From Sulfitobacter indolifex (GTDB lineage: Bacteria; Pseudomonadota; Alphaproteobacteria; Rhodobacterales; Rhodobacteraceae): a stretch of DNA of 64,000 bases. The notes under the pieces are model-generated. The model was not told the origin of the DNA and searched no databases. It saw only the letters and a program-made list of their open reading frames with translations. The position numbers and the translations under genes were made by a program. The first letter of the stretch is position 1; each line of letters opens with the position of its first letter. This document shows positions 1 through 64,000 of the stretch, piece by piece. Where the stretch lies: NCBI RefSeq assembly GCF_022788655.1, contig NZ_CP084951.1, forward strand, positions 868,001 through 932,000, read 5' to 3'.

Positions 1-540
1 TGGAATTCCCGAACCTTCACCCAAGGCCCTCACGCACCTGGCTGGTTCATTGATACTGATAGCGTGATAAGTAGGTCTCGAATTGTGCCGTGTCCCGTTT
101 CAAGTTTTCTAGCTGTATCTCAGTGCCCAAACGGGAAGTACAACGAGCCAGCACAATTTGGCCGTAATGGCGACGCATCGATCCAATCACCTTTGCCGAC
201 TGGCTTCTCTGTGAAAATACGTGCAAAAGGTTACGTTAAAAATTTTTCAACAAAGGCCGGTGAGCGTCGTATCAATGTCTTTTGGAAAGAATTTAAGTTG
301 GAAAAGCAACGCTCCAACGAAGCTCCGGTGTCACAAGAAATAGCGTGGGGCAAATCAACAGACTGGCAGTTTCCGCTCAGTACCGAAGCGGTCAGGATCG
401 AAATTGCAAGCTTCGACGGCACGACATACGTAGCCTCTGGCAACGACGGGGGTAATTTTTTTGAGATTGACTACAATGCCGGGACTAAGCAACTAATCGT
501 CAGGGCTAAACAACCAACAGACATAGCCGATCTCAATTGA
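1..540 (+). CDS. Hypothetical protein, 3' end only
   Basis: The frame is open from the first base of the window, so this is most likely the C-terminal part of a longer gene. A GTG at position 64 could also start a 158-residue protein, but no convincing ribosome binding site precedes it. The visible part is soluble, without membrane segments. It alternates short beta-prone stretches with polar loops and ends in a stop after a Thr-Asp-Ile-Ala-Asp-Leu-Asn tail. I recognise no family. It lies in the A+T-rich element, so it is probably element cargo. Confidence 0.45.
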   Translation, partial: WNSRTFTQGPHAPGWFIDTDSVISRSRIVPCPVSSFLAVSQCPNGKYNEPAQFGRNGDASIQSPLPTGFSVKIRAKGYVKNFSTKAGERRINVFWKEFKLEKQRSNEAPVSQEIAWGKSTDWQFPLSTEAVRIEIASFDGTTYVASGNDGGNFFEIDYNAGTKQLIVRAKQPTDIADLN

Positions 541-1277
541 GCAATAGTCAGCGTCCACCATAATATTTCACATCCCATGCGTTGGCCCGGTGTCGATGCC
601 GCGCTCGTCGTCGATCCCGGCTATCTGTCCAAAACGCGTACCTTTTAGTCCATATCAAAACCGACCGTTTTTATCTCTTACTGCTTCGCCAAAGCCGACG
701 TTGGTGCGACCGCAGTGAAATGGCGTTTTGTCCGCTGAGCCGACACTCAACTGCCTCATTCCGACGAAGGCCTGTTTGCGACAGGTTTAGCATTAAGAAC
801 CAAAGGCTTTCGTGGCAAAAATTCTAATAGGTTGAACTGACATGCTATCACCCGAGTTCTCTTGTGATACGATCCTGCACTCTACCGAAATCTACCCAAT
901 TTCGACACTTGAGCGATACTGATCTGAAATTGGTCCAGGGCAGGTATTCCAAAACGTAGTGGAGAGCCACGGAGAGGTCCTGTAAACGCCAGTTGGGGTT
1001 TTGGCCGCGTTGGGGTGCCAGGAAGCTTCCAGGGGCCACCATGCGGCTTCTGAGGTGATCTGGCGGGCATCGCTCAAGTGCTCCAATTTGAAGGCGTGGG
1101 TAAGCGATAATGCCGCCAGTTCACGCGTGTATTTTGGGTGCTATACCTAAGGTCGTTTAGGAACCCTAATAAGGGTTCCATTGAAACCCTAAAAGTCTTT
1201 ATAAAACATAGGTTTGACTCAATTGCGTGTCCGCATTATATAGATAGCAATCTCCCTTCCTTTACGCGGCAACTCTC
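541..1277. other. Non-coding stretch upstream of polymerase-like gene
   Basis: About 740 bases without a gene I can support. Several short frames are open on both strands, but they overlap one another, lack ribosome binding sites and show no family features. The part around 590-790 looks like degenerate intergenic DNA. The last 150 bases are A+T rich and hold the inverted repeat listed separately, so they may contain the promoter or control region of the polymerase-like gene. Confidence 0.5.
1160..1179. promoter_or_regulatory. Inverted repeat GGAACCCT/AGGGTTCC upstream of polymerase-like gene
   Basis: A perfect 8-bp inverted repeat with a 4-base AATA spacer. A further AAACCCTAAA copy of the half-site follows about 10 bases later. 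It lies about 100 bases before the polymerase-like gene in an A+T-rich stretch. It could be an operator, a replication or iteron-type site of the element, or a short RNA hairpin. The sequence alone does not decide. Confidence 0.4.
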
Positions 1278-2804
1278 TTGTCAGACCTTCTCGATCAAAT
1301 ACCTCAAGACCAGCTGGATGCTCTCGCGATCACCGTGGGTGCAGTCCCTTCGGCGATGCCCTCTGGGGACGTGCGGGATAACTTCCGTTTGTTCCATAAA
1401 ATCGAGGGGTCAAAACCTTACCGTAAGAAGTTGGCTCAGGCTGCTAGAGACCTCTACGAGATACTTAGGCAGAACAAGACGGTCCAAAATTACGTGGGTA
1501 AGCGGGTTTACTTGAAGGGTCGTGAACGCGGTAGGATCAAGAGCCTCCCTAGGACTAGTGCCCGCTACCACTGTTCTGCTCTTGAACTGTTACTGCATAG
1601 TATAGCTTTTGCTCTCTCTGCCCCGTTGACCAAAGACAGCAAAGGCAGCAAGCGGAGGGAATTCGTCGCTATCCCGTTAGCTAATAATGCATTCTCCAAG
1701 CCGCCGTATAAGGGCATCAATCGTGATGCTTTCCGCAGTGTGGTCTACGCTCTTGCCATCTTTGACCCGGAAAAGCAGGGGAAGCCTTGGTTGGATTACC
1801 GTCCTCCTTTCAATAATCCAGAGACCGGGGAAGGTAAGAGGACTTGCATACGGGCCGATACACCCCTCGAAGAGTGGATGTTCAGTAAGGGGCTAATCTT
1901 TCCCTATCACCCCAGTGGTCCGGATGGGTCCAAGTCGAAAGCTGGGAAGAGGGCGAAGAAATCTTGTTTATGGGTGTCCTGCAAAGCCCAGGAGTGGGGC
2001 GAGGAGACGCAGTACAGCCAACTGGACCGCCCTCTTGAGGGCGAGGAGATGGTCCTTCTGGCGATCAATGAAGTTCTCAACAAGCAGCGCATTTCCTGTC
2101 AGTTCACAAGCTATGCTGAGTACAAAAAGTACTATAACTACAGGGAGGGACGACCCAGAACTGCATTGGGGGGCAACAAACGTCTTTGCCGTGTGTTTTC
2201 TGAGGAAGATGGTCGCGGAGGTCGCCTATACGGCCATTGGGTTCAAACCATGCCGTCTGAACTTCGTCAACGCCTGAGGATCGATGGTTCTGTAGTGTCC
2301 GAACTGGACTTTGGGAGCATGCAGCTAGCGCTTCTCTACCACTTGGCTGATGCTCCCGTCCCTGAAGGAGACCTTTATTCCCAGCCTGGGATGACTTCAT
2401 CTCGTAGCGACATGAAGATGGTGCTGACACTGTCCGTTGGTAACGCTACTGAGCAAGAGACGTTGGGGGCCATCCGAGGCCGATTGCACGATGAGTGGCG
2501 ACCTAGAAAAGGGCGTGCAGAACAGCTCTACGATGAGTTCTGGTCCTACCACAGCCTGGCAAACCCGCATCAACAGAGCGAGAGTGATGGGGCGTGGATT
2601 GAGCTTCAGAGGTTGGACAGCGCTATAGCTCTCCGCATCTTAGCGCGTCTGCTTGATGACGGTATCACTGCTATTCCTGTACATGACAGCTTCATCGTTA
2701 AGCGTTGTCATGTTGAGACTACCAAAGACGTGATGTTGCAGGTGTTTGCTGAATACTGCCCAGGTACAGATGTACAGGTTAAGGTTACAGGGAAGGGTGC
2801 ATAA
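1278..2804 (+). CDS. Divergent family-A-polymerase-like protein of mobile element
   Basis: A protein of 508 residues from a TTG start; the start is uncertain because no clear ribosome binding site is visible. Its last third carries what I read as the three palm/fingers motifs of family-A polymerases. Motif A is DFGSMQL (Asp344), which aligns without gaps to DYSQIEL of Pol I, with Gln at the usual Glu. Motif B is RSDMK (Arg376, Lys380), followed by an unusual sequence lacking the O-helix Phe and Tyr. Motif C is VHDS (His469-Asp470), with Ser where Pol I has Glu, as in the HDS motif of T7-type RNA polymerases. There is no exonuclease domain, and the A-to-C spacing is shorter than in Pol I. Both catalytic Asp are kept, so activity is plausible. 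The product (DNA, RNA or primer) cannot be told. The assignment is by eye. Confidence 0.55.
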   Translation: MSDLLDQIPQDQLDALAITVGAVPSAMPSGDVRDNFRLFHKIEGSKPYRKKLAQAARDLYEILRQNKTVQNYVGKRVYLKGRERGRIKSLPRTSARYHCSALELLLHSIAFALSAPLTKDSKGSKRREFVAIPLANNAFSKPPYKGINRDAFRSVVYALAIFDPEKQGKPWLDYRPPFNNPETGEGKRTCIRADTPLEEWMFSKGLIFPYHPSGPDGSKSKAGKRAKKSCLWVSCKAQEWGEETQYSQLDRPLEGEEMVLLAINEVLNKQRISCQFTSYAEYKKYYNYREGRPRTALGGNKRLCRVFSEEDGRGGRLYGHWVQTMPSELRQRLRIDGSVVSELDFGSMQLALLYHLADAPVPEGDLYSQPGMTSSRSDMKMVLTLSVGNATEQETLGAIRGRLHDEWRPRKGRAEQLYDEFWSYHSLANPHQQSESDGAWIELQRLDSAIALRILARLLDDGITAIPVHDSFIVKRCHVETTKDVMLQVFAEYCPGTDVQVKVTGKGA

Positions 2805-2906
2805 AGTCGCCAACCCACCAGTATCGGTCTTCTGTCACCTAGCGGAGATTGTGCTATTGGCCGGGTTCGGTGACGCCTTACTTAACCGGCAGGTTGGTCG
2901 CGCCGT

Positions 2907-4400
2907 TTAGCTTTTGCTCTTATGGTTAAGGTATGGGTGCGGCACTTTATCGACCGCATCCTTCAGCTTGCGGAGGCTGAAGCCGTGGCCGTAGATGTCT
3001 TCCATGCCACCTAGGCCATGTCCGTGGATGCTCTTGTTGATCTCGGTTAGGACATCTGCGTCGCGCAATTTGTCTTTAAAAGTCCCGCGAAGTGAGTGTG
3101 TTACGAAATGGCCATTCGAGATTTCTGAGAGATTTTCTACTCCAGCCTTTTTGAACCAGTAGTTCATCTGGGTGGAGGCCCGAGTTTTTCCGTCTGCGTT
3201 CAGTTCGTAGTCGAATAGACGTTCCTGCCCCTTGCGATCTTTCAGAAGCTGGTGAACTAGCGGAAAAAGGGCGTCACAAATTGGGACGCGCCGCATAGAA
3301 CTCTTGTTCTTTACTTGAGCGTGTCTCAGATCGAAATACCAGATTCCGTCTAGATGTTTTACTTGGTCACAGCGGAGTGTCGCCACCTCATCGACACGCA
3401 TGCCGGTGCAGGCAAGGATGAGCCAGATTGTTCTGATGCGATCAGGAAGCTTCGGTTGTCCGACAAGTGCTTCTATTTGTTCATCACTCAACGGGTCGTA
3501 ATTTTTAGTTCCCGTACCGTAGTGTTTAAGGCTCAAGTTCAGGAAGGGGTTGACTTTAAGTAGCCCCTTTTTGACAGCAAGGTGCAGGGCAACCCTTACA
3601 TCGCTGATCCGCGCATTGATTGTCTTATTTGCCAGTTCTTCGGCAAGCGCTTCGGCGTAAGCGTATGCATGTATTGGTTCCAAATCCTCTAGTGCATGGT
3701 CACCGATCATCTCAACAAATTGCTTCAAGTGCCTAATCCGCTGCTTCGCGGTCTTCCGCTTCAAGGAACCCTTTTGAGCCAGTTGCCTGCCGTCCTCCTC
3801 TACCAAAGGCACTATTGAGCTAAGAGTATGTCGGGCAGGAGCAACGCCGTTCGCGCGACGAGCAGCTGCCACGGCGCTAATTACAGCTGCTTCAACGACG
3901 TCTGGTGCAGGTACGTTGAGCTGGAAGTCCTTCAGCGTCTTCAGCATTTCCGCAGTTCCGCCAGCAGTCCTTTCCAAGTCTCCCGAATGATAAGATTGTA
4001 TGCGCGCAAGTTGTCTTTTCAGCGTTTTTTCAGCGTCAGCAAGCAGCTTTTCGTTAGTAGGGGGCTCGACCATAGTGGTCTCGAGTATGTCATCGCGCGT
4101 GGCATCGTACTCGATAGAATAGACCGTATCAGCAAGTCCGAGGCTGGCTACTGCACGCTGGTAGTCGCCCTGAGGATCCACCAGACGCGCCTTTTCCAAA
4201 TCTGCGAGGATCGTGTGACGCAGTTCTGCCTCGAGATCATGTCGCTTGCGTTTAGCGGTCTCAAAGTCAGTAGTGCCTGCGGAGAGCCTTCGTTGGGTTG
4301 CGCCGCCAAGCTCCGCTCGCATGCTTTTTGGAACAGTCATCACGATGTAGTATTTATCGCCACGTCTGCTAACCGTCGCGGCATGCCAGTCAAGCTTCAT
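2907..4400 (-). CDS. Tyrosine-type site-specific recombinase (integrase)
   Basis: A 497-residue tyrosine recombinase that would catalyse integration and excision at tRNA-Cys. The N-terminal 50 residues resemble the small domain often fused to proteobacterial integrases (YYIVMTVPKSMRAEL). A SAM-like core-binding domain lies near residues 210-300. The catalytic domain shows the first Arg in CTGMRVDE, His435-x-x-Arg438 in HSLRG, His459/His461 and the nucleophile Tyr470 in MEDIYGHG. The catalytic set looks complete and the frame is intact, so the enzyme may be active. It starts about 100 bases from the tRNA 3' end and is transcribed away from it, converging on the polymerase-like gene. Confidence 0.93.
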   Translation of the reverse strand: MKLDWHAATVSRRGDKYYIVMTVPKSMRAELGGATQRRLSAGTTDFETAKRKRHDLEAELRHTILADLEKARLVDPQGDYQRAVASLGLADTVYSIEYDATRDDILETTMVEPPTNEKLLADAEKTLKRQLARIQSYHSGDLERTAGGTAEMLKTLKDFQLNVPAPDVVEAAVISAVAAARRANGVAPARHTLSSIVPLVEEDGRQLAQKGSLKRKTAKQRIRHLKQFVEMIGDHALEDLEPIHAYAYAEALAEELANKTINARISDVRVALHLAVKKGLLKVNPFLNLSLKHYGTGTKNYDPLSDEQIEALVGQPKLPDRIRTIWLILACTGMRVDEVATLRCDQVKHLDGIWYFDLRHAQVKNKSSMRRVPICDALFPLVHQLLKDRKGQERLFDYELNADGKTRASTQMNYWFKKAGVENLSEISNGHFVTHSLRGTFKDKLRDADVLTEINKSIHGHGLGGMEDIYGHGFSLRKLKDAVDKVPHPYLNHKSKS

Positions 4401-4412
4401 ACACTCCCCTTC

Positions 4413-4433
4413 GTAATGTCAGCTGTAATGTCA
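4413..4433. promoter_or_regulatory. Direct repeat GTAATGTCA between integrase and tRNA-Cys
   Basis: Two exact copies of GTAATGTCA, 12 bases apart start to start, lie just upstream of the integrase start codon, with a looser third copy next to them. Repeats here could be arm-type sites for the integrase, or an operator or excisionase site for its promoter. Confidence 0.45.
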
Positions 4434-4446
4434 AATGTAGTGTCCT

Positions 4447-4465
4447 CTTACCCCGAAAGGGTAAG
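4447..4465 (-). terminator. Hairpin after tRNA-Cys
   Basis: CTTACCC and GGGTAAG form a perfect 7-bp stem with a 5-base loop about 30 bases past the tRNA 3' end. It has no strong T tract, so it may be a weak terminator or a processing hairpin. Confidence 0.4.
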
Positions 4466-4496
4466 GAATCATAGCATAAAGGGAGGTGATGCTGTT

Positions 4497-4570
4497 TGGA
4501 GGCGAGTAGGAGAATCGAACTCCTGTACACGGATTTGCAATCCGCTGCGTAACCACTCCGCCAACTCGCC
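4497..4570 (-). tRNA. tRNA-Cys (GCA)
   Basis: A 74-base tRNA with the CCA end encoded. The acceptor stem GGCGAGT/ACTCGCC pairs fully, the anticodon loop TTGCAAA gives GCA, and the T loop TTCGATT is standard. The integrase gene next to its 3' end shows that this gene is the integration target; the copy here is complete. Confidence 0.97.
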
Positions 4571-4713
4571 GACCGGTGGTTGGCGCACTGCTACCGGATC
4601 GTGGGGGGCGCTGCAAGACCCATATGCGAGCGAAAACGCGGTCAGGGCGTTGCCGCTGGCCCGGCAATGTGTCACATCACTTATCAGACACCCTGAACGA
4701 ATGAGTTTAGCTG

Positions 4714-5367
4714 ATGAGTGATTTCGCCGCCCGCCGCGTAACTATGGTAGATACGCAGGTTCGTCCTTCGGATGTGACCAAGTTCCCAATCATTGACGCG
4801 ATGTTAACCGTACAGCGCGAAGACTTCGTGCCCGCGGCACAGCGTGAGGCCGCCTATCTGGGGGAAAACCTCGATTTGGGGCAGGACCGGGTACTGTTGG
4901 ACCCGCGGACGTTGGCAAAGATGCTCGATCACCTCGACATCACCAATGACGAGCTCGTGCTCGATATCGGGTGCGCGATGGGCTATTCCAGCGCAGTAAT
5001 CGCGCATATGGCCGAAGCTGTTGTCGCGGTTGAGGAAGACGAAGCCATGGCCGCTGAGGCGCAAGAGGCGTTGGCGCAGGCTGGGGCGGATAACGTGATC
5101 GTTCATGTGGCCCCGCTCACCGAAGGGGCGCCGCAGCATGGGCCTTACGATGTGGTGATTATCCAAGGTGCCGTCGGCGAAGTGCCCAAAGCGCTGTTGG
5201 AGCAAGTGAAAGAGGGTGGGCGTATTGCCACTCTCTTTATGGAACGGGGTCTGGGCGAAGTGCGCGTAGGCTACAAACGCGGCGGCCATGTCTCTTGGCG
5301 GTCAGAGTTTAACGCTGGTGCGCCGGTGCTGCGTGGCTTTGAGCGGCATGCAGAGTTTCAGCTGTAA
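4714..5367 (+). CDS. Protein-L-isoaspartate O-methyltransferase-like protein
   Basis: A 217-residue SAM-dependent methyltransferase of the Pcm family. Motif I reads VLDIGCAMGYSSAVIA near residues 88-103, followed by the acidic VVAVEEDE strand-2 region. The N-terminal MVDTQVRPSDVTKFPIIDAML segment and FVPAAQR are typical of the alphaproteobacterial Pcm-like group placed in front of a TolC-type gene. True repair methyltransferases have a slightly different substrate loop, so isoaspartate repair is only a family-level guess. It begins about 140 bases after tRNA-Cys and is the first chromosomal gene beyond the element. Confidence 0.85.
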   Translation: MSDFAARRVTMVDTQVRPSDVTKFPIIDAMLTVQREDFVPAAQREAAYLGENLDLGQDRVLLDPRTLAKMLDHLDITNDELVLDIGCAMGYSSAVIAHMAEAVVAVEEDEAMAAEAQEALAQAGADNVIVHVAPLTEGAPQHGPYDVVIIQGAVGEVPKALLEQVKEGGRIATLFMERGLGEVRVGYKRGGHVSWRSEFNAGAPVLRGFERHAEFQL

Positions 5368-5397
5368 GCGGATTGATGGCGCCGGTATGTACAAACA

Positions 5398-5452
5398 GGC
5401 CTACAGCATCGCGGTCAAGGTAGGGGCAACTGTCCCGGTCGGCCTGTAGGCC
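5398..5452. repeat. Inverted repeat in the pcm-tolC gap
   Basis: GGCCTACAG and its exact complement CTGTAGGCC flank about 37 G+C-rich bases between the methyltransferase and the TolC-type gene. It could be a terminator-like or regulatory RNA structure. There is no T tract. Confidence 0.35.
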
Positions 5453-5494
5453 GGTCCGAAAGGATTCATAATAGCTATTCAGGGGCAGCATGCC

Positions 5495-6931
5495 ATGAGC
5501 GCGATCAGTTTCTCGAATTCACTTAAACGGTTTGTTTTTGCGGTGCCGGTGAGCCTTGCTTTGGTGGGGGCGATGACCCTACCGCGCACGGCTTTGGCCG
5601 AGACATTGGCTGATGCGCTGGTCGGCGCGTACGAGTATTCCGGGCTGCTTGAGCAGAACCGTGCGCTCTTGCGCGCTGCCGACGAAGATGTGGCGACCGC
5701 CAAATCGGCGCTGAAGCCAGTGTTGCGGTGGGCCGCGGGTCTGACGCAGAGCTTTGGTACCTCGCGGAGTTCTTCATTTCTGGCCGCGCAGTCCACAGAC
5801 CGCTTGCAGGCATCAATCAATCTAATTGGCGAATTGCTGATCTATGATTTCGGGGCAAGTGCCTATCGGATTGAAGCTGCAAAGGAGACTGTGCTCGCCA
5901 CACGGCAAACCCTAGTGAGCCTTGAGCAGCAGGTGCTTTTGCGCGCAGTTGCGGCCTATATGGGCGTGATCGAAGCCTCAGAAACGGTCGAATTGCGCAA
6001 CAATAACCTGCGCCTGCTGACCCAAGAATTGCGCGCCGCACGAGACCGCTTTGACGTAGGCGAAGTGACCCGTACCGATGTGGCCTTGGCCGAAGCGCAA
6101 CTGGCCAATGCGCGCAGTGGTTTGGCCGGCGCCGAAGGTGATCTGCTGCGCGCGGTTGAGGAGTATCGCAACGTCGTGGGGCGCACGCCCGGCAACCTCA
6201 GCCAGCCGCCAAGCTTGCCCAATGTTGGTGGTAATCTCGCGGCGGCCAAAGGGCTGGCTGTGCGCCAGCACCCGTCAATCATTTCGGCACAGCATCAGGT
6301 TGCGGCAGCTGATCTTTCCGTCGAGGCGAATGAGGCTGCGATGGCACCGAGTATCACGTTGAATGGCCAATATGGACTGAACGAAACTTTCGACAGTCGC
6401 GCCTATACCCGCAGCGGTAGCGTTGGCGTGAATGTCGGGCAGACCATTTATCAAGGCGGGGCGCTTTCTTCGGCTGTGCGCAGCTCAATGGCGCAGCGTG
6501 ATGCGCAGCGCGCGAACCTACATGTGGTGCGCCGTGATGTTGAGCAGGACGTGGGCAACGCTTATGCCGCGCTGGCATCGGCGCGTGCGCAATTGGAAGC
6601 TTCGGACCGGCAAATTCGTGCGGCACGTATCGCCTTTCGTGGTGTCCGCGAGGAAGCCACCCTTGGCGCACGGACAACCTTGGATGTGCTGGACGCCGAA
6701 CAGTCGCTGCTGGATGCAGAATCAACCCGGGTTTCCGCCCGTGCAAATCTCTATGTGGCGGCCTATTCAGTGCTGGCGGCGACTGGCCAGTTGACAGCGC
6801 GGGATCTAAAGCTGCCTGTGCAGATCTATGATGCGGGTGCTTATTACAACCTTGTTAAGGATGGCCCTGCTAAATACTCCAAAGAGGGCAAAGCGTTGGA
6901 TCGCGTGCTGCGCGCACTGCAAAAAGACTAA
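5495..6931 (+). CDS. tolC: TolC-family outer membrane efflux protein
   Basis: A 478-residue outer membrane channel for type I secretion or efflux. The first 33 residues are a signal peptide ending in ALA. The rest is two similar halves of long amphipathic helices, with the family hallmarks RFDVGEVTRTDVALAEAQLANA in the first half and EATLGARTTLDVLDAEQSLLDAE in the second, and short beta segments between (VGVNVGQTIYQGG). The length is normal. It probably forms the exit duct for ABC or RND exporters encoded elsewhere. The Pcm-like gene upstream runs the same way, a pairing common in Rhodobacteraceae. Confidence 0.93.
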   Translation: MSAISFSNSLKRFVFAVPVSLALVGAMTLPRTALAETLADALVGAYEYSGLLEQNRALLRAADEDVATAKSALKPVLRWAAGLTQSFGTSRSSSFLAAQSTDRLQASINLIGELLIYDFGASAYRIEAAKETVLATRQTLVSLEQQVLLRAVAAYMGVIEASETVELRNNNLRLLTQELRAARDRFDVGEVTRTDVALAEAQLANARSGLAGAEGDLLRAVEEYRNVVGRTPGNLSQPPSLPNVGGNLAAAKGLAVRQHPSIISAQHQVAAADLSVEANEAAMAPSITLNGQYGLNETFDSRAYTRSGSVGVNVGQTIYQGGALSSAVRSSMAQRDAQRANLHVVRRDVEQDVGNAYAALASARAQLEASDRQIRAARIAFRGVREEATLGARTTLDVLDAEQSLLDAESTRVSARANLYVAAYSVLAATGQLTARDLKLPVQIYDAGAYYNLVKDGPAKYSKEGKALDRVLRALQKD

Positions 6932-7025
6932 CCCTTGGCACAGGGCTTGGACATTTTGCGCCGCCCCATTGTGAGAATCCCTCCGCACGGTTAAGCTGTC
7001 CGCGAGGAAAGAGTGGTAGAGAAAT

Positions 7026-8186
7026 ATGTCCGAACCCGTCACAAATGCGGAGGTGGAAGACGTTCTGTCGTCAATCCGCCGATTGGTGTCCGAAGATAAG
7101 CGCCCCCTTCAAGCGTCTGGCACTTTAAAAGAGCCTGCATCTGAAGCTGCAGCGCCCCAGTTAGCGTCACAGTCAGCGGCGCAATCGGGCGAAGAGGGTG
7201 GTTTCAAAAGCGCACGCGCGACTTCGTCGGAAGATTTTGCACCGCATTCACCGCTTCGTTCGGCACCCACCGGCGCGCCGCACCCGGCCCCGGATGGCGA
7301 ATCCGCCAGTACTTTCCCGAACGCCGCGTCGCGTCCGCTGAACTTGACCGAAGCCATGCAGGCTGACGATGCTGACAGCACCGACGCCGCCGAGCGTCCT
7401 TTTGTCTCGGCGCGCCGCTCAACTGTACCGCCCGTGCCTCAGGTGCCAAGTGCAACCAGCGATCGTTTGATGCTGACCCCGGCGTTGCGGGTCGCAACTT
7501 CGGATGGCAAGGACCGCCCGCAGCCTGCGGCCATTGCGCCCGCCAAGGTTTCGCCGTTGGATTATGATATGCTGCATGATGATCCCAGTGATCTGCATAC
7601 CGAAGACTACAGTGACCAGTCACCGGATGTGGCGGCAAAGACAAAAGCCCCGGTTGAAGCCGTGGCCGCAGCGGCGGCCAAGGCGACCAGCGGCACGCGC
7701 AGCGATAAGCTTGCGGCGTTGGAGACGGCGATTGGCAAAATCACGGACGATTGGGATCCCGACAGTCCCGGCGACAATGACTATTCCGGGACGGAACCAC
7801 CGGCGATGGAGTGGAAAGACGATGTCGATCTGGATGTCTCAGAGGCACCAGTTGATGATACCGCGGCGGTAGAGGCCGAAAAGCCCGCGCAGCATCAGCC
7901 TGTCACACCGCAGGTCGACGAGCAGGTCCGCCGCTTTGCCGACAGCGGCCCCCGCGTGGCCGACCCCGCAGCGACCGCACCGGAATTTGGCTATACCGCC
8001 CCTGCGCAAGACCAAGGTGTCGGGGGCGATGATCAGTTCCTCGACGAAGAGGCATTGCGCGATTTGGTAACAGAGATCGTGCGCGCTGAGTTGCAGGGTG
8101 CCTTGGGCGAGCGGATCACCCGCAATGTCCGCAAATTGGTGCGCCGCGAAATCCACCGTGCGCTTACCGCTCAAGACCTCGAATAA
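7026..8186 (+). CDS. PopZ-like (DUF2497-type) polar organising protein
   Basis: A 386-residue acidic protein with short conserved ends and a long disordered middle. The N-terminus VEDVLSSIRRLVSEDKRP resembles the PopZ family start. The C-terminal 45 residues (ALRDLVTEIVRAELQGALG...VRKLVRREIHRAL) are an amphipathic helical oligomerisation region like that of PopZ. The middle 280 residues are rich in Pro, Ala, Glu and Asp, as in PopZ, though longer than in Caulobacter. PopZ anchors chromosome and polarity factors at the pole; that role is inferred here. The start has a good AGGAAAGAG stretch upstream. Confidence 0.7.
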   Translation: MSEPVTNAEVEDVLSSIRRLVSEDKRPLQASGTLKEPASEAAAPQLASQSAAQSGEEGGFKSARATSSEDFAPHSPLRSAPTGAPHPAPDGESASTFPNAASRPLNLTEAMQADDADSTDAAERPFVSARRSTVPPVPQVPSATSDRLMLTPALRVATSDGKDRPQPAAIAPAKVSPLDYDMLHDDPSDLHTEDYSDQSPDVAAKTKAPVEAVAAAAAKATSGTRSDKLAALETAIGKITDDWDPDSPGDNDYSGTEPPAMEWKDDVDLDVSEAPVDDTAAVEAEKPAQHQPVTPQVDEQVRRFADSGPRVADPAATAPEFGYTAPAQDQGVGGDDQFLDEEALRDLVTEIVRAELQGALGERITRNVRKLVRREIHRALTAQDLE

Positions 8187-8308
8187 GCCACCTGATCGCC
8201 CCTGCGCGCCCTATTTAGCAAGATGACGCTGCGCGACCCGCCGTGCGCGGCCTTGCGACATATGCGCTGCTGGTTACATTGAACACGACAGGGGCGGAAG
8301 GATCACCG

Positions 8309-8767
8309 ATGGAATTGACGGTTAACGGCACGGTCCACGATGTGGACGTAGAAGACGACATGCCGCTTCTGTGGGTCCTGCGGGATGAATTGGGCATTAC
8401 GGGCCCAAAATACGGTTGCGGCATTGCGCAATGTGGCGCTTGCACCGTGCATGTTGACGGTCTGGCCATGCGCTCGTGCCAATTGCGGGCAGCAGACGTG
8501 AACGGGAACGTCACCACCATCGAAGGGTTGGGGACACCCGAGGCGTTGCATGTGGTGCAAGCCGCGTGGGTCGAACATCAAGTGGCGCAATGCGGCTACT
8601 GTCAGTCCGGGCAAATCATGCAGGCGGCATCGTTTCTTGAGCTTAACCCCGAGCCGACCGACGATCAAATCGACGCCGCGATGAGCGGCAATCTCTGCCG
8701 TTGTGGCACCTATCCGCGGATCCGCGCCGCTGTTCACAGCGCCGCTGCCCGTTTGAAGGGGGCCTGA
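8309..8767 (+). CDS. (2Fe-2S)-binding subunit of molybdenum hydroxylase (IorA-like)
   Basis: A 152-residue two-cluster iron-sulfur protein of the xanthine oxidase family, small subunit. The plant-ferredoxin-type cluster is bound by CGIAQCGAC and the later Cys of AMRSC; the second by CGYCQSGQ and NLCRCGTY. The start is chosen for the GGAAGGA ribosome binding site and because the family begins there. It passes electrons from the molybdenum site of the next gene, which follows after two bases. Isoquinoline or aldehyde oxidation is a family-level guess. Confidence 0.9.
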
Positions 8768-8769
8768 CC

Positions 8770-11010
8770 ATGACACGACTGGGCACCATCACCCGCCGTA
8801 GTTTCATCGTCGGCTCTGCGGCGATTGTGGGGGGCGTGGCCTTTGGCACCTATCTCTATAAACGCGACTTGAAGAACCCATTGCTTGAGGGGCTGGCCCC
8901 CGGCGCGGCGGCAATCACGCCATATGTTAAGATCGATGCGGGCGGTGTCACCTTGATCACCCCGCGCGCCGATGTGGGGCAGGGGGCTTACTCCATCCAA
9001 GCGCATATGATCGCTGAAGAATTGGATGTCGATCTTGACGCGGTGCAGATCACGCCCGGGCCACCTTCGCCGGTTTATTACAATGGTGTCGTAGGGGTTG
9101 AGGCGATGCCGATCGCCGCGACTTCGGAAACCATGCTGGCGCGCACCGGGCGCGGCGCGTCGGATGTGGCCGGTAAGCTTTTGGGTCTGCAACTGACCGG
9201 CGGCAGCTCTACCGTGCCGGATATGTACGACCGCCTGCGCATGGCGGGCGCCGTGGCGCGTGAAACGTTACTGGCCGCCGCTGTGGCGCAAACCGGATTG
9301 GATCGTGATCAGCTCAAGACCGAAGCGGGCGCTGTGGTCCTGCCCGATGGTATGCGTCTGGCCTATCAAGACCTCGCCGCTGCAGCGGCAGAGATTGAAC
9401 CGGTGACCAATGTCACCCTACGCGACCCAAGTGAGTGGCGGCATCTGGGCAAGGCGCAGATGCGGACGGATATCGTGCCCAAATCCACCGGCACCCAGAC
9501 CTATGGCATCGATATGGCGATGGAGGGGATGGTTTATGCCACCACCCGCACCAATCCGGCACAGGGCGGCGATATCATGGGCTTTGACGCGGGCCGTGCC
9601 GAAAAGATGCGCGGCGTGCAGGCCGTATTGCCGATCATCGGCGGCGTCGCTGTGGTGGCCGACAATACATGGCGCGCGTTTCAGGCCGTGCAGGCGGTGG
9701 AGTGTGATTGGGGGCCATCGCCCTATACCGGCGATACGGCGGATCAGTTCAAAGCAGTCGCGGAGTCCTTCACCGATGATCGGCAGGACAGCCGGTTTCG
9801 TGACGATGGCGATGTAATGCAGGCGCTTGCCGAGGGTGAGGTGCTTGAGGCCGAATACCGCATTCCCTATCTCGCCCACGCCCCGCTTGAGCCGATGAGC
9901 GTGGTGGTGAAGCTTGAGAAGGGCCGCGTTGATATCTGGACCGGCACGCAGATCCCGCGTTTCATGCAGGCCAATGTGGCCGCGCTCACGGGGATCGACG
10001 CCGAGAACGTGCATATCCATGTGCTGATGTCCGGCGGCAGTTTCGGGCGGCGGCTTGAGGATGACTACACCCTGCGCGCCGTCGAAGTGGCGATGCAGAT
10101 GCCCGGCACGCCGATCAAGATGGTCTGGTCGCGCGAGGAGGATTTCACCCATGACTTCCCCCGCCCGCTGGCCATGGCCCGTGCGCGGGGCAAGGTTTCG
10201 AACGGCCAGATCGCGGCCTATGATCTGGCCATCGCTGCGCCCTCAACGGCGGAATCGCAGATGGCGCGGCTCAACCAGCCGATCTTTGGACCCGACATCG
10301 CCATCGTTGCAGGAGCGTGGGATCAGCCCTTTGCGATCCCCGATTATCGCGTCACCGGACACCGGGTGCCCGCAATGGTGCCGGTCAGCTCTTGGCGCTC
10401 GGTCGGGGCGTCGGGCAATGGGTTTCTGCACGAAAGCTTCATGGATGAGATGTGCCATGCCGCAGGTGTCGATCCGCTGGAGGAGCGCCTGCGGCTTTGT
10501 ACACACGACCCGTCGCGCAAGGTGCTGGAGGCCGTGGGCGAGATGTCAGATTGGGGCGCTACGCTTGGGCCGGGTCGGGGTCGGGGGCTGGCCTTTTGCC
10601 TGTCCTTCGGCGTGCCGGTTGCCGAAGTGGTTGAGGTGCGCCAGACCGATGCGGGCCTCAAGATCGACCGCGTTTTCGTCGCCGCCGAAGTGGGCCGGGT
10701 GCTGGACCCGGTGAACTTTGAGGCGCAGCTTTCGGGTGCTGTCATCTGGGGCTTGGGCCATGCGATGAACTGCGAGTTGACCTATCGCGACGGGGTGCCG
10801 CAACAAGACAACTACCATCTTTACGAAGGGTTGCGGCTGTACCAAACTCCCAAAATCGAAGTGCGCGGATTGGAGAACGGCGGCAAGTTGCGGGGCATCG
10901 GCGAGCCGGGCGTGCCGCCCGCAGCACCAGCGCTTGCCAATGCGATCTTTGCCGCCACTGGCCAACGCATCCGTGAATTGCCGCTCTCCAAATCCGTGGA
11001 TTTTGCATGA
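8770..11010 (+). CDS. Molybdenum-binding subunit of aldehyde/isoquinoline oxidoreductase (IorB-like)
   Basis: A 746-residue large subunit of the IorB type, with one polypeptide carrying both repeats of the molybdopterin-binding fold. The N-terminus TRRSFIVGSAAIVGGVAFG looks like a Tat signal or membrane anchor, so the complex is probably periplasmic. Recognisable motifs are GGSFGRRLEDDY, VSSWRSVGASGNGF and the C-terminal RGIGEPGVPPAAPALANAIF with the Glu expected at the active site. It overlaps the next gene by four bases (ATGA). The substrate cannot be told. Confidence 0.9.
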   Translation: MTRLGTITRRSFIVGSAAIVGGVAFGTYLYKRDLKNPLLEGLAPGAAAITPYVKIDAGGVTLITPRADVGQGAYSIQAHMIAEELDVDLDAVQITPGPPSPVYYNGVVGVEAMPIAATSETMLARTGRGASDVAGKLLGLQLTGGSSTVPDMYDRLRMAGAVARETLLAAAVAQTGLDRDQLKTEAGAVVLPDGMRLAYQDLAAAAAEIEPVTNVTLRDPSEWRHLGKAQMRTDIVPKSTGTQTYGIDMAMEGMVYATTRTNPAQGGDIMGFDAGRAEKMRGVQAVLPIIGGVAVVADNTWRAFQAVQAVECDWGPSPYTGDTADQFKAVAESFTDDRQDSRFRDDGDVMQALAEGEVLEAEYRIPYLAHAPLEPMSVVVKLEKGRVDIWTGTQIPRFMQANVAALTGIDAENVHIHVLMSGGSFGRRLEDDYTLRAVEVAMQMPGTPIKMVWSREEDFTHDFPRPLAMARARGKVSNGQIAAYDLAIAAPSTAESQMARLNQPIFGPDIAIVAGAWDQPFAIPDYRVTGHRVPAMVPVSSWRSVGASGNGFLHESFMDEMCHAAGVDPLEERLRLCTHDPSRKVLEAVGEMSDWGATLGPGRGRGLAFCLSFGVPVAEVVEVRQTDAGLKIDRVFVAAEVGRVLDPVNFEAQLSGAVIWGLGHAMNCELTYRDGVPQQDNYHLYEGLRLYQTPKIEVRGLENGGKLRGIGEPGVPPAAPALANAIFAATGQRIRELPLSKSVDFA

Positions 11011-11582
11011 GATACCTGCCCATCTGTGCCGCGCTGATGCTGGCCGCCCCCGCAATAGCGCAGGATGATCCCAATCGCGTGGAGGGGCTGGCGGCTTGGG
11101 AGCGTATCTTTACCGTTACCTCGCATCCCCGCTGCACCAATTGCCATGTGGGCGTAGAGGGCCAGCCGATGTGGCAGGCCTTTGGCTATGGGCCGGACGC
11201 GGTACACGGCATGAATGTTCAAGCGGGCGAGAGCCGGATTGGTGCCGAGAGCATTCCCTGCGACGCCTGCCACGTCACCTCTGGAGCTGCCAATACCGTG
11301 CCCCACGCGCCGCCGCATATCGATGATGCTTGGCGTCTGCCCCCGGTGGAATTGGCATGGTTTGGCAAGGCATCGGCAGAGGTTTGCGTGCAGCTGCGGA
11401 ACCCTAAGACCAACGATGGCCACGATATTGCGTCATTGGTCGACCATTTGCAGAGCTCTGCCTTTGTGAACTGGGGCTTTGCCCCCGGTGCAGGACGCTC
11501 GGTACCGGAAGGCTCGTTGGATGCACTGGTGCATGATGTGACGGTCTGGGGAGCTGCGGGCACCCCCTGCGACGGGGATTAA
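11007..11582 (+). CDS. Periplasmic cytochrome c-like protein, two heme motifs
   Basis: A 191-residue exported protein. The signal peptide ends at AIAQ (about residue 19). Two CxxCH heme sites are visible, CTNCH near residue 43 and CDACH near residue 90, so it is probably a diheme cytochrome. Coupled to the molybdenum hydroxylase genes by an ATGA overlap, it is the likely electron acceptor of the IorAB complex. The C-terminal half has no motif I recognise. Confidence 0.85.
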   Translation: MRYLPICAALMLAAPAIAQDDPNRVEGLAAWERIFTVTSHPRCTNCHVGVEGQPMWQAFGYGPDAVHGMNVQAGESRIGAESIPCDACHVTSGAANTVPHAPPHIDDAWRLPPVELAWFGKASAEVCVQLRNPKTNDGHDIASLVDHLQSSAFVNWGFAPGAGRSVPEGSLDALVHDVTVWGAAGTPCDGD

Positions 11583-11585
11583 GGG

Positions 11586-12527
11586 TCAATCGCTCATCAC
11601 GCGGGCCAATCTGCGGATGCGCAGCGCGCGGTTCAACTCGCCGCCAAAGATCAGCACGAGTGCGGCAAGATACATGAAATACAATGCCGCGATGATCCCC
11701 GCCATGCCTGCGTAATAGCTGGAATAAGTAGCAAAGCTGCGCAGATAGGTTGAAAAGAGCATCGCAAGCAGGGTCCATGCAATGGCTGTGGCCACGACAC
11801 CGGGCCAGATATTGTTAAACTTGGTACGACGCGCGGGTAGGATCACGTGCGCTGCAAACAACGCGACCAATAGGATCGTCGCCGACACAGGGAAGCGGAT
11901 CAGGCCGACAGTCACGGAGCCCGGATCAAACCCCGGCATCAACATATGCAGCCAAGACCCCGCACGCGGCGCCAGTACCAGCAGATAGCCCACAATCACA
12001 AGGATGAGGCTGGCCAGCAACACCATGACCACCTGCACCGCATAGATCGTAAACACCGAACGCGTTTCGCGCAAACCATAGGCACGGTTCAAACCTATTC
12101 GAACACCGTCGACCCCACCAACCGCAAACCAGACGGTCAGTAGAATACCAACGCTCAACAGATCACCGCGTGGCACGGTCATGACCTTTTCGACTTCTGT
12201 CACAAGAGGTTCAATCAGGGCAGGGGGGACAATGGCAATAAGGAAATGGATCAGGTCGTCGGCCATTGATCGGTCGCCAAAATAGGCGGTCAGCGAACTG
12301 GTGAAGATTAGAAACGGGAAAATCGCCAAAAGCGCACGAAAGGCCACGTTTCCGGCCATGCCAAAGGCATCGTCGCTCCACAGACGCAGGACCGCTTCGT
12401 GCAGAACCGCGCGCCCAACGCGCCAGCCGGTGCCGTGAAACAAATCCTCCGGGTTCTTGCTGAGAACGCCGTGGGTCAACACAACTTCGCGCTTTTGGTC
12501 CTGAGCCGGTCTGGGGTCCATTCCCAT
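11586..12527 (-). CDS. YihY/BrkB-family inner membrane protein
   Basis: A 313-residue membrane protein with about six hydrophobic segments. Family marks include the N-terminal AFGMAGNVAFRALLAIFPFLIFTSSLTAYFG and the region ending MAGIIAALYFMYLAALVLIFGGELN. The family was once called ribonuclease BN, a name now known to be wrong; its transport role is unsettled. It converges on the cytochrome gene with only three bases between them. Confidence 0.9.
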   Translation of the reverse strand: MGMDPRPAQDQKREVVLTHGVLSKNPEDLFHGTGWRVGRAVLHEAVLRLWSDDAFGMAGNVAFRALLAIFPFLIFTSSLTAYFGDRSMADDLIHFLIAIVPPALIEPLVTEVEKVMTVPRGDLLSVGILLTVWFAVGGVDGVRIGLNRAYGLRETRSVFTIYAVQVVMVLLASLILVIVGYLLVLAPRAGSWLHMLMPGFDPGSVTVGLIRFPVSATILLVALFAAHVILPARRTKFNNIWPGVVATAIAWTLLAMLFSTYLRSFATYSSYYAGMAGIIAALYFMYLAALVLIFGGELNRALRIRRLARVMSD

Positions 12528-12689
12528 GCCTCATTTTTATCTATGACGCATAAGCTAGTGCCCCTTGGGCATGGCGACCACCTGGATAAAGCACGTCTGG
12601 CAACAGCAGGCTTATTCGATTGATCGTGCACTTGAGGCATTGCTCTACTTGACGCACCTCAAGCGATAAAATAGGAGGGAAACCGTAGC

Positions 12690-12763
<74 letters not shown>

Positions 12764-12896
12764 CTCTTCATGATATATCTGATCCTTTGTGCTGGTCCTG
12801 CGACAGGCATGCCTGATGCTTGGTTTCCCTTGCGCCAAGGTCTATAGCTGCGCCATCCGCGCGCTCAGCGCGGGCGACATTTTTAAAGGACACATC

Positions 12897-13907
12897 ATGC
12901 TGAAGCATTCCACACCGGGCCTTGCCGCTCTGGCTCTTTCCACACTCGCCGCGCCACTGGCAGCGCAAGAGCCGACGCCCGTCAAAGTGTTCATCGGCGC
13001 GATGTTTGAGATTGGCGAAAACACTGGCGACCGCGCGGGCGAATTACAGCACTGGTACGAGAAATACTGGTCCGAAACTGAGGCGCAGGACGTGCCGGGC
13101 GCATTCTCTTCGATGTATTGCAACGATGACGGCGTCTGCGGCGCGGTGCTAGGGATGGGCAAAGTGAACTCTTCGGCCTCTATGCAGGCGATACTGTTGA
13201 ACCCGGCATATGATTTCTCGCAGACTTATTTCATGCTGTCCGGCGTTGCAGGGACGCCCCCGTCACGTGGCACGATCGCCGATGTGGTTTGGGGCAGCTG
13301 GCTGGTGGATTATGACCTCGGTCATCGCTGGGCACCTGAGGAAGGAGAACCGGGCGAGCCGGTCTTCATGCCGCGCTCTGGATATGAGGATTACCGCCGC
13401 TTTGAGCTGAACGAACAGCTGGTTTCATGGGGCGTTGCGCTTGCCAAAGATGTCGAGATGCAGGATTCAGATTCCGCGCGTAAATACCGCCAGCGCTACC
13501 CTGATGAGGCCGCTCAAGCCGCGCCAAGCGTCAAGGTCGGCACCCATATGACTGGCGATACCTTCTTTCACGGGCCGGGCCTGTCGGACGAGGCGCAGTA
13601 TATGGCCGAACTTTACGGCGCAGACGACTATATGATCACTGAGATGGAGGCCGCCGCAATCGCGTTGGTGATCAAACGTCTGCACGGCACGGACCGGATC
13701 ACCAGTCTGCGCGGCGCGGTGAACTTTGACCAAGGCCACCCTGATGAATCGACGCTGGCACACCTTGATCCAGCACCGGGCGAGACCGCCGGCGGCTTTG
13801 CTGAAACGGTGGCGAATATCACCCTCGTTGGTGCGCCGCTGGTCGATCGGATCGTCGCCAACTGGGACGAATGGAAAGACGGTGTGCCGGCGCTTCCAGC
13901 CGAGTAA
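12897..13907 (+). CDS. NUP-family purine nucleoside permease-like protein
   Basis: A 336-residue exported protein of the fungal NUP (purine nucleoside permease) family, also found in bacteria. A signal peptide of about 22 residues ends at LAAQ. Family features include MGKVNSSASMQAILLNPAYDFSQTYFMLSGVAG and the ending ITLVGAPLVDRIVANWDEWKDGVP. The start with AAAGGA upstream and a signal peptide is preferred over earlier ones. There are no transmembrane helices, so a periplasmic nucleoside-binding or phosphorylase-like role is more likely than permease. It may link to the purine deaminases near 37900-41000. Confidence 0.85.
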   Translation: MLKHSTPGLAALALSTLAAPLAAQEPTPVKVFIGAMFEIGENTGDRAGELQHWYEKYWSETEAQDVPGAFSSMYCNDDGVCGAVLGMGKVNSSASMQAILLNPAYDFSQTYFMLSGVAGTPPSRGTIADVVWGSWLVDYDLGHRWAPEEGEPGEPVFMPRSGYEDYRRFELNEQLVSWGVALAKDVEMQDSDSARKYRQRYPDEAAQAAPSVKVGTHMTGDTFFHGPGLSDEAQYMAELYGADDYMITEMEAAAIALVIKRLHGTDRITSLRGAVNFDQGHPDESTLAHLDPAPGETAGGFAETVANITLVGAPLVDRIVANWDEWKDGVPALPAE

Positions 13908-13922
13908 ACTGGCCCACTAACA

Positions 13923-13952
13923 CCCTGCGGCGCATGATTTTGCGCCGCAGGG
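13923..13952 (+). terminator. Strong hairpin after NUP-family gene
   Basis: CCCTGCGGCGCA and TGCGCCGCAGGG form a perfect 12-bp stem with a 6-base loop 15 bases after the stop codon. No T run follows, but the stem is very stable. Confidence 0.7.
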
Positions 13953-14042
13953 TAAGAGCGGCAGATTGTCCCGATGGGCCTGTCGCGCTTGACCCCGCTC
14001 AGTCCCCGCGCCATGACCATGTCGCAAGACAAAGGAATGCCC

Positions 14043-15851
14043 ATGGCCCGCACGCCCCCACCCGCTCTGACTGCTAAAGATGAACGCGAGAAATCGCGGC
14101 GGATCGGAGCCCTGGCGGCGCTGACGCCCTTTCTTAGCCCTTATCGTTGGTTGATGGCCGCCGCGGGGGGCGCTTTGGTTTTGACGGCGATGATTTCGCT
14201 TACCTTGCCCTTGGCCGTGCGCCGGGTGATCGACAATTTCGGCACCAGCGAGACTGAGTTGCTGGATCAGTATTTCGTCGCCGCGTTGTTGATTGCAGGG
14301 TTGCTCGCCGTGGGAACCGGGCTGCGCTATGCGCTGGTCACGCGGCTGGGCGAACGGGTCGTGGCAGACATCCGACGTGCGGTGTTTGACCGGGTGGTGG
14401 GCATGAGCCCCTCGTTTTATGAGCGCATCATGACAGGCGAAGTGCTCAGCCGGATCACCACCGACACGACGCTGATCCTGTCGGTGATCGGCTCGTCTGT
14501 TTCTATAGCACTGCGTAACTTATTGATTTTCATAGGTGGCCTTGGGCTGATGCTGCTGACGTCTGCCAAACTCACGGGTTTGGTTCTGCTCATTGTGCCT
14601 GCCGTGGTGTTTCCCATCCTAACGCTGGGTCGTCGGTTGCGGGTGCTGAGCCGTGAAAACCAAGATTGGATCGCAGCCAGTTCGGGCAATGCCTCTGAGA
14701 CGTTGGGGGCGGTTCAAACCGTTCAGGCCTTCACGCATGAGACGGCAAGCCGGGGCCAATTTGCGCAGATGACCGAAGCGTCTTTCGATGCCGCGCAGCG
14801 CCGCATCAAAACCCGTGCCGCGATGACGATGATCGTGATTTTTCTGGTGTTCTCGGGCGTGGTTGGCGTGCTTTGGATCGGGGCGCGGGATGTGCGCGCC
14901 GATGTCATGAGCGCGGGCGCGTTGGTGCAATTCGTAATCTACGCGGTGATGGTTGCGGGCGCGGTTGCCGCTTTGTCAGAGATCTGGGGCGAGTTGCAGC
15001 GCGCGGCGGGCGCCACAGAGCGGTTGGTTGATCTGCTTCAGACAGAAGACACGGTGAACGATCCATCCCCCGACGCGCAAGTCAGCCTGCCGCAACCCGT
15101 TGCAGGCAAGATCGCATTTGAAAACGTAGAATTCACCTACCCAGCACGGCCCGATGTGGCGGCTTTGGATGGGATTGATCTTGAGATTAGCCCCGGTGAG
15201 ACCGTGGCGTTTGTCGGTCCATCGGGTGCGGGGAAAACCACGATTATCCAGATGATCTTGCGGTTCTATGACCCGCAGGCGGGCCGCATCACTTTGGACG
15301 GCGTGGACCTGCGCGATGTGGCGCGTGACCACTTCCGTCGCGCTGTGGCGCTGGTCCCACAAGACCCGGTGATCTTTGCCGCGACCGCCGCCGAAAACAT
15401 CCGCTTTGGCAGGCCCGACGCCACCGATGCAGAAGTCGAAGAGGCTGCGCGCGCGGCCGCAGCGCATGAGTTCATCACGGCGTTGCCAGAGGGCTATGAC
15501 AGCTATCTTGGGGAGCGTGGGGTGATGCTTTCTGGCGGGCAGAAACAACGTATCGCGATCGCCCGCGCCATCCTGCGTGATGCGCCGGTGCTGCTGCTGG
15601 ATGAGGCAACCAGCGCATTGGATTCCGAGAGTGAAGGGCTGGTGCAAGCCGCCGTGGATCGTCTCAGTGCGGATCGCACCACGTTGATCGTTGCGCACCG
15701 TTTGGCCACCGTAAAGAAAGCCGACCGTATTGTGGTGATGGAGGCGGGCCGTATCGCGGCCATCGGCACCCATGATGAATTGGTGGCCAGCGACGGACTT
15801 TATGCGCGTTTGGCACGCTTGCAGTTCACCGACGGGGCCGCAGCGGCCTGA
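14043..15851 (+). CDS. ABC exporter, fused permease and ATPase (MsbA/BmrA type)
   Basis: A 602-residue half-transporter. The N-terminal 330 residues hold about six membrane segments of the type I exporter fold. The ATPase follows with Walker A GPSGAGKTT, signature LSGGQKQR, Walker B VLLLDEATSALD and the switch His in IVAHRL. The start is chosen for an AAAGGA seven bases upstream; earlier in-frame starts exist. It would work as a homodimer exporting lipids or drugs. The substrate is unknown. Confidence 0.92.
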   Translation: MARTPPPALTAKDEREKSRRIGALAALTPFLSPYRWLMAAAGGALVLTAMISLTLPLAVRRVIDNFGTSETELLDQYFVAALLIAGLLAVGTGLRYALVTRLGERVVADIRRAVFDRVVGMSPSFYERIMTGEVLSRITTDTTLILSVIGSSVSIALRNLLIFIGGLGLMLLTSAKLTGLVLLIVPAVVFPILTLGRRLRVLSRENQDWIAASSGNASETLGAVQTVQAFTHETASRGQFAQMTEASFDAAQRRIKTRAAMTMIVIFLVFSGVVGVLWIGARDVRADVMSAGALVQFVIYAVMVAGAVAALSEIWGELQRAAGATERLVDLLQTEDTVNDPSPDAQVSLPQPVAGKIAFENVEFTYPARPDVAALDGIDLEISPGETVAFVGPSGAGKTTIIQMILRFYDPQAGRITLDGVDLRDVARDHFRRAVALVPQDPVIFAATAAENIRFGRPDATDAEVEEAARAAAAHEFITALPEGYDSYLGERGVMLSGGQKQRIAIARAILRDAPVLLLDEATSALDSESEGLVQAAVDRLSADRTTLIVAHRLATVKKADRIVVMEAGRIAAIGTHDELVASDGLYARLARLQFTDGAAAA

Positions 15852-15999
15852 CCAAGACCTGAACGGTACCCACGCGGCGTTACGTCACCTTTGCATGACG
15901 TTGCGTCTGTCGGCGCCGATTGCTTGCGAAACGGCGCGTTTCACCGCAATCTGGCCCAAGGAGAATAAGCCGGAACACCGGCATAGGGGAGGAGACAAC

Positions 16000-17880
16000 A
16001 TGACATTCGCCGGGATCGAGGACCGCAATGCAATCGCGGCGGAAATGCCGTGGGAAGACCGCGACGTGGCCAAGACGCTTTACGGAATGCTGAGCAACAC
16101 GACCGCAAAATTCCCCAAGCATAACGCCGTCAGCTATCAGATTTTCTCAGGGCCCAAAGACAAGGCCGAAACGCTGACCTGGAGCGAGCTGCATGGCCGC
16201 GTGACGCAGGCCGCCAACCTTTTCCGCAGCCTCGGCATTGGTGAGAAAGACGTGGTGGCCTACGTGCTGCCAAACTGTAACGAGACGACAATCACCCTGC
16301 TGGGCGGTGCCGTTGCCGGGATCGTCAGCCCGATCAATCCGCTGCTGGATGCCGAACAGATCGGTGCCATCCTGCGCGAGGTTGGTGCATCCGTCGTGGT
16401 CACCCTGCGGCCTTTCCCCAAGACGGACGTGGCCCAGAAGACCGCCGAAGCGGTGCGGCTTGCGCCCAAGGTGCATACGGTGCTTGAGGTGGATCTTGTC
16501 CGCTATCTGACACCGCCTAAAAGCTGGATCGTGCCACTGGTCCGGCCCAAGGGGCTGGCAGAAAATCAGGCGAAGTACCTCAACTTCAACGCCGAGATCG
16601 CCAAACAGAACACCTCGCTCAATTTCAAGGACGTGCAAGAAGACCGTGTCGCTTGCTATTTCCACACCGGGGGCACCACCGGCATGCCGAAGGTGGCGCA
16701 GCACAAATATTCCGGCTTGATCTACAACGGCTGGCTGGGCCATCGCCTGCTGTTCAGCGAAGAGGACAATATCATGTGTCCGCTGCCGCTGTTCCACGTT
16801 TTTGCCTGCCATGTGATCTTGATGGCCGCCGTGGCCTCTGGCGCGCATGTGGTCTTCCCCACGCCGCAGGGCTATCGCGGGGATGGGGTGTTTGATAACT
16901 TCTGGAAGCTGATTGAGCGGTGGAAAATCACCTTTATCATCACCGTGCCGACTGCGATCTCGGCCAAGATGCAGCGGCCGATTGATGCGGATGTCAGTAC
17001 TGTGAAAACGGCCTTCTCCGGGTCAGCCCCGCTGCCGCTGGAACTCTTCCGCCGCTTTGAGAAAGCCACGGGCATCACGTTGATTGAGGGCTATGGTCTG
17101 ACTGAGGCGACCTGCCTTGTGTCCTGCAACCCGCCCGACGGCGTCAAGAAAGTAGGCTCCATCGGCATCGCCTTTCCTTATTCGGATGTGCGGATCATCA
17201 AAGGCACGGCCGATGGGCCGATCGACGCGGGTGTCGATGAGATCGGCGAGATCTGTGTGTCGAACCCCGGTGTCTTTGCGGGCCATACCTATGTCGAGGA
17301 AGACAAAAACAAAGACCTTTTCTACCACGGTAAATACCTGCGCACCGGCGATCTGGGTCGTATCGACAGCGATAGCTACATTTGGATCACTGGCCGCGCC
17401 AAAGACTTGATCATTCGCGGCGGGCACAACATCGACCCGGCCGAGATTGAAGAGGCGCTCTTGGGTCATGAAGCCGTTGCCTTTGCCGGGGCCATCGGCC
17501 AACCCGATGCCCACGCGGGCGAGGTGCCCTGCGCCTTTGTCGAACTGGTGGCCGGCGCCACGGTGACCGAAGCAGAACTGCTGGCCTTCGCGCAGGAAAA
17601 GGTTGCCGAACGCGCGGCGCAGCCCAAACACCTCAAGATCATGGATGAGCTGCCTAAGACGGCCGTCGGCAAAATCTTCAAGCCCGACCTGCGCAAAGAC
17701 GCGATCACGCGGGTCTATAATGGCAGCCTAGAGAAAGCCGGTTGCGCCGCACGGGTAACCGAAGTGATCGATGACAAAAAGCGCGGGCTTGTGGCTAAGG
17801 TCACGATGCACAACGCGTCACATGATGACGTGTCCAAGGTGCTCAGCGTCTATACGCGCCCTTGGGAACCCGCGAGCTAA
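16000..17880 (+). CDS. Acyl-CoA synthetase (AMP-forming)
   Basis: A 626-residue ANL-superfamily enzyme that activates a carboxylic acid with ATP and CoA. Motifs in order are the phosphate loop FHTGGTTGMPKVAQHKY, the A5-type YGLTEATC, TGDLGRIDSDSYIWITGRAKDLIIRGGHNI and the C-terminal Lys in PKTAVGKIFKPDLR. The acid is probably a medium or long fatty acid, but the acyl pocket cannot be read by eye. A strong GGGGAGGAGAC ribosome binding site decides the start. The C-terminal 60 residues extend beyond the catalytic Lys, as in the fadD-like group of roseobacters. Confidence 0.92.
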   Translation: MTFAGIEDRNAIAAEMPWEDRDVAKTLYGMLSNTTAKFPKHNAVSYQIFSGPKDKAETLTWSELHGRVTQAANLFRSLGIGEKDVVAYVLPNCNETTITLLGGAVAGIVSPINPLLDAEQIGAILREVGASVVVTLRPFPKTDVAQKTAEAVRLAPKVHTVLEVDLVRYLTPPKSWIVPLVRPKGLAENQAKYLNFNAEIAKQNTSLNFKDVQEDRVACYFHTGGTTGMPKVAQHKYSGLIYNGWLGHRLLFSEEDNIMCPLPLFHVFACHVILMAAVASGAHVVFPTPQGYRGDGVFDNFWKLIERWKITFIITVPTAISAKMQRPIDADVSTVKTAFSGSAPLPLELFRRFEKATGITLIEGYGLTEATCLVSCNPPDGVKKVGSIGIAFPYSDVRIIKGTADGPIDAGVDEIGEICVSNPGVFAGHTYVEEDKNKDLFYHGKYLRTGDLGRIDSDSYIWITGRAKDLIIRGGHNIDPAEIEEALLGHEAVAFAGAIGQPDAHAGEVPCAFVELVAGATVTEAELLAFAQEKVAERAAQPKHLKIMDELPKTAVGKIFKPDLRKDAITRVYNGSLEKAGCAARVTEVIDDKKRGLVAKVTMHNASHDDVSKVLSVYTRPWEPAS

Positions 17881-18089
17881 CCGACCAAGGGGCAGGGGGC
17901 GTCAGTCCTGCCCTTAGTCTCTTCAAATTCTTGATTGCAGCCCAGCTGCGTTGCGCCGATGCACATTTTCTGTGTGTCGGCGCAAGAATTTTAGGCTGTT
18001 TCGTGCATGTTTAAAGGGCGGCCTTTCCTGTCAGGCATAGCGCCTATGCAAATTCTGCGGGTTTAAAATAGGGGTTGAGCGTACTACTT

Positions 18090-18124
18090 CTGCATTGCAG
18101 CATTGATAATGCACTTGCAGCATT
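18090..18124. promoter_or_regulatory. PhaR-like site and TTGCAGCATT repeats before DUF1127 genes
   Basis: CTGCATTGCAG fits the CTGC-N3-GCAG pattern I recall for the polyhydroxybutyrate regulator PhaR of Rhodobacter-type bacteria. It overlaps the first of two exact TTGCAGCATT copies exactly 20 bases apart, two helical turns, so they face the same side of the DNA. A GATAAT box lies between them. The first DUF1127 gene starts about 20 bases further on. Confidence 0.5.
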
Positions 18125-18142
18125 CTGAAAGGAGTTGCGCTT

Positions 18143-18385
18143 ATGACGATGGCAATCTCACGTGGCACCACCCTGAGCTCCGCGCTCGCTGGGCTTCAGC
18201 ACACCTTTGACGGCATGCGTCGTCGTGTGGCCCAGATCAAAGCCCGGCGCGCAGCTTACAACCGAACTTTCACAGAACTTACCGCACTGAGTGATCGCGA
18301 ACTGTCGGATATCGGCATCGCGCGGTGCGACATCCGGCGTCTTGCGTCGGAAGAACTTTCAAAGGAACAGACCTATGAAGTATAA
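18143..18385 (+). CDS. DUF1127 small basic protein
   Basis: An 80-residue protein whose C-terminal half is a clear DUF1127 domain: NRTFTELTALSDRELSDIGIARCDIRRLA. The domain is short, Arg-rich and helical. In Rhodobacter sphaeroides a DUF1127 protein (CcaF1) binds RNA and is encoded in front of the CcsR small RNAs. The same layout here argues for a related role. GAAAGGAG lies before the ATG. It overlaps the next gene by 11 bases. Confidence 0.88.
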   Translation: MTMAISRGTTLSSALAGLQHTFDGMRRRVAQIKARRAAYNRTFTELTALSDRELSDIGIARCDIRRLASEELSKEQTYEV

Positions 18386-18635
18386 CAACGCCCTCTCCGC
18401 CCCCCACGGTTTTTCTTTCCGCGACGCGACCGCGCCTGTTGTTGGTGCCTTTGGCACCGCCGCTGGCAAAGTCGGCAGCTTGCTGGCACGCGGCGTGACC
18501 CAGATGCAGATTTCGCGCATGCAGTCTGTCCTCAACAGCATGAGCGACGATCAGCTAGAGCGCGCGGGCATCAAGCGGAACCAGATCCCGCAGCACGCCG
18601 AAGCGCTGGTTACCGAAGAATACGACGGTCTGTAA
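18375..18635 (+). CDS. Second DUF1127-like small protein
   Basis: An 86-residue protein starting inside the end of the previous gene, with AAAGGAACAG as ribosome binding site, so the two are translated from one message. Its second half (RMQSVLNSMSDDQLERAGIKRNQIPQHAEALV) follows the DUF1127 pattern of a helix, a D/E-L-x-x-x-GI turn and a second helix, but is more acidic. The first half is Ala/Gly rich. Confidence 0.8.
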   Translation: MKYNNALSAPHGFSFRDATAPVVGAFGTAAGKVGSLLARGVTQMQISRMQSVLNSMSDDQLERAGIKRNQIPQHAEALVTEEYDGL

Positions 18636-18689
18636 GCCTTAGGGCTTTCGACCTTCAGCAATCAATGCCGCGCCCTGAGCGCTGCATTG

Positions 18690-18810
18690 TCAGGCGTCGG
18701 ACCCCGTTCCTCCCCGGGTTGATCCGACACCGCATCTTAACGGTCCTCCTCCCGGACCCGTTATACCGGCCGGCAAGCTTACCTCCTCCCAAGCTTGCCG
18801 GCCCATGCTT
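18690..18810 (+). ncRNA. Cuckoo/CcsR-type small RNA array, three hairpins
   Basis: Three consecutive hairpins follow the DUF1127 genes, each presenting a C-rich anti-Shine-Dalgarno-like loop. Hairpin 1 pairs GTCGGA (18696) with TCCGAC (18723) and exposes TTCCTCCCC. Hairpin 2 pairs AACGGTCC with GGACCCGTT (one bulge) around TCCTCCC at 18747. Hairpin 3 pairs GGCCGGCAAGCTT (18768) with AAGCTTGCCGGCC (18791) around ACCTCCTCCC, and may also end transcription. CcsR RNAs of Rhodobacter sphaeroides have the CCUCCUCCC motif and are co-transcribed with a DUF1127 gene. The match in both structure and context is strong; function is inferred. Confidence 0.8.
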
Positions 18811-18823
18811 TTCCCGCTTCCGA

Positions 18824-19270
18824 CTACGGCGCCGCGCTGTCGAGCCAAAGCGTCACCGGCCCATCATTGACCAGCGCCACGGACATATCCGCGCCGAACC
18901 GGCCCTTTTGCACGGTGATATCCAAGGCGCTAAGGCTGCGCGCAAAATGCTCATAGAGCGCCTCGGCCATGTCAGGTTTCGCCGCACCCGAAAAACCGGG
19001 GCGGTTGCCGCGCGAAGTATCAGCGGCAAGGGTGAATTGGCTGACAACCAGCGCAGCACCGTCGGTCTGGGCAAGGCTGAGGTTCATCTTACCGTCCGTG
19101 TCCTTGAACAGCCGTAGCTTAGAGATCTTCAGCGCAAGCTTCTCTGCCGTCTCTTCCGTGTCTTCAGGCATGGCGCAGACGAGGATTAAGAGACCGGGGC
19201 CGATCCCTCCGACGACCTCACCTTCGACCGTAACCGAAGCCTCGGTCACCCTTTGCAACAATACGCGCAT
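18824..19270 (-). CDS. dtd: D-aminoacyl-tRNA deacylase
   Basis: A 148-residue DTD enzyme that removes D-amino acids (and Gly) wrongly loaded on tRNA. The protein opens [21 protein letters not shown]. The catalytic signatures are VSQFTLAAD (SQxT motif) and [12 protein letters not shown] (a variant of the NxGPVT motif). The length is normal. It starts one base after the nitroreductase stop, at the end of the long minus-strand gene run, and converges on the small-RNA array. Confidence 0.95.
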
Positions 19271-19271
19271 A

Positions 19272-19949
19272 TCAGTCTTTCCAATCGATGATCTCTGAGG
19301 CGGCGGCCCGTTCGGTGCGGAAGGTATTGGCCGGGTGGTCAGGGTCTGCATAGCCGAATGAGATGGCGCAGAGTACCAGCCGATCTTCGGGCAGGCCGAG
19401 GTGACTGCGCACCACCGGCGCGTATGCGGCGATCGAGGCTTGCGCGACGCTGGCCACGCCAAGCGCTGTCGCGGCGAGCGTAAAAGCTGTGACGAATCCG
19501 CCGCAATCCATCGCGCCGTTAGGCCCAAGCTCGGTGGGTGACGTGACGATGGCAACATGCGGCGCGTCAAACAACGCGTAGTTGCGCAGCATCTGCGCCT
19601 TGCGGGCGACGCGGTCGGATTTCGCGATACCCACCGCGTTGTAAAGCTGAAAACCGCATGTGCGGCGACGCTCGGCATAAGCGCCGGAATAGCCAGTGGG
19701 CCAAGGCAAGTCAGGTTGAGCCGGAGCGTCCGCGTGCGCGGCTTCAAGCAGTGCGGCGCGGAAGGCATCGGTGCCCGCGCCACGGGTCACGGTCACCTGC
19801 CACGGCTGCGCGTTGCACCACGATGGCACATCGCGCGCGGCATTAACGATTTGGGTAATGGTCTCATCCGGCAGCGGATCGGGCCGGAAAGCGCGGCAAG
19901 AGTAGCGGGCCTGCAAAAGCGCGGCGAATTGGTCGTAGGTGTGGGTCAT
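19272..19949 (-). CDS. Nitroreductase-family protein
   Basis: A 225-residue flavin-dependent nitroreductase-fold protein. The FMN-binding start [15 protein letters not shown], the following [18 protein letters not shown] and the C-terminal [32 protein letters not shown] are typical. Reduction of nitro or quinone compounds is the family activity; the true substrate is unknown. The start overlaps the stop of the zinc-ribbon gene by four bases (ATGA). Confidence 0.88.
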
Positions 19950-21058
19950 TGCTGTGCCATAAAATAGCCGACGATGGCGGCGGCGATCAGCCCCAGCACC
20001 ACGGCGAATGTGATTTTAATAGCAGAGTAGGGCCGCTCGCCCTGCACCTTGCCCGAGTGGCCGTTCACCACAAAACGATAGGTCTTGCCACGGTACTTAT
20101 AAGCGGCCAGCCAGACCGGCAGCAGGATATGTTTGAAGGTCACATCGCTGATCTGCGTATCGATGTTATGCACGCGCTGGCGGTCGCCGCCGATGTCGAA
20201 TTTCACGTCACGCTCAATCACCCGGTCCATATGGGCGCGGGCTTGGGTGAAGCCTTCCTCCAGCGTGACGCCGTAAGCCTCGGCTCGGAAACCGGCAAGG
20301 TATTCGGGCGCATAGGGCTCCAGCGCCGAAAGATCCCATGGGTGCAGCGCGTCGGTGTGTTTCTTGGGCAGCGAGCGCGAGGCCAGCACCAGCACATCAT
20401 CAAAGAACCGCGCCACCCGGCCCGAAGCGCTGCGCCAGCGCACTTTCGGCACCTGTTGCTGCACGCGCTTGCCGTTGCGCATGACGGTTTGGGTGACGTA
20501 ATAGACCGTGCCCCGCTCCCCGCGATAGCTTGAGGCCGTCTGCGCGTCATAGGTCCAGTAGGGCACGTAAATCCCCTGCATTTTCCGCCCCTTGCGCGCA
20601 TATTGCTGCAAGCCATTGGGCGCGAACCACAGGCTGCCGAGCCAATCTTTCATCGCATTGCGGGCGCTTTCTTCGGGCAGGGCAAAGGGCAGCACGGCGC
20701 GGGGTTTGATGTGGCGGTTGGTGCCGGTGTCGATCACAATTGGCGTGGCGCAAAAGGGGCATTCGGTGGCGTGTTTGCCGGGCTCGAACTCGACCTGTGC
20801 CGCGCAGTTGGGGCAGGTGGTGACGCGGGTCTCTTCCATCTCGGCGGCGGGCAGCGCGGCCTGCAATCCGGCGCGGAAGTCTTGCTCGGCAATAGCGTGG
20901 GCGTGGCGGCCCGTGCCGTCAATCGGCTCAACATTACCGCAATGATCGCAGATTAGCAGCGACTGTGCCGGGTCAAAGCGCATGTCAGAGCCGCAGGTAT
21001 CACAAGGAAAACGGTGCTCTTCCAGCGGGGCGGCGGGGGGTAGATCGGTGGCGGACAT
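19946..21058 (-). CDS. Zinc-ribbon membrane-anchored protein
   Basis: A 370-residue protein with two zinc ribbons near the N-terminus: CDTCG with CDHCG, and CPNC with CPFC. A long soluble middle and a single C-terminal membrane helix (about residues 347-367) follow. Such proteins are often mislabelled as primosomal protein N' or helicase, but I see no helicase motif. The middle holds IYVPYWTYDA and KHILLPVWLAAYKYRGKTYRFVVNG, a pattern I associate with zinc-ribbon proteins encoded beside SPFH-GYF proteins. The tail anchor and neighbours suggest a membrane-associated role. Confidence 0.7.
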   Translation of the reverse strand: MSATDLPPAAPLEEHRFPCDTCGSDMRFDPAQSLLICDHCGNVEPIDGTGRHAHAIAEQDFRAGLQAALPAAEMEETRVTTCPNCAAQVEFEPGKHATECPFCATPIVIDTGTNRHIKPRAVLPFALPEESARNAMKDWLGSLWFAPNGLQQYARKGRKMQGIYVPYWTYDAQTASSYRGERGTVYYVTQTVMRNGKRVQQQVPKVRWRSASGRVARFFDDVLVLASRSLPKKHTDALHPWDLSALEPYAPEYLAGFRAEAYGVTLEEGFTQARAHMDRVIERDVKFDIGGDRQRVHNIDTQISDVTFKHILLPVWLAAYKYRGKTYRFVVNGHSGKVQGERPYSAIKITFAVVLGLIAAAIVGYFMAQQ

Positions 21059-21129
21059 AAGACATGCTCTGCAAGGTCAATCGCGGCGGAGCCTAGCGGC
21101 CTTGTGGGGCATGGGCCAGACCTTGAACC

Positions 21130-21678
21130 TCACAAAAAGCGGTGCAGGCATTTCGGCGCCATGATCCGCAGCGCGTTGTCGCGCAAGCGCAGATGCCGCC
21201 AAAGGTGGAACAGCGCATGGGCACCCGCGATGGCGGCCAGCAGGTAGAATTCATAGATGTGGATTTTGCCGATCAGATCATGCGCACGCGGCAGGTTCAG
21301 CGGCGGGGCCACCGGCACCAGATCGCCCGCCATGAACAATCGTGGTGCAGTAAGACCAGGGCCAAATCCCGTGAGCGCCACGCCAAACAGCCCCCAAATC
21401 AACGCCTTATGCATCCATTGATGCACGCGCCGCGCCCAAGGCGGCAGCTTTGGCCCCGGTCGGCTGGCAAGGCCCCGGCGCAGGTAATCGGCGGTCCAGA
21501 GCAGACAGGCGGTGACAAAGACCAGACCCAGCAGCGAATGAATGCGAAAAGCCGTGCGGCCTAAGGGCAGCACATCTGCGGGGGTCACAAGGATGAACCA
21601 GATCAGCAGTGGCACCATCGACCAATGCAGCACCTTCAGGGCGCTGCGGCGGTTTGGAAAGTGAATGCGCGGTGTCAT
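21130..21678 (-). CDS. Cytochrome b561-type membrane protein
   Basis: A 182-residue integral membrane protein with four hydrophobic segments. His residues sit in the membrane context expected for two b hemes: VLHWSMVPLLIWF, IHSLLGL, VHQWMHKALIWG and IHIYEFYLLAAIAGAHALFHLWRH. It belongs to the prokaryotic cytochrome b561 group, which moves electrons between quinol and a partner. The partner is unknown; it sits between the SPFH-GYF and zinc-ribbon genes. Confidence 0.85.
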   Translation of the reverse strand: MTPRIHFPNRRSALKVLHWSMVPLLIWFILVTPADVLPLGRTAFRIHSLLGLVFVTACLLWTADYLRRGLASRPGPKLPPWARRVHQWMHKALIWGLFGVALTGFGPGLTAPRLFMAGDLVPVAPPLNLPRAHDLIGKIHIYEFYLLAAIAGAHALFHLWRHLRLRDNALRIMAPKCLHRFL

Positions 21679-21729
21679 GGCAGAGCCACGGGCAAAAGGC
21701 CTAAAAGTTTCACCCGCGGCAGCGCCGGA

Positions 21730-22848
21730 TCACGCGGGCGGCGGCGGGGGCGGCGGCATCACGGTAAAGAGTTGCGCCAGTTCGGCCACATCCTCGGCCT
21801 GCTGCCAGCCATCTTGGCCCGGCGTCCAGACCAGACTGTCACGCCCAAGGCTACCGTCACTCACCTTGCGCCCCATCGCGGCCTTGGAGAAGGGGCCAGA
21901 GGTCGCGCCATTTTCGGCAATGTGCCAGACTTTCTCGACCGGCGGTGGGGGCGGCGGCACGGGGGCGGCAGCGGCAGGTGCAGGGCGCGCGCCCCAAGGG
22001 CCAGCCTGCGCGGTAGCGGCTTGGGCCATGCTCATGCCGAGACCCGCACCAAGGCCGGTTTGCATCGCGGCACCCCCAGCCCCATCGCGGCCAAGCGCTT
22101 CGGCGGCTTGGAACTGCATGTATTCATTGAGGTTTCCGATCACGCCCATCGAAGTGCGCTTGTCCATGACCGCCTCAACCGCGGGCGGGAGCGAGATGTT
22201 TTCGATATAAAGCTCTGGCATCGCGAGGCCGTATTCCGCGATCTGTGCAGCGATGTCCTTGCCGACCAATTGCCCCAGCTCGTGCGTGTTTGCTGCCATG
22301 TCGAGCACCGGAATGCCCGAACTTGCCAAGGTCCGCGAAAAGGCTTGCACGATGATGTTACGGATTTGGTAAGAGATTTCGTCCATGGTGAATTCACCAT
22401 CGGTGCCCACAATCTCGGTTAGGAACCGGGCTGCATCACTCACGCGCACCGAATAGGTGCCATAGGCCCGCAGCCGCACCGGGCCAAACTCAGGATCGCG
22501 GGCGATGATCGGGTTTTTCGTCCCCCATTTCAGATCGTTGAACCGGGTTGTGTTGACGAAGTAAATCTCGGATTTGAACGGGCTTTTGAACCCGTGATCC
22601 CAATGTTGAAGGGAGGTCATAATCGGCATGTTGTTGGTCTCAAGCATATAGAGACCGGGGGTGAAGACATCCGCCAACTGCCCCTCATGCACAAAGACCG
22701 CCGCTTGCCCCTCACGCACGGTGAGCTTGGCTCCGTATTTGATCTCATGGCCCTCACGCTCGAACCGCCAGACCATCGTGTCGCGGGTGTCGTCAGTCCA
22801 GTGAATGACGTCGATGAACTGGCCGGAGAGGAAATCGAAAATGCCCAT
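21730..22848 (-). CDS. SPFH-domain protein with C-terminal GYF-like domain
   Basis: A 372-residue protein of the YdjI/virion-core-protein-like SPFH family. Residues 1-240 form the SPFH part (AVFVHEGQLADVFTPGLYMLETNNMPI; FGPVRLRAYGTYSVRVSD; IAQIAEYGLAMPELYIENISLP). A Gly/Ala/Pro linker follows, then a GYF_2-type domain (WHIAENGATSGPFSKAAMGRKVSDG...LVWTPGQDGWQQAEDV) and a poly-Pro end. SPFH proteins scaffold membrane microdomains, and GYF domains bind Pro-rich ligands. Its neighbours TelA and XpaC suggest a common membrane-stress complex. Confidence 0.85.
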   Translation of the reverse strand: MGIFDFLSGQFIDVIHWTDDTRDTMVWRFEREGHEIKYGAKLTVREGQAAVFVHEGQLADVFTPGLYMLETNNMPIMTSLQHWDHGFKSPFKSEIYFVNTTRFNDLKWGTKNPIIARDPEFGPVRLRAYGTYSVRVSDAARFLTEIVGTDGEFTMDEISYQIRNIIVQAFSRTLASSGIPVLDMAANTHELGQLVGKDIAAQIAEYGLAMPELYIENISLPPAVEAVMDKRTSMGVIGNLNEYMQFQAAEALGRDGAGGAAMQTGLGAGLGMSMAQAATAQAGPWGARPAPAAAAPVPPPPPPVEKVWHIAENGATSGPFSKAAMGRKVSDGSLGRDSLVWTPGQDGWQQAEDVAELAQLFTVMPPPPPPPA

Positions 22849-22883
22849 GGGAATGGTCCTTATTCTTTGGTCGTAAGGGTGCG

Positions 22884-23846
22884 TTACACCGGCCCATCCG
22901 TCAACTCGCGCGCGATGATCCGGGTGATCGGGTTAACCTGTTCTGCTGTCATGCCGGGGCGCAGACGCGCATCATAAAGCATCTTGAGCAAGAGTTCGTC
23001 ATGCCGTGTCAGTAGCGCGAATTCGTCGTCGTCGTTAAAGATCGAAGGCCGCGCGGCGGGGCTGTCATTGGCCAGGCCCAACCCTTGAGCCAGCTCTTCG
23101 TGGATGCACGACAACCGCAGCAATTCGGGGTTTTCCGAGCGGATCACCGCCACAGCGGCGGTGTAGACGTTGGGATTGTCGCCCACCGCATAGGCCGCCA
23201 CGGCACAGTAGGTGTCGCGTCGCATGTTGCGCATGGCGCGTAGCGAAGAGGGGCTAACCCCTGCGACCTTTTCCGCCGCATGGGTCAAAGCATCAACGCG
23301 GTCGTCTTCAGAGGCCACAACCACCATGAAATTAGGCGTGCCAGTCGTTGAGATCGGATGCCCCGTAATCCGCGCGAGCCGTCGGGCGAAAGCCTTGATA
23401 TTGGTTGTGTCCGAGCGGCGTTGCGAGGGTGGAATGCTATCACCAAAGATGATCTGCATGTGTACAGGCCCTTCCCAGCGGCGCAGGGGGCTGGCCCCGC
23501 CGTGGCCCGAAAAATCACCGTCATATTCGTTGTACAACGCGATCTGTTCGAAATTACGCGCTAACATTTCGCTGGTGAAGGGCGTGTCTTCCCCGCCGCC
23601 ATCTTGACGCAGCAGTTCCTGGCTAAGCTGCGCCTTTTCAACCTGATGCAAATAGCTGCGCAGCATGGCGCTTTTTTGCGAAGTCGGCTGTGCAACCACC
23701 GGCGCGGGTGGGGGCGCCACCGCAGGGCGGGCCTGCGGTTTGGCGACCTTTTGCAAGACAGGCTCAGGCTCAGCGCAGGCAAGCAAAAGCGCGCTCAGCG
23801 TCAGCGCCGCTGCGGCGCGCAGATGTCTTCGCAGACGACCTTGCAT
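22884..23846 (-). CDS. DUF2927 lipoprotein
   Basis: A 320-residue exported lipoprotein. The start is chosen because a signal peptide with lipobox LLAC (Cys near residue 24) follows at once. The mature part contains the DUF2927 core: PVHMQIIFGDSIPPSQR, a strand-rich centre and HEELAQGLGLANDSPAARPSIFNDDDEFALLTRHDELLLKMLYD. The HEE-x6-GL element looks like a zincin-type metal site, so a protease role is possible but unproven. It lies between telA and the SPFH gene on the same strand. Confidence 0.8.
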   Translation of the reverse strand: MQGRLRRHLRAAAALTLSALLLACAEPEPVLQKVAKPQARPAVAPPPAPVVAQPTSQKSAMLRSYLHQVEKAQLSQELLRQDGGGEDTPFTSEMLARNFEQIALYNEYDGDFSGHGGASPLRRWEGPVHMQIIFGDSIPPSQRRSDTTNIKAFARRLARITGHPISTTGTPNFMVVVASEDDRVDALTHAAEKVAGVSPSSLRAMRNMRRDTYCAVAAYAVGDNPNVYTAAVAVIRSENPELLRLSCIHEELAQGLGLANDSPAARPSIFNDDDEFALLTRHDELLLKMLYDARLRPGMTAEQVNPITRIIARELTDGPV

Positions 23847-23868
23847 TGCCTGTTTCCTCACGCCGGTT

Positions 23869-25068
23869 TCAGCTCGGAACCGAGTTGCTGGTTGTGTCAC
23901 CCAAACCCGTTTCACGGGCTTTGGCGGCGGCCAGTGTATCGCGCAGACGGCCTTCCATTTCTTGCAATTCCTTCTCGGCGCTGGCGCGTTTCGCTTTGCC
24001 CTCATCCGCGATCTGAAGCGATTCCTCGATGGTGCCGATCAGGTCTTCATTGGCCTGCTTCACCGCTTCGATGTCAAACACACCGCGTTCCATTTCTTGG
24101 CGGATCACCTTGTTGCTGTCGCGCAAGTTTTTGGCGTTGGAGGTGAGAAGTTCGTTCGTGAGGTCGTTCGCCTCACGTACCGCGCCCGCCGCTTCACTGC
24201 TGCGCTGGATGGTCACGGCCTGCGCCAGTTGGGTTTCCCACAGCGGCACGGTGTTCACCAAGGTCGAGTTGATCTTGGTCACGAGGCTCTTGTCGTTTTC
24301 TTGCACCAACCGGATCGAGGGCAGAGATTGCATCGTGACCTGTCGCGTCAGTTTGAGGTCGTGCACCCGGCGCTCCAGATCGTCCCGCGCGGCACGCAGA
24401 TCGCGCAGCTCTTGGGCGCGCATGACTTGATTGTCCTCGCCCGCCTTATCCAGTGCAGTCTGCTTTGCAGGAATGGTCTTGTGATCCAGTTCCACGATCT
24501 TGGCTTCGCCAGCAGAAATATAGAGCGCCAGCTCATCGTAAAATTGCAGCGTCTTTTCATAGAGCAGGTCGAGCGATTTGATGTCTTTCAACAGCGTATG
24601 CTCATGGGCCAACAGATTGTCGGTGATCCGATCAATCTGGCCCTGTACCTCTTCAAACCGGGCCGTAAACTTGGCGAAGGGCGTCGCACGCCCAAGCAGC
24701 TTTTCCCACCAGCTTTGCTTGCGGCGCACGTCGAGCTCCGAGACCGAAAAGCCGCGAATGGCGCTAACCATCGTACGTAGGCTGTCCCCTGCGGGGCCGA
24801 CATCCTTATTGCGCACATCCGCAAGCATGGATTGGCTGATCACTTGCAGTTCCGCCTGCGCGGCAGAGCCAAAGCTGACGATGGATTGCGTATCGGTTAC
24901 GTCGATCTCGGCCATGCGCTTTTGAATTTCCGCGCTCTGGGTCGCATTGGCTTTGGCCAAGGGCACGATGGCATTGGCGTCTGCGGGTTCGGGCAGGATT
25001 GTTGCGTTCACTTCTTCGACCAACCCTTGCGACTGGGCGGCTTTTTCACGGACGGCATCGGTCATCAC
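23869..25068 (-). CDS. telA: TelA/KlaA-family protein
   Basis: A 399-residue soluble, almost fully helical protein with long predicted coiled coils (residues 120-380). TelA marks include the WWEKLLGRATPFAKFTARFEEVQGQIDRI segment and MQSLPSIRLVQENDKSLVTKINSTLVNTVPLWETQLAQAV. The family was named for tellurite resistance but is more widely linked to membrane stress. It overlaps xpaC by four bases, a gene pair seen in many bacteria. Confidence 0.93.
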   Translation of the reverse strand: MMTDAVREKAAQSQGLVEEVNATILPEPADANAIVPLAKANATQSAEIQKRMAEIDVTDTQSIVSFGSAAQAELQVISQSMLADVRNKDVGPAGDSLRTMVSAIRGFSVSELDVRRKQSWWEKLLGRATPFAKFTARFEEVQGQIDRITDNLLAHEHTLLKDIKSLDLLYEKTLQFYDELALYISAGEAKIVELDHKTIPAKQTALDKAGEDNQVMRAQELRDLRAARDDLERRVHDLKLTRQVTMQSLPSIRLVQENDKSLVTKINSTLVNTVPLWETQLAQAVTIQRSSEAAGAVREANDLTNELLTSNAKNLRDSNKVIRQEMERGVFDIEAVKQANEDLIGTIEESLQIADEGKAKRASAEKELQEMEGRLRDTLAAAKARETGLGDTTSNSVPS

Positions 25069-25979
25069 TGATCTTCCTTAGTATTTGCGGGCGTCGGCTG
25101 ATCCAGCCTGACCCCCTCGCGGGAGAGACGCGCGCGCAGCACGTCAATTTCGACGTTCAGATCGCTGCGGTCGTCAAGCAGGGATTTCGCCGTGCGGGCA
25201 GCGAAATTTTCGTCCAGATCGTCGAGGAGTGCTAGGTAATCATTGCGGGCTTGGTCATCATGGTTGCGGGCATAGAGATCGGCGAACTTCACCGTCGCAT
25301 CATGCGCGCCGCGTAAGTAGACGACAAGGTATTTGCGGGCGGCGGTCAGATCTCGTGGGTCTTCTTCGACGGTGCGGATCAAATGGCGGGCGGTGTCTTG
25401 AAAGTCAGCCAAGCGCGCTTCTGCCCGGCGGTCCCCGGCGCGCAGTATGGCCTGGCTCATGCCCGTCAGCAGTTTCTCCGCCTCATCCACCACGCGGGCC
25501 ACGCGGTCTTGTTGGAAGGTGTCGATGCCTTCCATGCCTTTGTTTTTCATGGGATCAATGCCGAATGCAGCCACATGTAGTGCTGTGGTTGCCGCGCCGA
25601 ACAGCACGGGCGCCACGATGCCCGGCTCAGATGTGTAAGCGGCGATCGCGGTGCCCACTCCGGTCAGCAGGGCCGCGAATATCTTGCGTGGCCATGCGGG
25701 GCGGCGGGCCACTTTGCGTTCATGGTATTCGGCCTCGGCCAATAGCCCTTCGCGCAGCAGCCAAACGCCTGACGCCAGAACAAACGCGCCCGCAAGGCCC
25801 AGAACCAAAGTGCCAGCGCCGCCAACCAGGGATGTTGCCGCCAGAACCGCCGGTGGTACGAACATTAGGTTCACACGCCCGCCCGCTGGATCAACCCGCA
25901 GCCGCTGCGTTTTACGCGGAGTGCCGCCGGGCTTTACATCAGAATCGGGGCTATAACGTCCGCCAAAGCGCTGCGCCAT
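25065..25979 (-). CDS. xpaC: XpaC-family protein (5-bromo-4-chloroindolyl phosphate hydrolysis)
   Basis: A 304-residue protein with two hydrophobic blocks in the first half (about residues 40-75 and 100-140) and a charged helical second half (DRVARVVDEAEKLLTGMSQAILRAGDRRAEARLADFQDTARHL). This fits the XpaC family, partner of TelA. Despite the name no phosphatase motif is visible, and the enzyme activity is doubtful for the whole family. It probably anchors TelA-like helices at the membrane. Confidence 0.85.
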   Translation of the reverse strand: MAQRFGGRYSPDSDVKPGGTPRKTQRLRVDPAGGRVNLMFVPPAVLAATSLVGGAGTLVLGLAGAFVLASGVWLLREGLLAEAEYHERKVARRPAWPRKIFAALLTGVGTAIAAYTSEPGIVAPVLFGAATTALHVAAFGIDPMKNKGMEGIDTFQQDRVARVVDEAEKLLTGMSQAILRAGDRRAEARLADFQDTARHLIRTVEEDPRDLTAARKYLVVYLRGAHDATVKFADLYARNHDDQARNDYLALLDDLDENFAARTAKSLLDDRSDLNVEIDVLRARLSREGVRLDQPTPANTKEDQ

Positions 25980-25982
25980 TGA

Positions 25983-26213
25983 TCAGAGCCCCCCAAGAAA
26001 TCCGCTGGTCACGCCGAGCAGCACAACCAGCAATGCCCCATAGGCGATCTTTTGAAAGGGTGTCGGCGCCATCAAATTTCCCCTTTTGCTGCCCCAGATG
26101 GGACGCAATGCCGTGCCGGCGGTGTCTGCAGCGCGCCCCATCAGTGAGGCCACGCCGAGGATGATAACCAACAGCGCAGCCAAGGCCACCAAAAACATCA
26201 ATATTCGCGCCAT
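25983..26213 (-). CDS. Small membrane protein before xpaC
   Basis: A 76-residue protein with two membrane helices (residues 5-25 and 55-75) joined by a short cytoplasm-like loop. I recognise no family. It ends three bases before xpaC starts, so the two genes are translationally linked and the product is likely a partner of the XpaC-TelA module. Confidence 0.75.
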   Translation of the reverse strand: MARILMFLVALAALLVIILGVASLMGRAADTAGTALRPIWGSKRGNLMAPTPFQKIAYGALLVVLLGVTSGFLGGL

Positions 26214-26325
26214 ATTGCCCTTTTCTGACAGCGGTTTCGCGCTGATCTTGCCTGCCGTTCTTTATTCAACGCGCGCGGCTCAGCAGCGTTCCAAAAGCGG
26301 GCGACGCAGCTTGGGGCGGGCCTGC

Positions 26326-27390
26326 TCAGCGGCGGGGCTTTGGGCCTCGGCTGCCGGGCTTTCCGGCTGGTTTGCCACCCGTACGGCTGCCGGGGCGTGC
26401 GCCCGGTTTATCTGCGGTTCTACCCGCTGCCGCCTTGCCACGTGGCGCGTTTTTGGCTTTGCCCCCCCCGCGGCGGGGGGGCGGTTCATCGTCTTCGCCC
26501 CGTTGGACCGGCATGCCAGGCTGGCCCGCGCCGCCAAAACCACCGGGCTTGCGCCGCGGTGGACGGCGGACGGCGGTGGGTTTTTTGACGGCGGTGCCGG
26601 TTGGGTCTTCCAACTCCAACCCCAGCTGATCGCGCACGATCTTGCGGCGCAGCTCTTCGACTTCGCCCGTTTTCAGTTCGCCCAACTGGAACGGGCCATA
26701 GGACGTGCGGATCAGCCGGTTGACGGTCAGGCCCACGGCCTCCATCGCGCGGCGAATCTCGCGGTTGCGACCTTCGCGTAGACCGATGGTCAGCCACGCA
26801 TTCGCGCCTTGCTGGCGATCCAGCGTCACGTCCATCGGCAGGAAATTCTCGCCCTCCACGGTGATGCCGCGGCGCAGTGGCTCAAGCATTTCGTCTGTGG
26901 GGCGGCCATTCACCCGCGCGCGGTAGCGGCGCAGCCAGCCGGTGCTAGGCAGTTCAAGCTTACGTTTCACGCCGCCGTCGTTTGTCAGCAGCAGCAGCCC
27001 TTCTGAGTTGAGGTCGAGCCTGCCGATGGTCATCACGCGCGGCATGTCTTCGGGGAGGTCGTCAAATATCGTCTCGCGCCCCTTCTCATCACGTGCGGTG
27101 GTCACCAGCCCGGCGGGCTTGTGATAAAGCCACATGCGCGGCGGCTCGGGCGCGCCGACGGGGGTGTTGTCGACGGTGATCTTGTCCTCGGGCGTGACGT
27201 TGAGCGCAGGTGAGTCGATCTGCTCTCCATTCACGCGCACGCGGCCCGCTTCGATCATCCGCTCAGCTTCGCGGCGCGACGCGACACCGGCGCGCGATAG
27301 CACCTTGGCGATGCGGTCGCCCTTAGACGTGCTGGCGTCGGTATCGGTATTTTGCGGGCCGGGGCCGGAGGGGGGCGTTTTTGCGTTCAT
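26326..27390 (-). CDS. rluB: Pseudouridine synthase, RluB/RsuA type
   Basis: A 354-residue rRNA pseudouridine synthase. An S4 RNA-binding domain (DRIAKVLSRAGVASRREAERMIEAG) precedes the catalytic domain with the Asp in GRLDLNSEGLLLLTND and the later LREGRNREIRRAMEAVGLTV. Residues from about 265 on form a disordered tail rich in Lys, Arg, Pro and Gly, common in alphaproteobacterial members. RluB (23S rRNA) is more likely than RsuA, but this rests on the general pattern. Confidence 0.9.
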   Translation of the reverse strand: MNAKTPPSGPGPQNTDTDASTSKGDRIAKVLSRAGVASRREAERMIEAGRVRVNGEQIDSPALNVTPEDKITVDNTPVGAPEPPRMWLYHKPAGLVTTARDEKGRETIFDDLPEDMPRVMTIGRLDLNSEGLLLLTNDGGVKRKLELPSTGWLRRYRARVNGRPTDEMLEPLRRGITVEGENFLPMDVTLDRQQGANAWLTIGLREGRNREIRRAMEAVGLTVNRLIRTSYGPFQLGELKTGEVEELRRKIVRDQLGLELEDPTGTAVKKPTAVRRPPRRKPGGFGGAGQPGMPVQRGEDDEPPPRRGGGKAKNAPRGKAAAGRTADKPGARPGSRTGGKPAGKPGSRGPKPRR

Positions 27391-27452
27391 ACACTGCGCT
27401 TACCCTGTTTCACGGGCTTGCGAAAGGGTGGCGTTTGCGGCCAAGTGGCAGA

Positions 27453-27908
27453 ATGGAGTTTCGCTCGTATATGGGTCAGGCGCTGGCTGAGGCCCGCGCG
27501 GCCGCCACACGCGGCGAAGTGCCGGTGGGGGCAGTTGTCGTGTCGCCCGCTGGTCAGATCGTTGCCGCAGCGGGCAATGAGACCCGTGCCCGAAACGATC
27601 CCACCGCCCATGCAGAGATGCTGGCCCTGCGGGCGGCCTGCGCCGCGGTCGGCTCGGAACGGCTGATCGGACATGCGTTGTACGTCACGCTAGAGCCCTG
27701 CGCGATGTGCGCCGGTGCCATTGCTGCCGCGCGGGTTGAGCGCTTGTTCTATGGCGCGGCAGACCCCAAATCAGGTGGCGTGGCACAAGGCGCGCGGGTG
27801 TTCTCGCATCCCCAGTGCCATCATGTGCCGCAGGTCTTTGATGGCATAGCCGGACGCGAGGCCGAAGATCTGCTGATAAAGTTTTTCCAAGCCAAAAGAA
27901 GGGGATAA
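27453..27908 (+). CDS. tadA: tRNA-specific adenosine deaminase
   Basis: A 151-residue TadA that makes inosine at the wobble position of tRNA-Arg(ACG). The zinc and proton-shuttle site is TAHAEM (His and Glu), with PCAMC supplying two Cys ligands. The start is chosen to match the family's length; a longer frame begins upstream inside the divergent region with rluB. Confidence 0.94.
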   Translation: MEFRSYMGQALAEARAAATRGEVPVGAVVVSPAGQIVAAAGNETRARNDPTAHAEMLALRAACAAVGSERLIGHALYVTLEPCAMCAGAIAAARVERLFYGAADPKSGGVAQGARVFSHPQCHHVPQVFDGIAGREAEDLLIKFFQAKRRG

Positions 27909-27911
27909 CCC

Positions 27912-28532
27912 ATGGCGGGCAATAAAGAGTTGGCGCAGTTCGTGCGCGACGCACTAAGTGCGGGCAAAAGCCGGGTCGAGATCGCCGCGGTGCTGGGGCA
28001 GGCGGGCTGGTCGGCGCAAGAAGTCAGTGACGCTTTGGCAGGTTGGGCGGAAGTGCCTTTTGCCCCGCCGGTGCCGCGCCCGCAGCCGATCGTGACGGCA
28101 CGGGATTTCTTTATCTATGCGCTGATGTTCGGTGCGCTGCTCTTTGGCGCGGGGTATCTGGTTGGGCTGCTTCATGCGCTCATCGACCATTTTATAGAGC
28201 CTGCGACCGGCAGCGCGACCTACCGCATTCGCTGGGCTATGGCGGTGCTGATCGTGACCCCGCCGCTGTACCTTTGGCTTGCCACCCGCGAGCGCAGGCG
28301 GCTGGCCGCCGATCCGGCGCTATCGCGCTCGGCCATTCGCAATTGGATGACCTATGTGACCCTGCTGTTTGCCGCGGCGGTGCTGCTCGGCGATTTGGTG
28401 GCGGTGATCTATGCGTTCCTAAGCGGTGATTTCACACTGCAGTTTGCGCTGAAAGCACTGGTGGTCGCGGGAATCGCCGGGGGCATCTTTGGCTATTACC
28501 GCTACGATGGGCGGCGGGGGCAGGCCGGATGA
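27912..28532 (+). CDS. DUF5671-type membrane protein
   Basis: A 206-residue protein. The N-terminal 45 residues form a small helical domain (QFVRDALSAGKSRVEIAAVLGQAGWSAQEVSDALAGW) like those preceding DUF5671. Four membrane segments follow (about residues 62-90, 105-122, 145-168 and 175-192). Function is unknown. It starts three bases after tadA and overlaps the next gene by four bases, so all three form one unit. Confidence 0.75.
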   Translation: MAGNKELAQFVRDALSAGKSRVEIAAVLGQAGWSAQEVSDALAGWAEVPFAPPVPRPQPIVTARDFFIYALMFGALLFGAGYLVGLLHALIDHFIEPATGSATYRIRWAMAVLIVTPPLYLWLATRERRRLAADPALSRSAIRNWMTYVTLLFAAAVLLGDLVAVIYAFLSGDFTLQFALKALVVAGIAGGIFGYYRYDGRRGQAG

Positions 28533-28936
28533 GCCGCCTCTTTTTCTGGAGCGTGCTTGGCGTGGTTCTAGCGGCATTGATCGCTGGGTTCGCCGTGGTC
28601 GGCGGGCCGGGTCATGCCCGTGCCGAAGCGCGCGACCAAACGCGCCGCGCAGATCTGCGGCGAATCGCTGATGCGACCATCTGTGAGGCTGGAGAGCAGG
28701 CGGCCTTTTCTCGCGCGTGTCGTGACGCTGAGCACGCGTTACGCGACCCGCTGACCGATGCTGCCTATGAGGTAACGCGGACGGCGGATGCTATTGAGGT
28801 CTGCGCTACTTTTGAAGTGGCGCGGGAAAGTGACGAGGCCGGCAGGCATCGAGAGGGGCGATTGCATTTTGACGGACCGCGCGGATGCCTGCGCTATGCG
28901 CTTGTGGCGCGGTCTGGCCAATGGGCGACCCAGTAA
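28529..28936 (+). CDS. Single-pass membrane protein, unknown function
   Basis: A 135-residue protein with an N-terminal membrane anchor or signal (residues 4-25) and a soluble rest with four Cys. RDQTRRADLRRIADATIC and the RDPLTDAAYEVTRTADAIEVCATFE stretch resemble proteins encoded after DUF5671 genes. The ATGA overlap with the DUF5671 gene argues that the two products act together. Confidence 0.7.
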   Translation: MSRLFFWSVLGVVLAALIAGFAVVGGPGHARAEARDQTRRADLRRIADATICEAGEQAAFSRACRDAEHALRDPLTDAAYEVTRTADAIEVCATFEVARESDEAGRHREGRLHFDGPRGCLRYALVARSGQWATQ

Positions 28937-28979
28937 CGACTTACCGGGTTGGGAAGCCGCGAAATGCCTTCCCCAATGC

Positions 28980-29009
28980 AAAAGGCCACGCGCAAACCGC
29001 GTGGCCTTT
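28980..29009 (-). terminator. Terminator of rpmG
   Basis: AAAGGCCACGCG and CGCGTGGCCTTT form a 12-bp stem with a 5-base loop. T-rich ends are present in both directions, so it may serve the rightward gene as well. Confidence 0.8.
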
Positions 29010-29032
29010 CAAACCGTTCAAGTCAGGCGATC

Positions 29033-29200
29033 TTACTTGATCTTGCCTTCTTTGTATTCCACGTGCTTGCGCGCAACGGGGTCGTATTTCTTGATGACCA
29101 TTTTCTCGGTCATGGTGCGTGCGTTTTTCTTTGTAACGTAGAAATGGCCTGTGCCCGCGGACGAGTTCAGACGGATCTTGATCGTGGTTGGCTTCGCCAT
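29033..29200 (-). CDS. rpmG: 50S ribosomal protein L33
   Basis: A 55-residue protein, [16 protein letters not shown]...[19 protein letters not shown], the usual alphaproteobacterial L33 lacking the zinc-binding Cys pairs. GGAGAAGACAC precedes the ATG. Its terminator follows within 25 bases. Confidence 0.97.
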
Positions 29201-29306
29201 GTGTCTTCTCCTGCTGCACCGCCCCCGCGGGCGTGCGTGAATCCTGAATTTCGGGTTCTAGTCAGACCCGCGCCCGAGTCAACCGCTATTTGCCCGCTCC
29301 AACGCT

Positions 29307-29341
29307 GAAAGACGCCGGTTTCGTCGAAAAACCTGTCTTTC
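29307..29341 (-). terminator. Hairpin after RNase P RNA
   Basis: GAAAGAC and GTCTTTC pair with further GGTTT/AAACC pairing inside, about 20 bases past the RNA 3' end. No clear T tract; a probable terminator or 3' processing structure. Confidence 0.45.
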
Positions 29342-29363
29342 GGACCTGAAAGAGCAGGAATAT

Positions 29364-29775
29364 GCGCGGAAGGCCTATAAGCCGGATTTTGTACCTGTCC
29401 GAAGACAGGCGATGACCATTCCTCTGACTGCACCGTTGCCGATGCAGCTACAGCTGCCAACCCGGACCTGCTGGGGCAGAAGAGCCCCGCCTTTGACCCG
29501 AAGATCATCGGCGCGCGGTCCCTATTTGGCATTGCTCCCGGTGGGGCTTGCCGTGCCAGAGCTGTTGCCAGCCCCGCGGTGGGCTCTTACCCCACCGTTT
29601 CACCCTTACCCCTTGGCTGTTCCGGCAAGCCGGACCAAGGGGCGGTTTCTTTTCTGTGGCGCTTTCCGTCGGGTTGCCCCGCCCGGGCGTTACCCGGCAC
29701 CGTTCCTTCTTGGAGTCCGGACTTTCCTCCCCGGTGCTTTTGCAAGCACCGAAGCGGCCATCCAGCCTTCCGCGC
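29364..29775 (-). ncRNA. rnpB: RNase P RNA, bacterial class A
   Basis: About 412 bases forming the RNA subunit of RNase P, which trims tRNA 5' ends. The ends are set by the P1 stem, where GCGCGGAAGGC at the 5' end pairs with GCCTTCCGCGC at the 3' end. Conserved parts include GAGGAAAGTCCGGACTCC near the 5' end, the AGAGGAATGGTCATCGCC region and ACAAAATCCGGCTTATAGG near the 3' end. No gene reads through it. Confidence 0.95.
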
Positions 29776-29784
29776 CTGACCGCC

Positions 29785-30474
29785 CTAGACCCCGCCGCGC
29801 GGCGCGTCAATGGGCGCGGGAAGGGCGGCAAGGTCTGCGGGGGTGAGAGGGCCACAGCCCCACGGCCTGAACCGCATCCGCACGGCGCTCAGGAGCGTGT
29901 CATCGTCGCAAGGCGCGGTGAAACCGACCACTTGCGCGGCAGCGCGAAAGGTTTCGGCAGTAACGCTTACGGGCAGCGGGCCAGTACCCGCAGGCTGCGC
30001 GCGGCCACGCCGGGCCAGCCGTGCCCAATCGAATCGGGGTCCGGGGTCAACCTTGCGGCCCGGAGCCAGGCAGGAATGGCCGATCACGCCCTCGGGCGCG
30101 ATGTCGTGGCGGGCCATGATTTCGGGAAGCAGGGCTTCGAGCGCCTGCATCTGCGGCTCAGAAAATGGATGATCGCCACGGTTGTCCAACTCAATGCCGA
30201 TGGAACGCGAGTTGATATCGTCCAACCCTGCCCATTCACCTTGGCCTGCATGCCACGCGCGTTGGTCTTCTTCGACCATCTGAATGATCTCTCCGCGACC
30301 TGAAATCAGGTAGTGAGCGGAAACCTCGGCGGAAGGATCGCAAAGCCGCTCCAGCGCCGCTTGGGCGCTGGTCATGGCTGTGTAATGCAGAATGATAAGC
30401 CGGGGGCGCAGCCCGCCGCGTCGCGGGCCGCAGTTGGGCGAAGGGTGCACCGTCACGTCAAGCGCGGCGGACAT
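29785..30474 (-). CDS. N-acetylmuramoyl-L-alanine amidase, AmiD type
   Basis: A 229-residue amidase_2 enzyme that cuts the peptide from muramic acid. Zinc ligands are visible as His in LIILHYTAM, His in GVIGHSCLAPGRKVDPGPRFDW and the Asp after it. No signal peptide is apparent, which points to a cytoplasmic AmpD-like recycling role or an unusual export route. The C-terminal 60 residues resemble a small peptidoglycan-binding repeat. Confidence 0.9.
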   Translation of the reverse strand: MSAALDVTVHPSPNCGPRRGGLRPRLIILHYTAMTSAQAALERLCDPSAEVSAHYLISGRGEIIQMVEEDQRAWHAGQGEWAGLDDINSRSIGIELDNRGDHPFSEPQMQALEALLPEIMARHDIAPEGVIGHSCLAPGRKVDPGPRFDWARLARRGRAQPAGTGPLPVSVTAETFRAAAQVVGFTAPCDDDTLLSAVRMRFRPWGCGPLTPADLAALPAPIDAPRGGV

Positions 30475-30477
30475 CTA

Positions 30478-31209
30478 TCAGCCCTGTGCAGCCCGGCGGA
30501 AGGGGGTCGGATCCCAGTCACAGGCAAAGCCATCGCCGTCTGGGTCCATGCCTTCACGGTCCTTCTCAGGGCCGCCCGCAGCAAGGAAAGCGATCTGGGC
30601 TTGGTCGGCATGGCTGTACTGCGAACAGGCCCGTTCGAACTTGCGGGCTTTGTTGAAGCCGATCCGGCTATAGATCTGCTGGCCCACAGGCTGATTGCTC
30701 TGCAGGGCATAGGCCACAATGTTCGGACCGCTGGCTGTACGTTCAGGTAGAGCTTCGGGCTGGATCACTTCATATTGCGCACGGTTAGAGGCAACGCGCG
30801 CGGCGTCATCTTGAATGCTGCGCTGGCCGGAAACCGCGTCAAAGTTGTTCTCGTTCGAGATGCCGACGGCGTTGACCGCCGTAGGGGGCGGGTTCGATGG
30901 GCTGGCGTTGATCGTGGCAGCGCCAGCGGTGCTAGCGCCGCCCGGACGGGTGGCGGCCAGAACGCGGGCGGTTTCAGCTGCTGTGGCCTCCGCCGAGCCA
31001 TCCGCCGGGGCAGGCGTTGTAGCCGCAATGGCGCTGTCGATGCTGTCATTGGCCAGTGCGGCGTCACGTGCGCGCTGTTCGGCCTCAAAGGTGCCATCGC
31101 CAAAGCCGACGCCGCGCCCGCTGTTGATGCTCCCGGAATCGGGGATCGCAGGTTGGCAGGCTGCCAAAAGACCGCCCGCCGTCAGTGCTAGAAGTGTCCG
31201 TGTGATCAT
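30478..31209 (-). CDS. Lipoprotein with excalibur-like C-terminus
   Basis: A 243-residue protein with a lipobox LLAAC near residue 18, followed by a long Ala/Thr/Pro-rich region. The C-terminal EGMDPDGDGFACDWDPTPFR resembles the excalibur calcium-binding motif (DxDxDGxAC). The middle looks disordered. It lies four bases upstream of the amidase gene on the same strand, so an envelope role with the amidase is likely. Confidence 0.75.
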   Translation of the reverse strand: MITRTLLALTAGGLLAACQPAIPDSGSINSGRGVGFGDGTFEAEQRARDAALANDSIDSAIAATTPAPADGSAEATAAETARVLAATRPGGASTAGAATINASPSNPPPTAVNAVGISNENNFDAVSGQRSIQDDAARVASNRAQYEVIQPEALPERTASGPNIVAYALQSNQPVGQQIYSRIGFNKARKFERACSQYSHADQAQIAFLAAGGPEKDREGMDPDGDGFACDWDPTPFRRAAQG

Positions 31210-31246
31210 CTGACCCGCTCTTGCCTGTTAAATAACGCCCGTGGGC

Positions 31247-32740
31247 TTACCACCATTTTTCAGGTTTGGCTACAAAGCCAGCCGCCCGCTCCAGTGCATA
31301 GGCGGAGGACAGCAGTTCGGCCTCTTCCCACGGACGCCCGATCAGCTGCAGCCCCAGCGGCAAGCCTGTGGCGCTTTGCCCTGTTGGCAGGGCGACACCC
31401 GGCAAACCGGCAAGGTTCACCGTGACGGTGAAAATGTCGTTGAGGTACATCGCCACCGGATCGGCATCCTTCATCTCACCCAGACCAAAGGCCGCCGAGG
31501 GCGTGGCCGGGGTCAGGATGCTGTCGATGCCTTGGGCGAAGACCTCTTCGAAGTCTTTCTTGATCAGCGTGCGCACCTTGCGGGCGCGGTTGTAATAGGC
31601 GTCATAGAAGCCAGCGGAGAGCACATAGGTGCCGACCATCACGCGGCGCTGCACTTCATGACCGAAACCTTCGGCGCGGGTTTTTTCGTACATCTCGGTG
31701 ATGCCGTCGCCGTGGTCGAGTTTGGCGCGGTGGCCAAAGCGCACACCATCATAGCGCGCGAGGTTCGAGGACGCCTCGGCAGGGGCGATGACGTAATAGG
31801 CGGGCAGGGCGTATTTCGTGTGCGGCAACGAGATGTCGACGATCTCGGCCCCTGCGTCCTTCATCATGGCAATGCCGTTCTGCCAGAGCTTGTCGATCTC
31901 CTCGGGCATGCCATCCATGCGGTATTCGCGCGGGATGCCGATTTTCTTGCCACGGATATCGCCAGTGAGGGCCGCCTCAAAGTCTGGCACGGCCAAGTCG
32001 GCACTGGTGCTGTCCTTGGCGTCATGACCACACATGGCCTCCAACATGATCGCCGCGTCGCGCACGGTCTTAGTCATTGGCCCGGCTTGGTCGAGTGAGG
32101 AGGCGAAGGCGACGATGCCCCAGCGTGAGCAACGGCCATAGGTCGGCTTGATCCCCACAGTGCCGGTGAAGGCCGCAGGCTGGCGGATCGAGCCGCCAGT
32201 GTCGGTGCCGGTCGCGGCAAGGCACAAATCAGCCGCCACGGCAGCGGCAGAGCCGCCCGAAGAGCCGCCCGGTGTCAGTTCGGCTGTGTCGCCCTCGCGG
32301 CGCCACGGGTTCACTGCATTGCCGTAGACGGAAGTCTCATTGGAGGACCCCATGGCAAACTCGTCCATGTTGAGCTTGCCCAGCATCACAGCGCCGCTGT
32401 CTTTCAGCTTTTGGCTGACGGTGCTCTCATATTCGGGCAGGAACCCTTCAAGGATGCGGCTGCCCGCTTGGCTTGGCACGCCTTTGGTGCAGAACAGATC
32501 CTTGATGCCGATGGGCAGGCCGCACATGGCGGGCGCGTCGCCTTGTTTGATGCGGGCGTCGGCAGCAGCGGCCTGTTCCATCGCGATCTCGGGTGTGCGG
32601 TGGACGAAGGCGTTGAGCGCGCCTGCGCCGTCGATAGCCTTAAGGCAGGCTTCGGTCAGCGCGGCGGATGTCGTTTCACCCTTGCGCAGGGCATCACGGG
32701 CGTCGGCAAGGCTCAGTTTGTTCAGATCGTCGCTCATCAT
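31247..32740 (-). CDS. gatA: Asp/Glu-tRNA amidotransferase subunit A
   Basis: A 497-residue amidase that supplies ammonia for making Gln-tRNA(Gln) or Asn-tRNA(Asn) with GatB and GatC. The amidase signature [19 protein letters not shown] holds the catalytic serines, with the Lys in [14 protein letters not shown]. The length is normal. Two in-frame ATGs overlap the gatC stop (ATGATGA). gatB is not in the window. Confidence 0.96.
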
Positions 32741-33024
32741 TCCACCACCTTCGGCACGGCAAAGAACCCTTCACGGGCATCGGGCGCATTCTTGAGGACC
32801 GCGTCCTGCTGGTCGCCATCGCTGACCACGTCCTCGCGCCGCTTCAGGCGCTGCGGGGTCACGGAGGTCATCGGTTCTACGCCCTCAACGTCCACTTCGG
32901 ACAGCTGTTCGATAAAGCCGAGGATGTTGTTGAATTCCTCCGCCAGCGCCGGAAGCGCGTCGGGTTCAACCTTGATCCGGGCCAGTTTTGCCACCCGTGC
33001 AGCGGTGTTTTCGTCGATCGACAT
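32737..33024 (-). CDS. gatC: Asp/Glu-tRNA amidotransferase subunit C
   Basis: A 95-residue GatC, the stabilising subunit that wraps around GatA. Family text: [51 protein letters not shown]. The start at MSIDE is chosen for GGAG six bases upstream; a start four codons earlier is possible. Confidence 0.94.
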
Positions 33025-33036
33025 GAACATCTCCAT

Positions 33037-33350
33037 CTCTTTGAGGCTCCTCTACCGTTTGGGGGCGGGCCTCGCAAGGGTTTGAGAGGTTCGGAACGGA
33101 GCCGGTCAGTGCCTGACCGGGAGATGGCGCTTGATCGCTGGGCAATGGGGCAGTTTATGGTTGCTGTGTTAGTGCGCAGTGGCAGGACGGCGCGCGGGTT
33201 GCAAAAGCGCCAGCCCGTTGGGCCGCTCTGGCGCTGCCCTGCGGGCATGCGCGCTTGATTCCGGACGGGTTCAGTGCGGAGACGTTTACTTGATTCCGCG
33301 CCTCTTCGCGTCAAATCTGACCTAAAGCCCACATCACTCAGGAGACTTCC
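33037..33350. other. Intergenic region between gatC and UPF0173 gene
   Basis: A G+C-rich stretch of about 310 bases between divergent genes. It holds an 8-bp hairpin (AGCGCCAG at 33206, CTGGCGCT at 33228). I see no gene; it must contain promoters in both directions. Confidence 0.5.
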
Positions 33351-34043
33351 ATGAACATCATCTGGCTTGGCCACGGCTCATTCCGCATTGAAATCGAAGA
33401 TCAAGTTGTGCTGATCGACCCTTGGCTCACCGGCAACCCGATGCTCGACGCGGCGCATCACGAAAAGGCCATCGAGGGCGCCACGCAGATCCTTGTCACC
33501 CACGGCCATTTCGACCACACCCAAGATATCGCCGATGTCGCCAAACGCACCAATGCCCCGGTGGCCGGAATGGTCGAGCTTATGGGCTGGCTCGACGGGC
33601 AGGGGGTTGAGAACACCACCGGCTTTAACAAAGGCGGCACGATCCGCGCGGGCAATGTGGCGATAACCATGGTGCCTGCGTCGCATTCTTCCTCAGTCGA
33701 AGGCGACAACGGGCTGATCTACACGGGCATGGAGACGGGGTTCATGATCGCGGGCGAGGGCCATACGATCTACCACTCCGGTGACACGGCGATTATGGCG
33801 GATATGGATTGGATGGGCGATTACCACAAACCCGACATCGGCATTCTGTCTGCAGGCGGGCATTTCACCATGGATATGGCGCAGGCAGCCTATGCCGCGA
33901 AACGCTATTTTAACTTCAAGACGGTTATTCCCTGCCACTACCGCACGTTCGATGCGCTAGAGCAATCGGCGCAGGTGTTGGTCGATGGCCTGCCCGGCGT
34001 CGATGTGGTGGAGCCGCAGGTGATGCAGCCGATCAAATTCTGA
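33351..34043 (+). CDS. Metal-dependent hydrolase, UPF0173 (YtkL-like)
   Basis: A 230-residue metallo-beta-lactamase-fold hydrolase. The metal-binding motif THGHFDHTQD is clear, and MNIIWLGHGSFRIE opens the protein as in UPF0173. Later ligands appear as HSGDTAIM and IPCHYRTFD. The substrate is unknown. CAGGAGAC precedes the start. Confidence 0.9.
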   Translation: MNIIWLGHGSFRIEIEDQVVLIDPWLTGNPMLDAAHHEKAIEGATQILVTHGHFDHTQDIADVAKRTNAPVAGMVELMGWLDGQGVENTTGFNKGGTIRAGNVAITMVPASHSSSVEGDNGLIYTGMETGFMIAGEGHTIYHSGDTAIMADMDWMGDYHKPDIGILSAGGHFTMDMAQAAYAAKRYFNFKTVIPCHYRTFDALEQSAQVLVDGLPGVDVVEPQVMQPIKF

Positions 34044-34114
34044 CGCGCTCCCCTTCGCCTTGCGCTGCAAGACGGAACGGGGGATACCTGAACACCAACT
34101 GCCGGGGAACCGCC

Positions 34115-34273
34115 ATGCCTGCCAAATTGACTGTCGCGATCTTGTTGCTGACGCTGGGGGCCTGCGCCCCGCTGAACCGGGCAGAGCCCACCGGCAGCGT
34201 CGGCTTCACTGGCGTCGGCGGTGACCGCCCCGTCATCTTCCCGGCACATGTTCTGGTGTACCAGCCGCAATAG
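34115..34273 (+). CDS. Small lipoprotein
   Basis: A 52-residue protein MPAKLTVAILLLTLGACAPLN... with a clear lipobox (LGAC; Cys near residue 17) and a short mature peptide ending VLVYQPQ. GGGGAAC is a weak ribosome binding site. It lies between the UPF0173 and VIT1-type genes, 16 bases before the latter. No family recognised. Confidence 0.7.
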   Translation: MPAKLTVAILLLTLGACAPLNRAEPTGSVGFTGVGGDRPVIFPAHVLVYQPQ

Positions 34274-34289
34274 ACGTAAGGCGGCCTAG

Positions 34290-34979
34290 ATGCCCAGAGA
34301 AGGTCACTACATCAACCGCAGCAATTGGCTGCGCGCCGCCGTTTTGGGGGCCAACGATGGTATTGTCTCTTCCGCCAGTTTGCTGGTGGGGGTGAGTGCC
34401 GCGGGGATGGCGCATGGGAATGTGCTGCTAACGGGGCTTGCGGGGCTCACCGCCGGGGCGCTGTCGATGGCGGCGGGGGAATATGTTTCCGTCTCCGCAC
34501 AGGCCGATGTTGAACTGGCTGATCTGGAGCGCGAGCGCGTGGCTCTGATCGAAGACCCAGATTACGAGCTTAGCGAATTGGCCGAAGGGTTAGAGAACCG
34601 CGGCGTTGAGAGTGACCTCGCGCTGGAAGTGGCGGCGCAGATGACCGACCATGACGCGCTTGGCGCCCATGCGCGCGAGGAGTTGGGGATGTTCGGCCTT
34701 GCCGGGCAGGCCGATCCGTTGCAAGCGGCGGGCGCATCGGCGGTGGCCTTTGCGCTTGGCGGCGGGCTGCCATTGCTCGCGGCGCTTTTGGGGCCTTCGG
34801 GCGTGCGCGGACTGTCTGTCGCGCTGGTGGCGATGCTGGCGCTTGTGATGTTGGGGGCGGGAGGGGCCCACCTGGGCGGCGCGCCCAAATGGCCAGCGAT
34901 CCGGCGCGTTGTTTTCTGGGGCGGTTTGGCTATGGCGGTCACAGCCGGGGTTGGCCATCTCTTTGGTGCAATTGGTTAA
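34290..34979 (+). CDS. VIT1/CCC1-type transporter
   Basis: A 229-residue membrane protein of the vacuolar iron transporter family, thought to move Fe2+ or Mn2+. NWLRAAVLGANDGIVSSASLLVGVSAAG and LSMAAGEYVSVSAQADVE are diagnostic of the first two helices. The Glu-rich stretch from residue 70 to 115 is the cytoplasmic metal-binding part. Three helices follow. Length fits. Confidence 0.92.
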   Translation: MPREGHYINRSNWLRAAVLGANDGIVSSASLLVGVSAAGMAHGNVLLTGLAGLTAGALSMAAGEYVSVSAQADVELADLERERVALIEDPDYELSELAEGLENRGVESDLALEVAAQMTDHDALGAHAREELGMFGLAGQADPLQAAGASAVAFALGGGLPLLAALLGPSGVRGLSVALVAMLALVMLGAGGAHLGGAPKWPAIRRVVFWGGLAMAVTAGVGHLFGAIG

Positions 34980-35016
34980 CACGTCAGTCTTGAATACGTA
35001 ACCACACCAAAGAAAA

Positions 35017-35042
35017 GGGCCGGCCCCTTTCGGAACCGGCCC
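35017..35042. terminator. Hairpin between VIT1-type and BI-1 genes
   Basis: GGGCCGG and CCGGCCC with a 12-base loop, flanked by A-rich and T-rich edges, between two converging genes; it could act in both directions. Confidence 0.6.
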
Positions 35043-35064
35043 ATTCTCATCAAATTTAAAACGC

Positions 35065-35841
35065 TTATTCGCGGTTACCGAAAAGCGACAGCAACATCAT
35101 GAACATGTTGATGAAGTTCAGATAGAGGTTCAGCGCGCCCATGATGGCGGCTTTGCCCAGCCATTCTGTGTCGCCGTGCTGCGCATGGGCCAGATATTCG
35201 GTCTTGATGCGCTGTGTGTCATAGGCGGTCAGACCCGCGAAGATCAGCACACCGATTGCGGAAATGGCGAACATCAGCGCCGAAGACGCGAGGAAAATGT
35301 TCACGATGGACGCCACGACCAGGCCAATCACACCCATGATGAGGAAGCTGCCCCAACCGGAGATGTCTTTCTTGGTGGTGTAGCCCCAAAGCGACAGGCC
35401 TGCGAAGGCGATCGACGTGATCAGGAAGATCTGCGCGATTGAGTAGCCGGTGAAGACTAAGAAGATCGAGCTGATCGAAATGCCCATAACGGCGGCGAAG
35501 GCGTAGAACACGACCTGTGCCGTAGCTGCCGACATTTTGTTGATCATCGCGCTAAAGCCAAAGACAAAGGCCAGCGGAGCGAACATCACCACCCATTTCA
35601 GCGGCGACGCGTAAAGAGCATAACCCAATTGGGTCAGGTATTTGTCTTGGCTCAGCTGAGCGACAGCGGCGGAGGGATCGGTGGTGACCGACAGACCCGA
35701 AATAGCCCAAGCCGCAGCGAAGGTGATGAGCATGCCAATCGACATGGTGCCATACACCTTGTTCATATGCGCACGCAGCCCCGCATCGATCGCAGAAGCG
35801 CGCGACCCGGCAGAAGTGCGAATTGTATTGACGTCAGCCAT
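35065..35841 (-). CDS. Bax inhibitor-1 / YccA-family membrane protein
   Basis: A 258-residue protein with seven membrane segments and the family ending IFAGLTAYDTQRIKTEYL...ALNLYLNFINMFMMLLSLFGNRE. BI-1 proteins are thought to be proton-gated calcium leak channels or to bind FtsH; the role here is not known. Starts with MADVNTIRTSAGSRASAIDAGLRAHMNKVYGTM. Confidence 0.93.
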   Translation of the reverse strand: MADVNTIRTSAGSRASAIDAGLRAHMNKVYGTMSIGMLITFAAAWAISGLSVTTDPSAAVAQLSQDKYLTQLGYALYASPLKWVVMFAPLAFVFGFSAMINKMSAATAQVVFYAFAAVMGISISSIFLVFTGYSIAQIFLITSIAFAGLSLWGYTTKKDISGWGSFLIMGVIGLVVASIVNIFLASSALMFAISAIGVLIFAGLTAYDTQRIKTEYLAHAQHGDTEWLGKAAIMGALNLYLNFINMFMMLLSLFGNRE

Positions 35842-36462
35842 TTAGAGACTCCCATTGGCAAAATTGCGTGCCGGAAGCGAGCCGACACGTTCTTGGGGTT
35901 AAATATCGGGTCTGACGGCGCAAATTTCAAGTGCCTTGCGGCCTGATTCCATGGCGAAAATTGTAGGTTTCTTGGAAGCCTTGGGGAGGGGGAAAACGGG
36001 GGTGATATTGCGTCTATGTGCTACTTACTGCCGCCCAGAATGCCGTCATCAGCGGAAAATCACCTGTGTTTGCTGCGCGACGAACGACAGGGACGGCAGG
36101 TGATCAGAACCCATTTGAAGCAAAAATGTGGCATTTATAGGATCTGCTCGGAACTGATTGATATTTTTCGCGTTCACCCAGTGGTTGCCGAGCGGGAAAC
36201 CGATACAGCCAAGAAAAATTGGCGGTTTCTTACATGCCCGGCAATAGGAAAAGGGAGCGAAGCACCACCTGAGGTTGCGATTAGACCGGGCAGATTTTTA
36301 CCATCACGTAAAACTTCTTTGCCGAACTTCACGCAACCGCTATGATAGGGGGGAGACATTTGGCGCAACCAATGCGGTATTGCGCGGGGTGACGGCGCAA
36401 TTCGTTCTTGTTTGGAAACGAGATAGGCACGGTGGCATGTGCCCCTATAAGGAATAGGCAAG
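35842..36462. other. Long intergenic region before XRE regulator
   Basis: About 620 bases, more A+T rich than its surroundings. No frame shows a ribosome binding site and family features together. Near its end, TTGCGC (36380) and GCGCAA (36395) form an inverted repeat, and GGCGCAAC is found about 20 bases before; these may be operator half-sites for the adjacent regulator. Confidence 0.45.
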
Positions 36463-36837
36463 ATGGTACATGTAGTAGACGTGCACGTCGGTAAACGCAT
36501 CCGGCAACGACGGTGGCTGACCGGAATGACCCAGCAAAAGCTGGCAGAACTGGTTGGCATAAAGTTTCAACAAATCCAGAAGTACGAGACGGGCGCGAAC
36601 CGCGTGAGTGCGTCGCGGCTGTGGGATATCGCGGATGCGCTCGGGGTGCCGGTGTCGTTTTTCTTTGAGGGGATAAAGGACGACCAAGCGGAGGGCACCG
36701 CGCCATTAGATGGGCTGCCTGCCGATTTGATGGCCGACAAAGAAGCGATGGAACTGGTGCGCTCTTACTATGCGATCCCGGAAAATCAGCGACGCAGGTT
36801 GTTTGAGTTGGCCCGCGTGTTGAGTGACGTGGCCTAA
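36463..36837 (+). CDS. XRE-family transcriptional regulator
   Basis: A 124-residue DNA-binding protein. The helix-turn-helix spans about residues 10-65: GKRIRQRRWLTGMTQQKLAELVGI...IQKYETGANRVSASRLWDIADALGVPVSFFFEG. The C-terminal part (ADKEAMELVRSYYAIPENQRRRLFELARVLS) is the conserved tail of a regulator group frequent in alphaproteobacteria. Targets are unknown. It probably controls its own long upstream region. Confidence 0.9.
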   Translation: MVHVVDVHVGKRIRQRRWLTGMTQQKLAELVGIKFQQIQKYETGANRVSASRLWDIADALGVPVSFFFEGIKDDQAEGTAPLDGLPADLMADKEAMELVRSYYAIPENQRRRLFELARVLSDVA

Positions 36838-36924
36838 AAGCATGGCCTGAAAATATGGCCAAAAAACGCGGCTTGGACGACGTCGCCTAAACCTGCGTCG
36901 GCAGTCCTTTCAACATACTGGTAG

Positions 36925-36946
36925 GCTTGCGCAAACTAGCGCAAGC
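36925..36946 (+). terminator. Hairpin between regulator and hisN-like gene
   Basis: GCTTGCGC and GCGCAAGC form a perfect 8-bp stem with loop AAACTA, ending 15 bases before the hisN-like start. It could be a terminator or a 5' UTR structure. Confidence 0.4.
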
Positions 36947-36961
36947 TGTCAGGTCTTTCTT

Positions 36962-37762
36962 ATGATGAACACCTCTGATTTCGATCCTGACATTCGCCGC
37001 GTTGCCCATCTGATGGCGGATGCCGCGCGGCACGTAATCCTGCCCTATTTCCGCAGCATTGATCTTCAGGCTGACAACAAGCTCGGCGCAGGCTTTGACC
37101 CCGTGACAGAGGCCGACCGTGCTGCCGAACGGGCGATGCGCGACGTATTGGCGACAGAGCGGCCTGCAGACGCCATTTTAGGCGAAGAATATGGCGCACA
37201 CCCCGGCTCATCAGGGCTGACTTGGGTGCTTGATCCCATTGACGGCACACGCGGATTTCTCAGCGGCACGCCGACTTGGGGGGTGCTGATTGCGGTGTCC
37301 GATGCCTCGGGGCCGTTTTATGGCATCATTGATCAGCCCTATATCGGTGAGCGGTTTGAAGGGGCGCCGAACGGTGCGCTGATGATCGGCCCGCACGGTC
37401 AGCGGACGCTCAAGACCCGCGCACCGCGTGATCTGCGTCAAGCCATCGTCTTCACCACATTTCCCGGAGTGGGCAGCACCGAAGAGGCCAGCGCCTTTCG
37501 CGCCGTTGCCTCGCAGGCGCTGCTGACCCGCTATGGTATGGATTGTTACGCCTATGCGCTGGTTGCCGCCGGGCAGGTCGATCTGGTGATTGAGGCGGGG
37601 TTGAACGCCTATGACATTCAGGCCCCCATCGCGGTGATCCAAGCGGCAGGCGGTATCGTAACTGATTGGCGGGGCAATCCGGTGCATGAAGGTGGCAGGG
37701 CGCTGGCGGCGGCCAATCCCGAAATTCACGCACAGGCGTTGGAGATACTTTCGGCCTATTGA
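36962..37762 (+). CDS. hisN: Inositol monophosphatase-family protein, HisN-like
   Basis: A 266-residue Mg-dependent phosphatase. The metal site shows DPVTEADRAAERAMR, ILGEEYG and the motif DPIDGTRGFLSGTPTWG, followed by IQAPIAVIQAAGGIVTDWRG, the second signature. The text is closest to what I recall of histidinol phosphatases (HisN) of alphaproteobacteria. Inositol or 3'-phosphoadenosine phosphatase is an alternative. Confidence 0.85.
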   Translation: MMNTSDFDPDIRRVAHLMADAARHVILPYFRSIDLQADNKLGAGFDPVTEADRAAERAMRDVLATERPADAILGEEYGAHPGSSGLTWVLDPIDGTRGFLSGTPTWGVLIAVSDASGPFYGIIDQPYIGERFEGAPNGALMIGPHGQRTLKTRAPRDLRQAIVFTTFPGVGSTEEASAFRAVASQALLTRYGMDCYAYALVAAGQVDLVIEAGLNAYDIQAPIAVIQAAGGIVTDWRGNPVHEGGRALAAANPEIHAQALEILSAY

Positions 37763-37813
37763 TCAAATTGTCGGGACACCGCGGATTGACCGACGCGGCA
37801 GCGATGCGATAAA

Positions 37814-37892
37814 ATGGAAAAAGGCCGGTTCTCTCGCCCGTTTTCCATCGGTCCAGCACACTTTTCATGAGACGGGCATAATGAAAAGTGTG
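37814..37892 (+). promoter_or_regulatory. Two-hairpin leader of 8-oxoguanine deaminase gene
   Basis: Two consecutive inverted repeats precede the start codon. The first is ATGGAAAA/TTTTCCAT with a 19-base G+C-rich loop. The second is CACACTTTTCAT/ATGAAAAGTGTG, a perfect 12-bp stem with a 12-base loop, which ends four bases before the ATG and leaves no ribosome binding site outside it. A translational switch or operator is likely; a purine-sensing RNA is a guess from the gene's function. Confidence 0.5.
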
Positions 37893-37896
37893 ACCT

Positions 37897-39231
37897 ATGG
37901 CCGAGACGCTCATCCGCGGTGCGGATTTTCTTATCACGATGGACGATACCCGACAGGAGCTTGCGGGCGCGGACCTGCTGCTGCGCGACGGGGTGATCGC
38001 TGAGGTCGGGCAGGGTTTGCTGACCAGTGGTGAGATTGTTGAGGCTAAAGGCTGCGTCGTCACGCCGGGCCTCGTGAACACCCACCACCATTTGTACCAA
38101 AGCATGACCCGCGCCGTGCCGGGCGCACAGGATGCGCTGCTCTTTGGCTGGCTTCAACGGCTTTACCCGATTTGGGCGCGTATGGGGCCTGAGCATATGT
38201 TCGTCTCGGCGCAGATTGGTCTGGCAGAGCTGGCGCTCTCCGGCTGCAGTCTGAGTTCGGATCACCTTTACCTCTACCCCAACGGCGTGCGTTTGGAGGA
38301 TACGATCCACGCCGCCGCCGAATTGGGCCTACGGTTTCACCCCACGCGCGGATCGATGAGCATCGGCGAGAGCGACGGCGGTCTGCCGCCGGATGCGCTG
38401 GTCGAACGTGAGGCCGCAATTTTGGAGGATTGCATCCGCGTGGTCGATGCCTTCCATGACCCTGCCGAAGGGTCGATGTGCCGTGTCGGGCTCGCGCCAT
38501 GCTCTCCCTTCTCCGTCAGCCGCGAATTGATGCGCGACACGGCGCTGCTGGCCCGCGACAAAGGTGTGATGCTGCACACCCATCTGGCAGAGAATGCCGA
38601 AGATGTGGCCTATTCGCTTGAGAAATTCGGCTGCCGCCCCGGTGAATATGCCGAAAGCCTTGGTTGGCTGGGCGATGACGTTTGGCATGCCCATTGTGTG
38701 CAGTTGGACGGGGCCGAGATTGATCTCTTTGCCCGGACCCGCACCGGTGTGGCGCATTGCCCCTGTTCCAATTGCCGCCTTGGGTCGGGCATCGCGCCGG
38801 TGCGGGCGATGCTGGACGCAGGCGTGCCGCTGGGGCTAGGTGTTGACGGATCGGCCAGCAACGACAGCGGCAATCTGGCAGCCGAGGCGCGGCAAGCGAT
38901 GCTGTTGCAGCGTGTGTCACGCGGCGCTGATGCGATGAGCCCGCGTGCGGCGCTGGAACTGGCGACGCGGGGTGGGGCAGATGTGCTGGGGCGGCCCGAT
39001 TGTGGGCGACTGATGCCCGGCAAGCGCGCCGATGTCGCGATCTGGGATGTTTCGGGCGTGCAAAGTGCGGGCAGTTGGGACCCGGCTGCGCTGCTTCTTG
39101 CCGGCCCGACGACGGTGCGTGACCTTTTCGTTGAAGGTCGTCAAGTGGTGCGGGATGGTCAAATTACCACGATTGACTTGGCCGCACAGGTGGCGCGGCA
39201 GAACGCATTGGCGAAAGGCTTGGCTGAATGA
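37897..39231 (+). CDS. 8-oxoguanine deaminase
   Basis: A 444-residue amidohydrolase. The metal site starts at PGLVNTHHHLYQS, followed by GLAPCSPFSVS, HTHLAENAEDV and LGVDGSASNDSGNL. The family text matches 8-oxoguanine deaminases (related to hydroxyatrazine ethylaminohydrolase), which turn the oxidised base into urate. The start has no plain ribosome binding site and sits right after a 12-bp hairpin. It overlaps the next gene by four bases. Confidence 0.85.
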   Translation: MAETLIRGADFLITMDDTRQELAGADLLLRDGVIAEVGQGLLTSGEIVEAKGCVVTPGLVNTHHHLYQSMTRAVPGAQDALLFGWLQRLYPIWARMGPEHMFVSAQIGLAELALSGCSLSSDHLYLYPNGVRLEDTIHAAAELGLRFHPTRGSMSIGESDGGLPPDALVEREAAILEDCIRVVDAFHDPAEGSMCRVGLAPCSPFSVSRELMRDTALLARDKGVMLHTHLAENAEDVAYSLEKFGCRPGEYAESLGWLGDDVWHAHCVQLDGAEIDLFARTRTGVAHCPCSNCRLGSGIAPVRAMLDAGVPLGLGVDGSASNDSGNLAAEARQAMLLQRVSRGADAMSPRAALELATRGGADVLGRPDCGRLMPGKRADVAIWDVSGVQSAGSWDPAALLLAGPTTVRDLFVEGRQVVRDGQITTIDLAAQVARQNALAKGLAE

Positions 39232-39647
39232 GGCCATTTTTTCTATCGATACTGATGTTGGCAGGGATGCCAGCATGGGCCGACCCGATGGGGTTGGAGC
39301 GCGTAAATGCGTTGCGGGATGTGCAGGGGCTAAAACCGTTGATCTATGATGGCCGCTTGGCGCAGGCGGCTCAAACACATGCCACCGATATGGCAGAGCA
39401 TGACTATTTCAGCCACAGAGGCCGCGATGGCACAGATGTAGGCCGTCGTGCCGCGATGGCGGGTTATCAATGGTGTTTTGTCGCTGAGAATATCGCCAAA
39501 GGGCAGCAGTCCTTGGATGAGGTCATGACCGGTTGGACCAATTCGCCGGGGCATTACCGCAATATGGTCGACAGCCGCGCCGAAGAGATGGGGCTGGTGC
39601 GGGCCGATAGTGAGGTCTGGGTCATGGTGCTGGGCGCGCCCTGCTGA
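39228..39647 (+). CDS. Secreted CAP-domain protein
   Basis: A 139-residue protein with a signal peptide ending at AWA (about residue 18), then a CAP/SCP-like domain: LERVNALRDVQGLKPLIYDGRLAQAAQTHATDMAEHDYFSHRGRDG and WTNSPGHYRNMVDSRAEEMGL. The conserved His and Glu residues are present. CAP proteins are found in envelopes and secretions, with unclear function. Linked to the deaminase gene by an ATGA overlap. Confidence 0.9.
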   Translation: MRPFFLSILMLAGMPAWADPMGLERVNALRDVQGLKPLIYDGRLAQAAQTHATDMAEHDYFSHRGRDGTDVGRRAAMAGYQWCFVAENIAKGQQSLDEVMTGWTNSPGHYRNMVDSRAEEMGLVRADSEVWVMVLGAPC

Positions 39648-39671
39648 GAGGGCCCAATCACGGGTGGCGCG

Positions 39672-40973
39672 TTACGCCGTGCCACCCCGACGCGTACCCG
39701 CAACCCAAACATCTGCAATCGCGCGATCATCGCCCATCATGATGGTGGCGAAAAGGCTTTCCCAGATATCCTTGGCCGCTTCGTGACGCTGCGCGATCGC
39801 GGGGGTGGAATCCAGTGAAAGCACGGTGATATCCGCCTCCATCCCAGCGGCCAGACTGCCCACGTCATCTTGCAGATGCAGGCTGCGGGCCGAGCCTGCG
39901 GTGGCGAGCCAGATCAGCTGCGCCGCGTGCAGTGGCGTGCCGCGCAACTGGCCGACCTCATAGGCCGCCGCCATGGTGCGCAGCATCGAAAACGACGAGC
40001 CGCCCCCGGTATCTGTGGCCAGTGCCAGCGGGATGCCCCGCGCGGCAAGACCGGTCATGTCAAACAGCCCAGAACCGATGAAAGTGTTGGAGGTGGGGCA
40101 ATGCACCAGCGCGCCGCCCGTCTCGGCCAGCCGGTCGATCTCACGCGGCTCTAGGTGAATCGCATGGCCGTAGAGCCCGCGTTCGCCGAGTAGCCCGTGG
40201 GCCTCATAGGTATCAAGATAGTCGCGGGCCTGCGGAAACAGTCCGCGGACCCATTCGATCTCATCAGTTTGTTCGCTGAGGTGGGTTTGCATCAGACAGG
40301 TCGGATGCTCCGCCCAAAGCGCACCGAGTGCTGAGAGCTGCTCCGGCGTCGAGGTGGGAGAGAAACGCGGCGTGATTGCATAGCTCGCGCGGCCCTTGCC
40401 GTGCCAGCGCTCGATCAGCGCTTTGCTGTCATCATAGGCCGATTGCACCGTGTCGCGCAGACCCTCAGGGGCGTTGCGGTCCATGCAGGTCTTGCCCGCG
40501 ACGATCCGTTGCCCGCGTTCTGCTGCAGCCTGAAACAGCGCATCGGCGCTATGGGGGTGGATCGTGCAGTAAGACGCGACCGTGGTGGTGCCGTGGGCCA
40601 GCGTCAGGTCAAGATAGCGCGCGGCGATCTCACCCGCATAGGCCGGATCCGATAGGCGCATCTCTTCGGGGAAGGTATAGGTGTTGAGCCAGTCGATCAG
40701 CCGCTTGCCCCATGACGCGATGATCGCGGTCTGTGGGTAATGCACGTGGGCGTCGACAAAACCGGGACAGATCAGAGCATCGGGATAATCTGTCACCTCG
40801 GCCTGCGGATGTGCGGCACGCAAGCGTTCGCCATTCCCAACGGCAGTGATGCGGCCCTCTTCGATCAGCACCCCACCTTCGGTGTCGATCTTTACGGCAT
40901 CCTCCCACGCGCTTTGCATCGGGTTGCCAGAATAGGTGAGCGTCGCGCCCAAAAGGAGTCGTTGATTTGTCAT
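39672..40973 (-). CDS. guaD: Guanine deaminase
   Basis: A 433-residue amidohydrolase that converts guanine to xanthine. Marks: ICPGFVDAHVHYPQTAIIASWG, GTTTVASYCTIHP, QTHLSEQTDEIEWV and LATDTGGGSSFSMLRTM. It converges on the CAP-domain gene. Together with the 8-oxoguanine deaminase it forms a purine salvage or degradation site. Confidence 0.94.
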   Translation of the reverse strand: MTNQRLLLGATLTYSGNPMQSAWEDAVKIDTEGGVLIEEGRITAVGNGERLRAAHPQAEVTDYPDALICPGFVDAHVHYPQTAIIASWGKRLIDWLNTYTFPEEMRLSDPAYAGEIAARYLDLTLAHGTTTVASYCTIHPHSADALFQAAAERGQRIVAGKTCMDRNAPEGLRDTVQSAYDDSKALIERWHGKGRASYAITPRFSPTSTPEQLSALGALWAEHPTCLMQTHLSEQTDEIEWVRGLFPQARDYLDTYEAHGLLGERGLYGHAIHLEPREIDRLAETGGALVHCPTSNTFIGSGLFDMTGLAARGIPLALATDTGGGSSFSMLRTMAAAYEVGQLRGTPLHAAQLIWLATAGSARSLHLQDDVGSLAAGMEADITVLSLDSTPAIAQRHEAAKDIWESLFATIMMGDDRAIADVWVAGTRRGGTA

Positions 40974-41095
40974 GCCAGTGGTTTAGGTGAGGGCGAGACG
41001 GGGAACAATACCGAAGCGTCGTAGGTGCCGTTGTGCCCCTGATGCCGCTCGCCTATTGTCGCCTCCAACAAGGGCACAGGCACGGAGAGCAGCGG

Positions 41096-42499
41096 ATGTC
41101 AGAGCAGATCGAAGAGCTGGATCCGGCGGTAGCCTCTGAAGAGAGTGCCGAGGCCTATATGCTGGACCGCAAGGCCGTCGCCGCGATCCTTGAAACCGTG
41201 GAGGCCGGGGATCAGGCGCATCTGACCCAGTTGATGGAGCCGCTGCACGCGGCGGACATCGCTGACCTTTTGGAGCAGATAGGCGAGGACGACCGCGCCG
41301 CGTTGATCCGGCTTTATGGGCAGGAATTCGACGGCGAGATCCTGTCGGAACTCGACGAGTCGATTCGCGAAGAAGTCATCTCGATCCTGACGCCGCAGGT
41401 GTTGACCCAAGCGGTGCGCGAGCTTGACAGCGATGATGTGGTCGACCTGATCGAAGATCTGGAAGATGCGCAGCAGGAAACCATCCTCGACGCGTTGGAG
41501 GAGACTGACCGGGTCGCTGTTGAACAGGCGCTGAACTGGCCGGAGTATTCTGCCGGTCGTCTGATGCAGCGCGAGGTTGTGATGGCGCCCGAGCATTGGA
41601 CGGTGGGTCAAGCGATCGACCATCTGCGCGCCACCAAGGAAGAAGACCTTCCAGATCAATTTTACCACATCGTCATGGTCGATCCGCGCCTGCACCCGGT
41701 GGGCAATGTGACGTTGGGCAAGCTTATGCGCTCGCGCCGCGATACACGGCTGGCGGATATTCTTGAGGAAACGTTCCAGATTATCCCGGCAATGCGAGAC
41801 GAGGGCGATGTGGCCTATGCGTTCAACCAGTACCACTTGATCTCGGCCCCCGTGGTCGATGAAGAGGGGCGGCTGATCGGTGTCATTACCATCGACGACG
41901 CCATGGCGGTGCTGGATGAAGAACACGAAGAAGATATTTTGCGTCTGGCGGGTGTGGGCGAAGGCTCGCTTTCTGACCGTGTGACGGAAACGACAAAACA
42001 ACGCCTGCCGTGGCTTGCGGTGAACCTTGTGACGGCGATTGCGGCATCGATGGTGATCTCACAATTCGAAGCCGCCATCGCGCAGATCGTGGCACTGGCT
42101 GTGCTGATGCCGATCGTGGCGTCGATGGGCGGCAATGCGGGCACACAGAGCTTGACCGTCGCGGTGCGCGCCATCGCGACGAAAGACCTTACCGGCTCCA
42201 ACGTCTGGCGGGTGATCCGGCGGGAGGTTCTCGTCGGGTTGGTCAACGGGGTGATTTTCGCGGTGATCATGGGGATCGTTGGCGTGGTGTGGTTCGGCTC
42301 TCCAGCGCTGGGCTATGTGATCGCCACGGCGATGGTGATTAACCTTGTCGTGGCGGGGCTTGCGGGTACTGGCATTCCGATCCTGCTCGAACGGTTCGGG
42401 ATTGATCCGGCGCTGGCTTCGGGGGCCTTTGTGACCACGGTAACGGATGTGGTCGGCTTTTTCGCCTTCCTCGGGCTTGCGGCGCTGGTGCTGCTGTGA
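41096..42499 (+). CDS. mgtE: Magnesium transporter MgtE
   Basis: A 467-residue Mg2+ channel. The N-terminal helical superhelix runs to about residue 140, two CBS domains follow (FYHIVMVDPRLHPVGNVTLGKLMRS; YHLISAPVVDEEGRLIGVITIDDAMAVLDEEHEEDI), then five membrane helices from residue 305 with the family text VALAVLMPIVASMGGNAGTQSLTV. AGCGG is a weak binding site; the start matches the family. Confidence 0.95.
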   Translation: MSEQIEELDPAVASEESAEAYMLDRKAVAAILETVEAGDQAHLTQLMEPLHAADIADLLEQIGEDDRAALIRLYGQEFDGEILSELDESIREEVISILTPQVLTQAVRELDSDDVVDLIEDLEDAQQETILDALEETDRVAVEQALNWPEYSAGRLMQREVVMAPEHWTVGQAIDHLRATKEEDLPDQFYHIVMVDPRLHPVGNVTLGKLMRSRRDTRLADILEETFQIIPAMRDEGDVAYAFNQYHLISAPVVDEEGRLIGVITIDDAMAVLDEEHEEDILRLAGVGEGSLSDRVTETTKQRLPWLAVNLVTAIAASMVISQFEAAIAQIVALAVLMPIVASMGGNAGTQSLTVAVRAIATKDLTGSNVWRVIRREVLVGLVNGVIFAVIMGIVGVVWFGSPALGYVIATAMVINLVVAGLAGTGIPILLERFGIDPALASGAFVTTVTDVVGFFAFLGLAALVLL

Positions 42500-43062
42500 G
42501 CGACGCTGCGGCGCGAAAGGCAGCGGCCCGCAAGGCCGCCTTTGCCCGCCGCAAACCCTTGTTTGATCAGGCGAATGCCGCGCAGGGGGGGTATCTCTCG
42601 GAGGTGCTGGCAGGCTACCGTGGCGTGCCGCTTTCGGGATTCATGCCGATCCGGACCGAGATTGACCCCCGCCCGGCCATGGCCGAGGCCTGCGCCCACG
42701 GCCCGGTCGGCGTGCCGGTGATCATGTGGCCCGACCACCCGCTCTCCTTCTCGCGCTGGACGCCAGAGACGCCAATGGTCGCGGGCAGCTTCGGCGCGAT
42801 GATCCCAGAACATAACGATTTTTTCGAGCCCGAGATCGTGATCGTGCCGCTGCTGGCCTTCAACCGCGCAGGGGCGCGGCTGGGCTATGGCGGCGGGTTT
42901 TATGACCGGACACTGGCGATGCTGCGCGGGCGGAGGGCCACGATGGCGATTGGTTTCGCCTTTGCAGGGCAGGAATGCGATGACATTCCACTTGAGGAAA
43001 CCGATGAGCCGCTTGATCTGATCGTGACAGAGGCTGGCGTGATCGAAGTGCCGCAACGCTAA
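42496..43062 (+). CDS. 5-formyltetrahydrofolate cyclo-ligase
   Basis: A 188-residue 5-FCL/MTHFS that recycles 5-formyl-THF to methenyl-THF. The signature RLGYGGGFYDRTLAML is present. It begins with GTG overlapping the mgtE stop (GTGA), so the two are translationally coupled. It is followed after 57 bases by the ymdB-like gene on the same strand. Confidence 0.92.
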   Translation: MSDAAARKAAARKAAFARRKPLFDQANAAQGGYLSEVLAGYRGVPLSGFMPIRTEIDPRPAMAEACAHGPVGVPVIMWPDHPLSFSRWTPETPMVAGSFGAMIPEHNDFFEPEIVIVPLLAFNRAGARLGYGGGFYDRTLAMLRGRRATMAIGFAFAGQECDDIPLEETDEPLDLIVTEAGVIEVPQR

Positions 43063-43119
43063 CCCGCCCACGTGGAATAAGGGTTGCCGCCAAGCCGCGC
43101 GCGTCCTAGTCCATAAGTT

Positions 43120-43932
43120 ATGAAGATTTTGTTTCTTGGCGATGTGATGGGCCGGGCCGGACGGCGGGCGATCACCGAAAATCTGGCGCGGCTGCGGCGC
43201 GACTGGAAGCTCGATTTTATTGTGGTCAACGGCGAGAATGCGACCGGCGGCATGGGCCTTTCGGGCGCACATGCCAAGACGCTGCTGGAGGCCGGGGCTG
43301 ACTGTCTGACCCTTGGCGATCACGCTTTCGATCAAAAAGACATGCTCAGCTTTATCGAGCAAGAGCCCCGCGTGATCCGACCGCTGAACTTTTCCAAGAA
43401 TGCGCCGGGCAAGGGGGCCAAGCTGTTCACAGCGCAGAATGGCAAGAAGGTTTTGGTCACCCAAGCGCTTGGCCAAGTCTTTATGAAACGGCCCTTTGAT
43501 GATCCCTTTTCAGCGCTGGAGCCGGTGCTGAAAACGCACCCTCTGGGCGGGATGGCGCAGGCAATCATCGTCGATATGCATTGCGAAGCCACGAGCGAGA
43601 AGATGGCCATGGGCCATTGGTGCGACGGGCGGGCGAGCCTTGTTGTCGGCACCCATACCCATGTGCCCACGGCCGATGCGATGATCCTGCCGGGCGGCAC
43701 GGCCTACCTCAGCGATGCGGGCATGTGCGGCGATTATCATTCGGTGATTGGCATGGATAAGGCCGAGCCGCTGCGCCGTTTCATCACCGGCATGCCGCGC
43801 GAACGTTTCACCCCTGCCAATGGCGAGGCGACGCTGTCGGGTGTCTATATTGAGACCGATGACCGCACGGGCCGTTCCACACGGATCGTGCCGGTGCGCG
43901 ATGGCGGTGCCCTACAGGCCAGCGCACCTTAA
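43120..43932 (+). CDS. YmdB-family metallophosphoesterase
   Basis: A 270-residue phosphoesterase of the YmdB family (cyclic nucleotide or RNA-related). Metal-site motifs: LFLGDVMGRAGR, VVNGENATGGMGL, TLGDHAFDQ, DMHCEATSEKMAMGHW and VGTHTHVPTADAMIL. Complete; the length is standard. Confidence 0.92.
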   Translation: MKILFLGDVMGRAGRRAITENLARLRRDWKLDFIVVNGENATGGMGLSGAHAKTLLEAGADCLTLGDHAFDQKDMLSFIEQEPRVIRPLNFSKNAPGKGAKLFTAQNGKKVLVTQALGQVFMKRPFDDPFSALEPVLKTHPLGGMAQAIIVDMHCEATSEKMAMGHWCDGRASLVVGTHTHVPTADAMILPGGTAYLSDAGMCGDYHSVIGMDKAEPLRRFITGMPRERFTPANGEATLSGVYIETDDRTGRSTRIVPVRDGGALQASAP

Positions 43933-44026
43933 GATCAGCAAGGCGCGGCCCGTGCGTCGCGCTTGCACCGAGGGCCGCAATCGGCGTAACTGGACAACGG
44001 CCTTTTGCCCGAATGACAGGTTCTTG

Positions 44027-45799
44027 ATGGAATTTTTCAGCTTCTCTCCGATGGAGACGGCCGTACTCACCCTTGTGGTGGTCGGCATGATGTTCGTGCT
44101 TTTCTTGCGCGAAGCTTTCCCTACCGAAGTGGTCGCCATCGCCGGTGCCGCGCTGCTGCTGGCCATCGGCGTTTTGCCCTATGACGATGCGCTAGCAGTG
44201 CTGTCAAACCCCGCGCCTTGGACCATCGCGGCCATGTTCATCATCATGGGGGCCTTGGTGCGGACGGGCGCGCTGGATGTGCTGACCCGGCTTGCTGAGC
44301 GAACGGCCAAGACCCACCCGAAATCCGCAGTGGCGGGGGTGATCCTGTCGGTCATGGCGGCCAGCGCGATTATGAACAACACGCCCGTCGTCGTGGTGAT
44401 GATCCCGGTGGTGGTGCAGCTGACCCGCACGCTTAACACCAAAGCCTCTAAGTTGCTGATTCCGCTCAGCTATGCCGCGATCATGGGCGGCTCTCTCACG
44501 CTGATCGGCACCTCGACCAACCTTCTGGTTGATGGTGTGGCGCGGTCTCAGGGGATGGAGCCTTTCGGCATTTTCGAGATCCTCCCCGTGGGCCTTGTGG
44601 TCTGCGCGTGGGGCCTGATCTATATGCTGTTCTTCGCAGACAAGCTGCTGCCCGCGCGCGACAGCATGGCGAATATGCTCTCTGACCGCTCCAAGATGAA
44701 GTTCTTTACCGAGGCGGTGATCCCCCCCGAGAGCAACTTGATTGGCCGTGAAGTGTTGGATGTGCAGCTGTTCAAACGCGAAGGCGTGCGGCTGATCGAC
44801 GTGGTGCGCGGCGACGATTCATTGCGACGCAACCTTAAGGGCGTTGAGCTTCAGGTCGGAGATCGCGTCGTGCTGCGGACCCAGATGACCGAGCTTCTGA
44901 GCCTGCAAAACAACAAGGAACTGCGCCGGGTTGATCAGCTTTCGGCGGTGGAGACCACGACCGTTGAGGTGCTGATCACGCCGGGCTGCCGGATGGTGGG
45001 TCGCTCTCTTGGCTCAATGCGGCTACGGCGGCGCTACGGGGTTTATGCGCTGGCGGTGCATCGGCGGAACCAGAATATCGGCCAGCAGCTTGATCAATTG
45101 ATCATCAAAGTGGGCGACACGCTGCTGCTGGAAGGCGCGGCAGAGGACATTCAGCGGTTGGCCAGCGACATGAACCTTGTCGACGTGACCCAACCCTCGG
45201 CCCGCGCTTTTCGTCGCGGCCATGCGCCGATCGCCATTGCCGCACTGGTAGGGATCGTCACATTGGCGGCCTTCAACGTAGCGCCGATTTTGGCTTTGGC
45301 CGTGATCGCCGTGGCCGTGGTCCTGGTGACGGGCTGTATCGACGCGGAGGAGGCTTTCTCTTTCGTGGAAGGGCGTTTGCTGGCGCTGATCTTTGCCATG
45401 TTGGCCGTGGGGGCTGCGCTGCAAAACTCAGGCGCGATCACCCTGATCGTCGATAATATCGCGCCGGGGCTGGCGGAACTCCCGCCTTACTTCATCATTC
45501 TGTCCGTGTTCCTGCTGACCACGACCCTGACCGAGATCGTCAGCAACAATGCCGTGGCGGTGATCATGACGCCCATCGCCATCAGTCTTAGCACCGCGCT
45601 TGGCATGGACCCGCGCCCCTTGGTGGTGGCGGTGATGATCGCGGCCTCTTGCGCCTTTGCCACGCCCATTGGCTATCAGACCAACACGCTGGTTTACGGG
45701 CCGGGGGGGTATAAATTTACCGATTTCATGCGCATCGGGATCCCGCTGAACCTAAGCATGTCGCTGCTGGTCAGCGCGGTGATCCCGCTGTTTTGGTAG
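44027..45799 (+). CDS. SLC13-family permease with two TrkA-C domains
   Basis: A 590-residue transporter. Two membrane blocks (to about residue 210 and from about 400) enclose two cytosolic TrkA-C (RCK_C-like) domains, near residues 235-300 and 315-390. Motifs include AIMNNTPVVVVMIPVV, MGGSLTLIGTSTNLLVDG and the second-half SNNAVAVIMTPIAISLS. These proteins move dicarboxylates, sulfate or related anions with Na+. The start is chosen at the first hydrophobic segment. Confidence 0.9.
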   Translation: MEFFSFSPMETAVLTLVVVGMMFVLFLREAFPTEVVAIAGAALLLAIGVLPYDDALAVLSNPAPWTIAAMFIIMGALVRTGALDVLTRLAERTAKTHPKSAVAGVILSVMAASAIMNNTPVVVVMIPVVVQLTRTLNTKASKLLIPLSYAAIMGGSLTLIGTSTNLLVDGVARSQGMEPFGIFEILPVGLVVCAWGLIYMLFFADKLLPARDSMANMLSDRSKMKFFTEAVIPPESNLIGREVLDVQLFKREGVRLIDVVRGDDSLRRNLKGVELQVGDRVVLRTQMTELLSLQNNKELRRVDQLSAVETTTVEVLITPGCRMVGRSLGSMRLRRRYGVYALAVHRRNQNIGQQLDQLIIKVGDTLLLEGAAEDIQRLASDMNLVDVTQPSARAFRRGHAPIAIAALVGIVTLAAFNVAPILALAVIAVAVVLVTGCIDAEEAFSFVEGRLLALIFAMLAVGAALQNSGAITLIVDNIAPGLAELPPYFIILSVFLLTTTLTEIVSNNAVAVIMTPIAISLSTALGMDPRPLVVAVMIAASCAFATPIGYQTNTLVYGPGGYKFTDFMRIGIPLNLSMSLLVSAVIPLFW

Positions 45800-45800
45800 G

Positions 45801-46835
45801 TCAGGCGCTGCGCTGCGCCTCAGACTGGGCGGTGATCTCTTCAAAGCCCGCCTGAGCCTCAAGGAAGTTGCGTGTGAGCGGCGCAGTGAGTTCGGATTGG
45901 TCTGAGAAATAGGCCCCAACCCGGCAGATATGCGCCGCGAACTCGGGGTGCACGCCCGCATCGTCATAGCGCCGAATGCGGTCTTTGCTCAGCCAGCCGC
46001 GTTTCTTGGCCTCTTTGCTGATCAGCTTAAGCCGCTGCACCGCGTGAAAGGTCAGGTAGACCGAAAGATAGTCGAGGTAGTCGGGCAGGGGGATGCCGCA
46101 GGTGGGATCGAAGGCGTCGATCACTACATCGACCATGTCTTGTGGTGCAACCGGCCACGCCTCGTCCCCGATCAGCCAAGCGATGTCTTCGGCACCGTGA
46201 CGCAGCCCGGCGTATTCAAAGTCGAACCAACGCAGCTTGTCATCGTGGCCGATCGCGGCATTGCCGGACCGGCAATCCCATTTCACAAATTGCCGCGCCG
46301 GGGCATTGATGCGCTCATAGGCTGCGGTGCGGTCAAACTGGTCCGAGATACCGCCGCCGAGGTCTTTCAAAAAGTCCACCGCATCCACGAAGTTCAACAC
46401 CCAATCGCGGTTGTTTCCCAGATGCGGCATAATGGCATTCAGCTCGGTCTGTCGCGCAGCACCATGGATGCGGAAAATGGCCGATACGGCCTCAGCCGCC
46501 AGATCAAGCTGCACCGCTGGCGCGACCTGCGCGACCTCAACGTTAAGCCGGCGTTTGCCCACATCGGACTGGAACATGATCTCGCCCACCACGCCCAGAC
46601 ATTCGGGCAGGTCGCTGCAATGGCGGCTAAGTTCGGTCAGCACATGCGCTTCTAGATGGGTGCGGCGAAAGTTTGGGCGCAGGGTGGCGATGACGGTGCG
46701 GTCGGTCAGGTGCAGACGAAAGCTCGACCGGTTTTCGCCGCCCGGTGCCGATACCCGCGCGATGTCTTGGCCGAAGTGTTTGCGCGCCGCTGCGACAATC
46801 TGCGCCTGAGCGCTTTTTTCCTTAGGTCGTGCCAT
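45801..46835 (-). CDS. Aminoglycoside phosphotransferase-fold protein
   Basis: A 344-residue kinase-like protein. The catalytic loop reads VKWDCRSGNAA: Asp and Asn are kept, but the usual His two before the Asp is Lys-Trp here. The DFG-like site is LRWFDFEYAGLRHGAEDIAWLIGDE. It probably phosphorylates a small molecule, or has lost activity. The N-terminal MARPKEKSAQAQIVAAARKHFGQD is unusual for the fold. A resistance role is not implied. Confidence 0.75.
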   Translation of the reverse strand: MARPKEKSAQAQIVAAARKHFGQDIARVSAPGGENRSSFRLHLTDRTVIATLRPNFRRTHLEAHVLTELSRHCSDLPECLGVVGEIMFQSDVGKRRLNVEVAQVAPAVQLDLAAEAVSAIFRIHGAARQTELNAIMPHLGNNRDWVLNFVDAVDFLKDLGGGISDQFDRTAAYERINAPARQFVKWDCRSGNAAIGHDDKLRWFDFEYAGLRHGAEDIAWLIGDEAWPVAPQDMVDVVIDAFDPTCGIPLPDYLDYLSVYLTFHAVQRLKLISKEAKKRGWLSKDRIRRYDDAGVHPEFAAHICRVGAYFSDQSELTAPLTRNFLEAQAGFEEITAQSEAQRSA

Positions 46836-47154
46836 GAGGCCTCCGCTGGTGTTTTCGCTTGTGTAGGTCGGTTGACTGACGACGGTACGGCGGGTTTTGG
46901 GCAAAACAAAGGCAATTTCACCCTATACGGACAGAGTGATTCGTCGCCCTTAGGGGTGTTTGAGCTATACTAAAGGACAATGCACACATGGGGTGCGCAC
47001 TGTTTCGAGTTTGGGTAGGTAATTTGCCCAATTCACCGAAAAGATGGAAAGAATTTGCCGCAAACAAGCAGAGCCTGTTAGTTTCGCAGGTCTGTGGGGG
47101 ACGCGGTGCTGCAATGCAATCGCGACTGCAATATGTATATGAGGGATTGGCGTC

Positions 47155-48507
47155 ATGGGTTACAGATTCTCGAAGGGTTGGGACAGCAAAGACAATAGCT
47201 GGTCCACCGACGATGCGGCGGGCAGCGGTTGTGATGCCAGCGGAACAAAGTCCTATCATAACGGCGGGGTAGAAGGGTCTTCCTTCGCCAAATGGTACGA
47301 CGAAAACCTAGCCGGGAAGTTCGACGGTAACGATGACGGCAAAGGCTCTGGCTCTGGCGGCACGAAGGGTTCTGGCTCTGGCGGCACGAAGGGCTCCGGC
47401 TCGGGCGGCACGAAGGATTCCGGCTCTGGCGGGACCAAGGGCTCCGGTTCTGGCGGCACGAAAGGTTCCGGCTCTGGCGGTACGAAGGGTTCCGGCTCTG
47501 GCGGTACGAAGGGTTCCGGCTCTGGCGGTACGAAGGGTTCCGGCTCTGGCGGTACGAAGGGTTCCGGCTCTGGCGGTACGAAGGGTTCCGGCTCTGGCGG
47601 TACGAAGGGTTCCGGCTCTGGCGGTACGAAGGGTTCCGGCTCTGGCGGTACGGAGGGCTCCGGCTCTGGCGGCACGAAAGGTTCCGGTTCTGGCGGCACG
47701 AAGGGTTCTGGTTCTGGCGGCACGAAGGGTTCTGGCTCTGGCGGCACGAAGGGTTCCGGCTCTGGCGGCACGAAGGGTTCCGGTTCTGGCGGTACGAAGG
47801 GCTCCGGTTCTGGCGGCACGAAGGGTTCCGGCTCTGGCGGCACGAAGGGTTCCGGCTCTGGCGGTACGAAGGGTTCCGGTTCTGGCGGCACGAAGGGCAC
47901 GGATACAGGCGGTGACGACAAGACGACGCTGAACTTCACAGTGGGCGACCCTGCGGAGATCAATGTATCGGTTACTGAAACGGACACCGGAACGCTGTTC
48001 TTCAAGCTATCGCAGGTTCAATTCGACGGTAACGAAGCCGAGATTGATGAAGTCTACTTCAACCTGACAGATGGCAGCGGGGTAGAGACCCTTTATTTCT
48101 TCCCAACCGCAGGCAGTCGCGATGTGAGTGACATTCAGGCTGCTGATGATGGGGTGAACGGTGCCGGGGGCACCTTTGACGTAGGGTTGAAGTTTGACCC
48201 GACGGCTGAAAACGCCGCCAATGGGGTTAAAGCGACTGACTTCACACTTTCTTCACACGATGGGCCATTGTCTTTTGAAGACATCGACTTGGCCGGTATG
48301 CGTGTCGTCGTTGATGTCGACGAAAATGGAGAGGGTGATGTGTTGGGCGTCACTGGGGGGATCGATCCCCTTGATGCGGACCCCGACGACGCTGACACCT
48401 CGGAAAGCGCGACCGCCCTCATGGATGCGCTCAGCCTTACCTCCACACCTTCAGACGAAGACGAACAGGCCGACGCTTGTGAGGATGACGCCTTCGACAT
48501 GGCCTGA
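47155..48507 (+). CDS. Protein with 23 Gly-Ser-Gly-Gly-Thr-Lys repeats
   Basis: A 450-residue protein of unknown function. Residues 1-62 are polar and begin MGYRFSKGWDSKDNSWSTDD. Residues 63-246 are 23 copies of an 8-residue unit KGSGSGGT, with one Lys-to-Glu and one Gly-to-Asp change. Residues 255-450 form an acidic globular domain rich in Asp (TLNFTVGDPAEINVSVTE; DFTLSSHDGPLSFEDIDLAGMRVVVDVDENGEGD), resembling secreted calcium-binding or beta-sandwich proteins. No signal peptide is seen, so export would be by type I secretion. A strong terminator follows. I recognise no family. Confidence 0.75.
   Translation: MGYRFSKGWDSKDNSWSTDDAAGSGCDASGTKSYHNGGVEGSSFAKWYDENLAGKFDGNDDGKGSGSGGTKGSGSGGTKGSGSGGTKDSGSGGTKGSGSGGTKGSGSGGTKGSGSGGTKGSGSGGTKGSGSGGTKGSGSGGTKGSGSGGTKGSGSGGTKGSGSGGTEGSGSGGTKGSGSGGTKGSGSGGTKGSGSGGTKGSGSGGTKGSGSGGTKGSGSGGTKGSGSGGTKGSGSGGTKGSGSGGTKGTDTGGDDKTTLNFTVGDPAEINVSVTETDTGTLFFKLSQVQFDGNEAEIDEVYFNLTDGSGVETLYFFPTAGSRDVSDIQAADDGVNGAGGTFDVGLKFDPTAENAANGVKATDFTLSSHDGPLSFEDIDLAGMRVVVDVDENGEGDVLGVTGGIDPLDADPDDADTSESATALMDALSLTSTPSDEDEQADACEDDAFDMA
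47341..47892. repeat. 24-bp tandem repeat, 23 units
   Basis: Twenty-three units of 24 bases with consensus AAGGGTTCCGGCTCTGGCGG plus TACG encode KGSGSGGT. Units 5-13 are nearly identical; outer units differ mostly at silent sites. No stop occurs in the coding frame, one further plus-strand frame and one minus-strand frame, which is a side effect of the repeat unit. Copy number is likely to vary between strains by slippage. Confidence 0.95.
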
Positions 48508-48528
48508 TAGCCCGTCATTGAACTAAAG

Positions 48529-48556
48529 AAAGGCGCGCCCATGTGGCGCGCCTTTT
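48529..48556 (+). terminator. Terminator after repeat protein gene
   Basis: AAAGGCGCGCC and GGCGCGCCTTTT with a 5-base loop and a T run: a classic intrinsic terminator about 20 bases after the stop. Confidence 0.92.
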
Positions 48557-48739
48557 TGCATTGGGCGTCATCTTTCCGAGAGATTTGCCACCACTGCCTT
48601 TGCCCAAAGAACGCCCGGAATCTTATACAGAAATGGAGAAACAACAGACCGACAAGCCGCCACAAAGGCGGCACGGCTTGTTCCAGCGCAGCGGCTGGCC
48701 TATAGAGTGGCGCAAACGCATTGCCAGAACGAGGTATTC

Positions 48740-49480
48740 ATGGCCGGTCACTCCAAATGGGCAAACATTCAGCATCGCAAAGGCCGTCAGGACAAGCTGC
48801 GCGCCAAGGTGTTTTCCAAACTTTCCAAGGAAATCACCATCGCGGCCAAGATGGGCGACCCTGACCCGGAAAAGAACCCGCGTCTGCGCATGGCTGTGAA
48901 AGAGGCCAAGGGCCAGTCCATGCCCAAGGACAACATCGAACGCGCGATCAAGAAGGCAATCGGCGGCGAGGGCGAGGACTACGAGGAAATCCGCTATGAG
49001 GGCTATGGCCCGAATGGTGTGGCGGTGATCGTTGAAGCGATGACCGACAACCGCAACCGCACCGCCTCGACCGTGCGCTCGACCTTTACCAAGAACGGCG
49101 GCAATCTGGGCGAAACCGGTTCGGTCGGCTTTATGTTTGAGCGCAAGGGCGAGGTGATTTACCCCGCTTCTGTCGGCGACGCGGACACCGTGATGATGGC
49201 GGCGATTGAGGCCGGGGCCGAGGATGTGGAAAGCTCCGAGGACGGGCATGTGATCTATTGCACGGATACCGATCTTAACGATGTGTCCACCGCGCTTGAG
49301 GCGGAATTGGGCGAGTCAGAATCGACCAAACTGATTTGGCGTCCGACCACGACGACAGAGATGGACCTTGAGGCCATGGAAAAGCTGATGAAGCTTGTCG
49401 ATGCGCTTGAGGAAGACGACGACGTGCAGCGCGTCACCACCAACTTTGAGGCCTCTGACGAGGTTATGGCGCAGCTTTAA
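48740..49480 (+). CDS. yebC: YebC/PmpR-family protein
   Basis: A 246-residue YebC-family protein, opening [18 protein letters not shown]. It was described as a transcription regulator (PmpR) and recently also as a factor that helps ribosomes through poly-proline. Full length. The start at MAGHS is universal in the family. Confidence 0.95.
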
Positions 49481-50358
49481 CGCGCCTCTTGCACCAGCGC
49501 CTCGCGCGCCGCGGCCCGAATGGCAGCGGTGAGCGGGGCCAGCGCGGGCGCCATGATCCGCGCCACTTGCCAATAGAGCGGCACATCCAGCGGCAGAGCG
49601 GCGTCGAGCGAGACGAGGCTGCCCTTCTTCATATCGTCAGCCACCAGCGGGGCAGGGTTCATGCCCCAGCCCAAACCTTCGCGCGCTGCCGCCACAAATC
49701 CGTGGCTTGAGGGCAGATGGTGGCTTGGCGGGGTGAGCCGTTGCCCGGTTTTCTGCATCAGCCAGCGCCCTTGCAACTGGTCCTTGCGGTCAAAGGTGAG
49801 GATCGGTGCGCGGGCAAGCGCGGCAGGTGTGACGCCATCGGCGAACCAGTCTCTCACATAAGCCGGGCTGGCAGTTGCATGATAGCGAAGCGCGCCTAAG
49901 GTCAGCACATTGCATCCCGGCGCCGCGCGGGCCTGTGCGGTGACTGCCGCGCTGACCTCTCCTCGGCGCAGCCAGTCGGCAGATGTGTCCTGATCGTCGA
50001 TCACCAAATCAAAGAGCATCTCAGGTATCTGTGCCAACGCGGGGATGAGCCATGTCGCCAGCACATCCGCAGGCACGGCGAGCCGAAGCCGGGGGGCGGT
50101 GACACTGTCGCTGGTCCCTAAAGCCTGCGCTTCCAGCAGGGCGACATCCTCGGCATGTTTGGCGAGCCGCTGGCCCAAAGGGGTTGGCGTGCAGGGCTGG
50201 CCGCGCAGCACCAACGTCGCGCCCACCCGGTCCTCTAAGGCCTTCAACCGTTGCGAGATCGCCGAAGGCGTCACACCAAGCGCCGCCGACGCGGCATCGA
50301 AACTGCCGAGACGCAGGATATAGGCGAGGGCGGTCAATTGGGCACTGTCGAGCTGCAT
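49477..50358 (-). CDS. argP: LysR-type regulator ArgP
   Basis: A 293-residue LysR regulator. The DNA-binding helix-turn-helix fills residues 1-60 ([46 protein letters not shown]). The text fits the ArgP/IciA group, which senses lysine or arginine and switches on amino-acid export. It is divergent to the LysE/ArgO-type gene, with about 90 bases between them, and overlaps the 3' end of yebC by four bases. Confidence 0.9.
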
Positions 50359-50446
50359 AAGTTTTTCTAATCCCGGCGAAGACTATTGAATTTGAGTAAT
50401 CTGATCCACCGCGCTAGGCAAGGGCATCAAAAGACTGGACATTCCA

Positions 50447-51046
50447 ATGCTGACCTCATTCCTTCCCGGCTTTGCCCTGAGCCTTACCCTCATCATGGCC
50501 ATTGGTGCACAGAATGCCTTTGTGCTGCGCCAAGGACTGCGGCGCGAACATGTGTTGCCTGTGGTCCTGCTCTGCGCCGGTTCTGATGCGCTTCTGATTG
50601 GGGCGGGGGTTGCCGGTTTTGGCGCATTGGCCGAGGCGGCACCGTGGTTTGGCCCGCTGATGCGCTATGGCGGCGCGGCTTTTTTGCTGTGGTACGGCTG
50701 GCGCAACGCGGTGTCGGCTTGGCACGGCGGAGAGGGGCTTGAGGCGGAAGGCCAAGCGACCCGCAGCTTGGGCAAGGCCATCCTGACGCTGTTGGCGCTG
50801 ACGTGGCTGAACCCGCATGTCTATCTCGATACGTTGGTGCTGCTCGGGTCAATCTCGGCGCAATATCCTGATCGCTTGAGCTTTGGCATCGGGGCAGCTT
50901 TGGCCAGCTTCGTGTTTTTCGTTGCCCTTGGTTATGGCGCGCGGCTGCTTGCGCCGCTCTTTGCCAAACCGCGCAGTTGGCAGGTTTTGGATGCGCTAAT
51001 TGCCGTGACTATGTGGGCGATTGCCATCAAACTGCTTGCGATGTGA
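50447..51046 (+). CDS. LysE/ArgO-type amino-acid exporter
   Basis: A 199-residue membrane protein with about six helices. LPGFALSLTLIMAIGAQNAFVLRQGLRREHVLPVVLLCAGSDALLIGAGVAGFG is diagnostic of LysE/ArgO. It is expected to export arginine or lysine under control of the divergent ArgP regulator. Confidence 0.93.
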   Translation: MLTSFLPGFALSLTLIMAIGAQNAFVLRQGLRREHVLPVVLLCAGSDALLIGAGVAGFGALAEAAPWFGPLMRYGGAAFLLWYGWRNAVSAWHGGEGLEAEGQATRSLGKAILTLLALTWLNPHVYLDTLVLLGSISAQYPDRLSFGIGAALASFVFFVALGYGARLLAPLFAKPRSWQVLDALIAVTMWAIAIKLLAM

Positions 51047-51101
51047 ATAAAAGTGCCGCGGCCATCTTGCCCTTACCTGCGCTTTGGGAAAGGGTCGCGG
51101 C

Positions 51102-52031
51102 ATGACACAAAACCCGGCCACCACCCCCGACATCCCCGTTCCCGCCAATCGCCCGCTTGTCGGGGTCTTTTGGATGCTGGTGACGGGGGCTTGTTTCATC
51201 GGCGTGACCGCGCTGGTGAAATATATGGGGCCGCGCCTGCCTTCGGCAGAAGCCGCCTTTTTGCGCTATGCGATGGGATTGGTTTTCATCCTGCCGATGC
51301 TGCGGTCATTGTTGGCGACACCGGTCAGCAAACGGCAGTGGGGGCTGTTCGGGTTGCGTGGTTTTTTCCACGCGGGCGGGGTAATCTTGTGGTTCTACGC
51401 CATGACGCGCCTGCCGATTGCCGAAGTGACGGCGATGAACTACCTCGCGCCGATCTATGTCACCGTCGGCGCTGCGATTTTTCTGGGCGAAAAGCTCGCG
51501 GCGCGGCGTATTGTGGCCGTTTGTCTGGGGCTGGCAGGGGCGGCGATTATCCTGCGGCCCGGCTTTCGCGAAGTTTCAACCGGGCATCTGGCGATGCTGC
51601 TGGCGGCGGTGGTGTTTGCGGGCTCCTACCTCTTGGCCAAAGTGCTGGCAGACGAAGCGCGCCCGGTGATGATCGTGACCATGCTGTCGATCTTCGTGAC
51701 CATCGGGCTTGCGCCTTTTGCCTTCACCGTTTGGATCACTCCCACCGCGCAGGAGTTGCTGATCCTCGCCGGCGTCGCCTTCTTCGCCACCGCGGGGCAT
51801 TTCACCATGACACTGGCATTCGCCGCCGCTCCGGTGACAGTGACGCAGCCGGTGACATTCCTGCAATTGGTCTGGGCCACGATCCTCGGCGTGGTGGTCT
51901 TTGCTGAACCGGTGGACATCTGGGTCGTGCTTGGCGGCGCGGTGATTTTGGGCTCGGTCACCTTCATTACATGGCGTGAGGCGATGCTGAAACGGCAAGT
52001 CACGCCGCCCTCTCACGCCGCGAAATTCTGA
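51102..52031 (+). CDS. DMT-family (EamA) transporter
   Basis: A 309-residue protein with ten membrane helices in two EamA repeats. FYAMTRLPIAEVTAMNYLAPIYVTVGAAIFLGEKL and TLAFAAAPVTVTQPVTFLQLVWATILGVVVFAE are the repeat ends. The substrate is unknown. Two starts are possible 18 bases apart; I prefer the ATG. Confidence 0.9.
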   Translation: MTQNPATTPDIPVPANRPLVGVFWMLVTGACFIGVTALVKYMGPRLPSAEAAFLRYAMGLVFILPMLRSLLATPVSKRQWGLFGLRGFFHAGGVILWFYAMTRLPIAEVTAMNYLAPIYVTVGAAIFLGEKLAARRIVAVCLGLAGAAIILRPGFREVSTGHLAMLLAAVVFAGSYLLAKVLADEARPVMIVTMLSIFVTIGLAPFAFTVWITPTAQELLILAGVAFFATAGHFTMTLAFAAAPVTVTQPVTFLQLVWATILGVVVFAEPVDIWVVLGGAVILGSVTFITWREAMLKRQVTPPSHAAKF

Positions 52032-52054
52032 CCGAGGCGGCGGCCTCCGGGAAC

Positions 52055-52074
52055 TTGATTGACGCGTCAATAAA
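52055..52074. promoter_or_regulatory. BetI operator
   Basis: ATTGACGCGTCAAT is a perfect 14-bp palindrome, extended to TTG at the left and AAA at the right. It sits 53 bases before betI and resembles the TTGATTGAACGTTCAAT-type BetI operators. BetI would repress betIBA until choline is present. Confidence 0.8.
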
Positions 52075-52123
52075 AAATCCCCTATCCTGAGGCGGTCGTC
52101 ACTGCCCCAAGGACCCGAATCTA

Positions 52124-52699
52124 ATGCCCAAAGTCGGAATGGAACCCATTCGCCGCTCTGCGCTGGTCAAAGCCACCATCGCAGAGATCGGCGAAGCTCA
52201 GTCGCTTGATGTGACGGTGAGCCAGATCGCCAAGCGGGCGGGCATGTCCAGCGCCTTGGCGCATCACTATTTCGGCGGCAAGAACCAGATTTTCCTCGCC
52301 GCGATGCGCCATATCCTGTCGGAATATGCGGCAGGGGTGCGCGAACGGCTGGCCACGGCCCGCACACCACATGACCGGGCGGCGGCGATCATTGTGGCCA
52401 GTTTTGACGACACCGGCTTTCACCCCGGCACGATCAGCGCGTGGATGACGCTTTACGCCCATGCCCGCACCAATCCTGAGACACGGCGGCTGCTGACGGC
52501 TTATCAAAGCCGCCTGCGCTCCAACCTCACCCATGCGCTGCGCCCGATCAGCCCCCAGCCCGAGGGCGACGCCGAGACCTTGGCAGCGCTGATCGACGGG
52601 CTCTACCTGCGCGCCGCGCTGTCGGAGGGCGTCAGCGCGGCTGAGGCCATGACCCGCGCGCTTTATACCCTCGACCTGCTGCTCAAAGCGGGCCGCTGA
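52124..52699 (+). CDS. betI: Choline-responsive repressor BetI
   Basis: A 191-residue TetR-family repressor. The helix-turn-helix is [32 protein letters not shown], preceded by the BetI-type start [26 protein letters not shown]. It leads the bet operon with betB and betA behind, and has its operator palindrome upstream. Confidence 0.94.
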
Positions 52700-52775
52700 A
52701 CACCGCGGAGAATGGCGGCAATGCCGCGCTCCGCCTTTTCGAACACTCCTCGCCTCAGGCAAGAAAGTAACTTTG

Positions 52776-54233
52776 ATGTCCTATGATCCCCAACCCAAAG
52801 CCAGCCACTTCATCGACGGCGCCTATGTCGAAGACACCGACGGCACGCCCATCCCGGTGATCTATCCCGCCACGGGCGAAAAGATCGCGACGGTCTATGC
52901 CGCCACGCCTACGATTATTGAGCAGGCCATCACCTCGGCGCGCCGTGCACAGGCCGCATGGGCCGCGATGACGGGCACCGAACGGGGCCGCGTGCTGCGC
53001 CGTGCCTCGGATTTGATCCGCGAGCGCAACCACGACCTGTCGGTGCTAGAGACCTATGACACCGGCAAACCTTACCAAGAAACCTCTGTTGCCGATGCCA
53101 CCAGCGGGGCGGACGCGCTGGAGTATTTCGGCGGGCTGGCGGGCAGTCTGACGGGTGAACATATCCAACTGGGCGAAGACTGGGTCTATACCCGCCGCGA
53201 GGCGCTTGGCCTCTGTGTCGGCATCGGCGCGTGGAACTACCCCACCCAGATCGCCTGCTGGAAAGCCGCGCCCGCGCTGGCTTGCGGCAATGCGATGATC
53301 TTTAAACCGTCGGAAACCACGCCGCTTTGTGCGTTGAAGGTGGCAGAGATTTTGATTGAGGCCGGGCTGCCTGCCGGGCTGTTCAATGTGGTGCAGGGCA
53401 TGGGCGAGGTGGGCAAGTCGTTGGTCACCGACCCGCGGGTCGATAAAGTGTCGCTCACCGGGTCGGTACCGACGGGCCGCAAAGTCTATGCCGCTGCTGC
53501 CGAGGGCATCAAGCACGTGACGATGGAACTGGGTGGCAAATCGCCCATGATCGTCTTTGAGGATGCCGACATCGACAATGCGGTCAGCGGTGCGATTTTG
53601 GGTAACTTCTATAGCTCCGGGCAGATCTGCTCGAACGGCACCCGCGTTTTCGTGCATCGCGACATTAAGGAAGCCTTCCTCGCGCGGCTTGCGGAACGCC
53701 TAGAAAACGCTGTGATTGGCGATCCGATGGACCCCGAGACCAGCTTTGGCCCGATGGTCAGCGAACGGCAAATGCAGATTGCGTTGGACTATGTAGCGAA
53801 GGGCGAGGCCGAGGGCGCGCGGCTGGTCTATGGCGGCCAGCGGATTGAGCGCGACGGCTTTTACATGCAGCCCACGGTCTTTGCTGACGTCAAAGACGAT
53901 ATGGTCATCGCCCGCGAAGAGATCTTTGGCCCCGTTATGGCGGTACTGGACTTCGAGGATGAGGCCGAAGTCATGGCCCGCGCCAATGCCACCGAATTCG
54001 GCCTCGCTGCGGGTGTCTTTACCAATGATCTCAGCCGCGCACACCGTGTCGCAGCCGGGTTCGAGGCGGGCACCTGCTACATCAACACCTATAACGACGC
54101 GCCGGTCGAAGCGCCCTTTGGGGGCATGAAAAACTCCGGTGTCGGGCGCGAAAACTCCAAGGCGGCGATCAATCATTATAGCCAGTTGAAGTCCGTCTAC
54201 GTTCGCATGGGCGATGTCGAAGCGCCGTTCTAA
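52776..54233 (+). CDS. betB: Betaine aldehyde dehydrogenase
   Basis: A 485-residue NAD(P)-dependent aldehyde dehydrogenase making glycine betaine. The general base Glu is in MELGGKSP and the catalytic Cys in [16 protein letters not shown], both typical of BetB. The start is ATG three bases into a longer TTG frame. The operon order betI-betB-betA is as in other alphaproteobacteria. Confidence 0.96.
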
Positions 54234-54319
54234 GCAACGGAAAATTAGGCCGAAGCGCATAAAGCCGACAACGTCGGGCGCTGCCCTGCACTCGTGCAGA
54301 TTTGCGGAAGGTGAATGAA

Positions 54320-55978
54320 ATGGAAGCTGAATTTGTGATCGTCGGCGCGGGGTCTGCGGGCTGCGCCATGGCCTACCGTCTGGCCGAGGCGGGCCGCAAG
54401 GTGATCGTCATCGAGCATGGCGGCAGCGATGCGGGGCCCTTCATTCAGATGCCCGCAGCACTTAGCTATCCGATGAACATGCCGCGCTATGACTGGGGCT
54501 ATAAATCCGAGCCAGAGCCGCATCTGAACGGGCGTCAGCTGGTCTGCCCGCGCGGCAAAGTCATCGGCGGTTCGTCGTCGATCAACGGCATGGTTTATGT
54601 GCGCGGTCACGCCAAGGATTTCGACCATTGGGAAGAAAGCGGGGCGCAGGGTTGGGGTTATGCCGACGTGCTGCCCTATTACAAGCGCATGGAGACATGG
54701 CACGAGAACGGTCACGGCGGCGATGCGGCCTGGCGCGGCAAGGATGGGCCTTTGCATGTAAGCCGTGGGCCGCGCGCGAACCCTCTGTTCGATGCTTTTG
54801 TGCAGGCGGGGTCGCAGGCCGGGTACCAAATGACCGAGGATTACAACGGCGAGAAGCAAGAGGGCTTTGGTCCGATGGAGCAGACTGTCTGGAACGGGCG
54901 GCGCTGGTCGGCGGCGAATGCTTATCTGCGCCCGGCGCAGAAGACCGGGAATGTGACGTTAATCCGCGCGCTCGCACAGCGTGTGGTGATCGAAGAGGGG
55001 CGTGCCGTAGGCGTCGAGGTTAAGCGCGGCAACGCGATCGAGATCATCCGCGCGCAGCGCGAAGTGGTACTGGCCGCGTCGTCGATCAACTCTCCTAAGC
55101 TGCTGATGCTGTCCGGCATCGGCCCAGCAGCGCATCTGGCCGAACATGGCATCGACGTGGTCGCCGACCGCCCCGGCGTGGGGCAGAACCTGCAGGACCA
55201 TCTTGAGCTCTATATCCAGATGGCTTCAAGCCAGCCGATCACGCTTTATAAGCACTGGAACCTGCTGTCGAAGGCCGTCATCGGCGCGCAGTGGCTCTTC
55301 ACCAAGACCGGCATGGGGGCGTCGAACCAGTTCGAATCCGCGGCCTTCATCCGCTCGAAGCCCGGCGTCGAATACCCTGATATCCAATACCATTTCCTGC
55401 CCATTGCCGTGCGCTATGACGGGCAGGCAGCGGCTGAGGGGCACGGGTTTCAAGCCCATACCGGGCCGATGCGTTCGAAGTCGCGGGGCGACATTACCCT
55501 ACGCTCGGCGGACCCGGCGGATGCGCCAAAAATCCGCTTTAACTACATGTCGCATCCCGATGATTGGGAAGAGTTTCGCACCTGTATCCGTCTCACGCGG
55601 GAAATTTTCGGGCAGGAGGCGTTCAAGCCTTTCGTAAAGCACGAAATCCAGCCCGGTGCGGCGCTGCAATCGGACGCGGAACTTGACAGTTTCATCGCCG
55701 AGCATGCCGAAAGCGCCTATCACCCCTGCGGCACCTGCCGGATGGGCGCGGCCGATGACCGGAACGCCGTGGTCGACCCACAGGCGCGGGTTATCGGGGT
55801 TGAGGGGCTGCGCGTGGCCGATAGTTCGATCTTCCCGCGCATCACCAATGGCAACCTGAACGCGCCGTCGATCATGGTGGGCGAGAAAGTCTCGGACCTG
55901 CTCTTGGGCCGTGATCCGCTGCCGCGCGCCAATGAAGAGCCTTGGCTGCACCCCAATTGGCAAGTGGCACAGCGCTGA
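54320..55978 (+). CDS. betA: Choline dehydrogenase
   Basis: A 552-residue FAD enzyme of the GMC family oxidising choline to betaine aldehyde. [19 protein letters not shown] binds [22 protein letters not shown] is the first GMC signature; the active His is in [11 protein letters not shown]. The start is chosen for GGAAGG upstream. Length matches BetA. Confidence 0.96.
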
Positions 55979-56039
55979 TCATTAACCTCTCTTAATCTCG
56001 TCCCTTGAAGCTGGTGGGGCAGGGCGTCATACCTGCCTC

Positions 56040-56714
56040 ATGTTAAGGATTTGTTCACTTTTCGCCCTCAGTCTAACGCTGAGTCTCGGGGCTTTCTCGG
56101 CTGGGGCGCTGACCGTCTCTGGCATGGTGCGTGTGATTGATGGGGATACCTTTGATCTTGGCGGCACGCGCATTCGTTTGCATGGGATCGACGCGCTTGA
56201 GGCGCGCCAGACCTGTGAAACAGAAGGCGGTCAGCCGTGGGCCTGCGGCGATTGGACAACGAGGGAGGTGCGCGACCGCTATCAAGGGGCAGAGGCCCAG
56301 TGCGAAGAACTGGATCGGGACCGCTATGAGCGCATCGTCGCGCGCTGCCGTATCGATGGTGTCGATGTGGGGCAGGCGCTGGTGCAAGACGGGCTGGCCT
56401 TTGCTTATCGAAAGTATTCGATGGATTATGATTTGGATGAAAAGGCCGCCTTTGTCGAAGCGCGTGGGATCCATGGGTTCAAAACGGTGTCCCCTGCACG
56501 CTACCGCGTGACCCGTCGCAGCGGGGCAGAGCCTGTCCGGGCTGAAGGGAGTTGTCAGATCAAAGGCAATATCAGTGCCAAGGGGACCAAGATTTATCAT
56601 ATGCCCGGGCAAGATTTTTACAGCCGTACCCGGATCAGTACCCAAAAAGGCGAACGTTGGTTCTGTTCAGAAGCCGAAGCCCGCGGCGCGGGTTGGCGGC
56701 GCGCGCGGCGCTGA
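56040..56714 (+). CDS. Secreted thermonuclease with sunset domain
   Basis: A 224-residue nuclease. A signal peptide of about 24 residues precedes the SNase fold. IRLHGIDALE matches the Arg-x4-Asp-x2-Glu catalytic pattern of staphylococcal nuclease, and the last Arg lies in DRYERIVARC. From residue 170 on, a second module CQIKGNISAKGTKIYHMPGQDFY...GERWFCSEAEARGAGWRRAR is a sunset domain. Cys pairs suggest disulfides in the periplasm. Confidence 0.88.
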   Translation: MLRICSLFALSLTLSLGAFSAGALTVSGMVRVIDGDTFDLGGTRIRLHGIDALEARQTCETEGGQPWACGDWTTREVRDRYQGAEAQCEELDRDRYERIVARCRIDGVDVGQALVQDGLAFAYRKYSMDYDLDEKAAFVEARGIHGFKTVSPARYRVTRRSGAEPVRAEGSCQIKGNISAKGTKIYHMPGQDFYSRTRISTQKGERWFCSEAEARGAGWRRARR

Positions 56715-58115
56715 TCACTCTACTTGGTAGGGCAACACGTCGCGCAGATGAGGATCGACGACCAGCTGCCGCTCCAGCGGTGGAACGGAGCGTTGGTGGC
56801 AATCACGGCGTTCACAGATACGGCAGGAAATACCAATCGGCTCAAAGGCTTCGGCGCGATTGATGTCCATCCCATCGGCATAGACCAGCGCTGGTGCATG
56901 GCGCACTTCGCACCCGAGAGAGATCGCGTAGCGCCGTACGGGCGCCCCAAACCGCCCCGCCGGTTTTGAGATGTCGCGCGCCAAGCTGATATAACGTACC
57001 CCGTCTGGGGTTTCGGCCAATTGCCGCAGGAAGCGACCCGGCGTCTCGAAAGCACGGTGTACGTTCCACAGCGGACATGCGCCGCCGAAGCGGGCAAATT
57101 GCAAGCGCGTTGCCGAGTGACGTTTGGTGATCGTCCCCGCCTGATCCACGCGCACAAAGAAAAATGGCACGCCCTTCGCACCGGGCCTTTGCAAGGTCGA
57201 CAGCCGATGCGCCACTTGTTCAATCGATGCCCCGAAATGCCCGGCCAAGACCTCAAGATCATGGCGGCAGGCCTGCGCTTTTTCCAAAAACCGACCATAG
57301 GGCAACAACGCCGCACCGGCGAAATAGTTTGCAAGCCCGATTTTGGCAATGTCCCGCGCCGCCCGGCTGTGAAAGCGCGCCAAATCGAGTGTCGCTTCCA
57401 GCAGCGCGTTCTGTCGCGTCAGTGCCACTTGCAACAAAAGCTGAAAGGTCTGTGTTTCAGGTGCCGCGCGGGAGGATAGCTGCAGTGTTTTACGTGCCGG
57501 ATCATAGGCACGCAGGCGATCGTTATCAGCAAAGACCACCGCTACCCCGGCGGCATCAAGGGTCGCCATAGCTGTGGCGCGGGCATCGCCTGTCGTGCCC
57601 TCGCGGGTTGCGAAATGCTCTGCAGCACGGTCGACGGCATCAATGTAATTGTCGCAATAGTGAAAGAAATCGCGGACTTCCTCCCAAGGGGACGGGGTGG
57701 CGCGGGCGTCTTCACGGCCAAGTGCTTCGTCTAGTGAGGCAAGCCGTTCTTGCACCTGTCGGTAGCTTTGATGCAGGGCAAGAAACGCATGTGCTAATCC
57801 CGGTGCATTCGAAGCGGTAAGACGCAGATCAGCCATGGGGGGCGCCTTGCCTGCAAAAATCGGATCGGCCAACGCTTCGCGCAGATCACTTACCAATCGC
57901 TCCCCGTCGCCGCTGGAAAGCTCGGTAACATCCAGCCTGAATTCCGACGCCAGCGCGAGCACGACATTGGTGCTGACGGGCCGGTTATTATTTTCCATCT
58001 GGTTGAGATAGGGCAAGGATACGCCAAGCCGGGCGGCGAAGTCTTTTTGCGTCAGTCCCGCACGGGTGCGGGTCTCTCGCAACTTCACGCCAGCATAAAG
58101 TTTTTGAATCGCCAT
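56715..58115 (-). CDS. pccR: ScfR-type regulator PccR
   Basis: A 466-residue regulator. The N-terminal XRE helix-turn-helix (LRETRTRAGLTQKDFAARLGVSLPYLNQMENNNRPVS) is followed by an ImmA/IrrE-like and a conserved C-terminal domain with a Cys cluster, ISCRICERRDC, typical of short-chain fatty acyl-CoA regulators (ScfR). In Rhodobacter sphaeroides PccR controls propionyl-CoA carboxylase. Here pccB lies nearby and TTTGCAA boxes precede both genes. The start avoids an eight-residue longer frame. Confidence 0.88.
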   Translation of the reverse strand: MAIQKLYAGVKLRETRTRAGLTQKDFAARLGVSLPYLNQMENNNRPVSTNVVLALASEFRLDVTELSSGDGERLVSDLREALADPIFAGKAPPMADLRLTASNAPGLAHAFLALHQSYRQVQERLASLDEALGREDARATPSPWEEVRDFFHYCDNYIDAVDRAAEHFATREGTTGDARATAMATLDAAGVAVVFADNDRLRAYDPARKTLQLSSRAAPETQTFQLLLQVALTRQNALLEATLDLARFHSRAARDIAKIGLANYFAGAALLPYGRFLEKAQACRHDLEVLAGHFGASIEQVAHRLSTLQRPGAKGVPFFFVRVDQAGTITKRHSATRLQFARFGGACPLWNVHRAFETPGRFLRQLAETPDGVRYISLARDISKPAGRFGAPVRRYAISLGCEVRHAPALVYADGMDINRAEAFEPIGISCRICERRDCHQRSVPPLERQLVVDPHLRDVLPYQVE

Positions 58116-58124
58116 TCCCGCGCC

Positions 58125-58163
58125 TTTGCAACTTTGCAATTGGCCGCAGCGTAGCTTTGCAAA
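58125..58163. promoter_or_regulatory. TTTGCAA boxes upstream of pccR
   Basis: TTTGCAACTTTGCAA (58125) and TTTGCAAA (58156) give three copies of a TTTGCAA half-site in front of pccR. The same boxes precede pccB, so this is a likely PccR autoregulation site. Confidence 0.75.
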
Positions 58164-58200
58164 CTTCCCGCCGCAAGTACGGTGGCAGGATTGGCGCAGG

Positions 58201-59415
58201 TTACAGACCCAAGACTTTCTCGCGGTGGATCACCAGCCAGATGGAACCAACCGAGGCGATGGCTGTGAGCAACATCAGCCACAAGAGCGGGTAGGCACCG
58301 GTCTCTGGTGTGAGCAGCGCACCCGCCAGAGCGCTTAACGCCGCGCCACCAACGATCATGATCGCCCCGCCAAGACCAGAGGCCGTCCCTGCCAAATGTG
58401 GCCGCACAGAAAGCATGCCAGCGGTGGCATTGGGGATGCATAGGCCATTGCCCAGCCCCACCAGTGTCATCAGTCCGAAAAAGCTAAGAGGGGAGCCGTA
58501 ACCCGCGAGGAAAATTAAAAGCGAGAGCGTGCCGCCCACCGCGTTAGAAACGCAGCCCCACAACACGAGCGTGTTCACGCCAAAGCGCGTTGCCGTGCGC
58601 GCGGTGATAAAGTTGCCGACAAAATAGCCAATCGCGGGCGCACCGAAATAGAGGCCTAGCACCGCAGGCTCCATACCGAAAACAACCGTACCGACGAAGG
58701 GCGCACCGCCAAGATAGGCAAAGAATGCGCCGGAGCAGAATCCTGTCGCCATCGCATAGCCCCAAAATCGCGGAGACCGGAGCAACTCAGGATACTCGCC
58801 AAACTGTTGCGCAAGGGTTTTGCCGCTGGCGCGCGCTGTTTCGCCCAAGTCTGCCCAAGCCACCCAGAACACGACACCGCCAAGGATAAGCATCGCCCAG
58901 AAGGACGCCTGCCAGCCGAACCCCTGTTCCAACAGGCCGCCTACGGCAGGGCTGATCATCGGCACCAGCGCCATCCCCATGGTGACATAGCCGATCATGG
59001 AGGCCGATTCTTCTTGGGTATAGAGGTCGCGGATCACAGCGCGGCTTAATACCATGCCGGTAGCGATCACAGCCTGCGCCATGCGAAAGACAAGAAAGAC
59101 AGCGATGTTTGGCGCGAGAAGGCAGCCAGCGGTCGCCACAAGAAACGCGCCCAAACCCCAAAGCATGACGCGCCGCCGTCCAAGGTTGTCTGAAATCGGT
59201 CCGATAAAAATCTGTAATATGCCGCTAAAGAAAAGATACAGCGGAACCGAGAGTTGGATGACCGCATAGTCCGTGCCAAAATGCTCTGCCATCGTTGGTA
59301 GGCTGGGCAAAAAGATGTTCATCACCATCGCCGAAAGCCCGGCCAGCAGGATCAGCGTGGAAATGTGGGGTGGGGTCTTCCGATCTAGATACCGGACACG
59401 GGGGATATCGCTCAT
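58201..59415 (-). CDS. MFS transporter, Bcr/CflA type
   Basis: A 404-residue drug-efflux-type major facilitator with 12 membrane helices. YLFFSGILQIFIGPISDNLGRRRVMLWG holds the loop 2-3 motif A, and AVIRDLYTQEESASMIGYVTMGMALVPMISPAVGGLLEQ fits the Bcr/CflA group. It sits between pccR and pccB, so it may share the PccR-controlled region. Its substrate is unknown; efflux of an organic acid is only a guess. Confidence 0.9.
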   Translation of the reverse strand: MSDIPRVRYLDRKTPPHISTLILLAGLSAMVMNIFLPSLPTMAEHFGTDYAVIQLSVPLYLFFSGILQIFIGPISDNLGRRRVMLWGLGAFLVATAGCLLAPNIAVFLVFRMAQAVIATGMVLSRAVIRDLYTQEESASMIGYVTMGMALVPMISPAVGGLLEQGFGWQASFWAMLILGGVVFWVAWADLGETARASGKTLAQQFGEYPELLRSPRFWGYAMATGFCSGAFFAYLGGAPFVGTVVFGMEPAVLGLYFGAPAIGYFVGNFITARTATRFGVNTLVLWGCVSNAVGGTLSLLIFLAGYGSPLSFFGLMTLVGLGNGLCIPNATAGMLSVRPHLAGTASGLGGAIMIVGGAALSALAGALLTPETGAYPLLWLMLLTAIASVGSIWLVIHREKVLGL

Positions 59416-59466
59416 GCAAATGCAAGTAGTCTGGGGTATGAGAAATGTCCATGTTAACTAGATTGA

Positions 59467-59524
59467 TTTGCAACTTTTCATTTTGCTGTTCCGCGACTGT
59501 ATTAGTTTTGCAAATTTGCAAAAA
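59467..59524. promoter_or_regulatory. TTTGCAA boxes between MFS gene and pccB
   Basis: TTTGCAA (59467) and TTTGCAAATTTGCAAAA (59507) lie in the divergent gap of the MFS and pccB genes. They match the boxes upstream of pccR and are the likely PccR operator. Confidence 0.8.
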
Positions 59525-59584
59525 TGCGCTTTGGTCGCCTGCGCTCCTCCGATAGAATGGTGAAAATCACAACAGGGGTGCGTC

Positions 59585-61117
59585 ATGAAAGACATTCTCG
59601 AACAACTGGAGCGGCGCCGCGAAGATGCGCGCTTGGGCGGCGGTCAGGCGCGGATAGATGCGCAGCATGGCCGCGGCAAGCTGACCGCGCGGGAGCGGGT
59701 CGATCTGCTGCTCGACGAAGGTTCGTTCGAAGAATTCGACATGTTCGTCACCCACCGTTGCACCGATTTTGGCATGCAGGATCAAAAACCTGCAGGTGAC
59801 GGTGTGGTCACAGGTTGGGGCACGATCAACGGCCGCCTCGTCTATGTCTTCAGCCAAGATTTCACCGTCTTTGGCGGTTCCTTGTCGGAAACCCACGCGC
59901 AAAAGATTTGCAAGATCATGGACATGGCCGTGCAAAACGGCGCGCCCGTGATCGGCATTAACGATTCCGGCGGCGCGCGCATCCAAGAAGGCGTGGCAAG
60001 CCTTGCAGGCTACGCCGAAGTCTTCCAGCGCAACATCGAAGCCTCTGGCGTGATCCCGCAAATCAGCGTCATCATGGGCCCCTGTGCAGGGGGGGCGGTC
60101 TATTCGCCCGCGATGACCGATTTCATTTTCATGGTCAAAGACAGCTCCTACATGTTCGTGACCGGCCCTGACGTGGTGAAGACGGTCACAAACGAAGTCG
60201 TCACCGCCGAGGAGTTGGGCGGCGCCACCACGCACACGCGAAAATCGTCGGTCGCTGATGGCGCTTTTGAGAATGATGTCGAGGCGCTGGCCGAGGTGCG
60301 CCGCCTCGTCGATCTGCTGCCCGCCAACAACCGCGAGAAACCCCCAGTCCGCCCCTTCTTCGATGATCCCAATCGAATCGAACCTTCGCTCGACACGCTG
60401 GTGCCGGCCAATGCCAACACCCCCTACGATATGAAGGAACTGATTCTAAAGCTTGCCGATGAAGGCGATTTTTACGAAATCCAGGAAGAATTCGCTAAGA
60501 ACATTATCACTGGCTTTATCCGCATCGAGGGTCGTACCGTCGGCGTCGTCGCCAACCAACCGATGGTTTTAGCAGGCTGCCTGGACATCGACAGCTCCCG
60601 CAAGGCGGCACGTTTTGTGCGCTTCTGCGACGCTTTTGAAATCCCAATCCTGACATTGGTCGATGTGCCCGGCTTCCTGCCTGGTACAGGCCAGGAATTC
60701 GGCGGCGTCATCAAGCACGGCGCTAAATTGCTCTTTGCTTACGGCGAGGCGACAGTGCCGATGGTTACAGTCATCACCCGCAAAGCCTATGGGGGTGCCT
60801 ATGACGTGATGGCCTCTAAACATCTGCGCTCTGATTTCAACTACGCATGGCCCACCGCGGAAGTCGCCGTGATGGGGGCCAAGGGTGCGACTGAGATCAT
60901 TCACCGCAAAGACCTCAATGACCCCGAGAAAATCGCGCAGCATGCGAAAGACTACGAAGGCCGATTCGCCAATCCTTTCGTCGCCGCCGAGCGGGGCTTT
61001 ATCGATGAGGTGATCCAGCCGCGCTCTACCCGCAAACGGGTCGCCCGCGCATTCGCCTCACTGCGCAATAAAAAAGTGCAGACCCCGTGGAAGAAACACG
61101 ACAACATCCCGCTCTGA
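59585..61117 (+). CDS. pccB: Propionyl-CoA carboxylase beta subunit
   Basis: A 510-residue carboxyltransferase that adds the carboxyl group to propionyl-CoA to give methylmalonyl-CoA. Marks: [31 protein letters not shown] and [34 protein letters not shown]. Full length. The start has no strong ribosome binding site but matches the family start [20 protein letters not shown]. The PccR boxes lie 60-110 bases upstream. Confidence 0.96.
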
Positions 61118-61222
61118 GCTCATCCATGCAGTTTCATCCTTTCTTAAATACCGATCCCACAGGGGCCGCGCGCGGAACCCTCAGCAGGCTGGGTGGTTTC
61201 CTTCGTAAAGGAGGGCCCATCC

Positions 61223-61477
61223 ATGCCGAACGCATCCATCAAAGACGAAGAGACCTACAAGTCCCTGCGCGAGGACGGGGCGAGCAAGGAGAAAGCCGCC
61301 CGGATTGCCAATGCACAGGCAAGCGACAGCCAGCATCCCAGCCAGAAGGGGGGCAAACAGCCGCCCTACGAGGACTGGACCAAGGACCACCTCTACGATC
61401 GCGCGCAGGAGCTTGGGATAGAGGGGCGCTCGGATATGGACAAGGGCGCGCTTATCGACGCGCTCCGCAACCATTAG
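61223..61477 (+). CDS. Rho-N/DUF7218-type small protein
   Basis: An 84-residue hydrophilic protein. PNASIKDEETYKSLREDGASKEKAARIANAQA is a known N-terminal pattern, and the C-terminal WTKDHLYDRAQELGIEGRSDMDKGALIDALRNH is a Rho-N/SAP-like helix-extended-loop-helix. GGAGGG before the ATG is a strong ribosome binding site. Function unknown; nucleic-acid binding is plausible. Confidence 0.85.
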   Translation: MPNASIKDEETYKSLREDGASKEKAARIANAQASDSQHPSQKGGKQPPYEDWTKDHLYDRAQELGIEGRSDMDKGALIDALRNH

Positions 61478-61503
61478 CGGCGCGTTTTACCCGCGCATTT
61501 GTC

Positions 61504-61875
61504 TTGAGTGCGCTGTTTCTTGGGGTCGTAAAACCCGCGCTTGCGATTGACGTGCCATCGGGCCAAGCGATTGATTTACAAGAAGTCCTTGTCGAGGAAT
61601 TGGGCGGGGAGACTTGGCTCCGCTTTCGCTTTATCGCGCCACAGATTGCGACGGGGCCGGATACCATCGCTTATGATCTGGCCGCCCCGGATATGGAACA
61701 CCTCTGCGCCGCAGTGGCGCTGCCCTATATGACCGAACATGCACTGGCTGGTCAGGTGATTGTTGTCTCGCTGGCCGACCGCCCGGTGGAGTTTGGCGCC
61801 GCAGATCCCGATGCGACCCAATATTTCGAAGCTTTTCGCGCTCAGAATGACACCTGTATCTGGGAGGGTTTGTGA
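61504..61875 (+). CDS. Exported DUF6497-like protein
   Basis: About 123 residues from a TTG; the true start is uncertain because the frame continues upstream and the signal peptide (ending ALA) would be short. The mature part IDVPSGQAIDLQEVLVEELGGETWLRFRFIAPQI and the later YDLAAPDMEHLCAAVALPYM look like the Rhodobacteraceae DUF6497 group as I remember it. Two Cys are spaced for a disulfide. Confidence 0.6.
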   Translation: MSALFLGVVKPALAIDVPSGQAIDLQEVLVEELGGETWLRFRFIAPQIATGPDTIAYDLAAPDMEHLCAAVALPYMTEHALAGQVIVVSLADRPVEFGAADPDATQYFEAFRAQNDTCIWEGL

Positions 61876-62089
61876 TGCGGACGCAATATCTTGCAAGAAT
61901 CCGCCGATCCCCCATTTGGAATGATGCATTGGAGTCACAGCACGACCGATTGCGCTTGCAAGCATATCCATTGCCATGTGAATCGCATATGATGCGGTCA
62001 AGGAATACCCACGTATCCCTTGCCTCAGAACCCGGGCTTGGTCGGCATGATGTCGCATCAGGTTCCACTAACATTAATAGGAGATTTAC

Positions 62090-62230
62090 ATGTCCAAGAG
62101 CATCAAATTGCTTGCAGCTTTCGGTTTCGTCGCAGCTGTTTCGGCTTGCGCACAGCAAGAAGAAGAATTCGTTGTTGTTGAGCCCGCGCCCATCTCGGTC
62201 GAGCCAGTATACACCGGCAAGTACAAGTAA
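62090..62230 (+). CDS. Very small lipoprotein
   Basis: A 46-residue protein with signal MSKSIKLLAAFGFVAAVSAC (lipobox Cys20) and an acidic mature tail QQEEEFVVVEPAPISVEP. AGGAGA precedes the ATG, and a terminator-like hairpin follows within 10 bases. No family known to me. Confidence 0.8.
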   Translation: MSKSIKLLAAFGFVAAVSACAQQEEEFVVVEPAPISVEPVYTGKYK

Positions 62231-62240
62231 TGTCGTTGCA

Positions 62241-62262
62241 GGGCAGGCGTCCGCGCCTGCCC
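62241..62262 (+). terminator. Hairpin after small lipoprotein
   Basis: GGGCAGGCG and CGCCTGCCC form a perfect 9-bp stem with a 4-base loop TCCG, 10 bases after the stop. No long T run. Confidence 0.7.
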
Positions 62263-62299
62263 TGATCTCTGCCACCCCTGCAATCGGGAGGGGTGTGTA

Positions 62300-62659
62300 A
62301 TGCCCGCCTACATGCTGAAACACCGCGGGTTCCCCGGGCGACTGCCCGGCACCGATTTCCAATTTACAGTTCGCCGTCCAAACCCCAAAGGGGTCACGCC
62401 GATCACGCGGCGCGAGCGCCGTCCTGACCGCCGCGCGCCGGATCGTCGTGCCGACACCGCTTTTGTCAAAGCCCTCTGGGAAGCCTTTGGTGAGCATCCT
62501 TTCGAGCGCGGCAATCTTGATGCAGGCCGTCTGTCTTGGCTTTTTGGTCGTGAGGTGCTGCCCGCGACCGATCCTTTTGATCCCGCTGATTACGAAGCGC
62601 TTTTGGTGCTTGATGTCTCTGCCGCCCGCGCGTCCTTCCCCGAAGCGTTCGAGGGCTGA
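62300..62659 (+). CDS. Hypothetical protein, Arg-rich start
   Basis: A 119-residue protein preceded by a good GGGAGGGG ribosome binding site. The first half is basic (RRPNPKGVTPITRRERRPDRRAPDRRAD); the second looks globular (FVKALWEAFGEHPFERGNLDAGRLSWLFGREVLP). No family recognised. It lies between pccB and pccA. Confidence 0.65.
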   Translation: MPAYMLKHRGFPGRLPGTDFQFTVRRPNPKGVTPITRRERRPDRRAPDRRADTAFVKALWEAFGEHPFERGNLDAGRLSWLFGREVLPATDPFDPADYEALLVLDVSAARASFPEAFEG

Positions 62660-62981
62660 TCGGCATGTTGTCGCCGACCTTTTCCCTAAATCAGCATCGC
62701 GCTGCCGGTTTTTGGTCGGCGTTTGACATAGGCGTGGCGCCGGGCGGGTTTTGGGGCATGTTGCAGCCTGCTGGTGGAGCTGTGACCGTTTCAGGTTTCG
62801 CCGCGTATGAAGGCGATATCCTTAGGCCTGCCGGGCAGCGATCCAGTCTACCTGGGTTGGTGCTCGGCATTTTGGGTATGCGGCCTTTTAGGCGCAAGGC
62901 ATCAAACAGAAAATCCAACCGGGAACCCTATGCTAATCAAAGCGTTGGTCAGTTGGAATTTAGCAGTAGAGGAACAGGCAC
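62660..62981. other. Gap in the pccB-pccA interval
   Basis: About 320 bases. A plus-strand frame stays open through it and into the next gene, but its codon pattern is unlike a gene and no ribosome binding site is visible. I see no clear motif. Confidence 0.4.
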
Positions 62982-63185
62982 ATGTCGATTCGCAATATTA
63001 TTCTCGCGCTTGGCGCAACAGTTGGGCTGGCCGCTTGTGGCAACACCATTGCCGAGCAAGGTATTGGCGGCGCTGCCGTCGGCGCAGGCACTGCTGCGAT
63101 TACTGGCGGTTCGCTGGCACAGGGTGCAGCGATTGGCGCCGCAGCCAACGTCGGTTACTGCCAGCTTAACCCCGGCAAGTGCTAA
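62982..63185 (+). CDS. Gly/Ala-rich small lipoprotein
   Basis: A 67-residue protein. The signal MSIRNIILALGATVGLAAC has lipobox Cys19; the mature part is a glycine-zipper-like stretch GIGGAAVGAGTAAITGGSLAQGAAIGAAA ending in CQLNPGKC. Glycine zippers suggest membrane insertion. AGGAACAGGCAC lies upstream. Confidence 0.8.
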   Translation: MSIRNIILALGATVGLAACGNTIAEQGIGGAAVGAGTAAITGGSLAQGAAIGAAANVGYCQLNPGKC

Positions 63186-63198
63186 ACGACTAGTTTTG

Positions 63199-63233
63199 GC
63201 CGTTCCGCCACGCATTCGCGTTGGTGGAACGGC
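63199..63233 (+). terminator. Hairpin before pccA
   Basis: GCCGTTCCGCCACGC and GCGTTGGTGGAACGGC form a long stem with one extra base, followed by TTTCCCTTCT. It would end the small lipoprotein message ahead of pccA. Confidence 0.7.
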
Positions 63234-63316
63234 TTTCCCTTCTATCTTTTCAGGCACCGCGCAGCCCCGGCTGACGCGGCTTTTCGCGTTGCCTGTCACC
63301 GTCAAAGGAACTGCTG

Positions 63317-64000
<684 letters not shown>

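Follow-up and report, generated by a model that had tools for sequence, protein, structure and literature searches.

In the window (the entire 64,000-nucleotide stretch of the Sulfitobacter indolifex genome that was analyzed), an open reading frame (ORF) with a TTG start codon extends from position 1278 to 2804 of the forward strand. It encodes a 508-amino acid (aa) protein, which we assign to the TV-Pol/divPolA2-type family-A polymerases on the basis of the ORF, its modelled fold and its homologues. The motifs DFGSMQ, R376-x3-K380 and VHDS (residues 468–471), which an earlier note had listed in this order, were all found in place. The N-terminal domain (residues 31–228; 1368–1961) is predicted to be a mixture of helices and strands and is possibly winged-helix-like. 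Sequence alignment located the hairpin GGR (residues 314–316; 2217–2225) with an invariant R316, and alignment and profiles located motif A, ELDFGSMQ (residues 342–349; 2301–2324), which includes the catalytic D344 (2307–2309) and Q349 (2322–2324), where Pol I has Glu710. The fingers residues D365 (2370–2372), R376 (2403–2405) and K380 (2415–2417), all invariant, lie within 2370–2417, and motif C, HDS (2682–2690), carries the catalytic D470 (2685–2687) and an RNA polymerase-like S471. The 737-bp stretch 5′ of the gene (541–1277) is a candidate control or origin region. Iteron-like origin repeats were found neither there nor upstream of the polymerase genes of two relatives, and the weak, short two-copy repeats present were treated as chance; the lack of iterons counts against the explanation that we favor below. 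Positions 1–540 (forward strand) hold the C-terminal end of a 471-aa ORF of the element, which starts at L076:19125.

The Pfam search gave no domain at all for the polymerase, a nuclease domain included. A classical Pol I was rejected, because the curated family (PF00476) remained without a match up to an E-value of 5 and the Glu, Phe and Tyr residues of motifs A and B are replaced. NCBIfam and PADLOC searches gave no match, and no solved structure was matched by sequence at E ≤ 10. A protein search in which 8000 candidates were scored returned 20 proteins at E ≤ 1e-3 including the query, and thus 19 homologues; one UniRef relative bears the name “DNA-directed DNA polymerase family A palm domain-containing protein”. 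Repeating the search with a 49-sequence profile gained little. Within the family of the host, 50 of 394 genomes had a match at E ≤ 1e-5, with 66 places among the matches listed. Recurrence on this scale is well beyond what chance would give. A scan of IMG/VR with the single polymerase protein yielded three pattern-matching stretches, none of which encoded a relative.

Convergent with the polymerase gene, and with its stop codon 102 bp away, is a gene for a 497-aa tyrosine recombinase (integrase) on the reverse strand (2907–4400; PF00589, E 5.1e-12; phrog_1, E 1.2e-34). Next in coordinate order is tRNA-Cys (gca; 4497–4570, reverse strand), the integration target and the only hit in an Rfam scan of positions 1–5000. 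The 3′ end of this tRNA gene is a 22-bp right attachment repeat (4497–4518, forward strand), whose twin is at G000:C1:859189–859210, approximately 8.8 kb to the left of the window. Since the 4.5-Mb genome contains this 22-mer at two places and no others, both on the same strand (a reversed control pattern did not occur), the element was delimited as G000:C1:859189–872518 (13,330 bp). The earlier impression that the polymerase had only an integrase nearby was thus an effect of the window edge, because the element runs approximately 8.8 kb upstream of base 1. In nine genus-mates, the flanks compared (approximately 1.5 kb or less) shared with the left flank only the repeat (30 bp or less). The left-flank gene L076:9730–10584 was found in eight genus-mates, in seven of which it was on a different contig than, or far from, the tRNA-Cys match; the eighth (G408) was not judgeable. 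As no empty site was found in the genus-mates, which likewise counts against the favored explanation, the left border is defined by the 22-bp repeat alone. Two other contigs (C2:193997 and C3:119361) carry 93% identical copies of a 284-aa gene just left of the element (G000:C1:857730), which has the appearance of an outer-membrane protein gene, so that the left flank could be mobile as well.

The cargo of the element has a defense-like part upstream of the window, at L076:11972–14852, with an XRE and ImmA/IrrE peptidase gene (Peptidase_M78, 9.1e-13; PADLOC RmrA, 3.8e-21, and capP, 1e-16) followed directly by a small ORF, and an HNH gene whose product resembles restriction enzymes of the methyl-directed type IV (4.8e-28). 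Further cargo comprises a Sel1-repeat protein gene and ORFs without an assigned function. In a related element (L042), type I methyltransferase and specificity genes adjoin the polymerase gene. No helicase or relaxase was recognized among the element ORFs searched, and no phage structural family was detected by Pfam in 11 element ORF pieces. No same-strand gene lies directly 3′ of the polymerase gene, and the upstream ORFs gave no telling Pfam match.

Fold and active-site residues of the polymerase

Structure prediction and a fold search, one of the checks proposed in the earlier note, yielded a polymerase fold with a palm. In the AlphaFold model (mean pLDDT 84), residues 220–508 match mitochondrial RNA polymerase as closely as Pol I, and strands 304–307 and 315–318 form the hairpin region around R316. 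Helices 255–269 and 279–284 of the model, candidates for the thumb, are N-terminal of the hairpin. The PDB matches listed were DNA-templated polymerases, with no reverse transcriptase among them, and the suggestion of a retro-like enzyme was rejected. A broad 49-sequence profile matched 13 Pol I-type sequences with a probability of 92.7 (E 4.2e-7) and with the motifs in register; a yardstick comparison of T7-like RNA polymerase with Pol I gave 0.26 and an unrelated control with integrases 0.31. With six T7-like RNA polymerases, the alignment was confined to the region of motif C (broad profile, 32.5; narrow 20-sequence profile, 48.1), and no whole-core match was obtained. The narrow profile scored lower with Pol I (12.8) than with T7-like RNA polymerase, which counts against the explanation that we favor below. 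As a whole, the membership of family A (the Pol I/T7 RNA polymerase superfamily) is well supported. The fold, the profiles, the alignment and the 22-bp repeat bear out the earlier description of a divergent family-A polymerase with Pol I and T7-like features in an integrated element.

The alignment comprised 49 sequences: the query, 13 further homologues from the protein search, 33 ORFs from bacterial loci and 2 proteins of Vibrio phages; ORFs that were short or at a contig edge were excluded. F307, G315, R316, R330, D344, D365, Y367, R376, K380 and D470 were invariant in 49/49, so that the two Asp residues (344 and 470) whose loss the earlier note would have counted against a polymerase were conserved in all homologues aligned. 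At motif A +5, the place of Pol I Glu710, the Glu was replaced in 48 of the 49 polymerases (H in 23, Q in 18, N in 4, and S, G and F in 1 each), with E in the remaining one. Motif C +1 was S in 40 and A in 6, with G, C and E in 1 each. The O-helix aromatic residues were nearly always missing (aromatic in 1/49 at the F762 position and in 1/49 at the Y766 position), and the Tyr639-type residue of T7-like RNA polymerase was absent from the aligned polymerases. The only sequence with Glu at both motif A +5 and motif C +1 was L083 (AUR84708), a phage protein whose alignment at these places is the least certain. In the 13 Pol I-type yardstick sequences, the Glu of DYSQIE never varied, and conservation was at least 90% for the O-helix Phe and for the HDE Glu, as the earlier note had stated of known family-A DNA polymerases. 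The odd residues that it had remarked on (Gln for Glu in motif A, no O-helix aromatics, and HDS for HDE) are real, and they are family traits.

Recurrence beside integrases and tRNA genes

We analyzed 40 stretches around listed polymerase matches, mostly the best-scoring ones, together with four named loci. L056 was dropped for lack of an intact polymerase ORF, and L004 and L036 proved to be one contig, leaving 42 loci, in which neighboring recombinases were called by an iterated profile. A tyrosine recombinase was present somewhere in the fetched stretch at 30 of the 42 loci and within 3 kb of the polymerase gene at 22 (17 of at least 300 aa and 5 shorter ORFs, one of them weak), where approximately 2% would be expected by chance (at least 552 integrase matches in approximately 201.8 Mb). 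The pairing with a recombinase thus recurs; at the remaining 12 loci the recombinase was missing from the stretch, in some cases because contigs end, and this counts against the favored explanation. tRNA-Cys was detected in 9/42 stretches, each time overlapping or no more than 100 bp from a recombinase ORF. In a second homologue group, tRNA-Gln was within 3 kb of the polymerase gene (5/42; L046, L054, L055, L059 and L062), which suggests that other target tRNAs are in use.

At 11 loci chosen for having both genes, the polymerase and integrase identities were correlated (Mantel r 0.83, p 1e-4), and the two main clades of each protein paired up. The genes were convergent at six of these 11 loci, with stop codons 99–181 bp apart. 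Synonymous divergence (dS) was saturated in four of five polymerase pairs, and dN/dS was not used.

Role of the polymerase in the element

The explanation towards which we lean, with modest confidence, is that a TV-Pol-type polymerase and its convergent integrase are the core module of a 13.3-kb tRNA-Cys element, and that the polymerase serves as its primase-polymerase. The computed basis consists of the polymerase fold, the conserved catalytic residues, the 22-bp-repeat borders, the recurring polymerase–integrase–tRNA layout and the matched divergence; the primase-polymerase role is inferred from analogy and context. The integrase would cut the element out in circular form, the N-terminal domain would bring the polymerase to the element DNA, and the palm would start and extend a new strand. 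In this way the circle would be copied, or a transferred single strand would receive its second strand, before re-integration, with helicase and processive replication presumably supplied by the host. E710 and F762 of Escherichia coli Pol I discriminate against ribonucleotides, according to PMC7581432. Since these residues are replaced here, the polymerase may build its primers from ribonucleotides or a mixture, a more tentative step predicted from residues alone.

A bolder version, which we consider rather improbable, is that the element-borne clade is a ribonucleotide-accepting family-A primase-polymerase and a surviving intermediate form that links Pol I to T7-like RNA polymerases. It would start the replication of its own element with RNA or mixed primers, with no partner protein and with a new N-terminal DNA-binding domain. 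The lost Glu gate and O-helix aromatics, together with the RNA polymerase-type motif C, would give it this intermediate position.

The restriction-like and ImmA/IrrE-type genes of the element would also suit a cargo polymerase for repair, translesion synthesis or gap filling, or a part of the element’s defense system, as would the phage relatives, which occur in variable neighborhoods beside a regular polymerase (PMC11348598). We regard this as unlikely, because the polymerase stays beside the integrase and diverges along with it, while the examined cargo varies between loci, and because the absence of a PADLOC match led us to reject a known defense protein. That the protein transcribes the genes of the element as a single-subunit RNA polymerase, in the way that T7 is served by its own enzyme, seems distinctly unlikely: the profile matches Pol I over the whole core, the T7-like match covers motif C only, a T7-like N-terminal promoter-binding region was not recognized, and an assayed TV-Pol relative, CCPol, makes DNA (PMC7581432). 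A relic without catalytic activity, or a protein that binds DNA and has kept nothing but the fold, would account for the replacement of several usual active-site side residues, and is very improbable given that the metal-binding Asp pair and RxxxK persist in 49/49 despite identities to the query as low as 16–22% in distant members.

Comparison with known polymerase families

The polymerase is not a new class, and its kind has been described before. The earlier note had left the class unplaced; by motifs and context, set against the described features rather than the alignment of that paper, the protein fits the TV-Pol family (PMC2579912; Iyer, Abhiman and Aravind, 2008), a supported assignment. 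TV-Pols are characterized by an absolutely conserved β-hairpin Arg, two palm Asp residues, a fingers Asp with RxxxK, a thumb of two antiparallel helices and no nuclease domain. A subset has an extra all-helical N-terminal domain and a neighborhood with a lambda-type integrase, resolvase or transposase, and many alphaproteobacteria are among the species of the figure legend (PMC2579912). Our polymerase shares the hairpin Arg, the palm and fingers residues, an extra N-terminal domain, the lambda-type integrase neighbor, the mobile element and the location in hot spots with restriction-modification genes. It differs in that its N-terminal domain is modelled with strands besides helices; moreover, other TV-Pols are often linked to a helicase, whereas none was recognized here among the element ORFs searched, a point against the favored explanation. 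Of the members named in 2008, only phage Ma-LMM01 was compared, through a gene chosen in this analysis: the gp030 family matched the polymerase profile very remotely, with its motifs aligned in register (probability 45.2, E 2.2e-4), and was missed by HMMER at E ≤ 10. This unannotated gene (L080:22746–24266) adjoins a transposase gene and has a TV-Pol-like layout, with DVVKCH as motif A and QHDG as motif C. A search for phrog_4756 in Ma-LMM01 found nothing. phrog_4756, a phage family that has no named function in PHROGs, matches only the polymerase core of our protein (residues 303–490, E 9e-26).

The tailed-phage family divPolA2 (representative AUR84708; PMC11348598, 2024) is homologous to the polymerase almost end to end, a conclusion well supported by profile comparison. 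A 47-member non-phage profile matched AUR84708 with 102 bits over positions 58–443 of 451, the N-terminal domain included, and another Vibrio phage protein scored 160 bits (positions 91–447); the direct match of AUR84708 to the polymerase was weak (tblastn, E 4e-3). As far as divPolA2 is described there, both have a palm and fingers, an N-terminal domain without a recognized fold, no 3′ exonuclease, and ties with DNA as well as RNA polymerase folds. They differ in setting: divPolA2 genes are in phages beside a regular polymerase, whereas the gene described here has an integrase neighbor in a bacterial integrative element. AUR84708 also aligns with Glu at the motif A and motif C places, where its alignment is the least certain. 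TV-Pol is not mentioned in the divPolA2 section, and the words “integrase” and “mobile” are absent from the accessible text. With the phage polymerase as query (L083:3362–4654), relatives were found in 266 of 50,697 phage records, including Vibrio phage ICP1 and Rheinheimera phages; among the 30 matches listed, none was named a polymerase. Charybdis elements were considered because several polymerase homologues are on small contigs, and were rejected, as no connection was found in the accessible part of PMC12324425.

A biochemical precedent is CCPol-MP/PolA-SSB, a family-A polymerase that was shown to prime DNA and belongs to a mobile element with a site-specific recombinase (PMC7581432 and PMC10061031). 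Its priming needs the partner MP, whereas gene order and Pfam revealed no partner here, which counts against the favored explanation. According to PMC7581432, CCPol prefers dNTPs and keeps the E710 and F762 equivalents of Pol I; the assayed member thus retains the ribose-discriminating residues that the family described here has lost almost uniformly. Because of this loss and the compact, recurring two-gene module, the idea of an ancestral activity is testable on one small protein. At the same time, the phage divPolA2 polymerases, whose role had so far been unassigned, are now tied to bacterial integrative elements.
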